DNA of 21,042 bases from a virus. The stretch covers positions 1 through 21,042 of the IMG/VR virus record IMGVR_UViG_3300009512_000107. The stretch is one strand, 5' to 3'. Shown in pieces: positions 1-21,042 of the stretch (the stretch's first letter is position 1; the number at the start of each line of letters is the position of its first letter). The notes under the pieces are model-generated. The model did no database searches. It was not told the origin of the DNA and was given only the letters and a program-made list of their open reading frames with translations. The translations under genes and the position numbers were made by a program.

Positions 1-1
1 A

Positions 2-82
2 ACTTTAATGAGCACTTCTTATACTAATGCTGCTCCTTTATTAGCGCCTCCAATTGAAATAACAGGATTAACATGGTCTTAA
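2..82 (+). CDS. C-terminal end of an upstream virion gene (partial)
   Basis: The reading frame is open from the left edge and ends with TAA at 80-82, giving 26 residues that end in APPIEITGLTWS. It is immediately followed by a strong intrinsic terminator, so it is the last gene of an upstream transcription unit. Its position just before a head-tail connector-like gene is where tailed phages usually keep the major capsid protein or another head protein, and the small-residue-rich tail is compatible with that. Too little is visible to assign a family; 'capsid-region protein' is an inference from gene order only. Confidence 0.6.
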   Translation, partial: TLMSTSYTNAAPLLAPPIEITGLTWS

Positions 83-108
83 CTTTAATATAGTTAATAC
101 ATAAAAAC

Positions 109-144
109 AAGAGGGGTCAATTTTAATTGACCTCTTTTTTTTTT
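109..144 (+). terminator. Intrinsic terminator after the upstream head gene
   Basis: An inverted repeat pairs AAGAGG(GG)TCAATT at 109-122 with AATTGACCTCTT at 125-136, with two bulged G residues on the left arm and a very short T-rich loop. The right arm runs into an unbroken T tract up to 144. This is the classic stem plus U-tract of rho-independent termination. It separates the gene ending at 82 from the operon starting at 172. It probably gives a high capsid-region to tail-region transcript ratio, but that is inference. Confidence 0.88.
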
Positions 145-155
145 GCTTATCTTTG
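127..155 (+). promoter_or_regulatory. Bacteroidetes-type promoter (TTG-N18-TATCTTTG)
   Basis: TTG at 127-129 is followed after 18 bases by TATCTTTG at 148-155, an exact match to the TAnnTTTG -7 consensus used by the primary sigma factor of Bacteroidetes; TTG is the -33 element. The ATG of the next gene lies 16 bases after the -7 box. The -33 element is inside the right arm of the terminator stem, so the two signals overlap physically. The same octamer TATCTTTG recurs upstream of the acetyltransferase gene at 11584-11591. Confidence 0.72.
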
Positions 156-171
156 TTTAAAATAAGTAGCA

Positions 172-900
172 ATGATAAATTCTGTACGAAATACAGTTTT
201 AGCGATTATAAATAAAAACAACTACGGTTACATATCTCCATCAGATTTTAACCTTTTTGCAAAGCAAGCTCAGTTGGATATATTTGACGAATATTTTTAT
301 TCATATAATCAACAAATTAATAAAGAAAATTCTCGCGTTTCAGGAACTGAATATGCGGATATTAAAAAAGGAATAGAAGAAGTAATAGATACTTTTTCAG
401 TAACAGCGCCTTTAGCGCAAATAGCACTAAATGTATTTTCTGTCCCGACTACAGCTAGTACTGGATCAGATTATTATTTATTAAATAAAGTTTTATGTTC
501 TTCCGCTGGTATTTACAAGGGGGAAGCTGAACAAGTAAGCAATAGTAAAATAACACTTTTAAATAGCTCTCTTTTAACAGCTCCGTCTGTAGCATATCCT
601 GCGTATACTCAAGAGGGTAATAATATATCTATATTTCCAGTAACATATAATACAGTGGGAGATATTCAGGCACAATATATTAGATACCCTTTAGATCCAA
701 AATGGACTTACGCAACTATATCTAATGGTGATCCATTATTTGATCAGAGTCAGACAGATTATCGAGACTTTGAGTTACCTATAGATGACAGTAATAACTT
801 AGTAGCTAAGATATTACAATATGCAGGGATGTCAATCAGAGAGGGAGACGTAGTTAAGTTCGGTCAAATGGAAGAACAAATAGAAAATCAACAGCAATAG
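172..900 (+). CDS. Head-tail connector-like virion structural protein
   Basis: The product is 242 aa, starting MINSVRNTVLAIINKNNYGY. The N-terminal region (about residues 1-70: one or two helices, then a QAQLDIFDEYFYSYNQQIN segment and ADIKKGIEE) resembles a short structural protein I know from flavobacterial and crAss-like podophages. In these it lies between the capsid and tail-tube genes. Gene order suggests it is an adaptor or ring at the portal/tail interface. The middle part is rich in Ser/Thr and beta-type sequence; the C-terminus is acidic and Gln-rich (EEQIENQQQ). No catalytic motif or membrane segment is seen. The start ATG at 172 follows a promoter closely and has no Shine-Dalgarno, as in Bacteroidetes. 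The next gene starts 2 bases after its stop. The exact role is inferred. Confidence 0.75.
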   Translation: MINSVRNTVLAIINKNNYGYISPSDFNLFAKQAQLDIFDEYFYSYNQQINKENSRVSGTEYADIKKGIEEVIDTFSVTAPLAQIALNVFSVPTTASTGSDYYLLNKVLCSSAGIYKGEAEQVSNSKITLLNSSLLTAPSVAYPAYTQEGNNISIFPVTYNTVGDIQAQYIRYPLDPKWTYATISNGDPLFDQSQTDYRDFELPIDDSNNLVAKILQYAGMSIREGDVVKFGQMEEQIENQQQ

Positions 901-917
901 GCATGGCATATATAGAT
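898..917 (+). repeat. Gene-junction repeat, copy 1
   Basis: The stop/start junction between the connector and tail-tube genes reads TAG-GC-ATG-G-CATATATAGAT. It matches 2872-2891 at 18 of 20 positions, including the stop codon, the 2-base spacer length, the start codon and 11 consecutive bases of the coding start. Both genes therefore begin M-[A/S]-Y-I-D. Confidence 0.7.
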
Positions 918-1823
918 CAAAAAAAATATTACACTAATGATGGAGTTGCACCTACAGATTCAAACTGGGGTTCATCTCAGTATGTTAGCTTGGCTGATGT
1001 AGTGACTAACTTCCTATTGATGTATGATGGAAATCATTCTTTAATTAATAACGAGAATAGATACAAAATATTATTTCACGCAAAGCGAGGTATACAAGAA
1101 TTAAATTATGATGCATTCAAAGAAATAAAATCTTTAGAGCTTACCGTTTATGACGACCTAAGATTTGTTTTACCATCCGATTATGTAAATTGGGTTAAAC
1201 TGTCCTTGTTTAAGGATGGTGTGGTTAGAGATCTTACGGAAAACATACAGGTTCAATCTGCTGTTTCTTATATTCAAACGGCGACTGCATCATTTACTTA
1301 TGACGCTAGTGATAATGTAAATACAGAGACTTCTGCTATTGACACTCAAAGACTAGACGGAAGCTTAAGGAGTATTTATCTTAACGATGTTATAGATGAG
1401 GATGTAACTCCAGAGGTCAATAACTACGATAGCGACTTATTCAGATCAGGAATAGGGGCTAGATATGGTTTAAATACAGAGACAGCCAATATTAATCCAA
1501 CATTTACTATAGACAAGAAGGCTGGAGTTATTAATTTTGATTCTACTATGGCTAATCAGAGTTGTATATTACAATACATATCTGATGGTATGGAGAATGG
1601 AGATGATTCTTTAGTTACTGTAAATAAAATGTTTGAAGAGTATATATACGCATACATAACTTATGCTATTTTAAATAGTAAATTTAATGTGCAGGAGTAT
1701 ATTATAAATAGAGCTAGAAAAAACAAAGCTGCTCTTTTAAGAAACGCAAAAATTAGATTAAGCAATATTCATCCAAGTAGACTTATCATGAGCATGAGAG
1801 GACAGAATAAGTGGATTAAATAA
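903..1823 (+). CDS. Tail tubular / ring protein (TTP-A-like)
   Basis: The product is 306 aa, beginning MAYIDQKKYYTNDGVAPTDS. Recognisable family traits are the NWGSSQYVSLADVVTNFLLM segment (about residues 21-40), the helical FHAKRGIQELNYDAFKEIKS stretch (about 58-77) and LPSDYVNWVKLSLFKDGVV (about 95-113). The C-terminus is a long helix with many Arg/Lys (INRARKNKAALLRNAKIRLS). This is the pattern of the tail-tube or ring proteins of crAss-like and flavobacterial podophages, with a role like T7 gp11: a ring below the connector that helps hold the nozzle. It lies 2 bases after the connector gene and 1 base before the nozzle gene, so translation is probably coupled. The stop/start junction at its 5' end (898-917) is nearly duplicated at 2872-2891. 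No start other than 903 fits. Confidence 0.78.
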   Translation: MAYIDQKKYYTNDGVAPTDSNWGSSQYVSLADVVTNFLLMYDGNHSLINNENRYKILFHAKRGIQELNYDAFKEIKSLELTVYDDLRFVLPSDYVNWVKLSLFKDGVVRDLTENIQVQSAVSYIQTATASFTYDASDNVNTETSAIDTQRLDGSLRSIYLNDVIDEDVTPEVNNYDSDLFRSGIGARYGLNTETANINPTFTIDKKAGVINFDSTMANQSCILQYISDGMENGDDSLVTVNKMFEEYIYAYITYAILNSKFNVQEYIINRARKNKAALLRNAKIRLSNIHPSRLIMSMRGQNKWIK

Positions 1824-1824
1824 G

Positions 1825-2874
1825 ATGGGAAAATATCAAAGAAATTTTATTAGAGGGCGAATGAACAAGAGCCTTGACGAAAGGCTTATACCCAAAGGTG
1901 AGTATATAGATGCTTTGAATGTTCGATTGGGCTCTACGGAGGCTTCGGAGATAGGTTCTGTGGAAAGCTCAAAGGGTAATACTGTACTTACTTCTTTAAT
2001 ATTTACTGATCCTACAACTTTAACTGAGTTGGCGTTAAGTTCAAGCGCTAGAACACTGGGTGTTTACGAGGACGGAGCTAATGAGACTATATACTGGTTT
2101 GTTCATGATCCAGCTTTCCTGTTAGGAGATACTGGAAAATGCGACATGATAGTTTCTTTTACGACAACTACGGGTCAAGTAAATTACCATGTAATAAGCA
2201 TTGATGATGGCAGTGGAATTTTAACTACACTAAACTTTAACCCTGAGCATTTAATAACGGGAGTGAATTTAGTTTCAAACTTATTGTTTTTTACGGATGA
2301 TTTTAATCCTCCTAGATTCATAAACATAAACAACCTTTATAGTATTCCGTCTGATGCAGGTACAGTAGCTCCTATTCCTGTGTGGTATTTTACAGCAGGA
2401 TCGACGGTTCAGGGCGGCATAGAAACAATAGGATTTGATCAAGGCACTTTGTCTCCTTGTCCTAATCCAGTTGGAGCAATTGGCACTGGAGTAGCTCCTA
2501 CTGTTACTCAGATTCCATTGCCGGGGACTGATTGTTATACATTAGGTACGCTAACAAGAAGTAAGGGGTTTGGCATACAAGGACTTAATAATTCAAATAA
2601 CTTTGCTTTAACTTCTTTCACGTATCTTCCTTCTACAGGAGCTGGAGAGTTTACTATGATAAACACGAGTGGTATTAGTAATCCAGGATCGGGAAGTTTT
2701 TCGGGAACAATTACCGGGAACAACGCAACTAGTGGAACTTGGGAGGTTAGTTATAACCCCGGGAATACATATGTAGATTCTACTGGAACTGTTTTGACTC
2801 CAGAATCATTAGGTCAGATTACATATACAGGAATAACTTTAGTTGATACTGTAACTTACACCATTAATATTTAG
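1825..2874 (+). CDS. Tail nozzle ('stabilization'/muzzle) protein, N-terminal half plus inserted domain
   Basis: The product is 349 aa. Residues 1-170 are the conserved N-terminus of the large tail stabilization or muzzle protein of crAss-like and Cellulophaga-type phages. Diagnostic parts are RGRMNKSLDERLIPKGEYID (residues 10-29), NETIYWFVHDPAF (86-98), YHVISIDDG (121-129) and LLFFTDDFNPPRF (153-165), a beta-propeller-like layout related in role to P22 gp10 or T7 gp12. In the homologues I know, this segment runs on within a few residues to an '(F)TAE..VIKKPP' motif. Here that motif begins the next ORF. Residues from about 173 to 349 are extra: Gly/Ser/Thr/Asn-rich, beta-type, with three Cys (in CPNP, DCYT and nearby) and no charged helix, most like an Ig-like surface domain. 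The ORF ends with TAG at 2872-2874, in another frame from the next gene. It is probably one of two parts of a split nozzle protein. Confidence 0.78.
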   Translation: MGKYQRNFIRGRMNKSLDERLIPKGEYIDALNVRLGSTEASEIGSVESSKGNTVLTSLIFTDPTTLTELALSSSARTLGVYEDGANETIYWFVHDPAFLLGDTGKCDMIVSFTTTTGQVNYHVISIDDGSGILTTLNFNPEHLITGVNLVSNLLFFTDDFNPPRFININNLYSIPSDAGTVAPIPVWYFTAGSTVQGGIETIGFDQGTLSPCPNPVGAIGTGVAPTVTQIPLPGTDCYTLGTLTRSKGFGIQGLNNSNNFALTSFTYLPSTGAGEFTMINTSGISNPGSGSFSGTITGNNATSGTWEVSYNPGNTYVDSTGTVLTPESLGQITYTGITLVDTVTYTINI

Positions 2875-2880
2875 ACATGT
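2341..2880 (+). other. Extra ~0.5-kb coding segment interrupting the nozzle gene
   Basis: Between the conserved N-terminal block ending near codon 172 of the first ORF and the conserved NFTAESILVIKKPP block near the start of the next ORF lie about 180 codons that I do not recognise as part of the nozzle family. The segment stays open in the first ORF's frame until TAG at 2872. The sequence is Gly/Ser/Thr-rich, as in phage decoration or Ig-like domains. I see no intein motifs, endonuclease motif or conserved group I intron core, so an added domain plus a gene split is the simplest reading. The boundaries are approximate because they depend on remembered family layout, not on an alignment. Confidence 0.55.
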
Positions 2881-2891
2881 CATATATAGAT
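2872..2891 (+). repeat. Gene-junction repeat, copy 2, at the split in the nozzle gene
   Basis: The sequence reads TAG-AC-ATG-T-CATATATAGAT, with two mismatches to 898-917. It contains the stop of the first nozzle ORF, a 2-base spacer and the start of the second nozzle ORF. The match may be a recombination scar, a shared translation-coupling signal or coincidence. The aligned residues YID are also compatible with the nozzle family's own sequence before FTAE, which weakens a purely recombinational explanation. Confidence 0.65.
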
Positions 2892-5800
2892 AATTTTACT
2901 GCAGAGAGTATTTTGGTTATAAAAAAACCACCGGCATCTGCACCTATAATAACAGCTCTTGCTTTGCCAACGCAAAACAATTTTTTAGAGGAGAGGTTTG
3001 TATGCTTTGCTTATAGATATGAATATCAAAATGGAGAGTTTTCGGCAACCTCACAATTTAGTGACCCTGCTTTTACTCCAGAGGCTTATACTTTTAGTTA
3101 TGATAGCTTCCTGAATGAAGGGATGAGTAACTCTAAAAACGGAGTACAAATAACGTACAATACTGGAGGGCCTTTAGTTGTTGCTATAGAGTTGCTCTTC
3201 AAGGAGATGGATGACCCAACTATTAAGGTTATCGAAAGAATAGATAAAGCCAATCAAAATACAGGTAATGATAATGATCTTACCTATGAATTTGGAACTC
3301 AAAAAATATTTACAGTACTTCCTGAGTATGAGATATTGAGATCATACGATAACGTACCTAGAACCGCTCAAGCGCAGACATTGATGGGTAACAGGCTGGT
3401 TTATGGTAACTATATAGAAGGCTATAATCTTACTGATAAACTTGGAGTTCCGGTTGACTTTACATATACAGCGGATTTAATGTCTGAAGATGTTGGATTA
3501 AGTGAAATTGATGTAACTAATTTAAGTGGAAACTACACTATATCTGGAGGGTCTGTAACTGTGCCTGAGTCTGTTGTAGCTATAGACTTAAGTGGAGTAG
3601 CTTTATTGAATGGATCTAGGATAAATGTTACTATTCAGTTTTTACATTCTTCTTTTCAAGGGCAAGCTCCTTTGCCTTCTGAGACAACGGTGTCTAGTAT
3701 TTTTACAATTGATTACGTTTTAAATGGAAATTTTGATAGCGTTCATGCCTTAGCAAATGATTCAGCTTTTGTGGCTTTTATAGGAACGGCTGCTAATATT
3801 CAGCCGATGGCAACTGCATGCAACGGATTGACGGTAACTGACATATTCAATTGCTCTATACCTAGCCAGCTGACAACGGCTTCAGGGACTGTAACTAAAA
3901 TTGAAAGTGGAATATCTGGAGTGGGACAGCCTATTGAAATAATAAGCACTTCAGGTAGTGACGTTATACAGCTTCAGTTACCTGCAGTGGTTTTTGTTGA
4001 CGACATAAATACACCTACTCAGACTGTTTATGAGTTTTATCAAGTTAACGCTTCTGAGGGTAATTATCAGGAAATTTCTAATAACTATAGCCTACACAGC
4101 AATAGAGGTTATGAGCTTGGTATAGTATACATGGATGAATTTAACAGGTCTACTACCACTCAGGTTAGTCCAAGTAATACAATTCATGTTCCCTGTGGGA
4201 AATCTTCCTCTGTAAATACAATACAAGCTACTATTCCTGGAGGCCCAGGACCTGCTTCGACTGCTATTACAGCTCCTCAGCTTGCGCCATCATGGGCGAC
4301 TAGGTATAAGTTTGTTATTAAGCCAGATAGAACAACATACGAGACAATATATACGAGTACATATTTTGACGATCCGGATAGTAACGCTACATTTTTCTTT
4401 TTAGAAGGAGAGAATGCTAGTAAGGTTGAGGCTGGAGATAGATTAATAGTAAAGACAGATAGTAATGGTGTAATGCCTTCGTGCGTATACGCCACTGTGT
4501 TAGAAAAAGAAGTGAAAGCTCAAGATTTTATAAAGATTCTTGATCCTTTGAATCCTGCGGCAGGTGATGATCCCGCTGGAACAATATTAGTAGCGGCAGG
4601 AACATATATGAAAATCAATGCTAATAACTTTGCTATAGCTAGTAACGATGATCCAGGGGGTAATTTTGTTGATCCCGGTAATTTTACAGATGCTTCAACG
4701 AGAAATGGCGAAGCTGCTTTTGTTGCTTATCCTGTGAATGTCATTAACCCAGGGGGCACAGGAAGTACTAGTTATATTGACTATACAATTCCAGAAGGAA
4801 GCACAACAAGCTTTGATTTTTTTACAAAAAGAAATCAGATGAAAATTGCGGGATCAATAATATATAATGAAAGGAAATATACTCTAGATTTAGATGTAAG
4901 ATCTCGTGCAGATTACAGTAACTTTAAAGAGTTTTGGGATGGAGAAGATTTTAACCTACTAATAGATAATGGTGAGTCTACTATAGGTGGTAATGATGAT
5001 GCGTGGGATATATCATACAACAGTGTTCTTCAAACGGAGTCTAGAGCACCACTTCAAACAGATATGCCTACGCCAAGAAGTGAAGATATTAATTTTAAGT
5101 TTTTTAGAGATAGCTCCACCAATCAGTTGTTCTTACTATGTTCAGCTAGTATAGAGGCTTTTATTGAGGTTGCAGGATTTAGATTAGATGTTAAGCACTC
5201 TTACATATATGATTTTAGAATTCAAGTAAATAGAGTTCCTGGAGATACAGTTGTATTTGAGACAATACCTGCTGAGGCTTTAGATGATGTGTGGTATGAG
5301 AATGATTTATCTTTTCCTATTGATAATTTAGGTCAGCATACCGGTAATGTTCAGAATCAGCTTATTAATTTTGAGAATGGATCTAGTGGAACGACAACAC
5401 CACAGGATGCTATTATTGACACTGGCTTTTATAACTGTATATCTTTTGGAAATGGAGTGGAGAGCTATAAGATTAGAGATTCAATAAAAGGGAAACCTTT
5501 AAATTTTGGAAATAGAGTAAGCACAACATCTGCTCAATTATATAAAGAATCTGATAGATTTGCAGACTTGACTTATAGCGGCGTGTTTAATGATGAGACT
5601 AATGTAAATAAACTTAATGAGTTTAATTTAGGTCTTTTAAACTATAAGCCTCTTGAGACTTCTTTTGGTCCTGTAGAAAAATTATACGGAAGAAAAGATG
5701 ATATACTCACTTTACAGGAAGATAAGATTTCTTATGTTTTAGTGGGGAAAGACTTACTTAGTGATGCTAGTGGAGGTGGAGTATTGACATCTGTTCCCAC

Positions 5801-7436
5801 TGTTCTTGGTAAGCAAGTTCCTAGAATTGAAGAGTATGGTATAAGCTCAAACCCAGAGAGTTTTTCTTCGTATGGAGCTGATAAATATTTTACTGACTCT
5901 AAGAGGGGTGCTGTAATAAAACTTAGCGGAAGCTCTCTTGGTAATGATCAACTAGAAGTTGTTTCTGAGTATGGCATGCGTGGTTGGTTTAGAGATTTCT
6001 TTGTAGAAACTACAAATAATCAGAAGCTTGGAGGATTTGATCCTTACATGAATGAGTATGTTTTATCTACTAATAGTCAGACTGCGGAAGTTGTAGGTAA
6101 TTGTCTTCAGTGTGGTGTAACTGAGAATGTATTTGTTAATCCATCGGAAGAAACAATATACTGTGTAAATGTAGGTCAAGATATTGGATCAGTAGTTGTA
6201 GACTACGTAATTCCTAATGCTGCTTCTGACGATATTGTAAGTCAAGTAAATACTCCTAGTGCAGGAACAGGATTAGTTGATATTACAAGTGAATCTGGAA
6301 TTGACTTAGTTACTCAAGGAACTAACACAGGTGTTGGATATACCATAACTGCATATTACAATGGTATTGAGTTTGGTACTTCGGGAGTTGTGTTTATGAG
6401 TGGGTCTTTTACTATTCCTAAAACCTCAGTAACTGCTACTAGCGTCACTCTGGTTGTAACGACCACTTCAACAACGGCTGATACGATTCAAATAAATACT
6501 AGCTGTCCTATTCAAGATATAATGACAATCTATAATATAGCTTTAAGTAGTAGTAATGAGGCAACTCAGTCTATCCATAATCAATATTCTTGGATCGACG
6601 GAGCGTTCTCATCTGCAGTTCAATCAAACCAGGTTTTACTTGCTGATTCAAGTATTATACCTATTGTTTCTCAGTATGCAGCCGGATCAGGGCCTATAGG
6701 TTCTTTCGCTCCATCTGCAGGCGCTACGGTTAGTATTATAAGTAACAAATTACAGGATGATAACTTCTTATTTAGCACTACTTCTAATAAGCTTCAGTTT
6801 TTAAGAACTGATATTACTTATGGAAATAACTCTGCGGATATATTAGCTTTAGTGGCAGCAGCTACTACCGCTTCTCCTATTGTTACTAACATTAATCAGA
6901 ACTACGCAAACTTCACTATGCCTACTGGAACTGCTGCTCAAGATAAATTATATTTAATATGGGATTACAGAGATTCTACTAGTGCGATACTGAATGTAGA
7001 TAATAATTACGTTGACGCATGTTGCCCTGGTATTCCAATAGGCCCTGTTGTAGGGTGTGGAGTAGCTAATGCTTACGCAGGAGGATCTGTTTTTCCAGAT
7101 GTTTCGAATGTTACGGTAGGAGCAGCCATTGGTAGTGTATCACTTAGCTTTAATATGAGCTCTGCTGCAGGAACTTCTTCTATACCTTCGAAGATTGTCG
7201 TTAAATATGACGGAGTAACTGTTATAGACACTGGTTATAGAGGAGACGTTAGCTATCAAGGGGCATTAAACTCCGCTTTAGCGGCGTTAGGTTTCCCTGC
7301 GGAAAATATAGTTGGCGCTGGAGTAGGAACTGCAACATTCACTAAATCTGCTACCTCACCAACGACTGCTATTGTAGAAGTATATTCTCCTTTAGACAAC
7401 AACGTATGGAGTACAACACTAAACTGTCCAATCTAA
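2877..7436 (+). CDS. Tail nozzle ('stabilization'/muzzle) protein, main C-terminal part
   Basis: The product is 1519 aa. It starts inside the family: NFTAESILVIKKPP (residues 6-19), then EERFVCFAYRYEYQNGEFSA (about 38-57) and LLFKEMDDPTIKVIERIDK (about 106-124). The family's late signature is present: YGADKYFTDSKRGAVIKLSG (about 998-1017), MRGWFRDFF (about 1033) and GGFDPYMNEYVLS (about 1051-1063). It is followed by about 455 residues of Ig-like/beta-rich C-terminal modules with paired Cys (CLQCG, YCVNVG, CPIQD), YLIWDYRDS (about 1358) and an IVVKYDGVTVIDTGYRGD domain near the end. It probably forms the tail nozzle and host-contact surface and must assemble with the N-terminal half encoded just upstream. 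The start ATG is 2 bases after that ORF's stop, in the -1 frame, with no Shine-Dalgarno; translational coupling is the likely mode. It is longer than typical nozzle proteins, mainly in its beta-rich middle and end. Confidence 0.8.
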   Translation: MSYIDNFTAESILVIKKPPASAPIITALALPTQNNFLEERFVCFAYRYEYQNGEFSATSQFSDPAFTPEAYTFSYDSFLNEGMSNSKNGVQITYNTGGPLVVAIELLFKEMDDPTIKVIERIDKANQNTGNDNDLTYEFGTQKIFTVLPEYEILRSYDNVPRTAQAQTLMGNRLVYGNYIEGYNLTDKLGVPVDFTYTADLMSEDVGLSEIDVTNLSGNYTISGGSVTVPESVVAIDLSGVALLNGSRINVTIQFLHSSFQGQAPLPSETTVSSIFTIDYVLNGNFDSVHALANDSAFVAFIGTAANIQPMATACNGLTVTDIFNCSIPSQLTTASGTVTKIESGISGVGQPIEIISTSGSDVIQLQLPAVVFVDDINTPTQTVYEFYQVNASEGNYQEISNNYSLHSNRGYELGIVYMDEFNRSTTTQVSPSNTIHVPCGKSSSVNTIQATIPGGPGPASTAITAPQLAPSWATRYKFVIKPDRTTYETIYTSTYFDDPDSNATFFFLEGENASKVEAGDRLIVKTDSNGVMPSCVYATVLEKEVKAQDFIKILDPLNPAAGDDPAGTILVAAGTYMKINANNFAIASNDDPGGNFVDPGNFTDASTRNGEAAFVAYPVNVINPGGTGSTSYIDYTIPEGSTTSFDFFTKRNQMKIAGSIIYNERKYTLDLDVRSRADYSNFKEFWDGEDFNLLIDNGESTIGGNDDAWDISYNSVLQTESRAPLQTDMPTPRSEDINFKFFRDSSTNQLFLLCSASIEAFIEVAGFRLDVKHSYIYDFRIQVNRVPGDTVVFETIPAEALDDVWYENDLSFPIDNLGQHTGNVQNQLINFENGSSGTTTPQDAIIDTGFYNCISFGNGVESYKIRDSIKGKPLNFGNRVSTTSAQLYKESDRFADLTYSGVFNDETNVNKLNEFNLGLLNYKPLETSFGPVEKLYGRKDDILTLQEDKISYVLVGKDLLSDASGGGVLTSVPTVLGKQVPRIEEYGISSNPESFSSYGADKYFTDSKRGAVIKLSGSSLGNDQLEVVSEYGMRGWFRDFFVETTNNQKLGGFDPYMNEYVLSTNSQTAEVVGNCLQCGVTENVFVNPSEETIYCVNVGQDIGSVVVDYVIPNAASDDIVSQVNTPSAGTGLVDITSESGIDLVTQGTNTGVGYTITAYYNGIEFGTSGVVFMSGSFTIPKTSVTATSVTLVVTTTSTTADTIQINTSCPIQDIMTIYNIALSSSNEATQSIHNQYSWIDGAFSSAVQSNQVLLADSSIIPIVSQYAAGSGPIGSFAPSAGATVSIISNKLQDDNFLFSTTSNKLQFLRTDITYGNNSADILALVAAATTASPIVTNINQNYANFTMPTGTAAQDKLYLIWDYRDSTSAILNVDNNYVDACCPGIPIGPVVGCGVANAYAGGSVFPDVSNVTVGAAIGSVSLSFNMSSAAGTSSIPSKIVVKYDGVTVIDTGYRGDVSYQGALNSALAALGFPAENIVGAGVGTATFTKSATSPTTAIVEVYSPLDNNVWSTTLNCPI

Positions 7437-7446
7437 AAATAAATAA

Positions 7447-8889
7447 ATGGCACAAGGAACTTATTATTTTGATGCAGCTACTTTCGCGAGTGCAACTGCA
7501 GTATTTACAGATTCAGATCTTACTATTTGCGCTGCAGACGGATACTATTCTGATGGCGTAATTTCTCGGCAACTTGTAAACTGCGTGTTGTTAGACGCTG
7601 TAGTATGTCCTAATTGTGGTGGTAGCCCAACGCCTCCAGCTCTTGTATTTACTTGTGCGATTGCTTCGTTATCTATAAATAATGGAACGGTGGGTAATGC
7701 TGTTACAGGAAGTGTTGTTAATGGAACTATTCAGGGAGGGTTTACTCCTTCCACTTATTCCTTGGGAACTAACGCATATACAGCTAGCGTTCTAGCTCCA
7801 GCTCCTTATACTAATGCCGGCGTAACAATCGGACCTTGTTCTGCAAATGCTGTAGGATCCTCTGTTCCTATTGTCCCACAGCCAACTTTGGTTTACTATT
7901 ACTTAAGAGGATGTCAAAACGCCGCTGGAAATGTGCCTGCAAATGGATATAAAAATTTAACGACTGCTCCTGGTAATTCTCAGAGATTCCTTGACGGTAA
8001 TTCAGGTGATTTTTGGACTCATGACTCCAACCAACCTACTGTTTCTTCAACCACTAACACAGTTCCTTCTACAACACAGATTGTAGCTGGGGCGTTTGGT
8101 TGTCCTGACGTTACTAGAAATGGATATGTGCTTCAAAGATGCAGTGATTTGAATAGTAATTTTTTCTTTATCACTAACGATAGTTTTGATAATGCTCAAA
8201 GAGTGGAGAGCGCGGGAGTTTCCTATATTATTAATGGTAGATATGGCGGCGGAGGGCAATCTGAAGTTCCTAATGTTACTGCTGTTTCTCCTTTAGTTAT
8301 TGGATGTCCTGCATTACCTCCTACTCCTGTTCCTTTTATATGTTCTGATGCGGTTCTTACTATATCAGACGGTATTGTTGGTAATCTTGTAGAGGCTCAA
8401 ACTGCTAACGGTACGGTTGCGTCTATTAGCCCTAACACATATCAGGCTGGGACTACAACTTATAACGCTAATATTGAAGTTACGGTTACCTCTGTGGTTA
8501 GAGGGGGTGAAGATGTTGAGGTAAGTAATCCAAATGCACTTGTACCTTGCCAGGCTCAGGGACTTGGAGAAGTTATTACTCCTATTTTAAATATGTCTCC
8601 TAACTCTATAAATTATCCTGGAGGTTATGCTGATAATAGGATTCTTAATATTACTGCAAACGGGCCTTGGGCCTTGACTTTCAGCGGAGGCGGTACGCCC
8701 TCTAAAACTGGACAGTATTTTTCAGTTAGTCAATCTTCAGGAACGGGTAATGCTAGTGTTACATTACTTTATAATGGAGGAGTAAATGGCTGGGCAAATT
8801 CTGGATTTGTTGAATTAAGAGCTGGTAATGCGTTTGGTAGCATTGAAGATACTACCGCATTAACAATTCAAATAGCAGGTCCTGCGTAA
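7447..8889 (+). CDS. Ig-like, Cys-containing tail/receptor-binding protein with BACON-like C-terminal domain
   Basis: The product is 480 aa and beta-rich, with almost no predicted helix. After an N-terminal domain ending in CPNCGGSPTPP come two related modules, at about residues 65-137 and 293-373. They share the pattern F.C..A.L[ST]I[NS][ND]G.VGN.V.....NGT[IV] and end in PC. Between them are two small Cys-starting units (YYYLRGC..., YVLQRCSDL...) of the type repeated in flavobacterial phage tail proteins. The last ~100 residues (about 378-480) have the BACON layout: NGPWALTFSGG, then YFSVSQSSGTGNASVTLLY, N..., then a final strand. BACON domains bind carbohydrate or mucin in Bacteroidetes proteins and also occur in crAssphage tail proteins. 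It is probably an exposed tail appendage that contacts host glycans. The A-rich leader TAAAAATAAATAAATG separates it from the nozzle gene. The BACON call is by pattern only. Confidence 0.65.
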   Translation: MAQGTYYFDAATFASATAVFTDSDLTICAADGYYSDGVISRQLVNCVLLDAVVCPNCGGSPTPPALVFTCAIASLSINNGTVGNAVTGSVVNGTIQGGFTPSTYSLGTNAYTASVLAPAPYTNAGVTIGPCSANAVGSSVPIVPQPTLVYYYLRGCQNAAGNVPANGYKNLTTAPGNSQRFLDGNSGDFWTHDSNQPTVSSTTNTVPSTTQIVAGAFGCPDVTRNGYVLQRCSDLNSNFFFITNDSFDNAQRVESAGVSYIINGRYGGGGQSEVPNVTAVSPLVIGCPALPPTPVPFICSDAVLTISDGIVGNLVEAQTANGTVASISPNTYQAGTTTYNANIEVTVTSVVRGGEDVEVSNPNALVPCQAQGLGEVITPILNMSPNSINYPGGYADNRILNITANGPWALTFSGGGTPSKTGQYFSVSQSSGTGNASVTLLYNGGVNGWANSGFVELRAGNAFGSIEDTTALTIQIAGPA

Positions 8890-8942
8890 TTAGGTGTAAG
8901 TTACTTGTATTTTCATTAATTTAGAGGTATAAATTAAATTAA

Positions 8943-10172
8943 ATGGATACTATATTTATTCAGATTGCCAGCTATAGAGATCCAGAGCTACTTCCTACCA
9001 TCGAGGATTTGCTTTGTAACGCTAGTAATCCAGCTGCTTTAAAAATATGCATAGCTCATCAGCATAGCAAGGAAGATGCTTGGGATGTTTTAAGTCAATA
9101 CGCTAATGATGATAGGTTTATTATAATAGATATACCTCATGAAGAATCTTTAGGGGCTTGTTGGGCTAGAAATCAAATTCAGCAGCATTACTCTGGAGAG
9201 AAATATACATTACAAATAGACTCGCATCACAGGTTTGTTAAGGGTTGGGATACTAGTTGTGTAGAGATGATTGAATCTCTTCAGTTAAAAGGCTATAAGA
9301 AACCTTTGCTAACGGGGTATATGCCTGCTTATATTCCTAACGAATATCCTTTAGGCAAGGAAGATAAACCGTGTGGAATGTCGTTCGATAAATTTACTTC
9401 AGAGGGTGTTGTTTTTTTTCTACCTTACTATTTAGATGAATCTATAACTGAGCCTGTCCCCGCAAGATTTTATTCTGCTCATTTTGCTTTTACCCTTGGT
9501 TTATTTTGTGAAGAGGTTAAGCACGATCCTTCGTTTTACTTTCATGGAGAAGAAATAACAATAGGTGTTAGAGCTTATACTTGGGGGTATGATTTATTTC
9601 ATCCTCATAAAATGGTTTGCTGGCATGAGTATACTAGAGAAAATAGAACTAAGCATTGGGATGACGATAAGGAGTGGCATTTAAAGAATGATGTTGCTCA
9701 CGCAAGAACTAGACAATTATTAGGAGTTGACGGTGAGGTTTGCTCCCCTTGTAATAAAAATACATTTAAAGGTTATGATGTTGGAGAGGATAGGTCTATT
9801 GCTGACTACGAGATTTATAGTGGTATTAGATTTAAGGATAGATCTTTAACTGAAAATTGTTCTTTAAATAAAGTTCCTCCAGGAAATTCTAATGAAATTT
9901 ATTTTTTAAAATTTAAGGATTCATTTGAAATTCGTAAAGATTTCTTTAAAGATGAGAATTATGATTTTGCTGCTTTTATTTTTGAAAACAAGAATGGAAA
10001 TTCCGTATATCGTGAGGACTTAAGTAGAGATATGATCCGTGACCTGCTGAATGGGTCTGAGGAGAGCGTTAGTGTCGTTAAAGAGTATAATGGATCTACA
10101 CCCTACAAATGGATATTATGGCCTTACAGCTCCTCTAGTGGCTGGGGAGAAAAGATAGAGACTAGAATCTAA
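8943..10172 (+). CDS. GT60/GlcNAc-transferase-type glycosyltransferase (GT-A fold)
   Basis: The product is 409 aa. The N-terminus IFIQIASYRDPELLPTIEDL (residues 4-23), the GACWARNQIQ helix (71-80) and LQIDSHHRF (90-98) match the family of Skp1-type UDP-GlcNAc:(hydroxy)proline GlcNAc-transferases (Pfam GlcNAc, GT60). D93-S-H95 takes the place of the usual DXD metal/nucleotide site, as in that family. GWDTSC (101-106), FHGEEITIGVRAYTWGYDLF (200-219) and CWHEYTR (226-232) are further family blocks for acceptor and catalytic residues. The core of about 270 residues is followed by about 130 residues with an unassigned beta/alpha domain. There is no signal peptide or membrane segment, so it acts in the host cytoplasm. 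It lies in a 53-base/51-base spaced slot between tail genes, unlike the tightly packed neighbours, suggesting a cassette. The substrate is unknown: a tail protein (see the Pro/Thr linker in the next gene) or a host molecule. Confidence 0.82.
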   Translation: MDTIFIQIASYRDPELLPTIEDLLCNASNPAALKICIAHQHSKEDAWDVLSQYANDDRFIIIDIPHEESLGACWARNQIQQHYSGEKYTLQIDSHHRFVKGWDTSCVEMIESLQLKGYKKPLLTGYMPAYIPNEYPLGKEDKPCGMSFDKFTSEGVVFFLPYYLDESITEPVPARFYSAHFAFTLGLFCEEVKHDPSFYFHGEEITIGVRAYTWGYDLFHPHKMVCWHEYTRENRTKHWDDDKEWHLKNDVAHARTRQLLGVDGEVCSPCNKNTFKGYDVGEDRSIADYEIYSGIRFKDRSLTENCSLNKVPPGNSNEIYFLKFKDSFEIRKDFFKDENYDFAAFIFENKNGNSVYREDLSRDMIRDLLNGSEESVSVVKEYNGSTPYKWILWPYSSSSGWGEKIETRI

Positions 10173-10197
10173 CTCTAATACATTGAGAATAAAATCG

Positions 10198-10205
10198 TAA
10201 TTTTG
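10198..10205 (+). promoter_or_regulatory. Candidate -7 box (TAATTTTG) before the linker-containing tail gene
   Basis: TAATTTTG matches TAnnTTTG exactly and lies 18 bases before the ATG at 10224, the same kind of spacing as at 155/172 and 11591/11614. The nearest upstream TTG (10183-10185) is only 12 bases away, shorter than the usual 17-23, so no good -33 element is present. It is a possible internal promoter after the glycosyltransferase gene. Confidence 0.4.
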
Positions 10206-10223
10206 TAATCACAATATTTATAT

Positions 10224-11576
10224 ATGAGTTTATTTGAAAGATGCATAAGCGTAAGACCAGGGGACGAGACCAGACGAACCGGGATTTATAATGGCGGAGG
10301 CAGACAATACGAAATAGCTAATGCATTAACTGTAACTATAAACGGTACAATGGTGGTGGGCACTGGCACTTTAAATGTCAGGTCAGTTATAGAGGTTAGT
10401 TATTCTGAAGGCGAAGGCGAAATTTTAGCTCAAGGAGTTATAGTAAATGCTGATGGATTAGAAGTCATTAATTTTTATGGAAATAATGCTATTCGAGCGG
10501 ATCTCAATAATCCTTCTGCTCAAGGCCAAGGTGAGACATATGTTCAGAGTGGTGTCTTACCAGCAGGAGATTACAAGATATACCTTTTCCCTATAGTTTT
10601 AGAGGGAACAAACATGAACGGAAGAGCAAAATTATGCTTTAGGGGAGAGCTTACGGAAACTCCAGTTCCTACTGTAACTCCAGTTCCTACACCGCTTCCT
10701 ACACCTACACCTGCGCCGACACCTGCGCCGACACCTGCGCCAACTGCAGTTCCTACACCTACACCCATTCCAAAAAATCCTGTACCCGAACCAATAGTCC
10801 CATTAGGGCCTCAGTATACTTTGTCGTATAGTAACGGTGTAAAGGGATGGCCTTCTTTTTATTCTTTTAATCCTGATTATATGATTGGAATGAATAATTA
10901 TTTTTACACTTTTAATCAAGGAAATTTATACAGACATAATACGAATCCTCTTTATAATAACTATTACGGAACTCAATACAGCTCTAGGATTACTACTGTT
11001 ATGAATGAGAACCCTCTTTTTAATAAGATATTTAAAACCATAAGTCTGCATTCAGATAAGTCTTGGGAGACAAGTTTATCAACTGACATTGAGAGCAATG
11101 GGTATATCAGTTCTAATTGGTATAAGAAAAAAGAAGGGGCTTGGTTTGCTGATGTTAAAAGTACAAATCAAATTCCTGCTATACTGGATACTTTTAATTT
11201 ACGATCTGTAAACGGTATAGGTCGCATCACTAGTTATACAGGAGCTGCAGACACAAGGTTCTTTAACTTTACGGTGGATATAGATTCTATTATTAGCGTG
11301 GGAGATTATCTATATTATAACAACTCATCCACAAATACACCAGCTTTGGCGGGTCAAATTACAGCTTTAGTGCAGGGAAGGATTACTGTTGACGCAACGA
11401 TATTAGGGGCTACTGCTCCTGACACTGAGAATGCGTTTATAATTGCCTACAAAAACACACTCGCTGAATCACATGGTTTACTAGGGCACTATTGCTTGAT
11501 TACCATTGAAAACAGTGATGTTACTGCTTCGGAATTATTCGCGATAGAGTCAGATGTAATGAAAAGTAATCCCTAA
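10224..11576 (+). CDS. Tail fibre/hub-type protein with Pro/Thr-rich linker
   Basis: The product is 450 aa in three parts. Residues 1-143 are a beta-sandwich-like domain (ERCISVRPGDETRRTGIYNG at the start; GVLPAGDYKIYLFPI near the end). Residues 144-190 are a linker of 47 residues with 20 Pro and 12 Thr, mostly as PTP, APTP and PVPT steps. Residues about 195-450 resemble the C-terminal module of crAss-like/flavobacterial tail proteins: GWPSFYSFNPDYMIGMNNYF, YTFNQGNLYRHN, NNYYGTQYSSRI, then KKKEGAWFADVKS. The module is probably exposed at the tail tip. The linker resembles O-glycosylated Pro/Thr hinges of eukaryotic and some bacterial proteins, and the neighbouring gene encodes a GlcNAc-type glycosyltransferase. 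A candidate -7 box lies 18 bases upstream. No Cys-rich or enzymatic motif is seen. Its exact place in the virion is inferred. Confidence 0.68.
   Translation: MSLFERCISVRPGDETRRTGIYNGGGRQYEIANALTVTINGTMVVGTGTLNVRSVIEVSYSEGEGEILAQGVIVNADGLEVINFYGNNAIRADLNNPSAQGQGETYVQSGVLPAGDYKIYLFPIVLEGTNMNGRAKLCFRGELTETPVPTVTPVPTPLPTPTPAPTPAPTPAPTAVPTPTPIPKNPVPEPIVPLGPQYTLSYSNGVKGWPSFYSFNPDYMIGMNNYFYTFNQGNLYRHNTNPLYNNYYGTQYSSRITTVMNENPLFNKIFKTISLHSDKSWETSLSTDIESNGYISSNWYKKKEGAWFADVKSTNQIPAILDTFNLRSVNGIGRITSYTGAADTRFFNFTVDIDSIISVGDYLYYNNSSTNTPALAGQITALVQGRITVDATILGATAPDTENAFIIAYKNTLAESHGLLGHYCLITIENSDVTASELFAIESDVMKSNP
10707..10742 (+). repeat. Three tandem 12-bp repeats in the Pro/Thr linker
   Basis: ACACCTGCGCCG occurs at 10707-10718 and 10719-10730, and ACACCTGCGCCA at 10731-10742. 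The unit encodes (A)PTP steps and is much richer in G+C than the surroundings. Its period keeps the frame, so copy-number change would lengthen or shorten the linker without breaking the gene. Confidence 0.9.
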
Positions 11577-11583
11577 AAATTAG

Positions 11584-11591
11584 TATCTTTG
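11584..11591 (+). promoter_or_regulatory. Bacteroidetes-type -7 box (TATCTTTG) before the acetyltransferase gene
   Basis: TATCTTTG, followed by C, is an exact TAnnTTTGC match and is identical to the box at 148-155. It lies 22 bases before the ATG at 11614, in a 37-base gap. No TTG is seen 17-23 bases upstream, so the -33 element is weak or absent. It is a candidate internal promoter for the acetyltransferase and the ejection-protein genes. Confidence 0.5.
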
Positions 11592-11613
11592 CTATTGAAT
11601 CTAATCTAATAGT

Positions 11614-12018
11614 ATGAAATTGAGTATAAGAAAGTTAAACTCTTCTGATTATGACGATATTTTAGTCAAATGGTGGAAGGATTGGGGATGGGTAGCCCCA
11701 CCAAAAGATTTCTTACCTGAAGATGGTGAGGGTGGATTAATAGTTTTAGACGGAGATACACCTGTTTGCGCAGGATTTATATATATGACGAATTCAAAAG
11801 TTTCGTGGGTTGATTGGATTATTTCTAGCAAGGAATACAAAGGCAATCGTAAAGAAGCTCTTGATATGTTAATAGAGACACTAACCAATACCTGTGAAGC
11901 TAACGGAAGTAAATTCATTTATGCTTTGCTAAAACATAAAGGATTAGCTAATACTTACAAAAGAATGGGATACACAGAAGGAGACGTCTACACACAGGAA
12001 ATGATAAAATCAATATAA
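11614..12018 (+). CDS. GNAT-family N-acetyltransferase
   Basis: The product is 134 aa, typical of a single compact GNAT domain. The sequence fits the small phage GNAT group often found among tail genes: WWKDWGWVAPPKDFLP (about residues 24-39), GGLIVLDGDTPVCAGFIYMT (about 44-63, strands beta2-beta3), WVDWIISSKEYKGNRKEALD (about 68-87) and the C-terminal AN.YKRMGY..GDVYTQEMIK. The segment YKGNRKEALDML replaces the usual Q/R-x-x-G-x-G/A acetyl-CoA pyrophosphate loop before helix alpha3. It is cytoplasmic, with an unknown acceptor; it could acetylate a virion protein, a host protein or a small molecule. A -7 box lies just upstream. The next gene follows after 1 base, so it is in one transcription unit with the ejection proteins. 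Confidence 0.8.
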   Translation: MKLSIRKLNSSDYDDILVKWWKDWGWVAPPKDFLPEDGEGGLIVLDGDTPVCAGFIYMTNSKVSWVDWIISSKEYKGNRKEALDMLIETLTNTCEANGSKFIYALLKHKGLANTYKRMGYTEGDVYTQEMIKSI

Positions 12019-12019
12019 T

Positions 12020-12745
12020 ATGGCAGGATTCACAACAATAGCAGTAGCCACGAGCTTGGGCATATCTGCGGCATCTGCAGGAGCGAGTTTTGTGCAGGCA
12101 GGCAAGCAAAGAGACGCAGCAAGAAAAGCTTCTGATGAGGCAGCCGAAGCTATAGCAGACGCAAAGAAAGAACTATCGGTAAATTACCTAGAAGGACTTT
12201 CTATAAATAAAGAAGCTTACGAATTGGAGCGTGAAGCTTTACTTTCATCTGGAGCACAAGTTTTACAAGCAGCGCGAGAGGGCGAGCGTGGAGCTGGAGA
12301 GGCTGCAGGCAGAGTGGCTTTAGGAATGCAAGCAGGACAAGCTGGGCAGAGAATTGGTATGAATAATGAATTGATGGAAATACAAAAAGCTGCAGCTAAA
12401 GAGGATTCTGCTTTAGCTACAAAGAGGGCTAATTTAAATCTAGGTGAAGCTAAAGGTTTTGAGATGGAAGCTGCAGACGCAAGAGCTGCAAGAGTGGCTG
12501 CGAATCAAGCTGGAGTTAATTCACTTCTTAGTCTTGGTCAACAGGCCATGAAGATTCCCGGTTTATATGGGAATGTTGATCCTCTCACTATAGATGACGC
12601 GGCTCTACAAAAGCAACTTCAACCAGGGGTTAATTCACTTGATGCAAGTATTGATCCTATGCAAGATGCAATGATTAATAGATCTATTTTTCCTGAGTAT
12701 GATATTTTTGGCAACAGATCCGATCAAAACTTTTTTACAGTTTAA
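12020..12745 (+). CDS. Internal virion / ejection protein, small (T7 gp14-like role)
   Basis: The product is 241 aa, very rich in Ala and Gln. The N-terminus has a hydrophobic small-residue stretch (TTIAVATSLGISAASAGASF, residues 5-24) that could enter a membrane. Then comes an uninterrupted helical, coiled-coil-like region to about residue 175, with Ala/Gly/Glu repeats (KQRDAARKASDEAAEAIADA; GAGEAAGRVALGMQAGQAGQ). The last ~60 residues are non-helical and end in a Phe-containing tail (YDIFGNRSDQNFFTV). The composition and position before two larger ejection-type genes match the smallest internal core protein of T7-like phages, which is injected and forms the outer-membrane channel. The match is by layout, not by clear sequence identity. 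It overlaps nothing and starts 1 base after the acetyltransferase stop. Confidence 0.68.
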   Translation: MAGFTTIAVATSLGISAASAGASFVQAGKQRDAARKASDEAAEAIADAKKELSVNYLEGLSINKEAYELEREALLSSGAQVLQAAREGERGAGEAAGRVALGMQAGQAGQRIGMNNELMEIQKAAAKEDSALATKRANLNLGEAKGFEMEAADARAARVAANQAGVNSLLSLGQQAMKIPGLYGNVDPLTIDDAALQKQLQPGVNSLDASIDPMQDAMINRSIFPEYDIFGNRSDQNFFTV

Positions 12746-12757
12746 ATAAATTATAAC

Positions 12758-14212
12758 ATGGGATACGGTTACGTAAGAGACGATAAGCCTACACAGATAA
12801 ATTGGGGTGAAATTGGTAAACAAATGACAGACTCTATTGCAGCGGAAGTTGTAAATAGAGAGTCTAGAAAGGCAGCTATTGATACCGCTAGCAATGAATA
12901 CTCTAAATCCCTGTTAGATCAACCTCAAGGGTCAAATGCAGAGTCAAATAGATTCATGGCGGATTTCTCTAAAGATGCATCTTCTCAAGCGAAACGAGAT
13001 CTTGATGATTTAAAATCTGGAAGAATTTCAGAGAGAGACTACTACAAAAGAAGAGCGAACCTAGGCCAAGGTACTGAACTAATGTTTAAGGCAGGTGAAT
13101 CTTTTAATGCTAATTATGATAAGGCAATGGAGCGTCTTAGTAGTGGCATCAGCTCTAATGAAGAAATATTTGATCGATCAATGATGGAGGGTTATTTAAA
13201 CTTCAGTTCAACTGGAGCTTACATAAACCCACTTACCGGAGAGGTCAATGTCGCTAAAAGAATTAAGAATAACGATGGCAGTGGTTTTAGATTATCTAAT
13301 AATCCAGGGGAATTTTCTAATGCCTCAGAACTATTGAGACTATCTACAGCACAATACGATAAGTATGATCTTCAAGGAGCGGTTGTAAAAGCTGTTGAAG
13401 GTTTAGGTGAGCAGGCATATAAAGATGGCCTAGGTAATAACACTACACAGGCTTTCAATGCGTTATATAGTGATGAAGCTGGAAAAAATAAAATGCAAGC
13501 TGCTAAGGCGAGCATGATTGAATCCTTTACGGCTAATGAAAACCATGTATCTAGCATACTTTCTGATCGTTTAGGATATAAATACACAATGAGTGCAGAG
13601 GATGCAGCTGCAGATTCTAATTTGATTTTAAAAAATCCTGACGGGTCTAAAGACTTTACCACTGCAAATGGTAAAAAGCAACTGGCGGCCGCTAAGAAAG
13701 AAGTGGGTGATTTATTTGAAGCATCTTTAGATGTGAAGATAACAGAGAGAGCTGAACTCACAAAAAATGAGATTGAAAGGTTACGGCTTGAGCGACAAAG
13801 AATTGATATATCTAGAGGAAAAATAGGGAAGAAATCACCTGATTTTCAAACGATTAAATTTTCTGTAAATAAAGAAATCGACGCTCTAGATTTTACAGAC
13901 ATAGATTTTACATCCGAAGAGTCCGTTTTTAAATTAAAAGAGATATTATCTCCATATGTAGATATAGAAGAAACTGATATTGATGATGTAATAATATTAT
14001 CGACGCAAGGAAAAGAAGATATGGAAATTCCCTTAGATCTTTATTATGAGAGAGGGGATACAGGTGTAACTGGAAAAATATTTAAGGAAAAAATAAAAGA
14101 CTATATCACCCCTGCATCGGAAGATGAGGTATTAAAATACGTCTTGAAGTATGGTGATCTCAGAAGAAAAAAAGATGAGGTAGATGAATTTGGAGTACCA
14201 ATACAACAATAA
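12758..14212 (+). CDS. Internal virion / ejection protein, medium (T7 gp15-like role)
   Basis: The product is 484 aa, charged and mainly helical, with no signal peptide or membrane segment. Visible features: the N-terminal GYGYVRDDKPTQINWGEIGK (residues 2-21), a helical Lys/Asp-rich region to about 150, a central turn with YINPLTGEVNVAKRI (about 154-168), a second helical region with several Asp/Ala/Lys motifs, and an acidic C-terminal third (DFTDIDFTSEESVFKLKEIL). This is the layout of the middle-sized ejection proteins encoded between a small Ala-rich and a giant internal protein in podophages. The function is inferred from order. It starts 12 bases after the previous stop and ends 15 bases before the next start; the leaders are A/T-rich without a Shine-Dalgarno. 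Confidence 0.65.
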   Translation: MGYGYVRDDKPTQINWGEIGKQMTDSIAAEVVNRESRKAAIDTASNEYSKSLLDQPQGSNAESNRFMADFSKDASSQAKRDLDDLKSGRISERDYYKRRANLGQGTELMFKAGESFNANYDKAMERLSSGISSNEEIFDRSMMEGYLNFSSTGAYINPLTGEVNVAKRIKNNDGSGFRLSNNPGEFSNASELLRLSTAQYDKYDLQGAVVKAVEGLGEQAYKDGLGNNTTQAFNALYSDEAGKNKMQAAKASMIESFTANENHVSSILSDRLGYKYTMSAEDAAADSNLILKNPDGSKDFTTANGKKQLAAAKKEVGDLFEASLDVKITERAELTKNEIERLRLERQRIDISRGKIGKKSPDFQTIKFSVNKEIDALDFTDIDFTSEESVFKLKEILSPYVDIEETDIDDVIILSTQGKEDMEIPLDLYYERGDTGVTGKIFKEKIKDYITPASEDEVLKYVLKYGDLRRKKDEVDEFGVPIQQ

Positions 14213-14227
14213 TAATAACATACAATA

Positions 14228-17200
14228 ATGGAAGACGAATTATTATTTGAAACCCCTAATGGATCTGTAATTACGGAGAGTGAAGCTAAATCTAAATACG
14301 GAGATAGATTTCAAGGATTGGTAGATAGCGGAACTTTTAAACAAACAGATAAAACTGCTGATAAAAAAGAAGAAGTTAAGATTGATTTTGATGTTGATTC
14401 GTTTTATATTAGTCCTAATGGGTCTGAAATAAAAGGAATAGATATTGTTAAAAAATATGGAAATCGTTCACAGTTTTTAGTTGATAATGGTACATTAAAA
14501 AAAAAAGACCCGCTCGTTTCGGTTTCCGATTCAGAGGTTGGTTCATTGGATTCTTCAAGTATAAATGATCAAACAGAATTATCAGAACCTCAACTCATAT
14601 CTTCTCAACAAGAAGCAGAACAAGTTATTGAGATTAAGCCTACCGAGGTAGATGAAAATCTTCTCATTAAACTTAATATTGATAAAGAAGATTACTCTAA
14701 ATGGGAGCAAGAAACTCAGAGAGAAGAGACGGAGTCTTTTAAATTTATTAAAACCGCCTTTACTTCAGATGAAGGAGAGGAGTTTTTTAAAGAAAAAAAA
14801 GATTCTGAAAAAATACTTTCATATAAAACCCAGCAAATAAAAGGACTTATAGCCGAGATAGCTAATATTGATTCTCAGCTAACTGAAAATAAAGAACCTA
14901 AAGATAAGATAAAACTCCTTGGTTTAAAAAGTGAACTAAAGAAAAAAATTAAAGAAGAAGCTGGTTTCATAGAAAAAATTGACGAAGAGTTATTTCCTAC
15001 GTATAAAAAATACACTTCAGATTTAGATTTAGAAAGACGCAAAAACTTATATGTAGCTGGACAAAAAGGCGGAACAACACAATTTTTAGCGGAGGCTGTT
15101 GAAACTTTTAAAACTATACCAACTACGGCATCCAATTTTGCTACGGGTACATTTGCATTTTTCACTTCCTTGCTTGATCAAGGATTGACGTCTGCAGGAG
15201 CTGATAAAAAAGGAGTGTTAGCTGGAGCTACTGAAGCACTGTTAGATTCTTCTGAAGCTCTTGATATTGAAATCGGAGCTGTAAGACGATCAGGGGTTAT
15301 TGACGGAAAAGGTGTTACCGTGGACGGGAAAGAGTTTATTGTTACCGATGAAGGTGATGTGCTGGATGATGTTACTCATGTAAGTGTTGTGGGTATCTTG
15401 CCAGAAGAAAAGATTAAAAAAATCAGGGAGCGGTCAAAAGGATTAATCTCTGAAACTTTTTATGATGGAGGCGCTTTACTTCAGAGTGGTGTTCAAACAA
15501 TGGCAAATCTTTTTGCTTTAATACGAAGCGGTAAAATCTTCACCTCCAAAATAGGGGGAAAAGGAGGTTTAGGAATGGGTTTAGCTTCTTATGCTAGTAC
15601 ACTGGCAAGAACAGTAGAGGAAGTTAGGGCTGATTTAGTAAAAGCCGGCTTAACTGAAGATGAAGCTTTAGGTAAATCCGTTATAGCTGGTAATGCTATT
15701 GCTAGTTTAGATGGTGTATTCTCAGGATTGGCAGGTGGTAACACTAAAATTCTTACAAGCCTACAGGGTATTCGATCTCAAATAGTAGACGTAGTGAAGA
15801 AAAAAGGTAAGGATTTTAGCAAGAAACAATTAAAAGATAAAATTAAAACTCTTACTAACGAAAACCTAAAAGAAGTATTTATAGAAGAACTACCTGTTTT
15901 ATTCTCAGAAAAAGGAATTAATTTAATATTAAACGAGGTTACAGATCTTGATGTCAGAAGTAGCAGTATTAAAAAAAGCGAAATAATAGAGACTGTAATT
16001 TTAACTATAGGGGCAACGTCTAGTTTAGGAGCTCCAAACCTAATCAGAGGAAATAAAAGGTCTGATGCTATAAGATATATTGCTAAAGAAGTAGATAATC
16101 TGGACCAGACTATAGAGAAAATGGTTAATGAAAACCAATTTACATCCGAGCAGGGTAAGGAGGTTTATGATGAAATTTATGCAATGCAAACTGCATTAAA
16201 TAGAACTAACGGTACGATTATAAATTCTGACAATATGTTAGAGGCTTCGGACTTACTTCAGCAGAGACAGAATCTTGTGGCTAAAAAAGAGGGATTAGAA
16301 GGGCCGTTAAAAGAAGATATAGATAAGCAAATTCAAGATGTTGACAAACAGATTAGTTCATTAAAACAAAAAGATAGTCAAGAGGTAAAATCAGAAGAAC
16401 AGAATGAAGGTCAACCAGAAGGAGAGCTAACAACTACACCTGATGGGAAACAAAGCTTTGAAGGAACTATTCAAGAAGCTCCTGTTCAACAAGAGAAGGA
16501 AAGGTTTCGTGATAGTCAAGTAGTAAAAGAAGCTGAGGTTTTTGAGGTTAATATGGAAGATTCAGACGGAACTAATACAACTGTAGAGGTTCGTACAAAT
16601 TTAGACGGATCAAGAGAATTTACCATGATTATTGATGGTCAAAGAAGCGGAACAGAAGTATCAAAAGAAAATACTCTATCTAATAAAGATTACATAGAAG
16701 CTAGTTATGGAGAAGTTATAACTTCTAAATCAAAGCCTGTAACAGAGGTAATGAATCCGAAGAAAATTGACGCATTGTCTTTACGTCAGAAGAAAGCGGT
16801 TGGTTTAGAGACTACCACAGAAACCGTATCTGATAAAAAAGATCCTGGCTTTATAACTAAGCCATCTATTAAAGAGCCTTTTATACTTAGAGGGCTAAAA
16901 GGAGGTATAACTTCTACGCAAATAAACTTTAATGAAGAAGGTAAAATTGAATCTGTAGTTAACAAAAAAACAGGAAAGCCTGTAAGTGAGAAGGCTCGAA
17001 AGAGAGCTGAGAAAGAATACTTAGAGTCTATTATAGATGTTAATGAAGGGCAGCGCTCTCAATTAGAAGAAGGTATTAATCCGAGTGAAATAAACCAGGC
17101 GATAGCAGATGCAAGTAATAATCCTAAAGAAGTTGCTGAAGCAATAGTTAATGAGGAACAGTTAATAAAAGAAGAATCTTCTGAGAAAAAAACTTTATTT

Positions 17201-20200
17201 GATGATGATAAATTAAATCCACTTATAGGCGTAAAGTTTACTCCTGAAAGTTGGAGAGAGGTAACCGGATTAGATCCCAGCGATTTTGGCTTAACAAAAA
17301 CCTGGATAAGTAAAGATGGTGTTAGTTTAAAGGATGGGTGGAAAGATTATGTTGGTGAAGAAAATGTAACCCTAGAAGAGGTTGTTGAGTTTATGAAAAA
17401 CAATCCTAACGCTGAGGCGTTAAATATTCTTGGTGGTAAAAAAGTTATAGACAAAAACACTTTAACATCTTTAAAAGAAAAATTTAAAAAGCTTACCGGG
17501 GTAGAAGCTACTCCTACGAACATAGATACTGTAATTAATATAGACCCAAACAGAGAACCCCTTATTGTCGCTAAGGAGCAAGCGGAGGTTCGAGACCAAA
17601 GAGAAGCTGCTGAGTCAGGGGTGTTCGGTAAAAAGAAAGGGCCAACAACAAAGAGTATAACTGAAGGTAAGCCTAAAATTGTTGCTGTTAACGAAAGTCA
17701 AGCTTTAAAAGATCAAATAAAGCTTGAAGTAAAAGCAGCAAAAGATTCAAAATTAGATCAGACTAAAAGAAGAAAATCTCTGTCTGATTCCATAAAATCT
17801 TTAGAAAAGTTAGGATCAATAACCTTAAAAAAAGCAAACTCCTTAATTAACAAGGTGTCGGGTGTGAATTTAAACAACCCCCGCCTAGTCAGTCAGGTTT
17901 TAGAATATGTCGATAAAGTTAATACAGACGCGAATAACGCTAAGAAGTTTAGTGATGCTGATAACTTATCTAGAAAAATAAAAAAGCTTTTAAAAAGCGA
18001 AAGTTTAGATGGAGAGGTTTCGATTTCTGCAAAACAATTTTTAAAAATTGATCCAGCATTAGTGAGTGATTTAGATTTATATTTAGAAAACGCACAAAAA
18101 GTTGTAGATGGTCTAACAAAAAGCAAGACTGATAAAGATGCTAATATTATTGTAGCTGACACCGTGGATATAAAAGCCCTTGACAAGTATACATCTAAGG
18201 AGATAGCTAAGGAAAATAAAATAATAAGAAAAGCTGAAGCCTTGGCGTTCAGTGATTTAACTGGATTAAATTCTAACGAATTTACTCTTGAAGAAATGCG
18301 TGAAATTCTTGAAGAAGGAGATGGAGATAAAGATATACAAGCTAAGGAGGACAAGCTAATAGCTAAGGAGTCTATTATAAATAAAGGCGTAAAGAAAGCT
18401 TTCAATGTTTATCAAGGAATAGTTAATGATATTATAAAAAACAACATTGACCCTTTTACTGGAGAAAAAATAAATATAAGTAAACAAGATCAAAAAATCA
18501 TAAAAGATTTTATGAATATAGATCTTGACTTAATGAATACCACCAAAGATAAACTAGAAGCTTTAGATGCTATGGTTAATTTTGTCGTTAATCAAGGGAC
18601 GGGCGGAATGGTTGCTACAACTAAGAGTAACGAAGGAATGAAGAACGTTATCAAAGCAAATAAATTATTAAACCCAGGGAAAACTTTAAAATACTTTGGA
18701 TCTAAAGCATTTGCTAATACTTGGTTTAGATATTTAGGCAACACTCCTAGAATAATAGAAAATATATTTAAAGGGACATCTACAGCTAGAATATTTAATA
18801 GGTTATCTGGGTTTGACGGATTTAGGAACGGAGTGGCAAAAGCTGAAACAATTACAAATAAAATTGCCCAATCTTATGTAGATAAGTTTATAAAACCTAC
18901 GGGAAAAATTAATTCAATAAAACGCACTACAAGAACACAGCCCAACGGTACAAATTTTAACACGGCGGCTAATGATACAGAAAGAGGTTTATTTGCTTTC
19001 ATGAGAAGAACGGTAGATGGAACTAAAGAGGATCAAAGAATTGAATTTGAAAGACGTAAAGGCTTAGTTGAAGAAACTATTAAAACCTTAAACGACTCAG
19101 GAGAAACAAAAAAAGCTCAACTTATTAAAGAAGCTGCTGATAAAATACTGTCAGGATCTAATAGTATACAAGATATTGAAAATAAGGTTGACCCTACAAA
19201 TAAAGAAGCTGTTGAGTGGATGACTGCTGAGTGGTCAAAAATTAGACCTGATTTAGAAAATGTATCTTTAAACGTATATAACAAAGTTTTAGGTAAAGAT
19301 ATAAACTACACACCAGACTCATTTAGTTTATTGAAAGATCAAGCTGGTAGTACTGACCAGGAGATTGGAAGCCCTCAATTTCAAGGTACTTCACAAAAAA
19401 TTTACGATAAAGAATCAGGTGTTTTAATGGATGTTGTTAGACCTAAAAGACTTACAACTGGAAGAGTTGTAAATCTCGGGTTTGATTCTTCCAATCTAAG
19501 TAATCTAAAAGATGCTTTAACAGATCTTGAAACAGCAGAAAGTATACAGGTAATGAAAGGATTTATGGGGACTTCAAAAAATTTGAACCCTGAGTTTAAA
19601 AAATTAGTTCCTGATGTAGATAATAGAAACCTTATTTTTAGCAAGTTTCAGAATTACGTAAATGCCAAAAGAGGAGCAAGTGAAAAGGCTACAGAAAAAG
19701 AGGCTATTAAAATAATGAATAAATTAGCGGGTATCGGAGTCTCTAGAGTTTTAGGTGGACCAACGCAAGTGCTTAAGCAATTAGTTCCCTTGATTAATAC
19801 AGCTACAAATTTAATGCTTGACCTTGGTTCTGTCGGTAAAGGTATTTCTTTAATGACATCAAGTCCTGAGGCAAGAGAGTGGTTGAGTAATTCTGGTTAT
19901 GAAATTGCTAATCGTGGCTTACAGTCTATAACAAATTTAGAAGGGACTAACACAAAAATGGATAAGGCTGCTGAAGGTAAATTGGAGCAGGCTGGTAATG
20001 TTTTGTTAGAAGTTCAAAAAGAATATTTACAAAGATTCTTGGTTTCGCCGGATAAGTTTGCAGCTCAAGCCTCTTGGATGGCTTACTATATGAATAACTT
20101 AAAAAAACAAGGTATAGATCCTTCTAATATTGATTGGTCAAATCATAAAGTAAATAAACAAGCAGGCGCTTTTGCCGAACAACAAGTGGGAAGGCAACAG

Positions 20201-21042
20201 AATGTTTCAGATGTAGACCTACAAGGTGATTTATTTAAAGGAAAAAGTTTTGGTGCGCAGTTTGCTCGTAAAACATTATTTCCATTTGCCAACTTCTTGA
20301 CAAATCAAAAGACAAGAATGTATACAGATATAAATATAGCATCAAGTAAAACAGCTACAAAAGAAGATAAAAATAGTGCATATCGTTCTTTAGCTGGTCT
20401 TGGAGTAGAAACCGCTACATTTAACTTAATAGGTTTTGCTGTTACTCAAGGGTTAGCTGCTATATCCCAAGGGATTACTGGTGATGATGATGAAGAAGAT
20501 CAACAAAGATCATTTGATAACAGAATTAAAGGTAGGGCTGGTAACGTTGTTAAAGATATTTTATCTCCTATTCCTGTTCTAGATGATCAAATTATGTTTG
20601 GTGTTAATAAAATGATAGAAGCGATTAGTAATGACGAAGATCCTTTTCAATTTTTCGCTAATGATGAAAAAACATTTTTACAGCAATTAGGTGTTTTAGG
20701 TATACAAGGACAAAATGCTGTAGATTTAATTGAGATGGTTAAAATTAGTACAACTGGTTCATATAAAGATAAATATGGTAAGACCAGGGAAGTAGACCCT
20801 TCTGTAAAAGGAGAGGTTGGTGCAAATGCATTTTTATATTTTTTATATGGACTAGGTGGCTTACCATCTGAAGCAGGATCTATTATTAAATACAATGTCA
20901 AGTCTTATAAAAAAGAAAAGAAAAAAGATAAAAAAGGGAACTTAAGAGAGATGTTTCCTGAGATTTACAAAGACATTAAAAACATGAAGGGATCACAAGA
21001 TGTAAAGGATATAAAAAAACAGATAAGAGATATTAAGAAAAA
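14228..21042 (+). CDS. Giant internal virion / ejection protein (partial, right end missing)
   Basis: Starting at ATG 14228, the frame has 2271 complete codons without a stop and runs off the right edge. Residues 10-38 and 63-91 are two copies of a PNGS...YG.R...LVD.GT.K motif. Then come an acidic Ser/Gln-rich linker, a Lys/Glu coiled-coil region (about 227-255), a hydrophobic stretch (TTASNFATGTFAFFTSLL, about 298-315) and a Gly-rich region (GGKGGLGMGLASY, about 446-458). Residues about 600-1400 are mostly charged and helical with acidic linkers. The C-terminal part has VLGGPTQVLKQLVPLI, QQNVSDVDLQGDLFKGKS and FARKTLFPFANFLTNQKTRM (about 1985-2035), a signature I associate with giant phage internal proteins, then a membrane-like helix (LIGFAVTQGLAAISQG, about 2067-2082). 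Size and position match the largest ejection protein (T7 gp16 role). I see no lytic transglycosylase, protease or polymerase motif in the visible part. Confidence 0.8.
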   Translation, partial: MEDELLFETPNGSVITESEAKSKYGDRFQGLVDSGTFKQTDKTADKKEEVKIDFDVDSFYISPNGSEIKGIDIVKKYGNRSQFLVDNGTLKKKDPLVSVSDSEVGSLDSSSINDQTELSEPQLISSQQEAEQVIEIKPTEVDENLLIKLNIDKEDYSKWEQETQREETESFKFIKTAFTSDEGEEFFKEKKDSEKILSYKTQQIKGLIAEIANIDSQLTENKEPKDKIKLLGLKSELKKKIKEEAGFIEKIDEELFPTYKKYTSDLDLERRKNLYVAGQKGGTTQFLAEAVETFKTIPTTASNFATGTFAFFTSLLDQGLTSAGADKKGVLAGATEALLDSSEALDIEIGAVRRSGVIDGKGVTVDGKEFIVTDEGDVLDDVTHVSVVGILPEEKIKKIRERSKGLISETFYDGGALLQSGVQTMANLFALIRSGKIFTSKIGGKGGLGMGLASYASTLARTVEEVRADLVKAGLTEDEALGKSVIAGNAIASLDGVFSGLAGGNTKILTSLQGIRSQIVDVVKKKGKDFSKKQLKDKIKTLTNENLKEVFIEELPVLFSEKGINLILNEVTDLDVRSSSIKKSEIIETVILTIGATSSLGAPNLIRGNKRSDAIRYIAKEVDNLDQTIEKMVNENQFTSEQGKEVYDEIYAMQTALNRTNGTIINSDNMLEASDLLQQRQNLVAKKEGLEGPLKEDIDKQIQDVDKQISSLKQKDSQEVKSEEQNEGQPEGELTTTPDGKQSFEGTIQEAPVQQEKERFRDSQVVKEAEVFEVNMEDSDGTNTTVEVRTNLDGSREFTMIIDGQRSGTEVSKENTLSNKDYIEASYGEVITSKSKPVTEVMNPKKIDALSLRQKKAVGLETTTETVSDKKDPGFITKPSIKEPFILRGLKGGITSTQINFNEEGKIESVVNKKTGKPVSEKARKRAEKEYLESIIDVNEGQRSQLEEGINPSEINQAIADASNNPKEVAEAIVNEEQLIKEESSEKKTLFDDDKLNPLIGVKFTPESWREVTGLDPSDFGLTKTWISKDGVSLKDGWKDYVGEENVTLEEVVEFMKNNPNAEALNILGGKKVIDKNTLTSLKEKFKKLTGVEATPTNIDTVINIDPNREPLIVAKEQAEVRDQREAAESGVFGKKKGPTTKSITEGKPKIVAVNESQALKDQIKLEVKAAKDSKLDQTKRRKSLSDSIKSLEKLGSITLKKANSLINKVSGVNLNNPRLVSQVLEYVDKVNTDANNAKKFSDADNLSRKIKKLLKSESLDGEVSISAKQFLKIDPALVSDLDLYLENAQKVVDGLTKSKTDKDANIIVADTVDIKALDKYTSKEIAKENKIIRKAEALAFSDLTGLNSNEFTLEEMREILEEGDGDKDIQAKEDKLIAKESIINKGVKKAFNVYQGIVNDIIKNNIDPFTGEKINISKQDQKIIKDFMNIDLDLMNTTKDKLEALDAMVNFVVNQGTGGMVATTKSNEGMKNVIKANKLLNPGKTLKYFGSKAFANTWFRYLGNTPRIIENIFKGTSTARIFNRLSGFDGFRNGVAKAETITNKIAQSYVDKFIKPTGKINSIKRTTRTQPNGTNFNTAANDTERGLFAFMRRTVDGTKEDQRIEFERRKGLVEETIKTLNDSGETKKAQLIKEAADKILSGSNSIQDIENKVDPTNKEAVEWMTAEWSKIRPDLENVSLNVYNKVLGKDINYTPDSFSLLKDQAGSTDQEIGSPQFQGTSQKIYDKESGVLMDVVRPKRLTTGRVVNLGFDSSNLSNLKDALTDLETAESIQVMKGFMGTSKNLNPEFKKLVPDVDNRNLIFSKFQNYVNAKRGASEKATEKEAIKIMNKLAGIGVSRVLGGPTQVLKQLVPLINTATNLMLDLGSVGKGISLMTSSPEAREWLSNSGYEIANRGLQSITNLEGTNTKMDKAAEGKLEQAGNVLLEVQKEYLQRFLVSPDKFAAQASWMAYYMNNLKKQGIDPSNIDWSNHKVNKQAGAFAEQQVGRQQNVSDVDLQGDLFKGKSFGAQFARKTLFPFANFLTNQKTRMYTDINIASSKTATKEDKNSAYRSLAGLGVETATFNLIGFAVTQGLAAISQGITGDDDEEDQQRSFDNRIKGRAGNVVKDILSPIPVLDDQIMFGVNKMIEAISNDEDPFQFFANDEKTFLQQLGVLGIQGQNAVDLIEMVKISTTGSYKDKYGKTREVDPSVKGEVGANAFLYFLYGLGGLPSEAGSIIKYNVKSYKKEKKKDKKGNLREMFPEIYKDIKNMKGSQDVKDIKKQIRDIKK
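14255..14500 (+). repeat. Two-copy N-terminal motif repeat within the giant protein
   Basis: Residues 10-38 (DNA 14255-14341) and 63-91 (DNA 14414-14500) align as PNGS.I......KYG.R...LVD.GT.K with a 53-residue offset. Conserved are PNGS, I, K, YG, R, LVD, GT and a final K. The similarity is at protein level; the DNA has diverged, so it is an old duplication kept by selection. Confidence 0.82.

Follow-up and report, generated by a model that had tools for sequence, protein, structure and literature searches.

A GT60-type glycosyltransferase gene beside a Pro/Thr-linker tail protein in a crAss-like muzzle module: a candidate for phage tail self-glycosylation

A GT60 enzyme transfers alpha-GlcNAc to Thr residues of the mucins of T. 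cruzi (PMC9472816), an activity that has been measured on the synthetic acceptor peptide KPPTTTTTTTTKPP (PMC3769586), and the same family includes the GlcNAc-transferase that acts on hydroxyproline in Skp1 (PMC6939170). Phage-encoded glycosylation of virions is described for mycobacteriophages (Che8 and relatives) by Freeman et al. 2023, as cited in PMC11256854. In the crAss-like phage PhicrAss001 the end of the tail is formed by the muzzle (PMC10172136). Among marine phages, 2OG oxygenases that resemble prolyl hydroxylases are widespread (PMC12774648), and the use of viral prolyl 4-hydroxylases was called cryptic in a 2022 survey of Baltic viruses (PMC9301287). In our literature search we found no account of bacteriophage tail proteins with hydroxylated prolines or glycosylated hydroxyproline, and none tying virion glycosylation or viral prolyl hydroxylases to Pro/Thr tail linkers, although absence from a search is not proof of novelty.

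The transferase gene and its neighbours

The window, by which we mean the whole 21,042-base stretch of DNA analysed here, is a fragment of a viral genome. The features considered were the following.

1825-2874, + strand: muzzle protein, N-terminal part (context; phrog_14478 positions 3-153)
2877-7436, + strand: muzzle protein, main part (context; phrog_14478 positions 159-1374, E 1.8e-176)
7447-8889, + strand: variable structural-type protein lying upstream (context; Pro/Thr (PT) runs in several relatives, not here)
8943-10172, + strand: GT60-type (PF11397) glycosyltransferase, 409 aa, GT-A fold (Pfam, AF2, Foldseek)
9219-9227, + strand: D93-S94-H95, DxH motif, candidate metal/nucleotide-sugar site (invariant in 43 homologues)
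9624-9626, + strand: H228, second candidate metal-ligand His (invariant in 43 homologues)
10224-11576, + strand: tail protein of 450 aa, comprising an N-terminal beta domain, a Pro/Thr linker and a muzzle C-terminal domain
10224-10658, + strand: N-terminal beta-rich domain, residues 1-145, candidate tail-tip head (AF2)
10653-10811, + strand: Pro/Thr linker, residues 144-196, putative O-glycan acceptor (composition, length in relatives)
10812-11573, + strand: muzzle C-terminal-type domain (PF25729); stand-alone homologues of about 268 aa without the enzyme cassette start here

Given that the ORFs at 1825-2874 and 2877-7436 together cover phrog_14478 and that a crAss_MUZ_C domain is also present, the phrog_14478 and PF25729 homologues standing in the order that defines a Crassvirales muzzle module, we took the window to be the part of a crAss-like tail module that encodes the muzzle. 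A break at 2874-2877 divides the muzzle gene between two ORFs, and it falls at the same position in two other loci (L002, L003), while in L033, L037 and L040 the muzzle is a single ORF of about 2100-2200 aa. At 11614-12018 lies a small conserved gene (134 aa) with a weak acetyltransferase match; many relatives, whether or not they carry the cassette, have a homologue of this gene 3' of their muzzle-domain ORF.

The ORF at 8943-10172 scored 232.9 bits (E 9.7e-69) against Pfam PF11397, 'Glycosyltransferase (GlcNAc)', whose cut-off is 21, and matched phrog_24687, 'glycosyltransferase', over its full length. An AF2 model built on 43 homologues, with two rows from the phage collection excluded, had a mean pLDDT of 93.2 and a pTM of 0.89, and its nearest solved folds by Foldseek were ppGalNAc-T2, T4 and T1 (E 4e-11 to 2e-9, TM about 0.5), with GlfT2 and TarS ranking after them. 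The ppGalNAc-transferases are the enzymes that start mucin-type O-glycosylation. The D93-S94-H95 triad, which we take to be equivalent to the DxH motif of GT27, is followed downstream by H228, and the protein thus meets the description of PF11397 and CAZy GT60, a GT-A fold with DxH and a downstream His, metal ligation being inferred. Since searches of PDB sequences with the transferase, as a single sequence or as a profile, found no solved close relative, its donor and acceptor can be inferred only by analogy to the family. Homologues in the 'phages' collection were confined to XacN1, CM1 and RAS14, each of which lacks this locus.

The tail ORF begins 51 bases 3' of the transferase ORF, and the arrangement described in an earlier note on this DNA, a GT60-type transferase next to a tail gene, was thereby confirmed. 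Its label of tail protein is also backed, both by PF25729 (crAss_MUZ_C, residues 244-311, E 6.1e-18) and by homologues of the muzzle domain that bear the annotation 'structural protein' in cultured flavobacterial phages, those of Cellulophaga and Flavobacterium. On recounting, the stated figures for the linker, 20 Pro and 12 Thr among 47 residues, proved exact (residues 144-190, bases 10653-10793); Pro makes up 3% of the remainder, and when the whole protein was shuffled 2000 times there were at most 12 Pro per 47 residues (mean 7.6). In most close GT60 relatives the linker is about 50 residues long, while its sequence drifts. AF2 modelled the N-terminal domain with confidence (pLDDT mostly 81-97 per block), left the linker disordered and modelled the C-terminal part poorly. 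The only Foldseek matches to the tail protein were weak jelly-roll ones (best E 1.4e-3), which support no more than 'beta-rich', and a Pfam search of the N-terminal domain gave no match.

Linkers and enzyme cassettes at the muzzle locus

If the transferase and the linker form a pair, as the earlier note had proposed, they should be found together in related phages, and this check had been set beforehand. With the muzzle C-terminal domain and the transferase as queries we scanned IMG/VR, and clustering of the domains at 95% gave 56 tail-protein clusters. Linker and enzyme cassette were observed together in 22 of these and both were missing from 34, with no mixed cluster, and the check was therefore passed. 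In the cassette class the domain ORF carries an N-terminal extension of 190-380 aa with a Pro/Thr run, and the enzymes occupy the slot ahead of it; the linker lies in the domain ORF itself in 20 of the 22 clusters and in an adjacent split linker ORF in the other two (L031, L033). In the cassette-free class the ORF starts at the domain (about 268 aa), the linker is absent, and no GT60 or prolyl-4-hydroxylase (P4H) homologue was found between the domain ORF and the muzzle gene. Of 547 genes in cassette-free crAss-like loci, only one has a PT run. A thioredoxin-based control scan gave only six usable loci, too few for statistics, and none of the six has a PT-run ORF on the + strand. One relative (L100), its domain 63% identical, has a slot without a transferase and a reduced linker (P 7 in 40); it is possible that this region (L100:8856-10215) records a natural joint loss of transferase and linker, on a contig of only 11 kb. 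In the two split cases, L031:11048-12439 and L033:13565-15304, the break between linker ORF and muzzle-domain ORF falls near the linker/domain boundary and could be a frameshift, an assembly error or real.

The table of 22 and 34 does not represent 56 independent events, given the phylogeny. Linker and enzyme each change state about three times on the tail-domain tree, with two independent pairs on starred (supported) branches, which is too few switches for a corrected test of co-evolution. Three GT60 loci (L033, L037, L040) group on this tree with P4H-bearing loci (SH-aLRT 96), indicating that the enzyme set changed there and the linker stayed.

Where linker loci lack a transferase of the window's type, the slot holds a P4H homologue of 389-438 aa. 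Its N-terminal half matched PF13640 (E 1e-15), and comparison with solved prolyl 4-hydroxylases in the PDB gave E 4e-31, E 9e-18 and E 2e-17 for the B. anthracis, human and Chlamydomonas entries, respectively. A scan with the P4H-homologue family yielded 65 distinct loci, in 63 of which a PT-run protein lies alongside the P4H on one side or the other: a PT-run ORF is immediately upstream in 52 of 60 testable loci, and a PT-run muzzle-domain ORF is downstream in 56 of 58. In L239 and L248 the muzzle-domain protein has no linker, which is found only in the upstream protein. The P4H is usually accompanied by varied transferases, namely PF04488 (GT32-like), the HPAT family (matched weakly, by 5 of 14 members, with a best E of 4.3e-8), O-FucT-like proteins and GT60, the last of 275-318 or 471 aa. 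In four loci (L200, L201, L202 and L204) no transferase separates the P4H homologue from the PT-linker muzzle-domain ORF that directly follows it, and there hydroxylation alone may be sufficient. The C-terminal half of the P4H homologue (L127:1733-2986 and homologues) is conserved as well, with H-x-D and H...R patterns (HVDR ... CEHGR), and may constitute a second domain of 2OG oxygenase type (in L200, PF13661 at E 0.03).

The composition of the linker follows the enzyme. The 19 distinct GT60-only linkers have T 0.26, P 0.40 and PP 0.04, compared with T 0.19, P 0.50 and PP 0.13 in the 46 distinct P4H-type linkers (Mann-Whitney p from 1e-4 to 5e-8, uncorrected for relatedness), which favours hydroxyproline as the acceptor in the P4H cousins. 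A search with phrog_61 (hydroxylase) of 20 long-GT60 records, the window included, gave no match, in agreement with the earlier remark that no prolyl hydroxylase is visible here, and PF13640 was likewise without a match in the long-GT60 crAss-like records searched, which are fragments of up to 58.6 kb. Hydroxyproline O-glycosylation calls for a P4H in the same system, and a homologue is present in the P4H cousins but was not found in the window or in the long-GT60 relatives searched. Hydroxyproline as an acceptor has its counterpart in the cousins, where a P4H homologue fills the same slot, whereas for the window Thr is favoured, on the grounds that the GT60-only relatives lack a hydroxylase in records of up to 58.6 kb and have Thr-richer linkers.

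What the transferase may modify

GT60 genes are also found beside PT-run proteins away from the muzzle locus. They adjoin PTPTPT proteins in unrelated tail modules (e.g. L006, L010-L012, L051, L060-L061, L063, L076, L091), and among 59 GT60 clusters without a muzzle-domain match a PT run was present in 11 of 115 immediate neighbours versus 34 of 959 other genes of the same loci (p 0.006, uncorrected). The transferases of three of the 11 (L018, L022, L032) are close to those of crAss-like phages, and these loci may lie on truncated contigs of that group. On the transferase tree the PT-flanked state requires at least 10 changes on starred branches, that is, repeated origin. In a second lineage, a freshwater tail module sharing the gene L010:2896-3801, GT60 and PT-run proteins are both present in most loci with enough downstream sequence; the flanks of these loci were cut at 10 kb and allow no clean presence/absence contrast. 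At the same time, a PT-run protein is lacking within three genes of GT60 in 44 of the 59 clusters, several of which stand beside other sugar-transferase genes, so that phage GT60 enzymes as a whole are not dedicated to tails. The enzyme/acceptor pairing put forward in the earlier note is thus supported indirectly, by the co-occurrence and by the PT-run proteins beside GT60 in unrelated phages, glycosylation itself not having been observed.

Some observations stand apart from this argument. PF09612 (HtrL_YibB, 'unknown function') is repeatedly found beside phage GT60 (L005, L006, L034, L046, L053, L070), an adjacency that suggests it works with sugar transfer. Bacterial GT60 loci include some with PT-rich neighbours, but high-GC composition yields such runs and these loci were excluded from the counts. 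Two loci binned as Planctomycetaceae and Gammaproteobacteria (L249 and L258, respectively) show the gene order of the crAss-like L033 and L037, with GT60 adjoining PT-run ORFs, and are probably misbinned phage contigs.

Given that at the muzzle locus linkers are found only where sugar-adding or proline-hydroxylating enzymes adjoin, it is probable that these phages add sugar to their own tails. Self-glycosylation of the linker in some form, hydroxyproline included, is in our judgement likely, and we consider it reasonably probable, with less assurance, that the GT60 of the window O-glycosylates Thr in the linker of the phage's own tail; no glycan has been observed, and the activity is inferred. 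In this proposal the enzyme (8943-10172) would act during infection on the neighbouring tail protein (10224-11576). The sugar, probably GlcNAc donated by UDP-GlcNAc, would be placed on hydroxyl groups of the extended Pro/Thr linker, most likely those of Thr, in the manner of a mucin. The linker would join the N-terminal beta-rich head to the muzzle C-terminal-type domain, and the head would be held off the tail tip by an O-glycosylated spacer whose row of O-linked sugars might hold it extended, shield it and make it resistant to proteases. What we observed is the identity of the genes, the layout of the domains, the fold and the co-occurrence; the sugar, Thr as the site, the effect on the tail and any benefit are inferences, as is the activity.

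It is also conceivable, if unlikely, that the transferase has a host target, modifying LPS, capsule or a surface protein and thereby blocking superinfection or altering the receptor, and that its place in the tail module is due to chance or to its travelling with a receptor-binding head domain. The many other phage GT60 genes that adjoin GT25, HtrL_YibB or other transferases and not PT proteins would fit such a role, as would the jumbo phage XacN1, whose GT60 gene lies beside a carbamoyltransferase (RAS14 has the same gene order, unannotated). A host target does not, however, predict that the presence or absence of the linker should track the enzyme, that unrelated enzyme sets should fill the same slot where the linker is kept, that prolyl hydroxylase homologues should be among the alternatives, or that linker composition should follow enzyme type. 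Another possibility is hydroxyproline as the acceptor in the window itself, produced by a hydroxylase encoded by the phage outside the 21-kb fragment or, as in a Skp1-like arrangement, by a host enzyme. The family does include the Skp1 hydroxyproline GlcNAc-transferase (PMC6939170), and related crAss-like loci put P4H homologues beside short or fused GT60; the absence of PF13640 and phrog_61 from the long-GT60 records searched (fragments, host unknown) and the Thr-richer, Pro-poorer linkers of these records nevertheless make it unlikely here.

Least credible, and in our estimation very improbable, is that the Pro/Thr run is a stiff spacer and nothing more, with the enzyme modifying phage DNA or some other molecule. 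It is general knowledge that polyproline-type spacers require no modification and that some phage glycosyltransferases modify DNA, but the window showed no DNA-modification genes, the transferase has polypeptide transferases as its best structural neighbours, and PT-run genes are nearly absent from cassette-free crAss-like loci. 

Returning to self-glycosylation of the linker, the slot of the relatives holds other enzyme sets, including P4H with hydroxyproline-type transferases, and the linker would then be modified by interchangeable chemistries. We lean, though only slightly, towards a general scheme in which aquatic crAss-like phages carry interchangeable cassettes acting on tail-tip Pro/Thr linkers, a lone GT60 modifying Thr and a P4H leading to hydroxyproline glycosylation by GT60 or HPAT-/GT32-like enzymes.

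Relation to known glycosylation systems

Were the scheme of interchangeable cassettes correct, hydroxyproline O-glycosylation would exist in bacteriophages, at least some marine-virus prolyl hydroxylases would have a use and viral prolyl 4-hydroxylases a concrete substrate, and there would be small enzyme/acceptor pairs that laboratory E. coli could be used to test.

The eukaryotic GT60 alpha-GlcNAc-transferases, TcOGNT of T. cruzi and the Skp1 Gnt1 of Dictyostelium and Toxoplasma, have PF11397 in common with the window enzyme, and their acceptors, Thr in mucin-like proteins or hydroxyproline, match the Pro/Thr linker next door. They act on cellular proteins, whereas the window enzyme is phage-encoded, its acceptor a putative virion protein and its activity inferred. 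The Skp1 pathway in particular runs from P4H to GT60 and then to other transferases including GT32, and the cousin cassettes combine P4H with GT60 or with PF04488 (GT32-like); Skp1 is modified at one proline, in contrast to the putative multi-site tail linker of the phages, and the window carries GT60 only. Several relatives pair P4H with HPAT-family transferases and Pro-rich proteins, as in plant extensins and arabinogalactans (P4H and HPAT), but the HPAT matches of the phages are weak and none lies in the window.

Also comparable are the mycobacteriophages, whose transferases decorate the phages' own structural proteins, as is predicted for the window phage. There the sugar is carried on capsid proteins, whereas here the predicted site is a Pro/Thr tail linker, the enzyme is of the GT60 type and P4H variants are found in relatives. 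Virion glycosylation is thus already known, and the Pro/Thr-linker cassettes look like a new variant of it.
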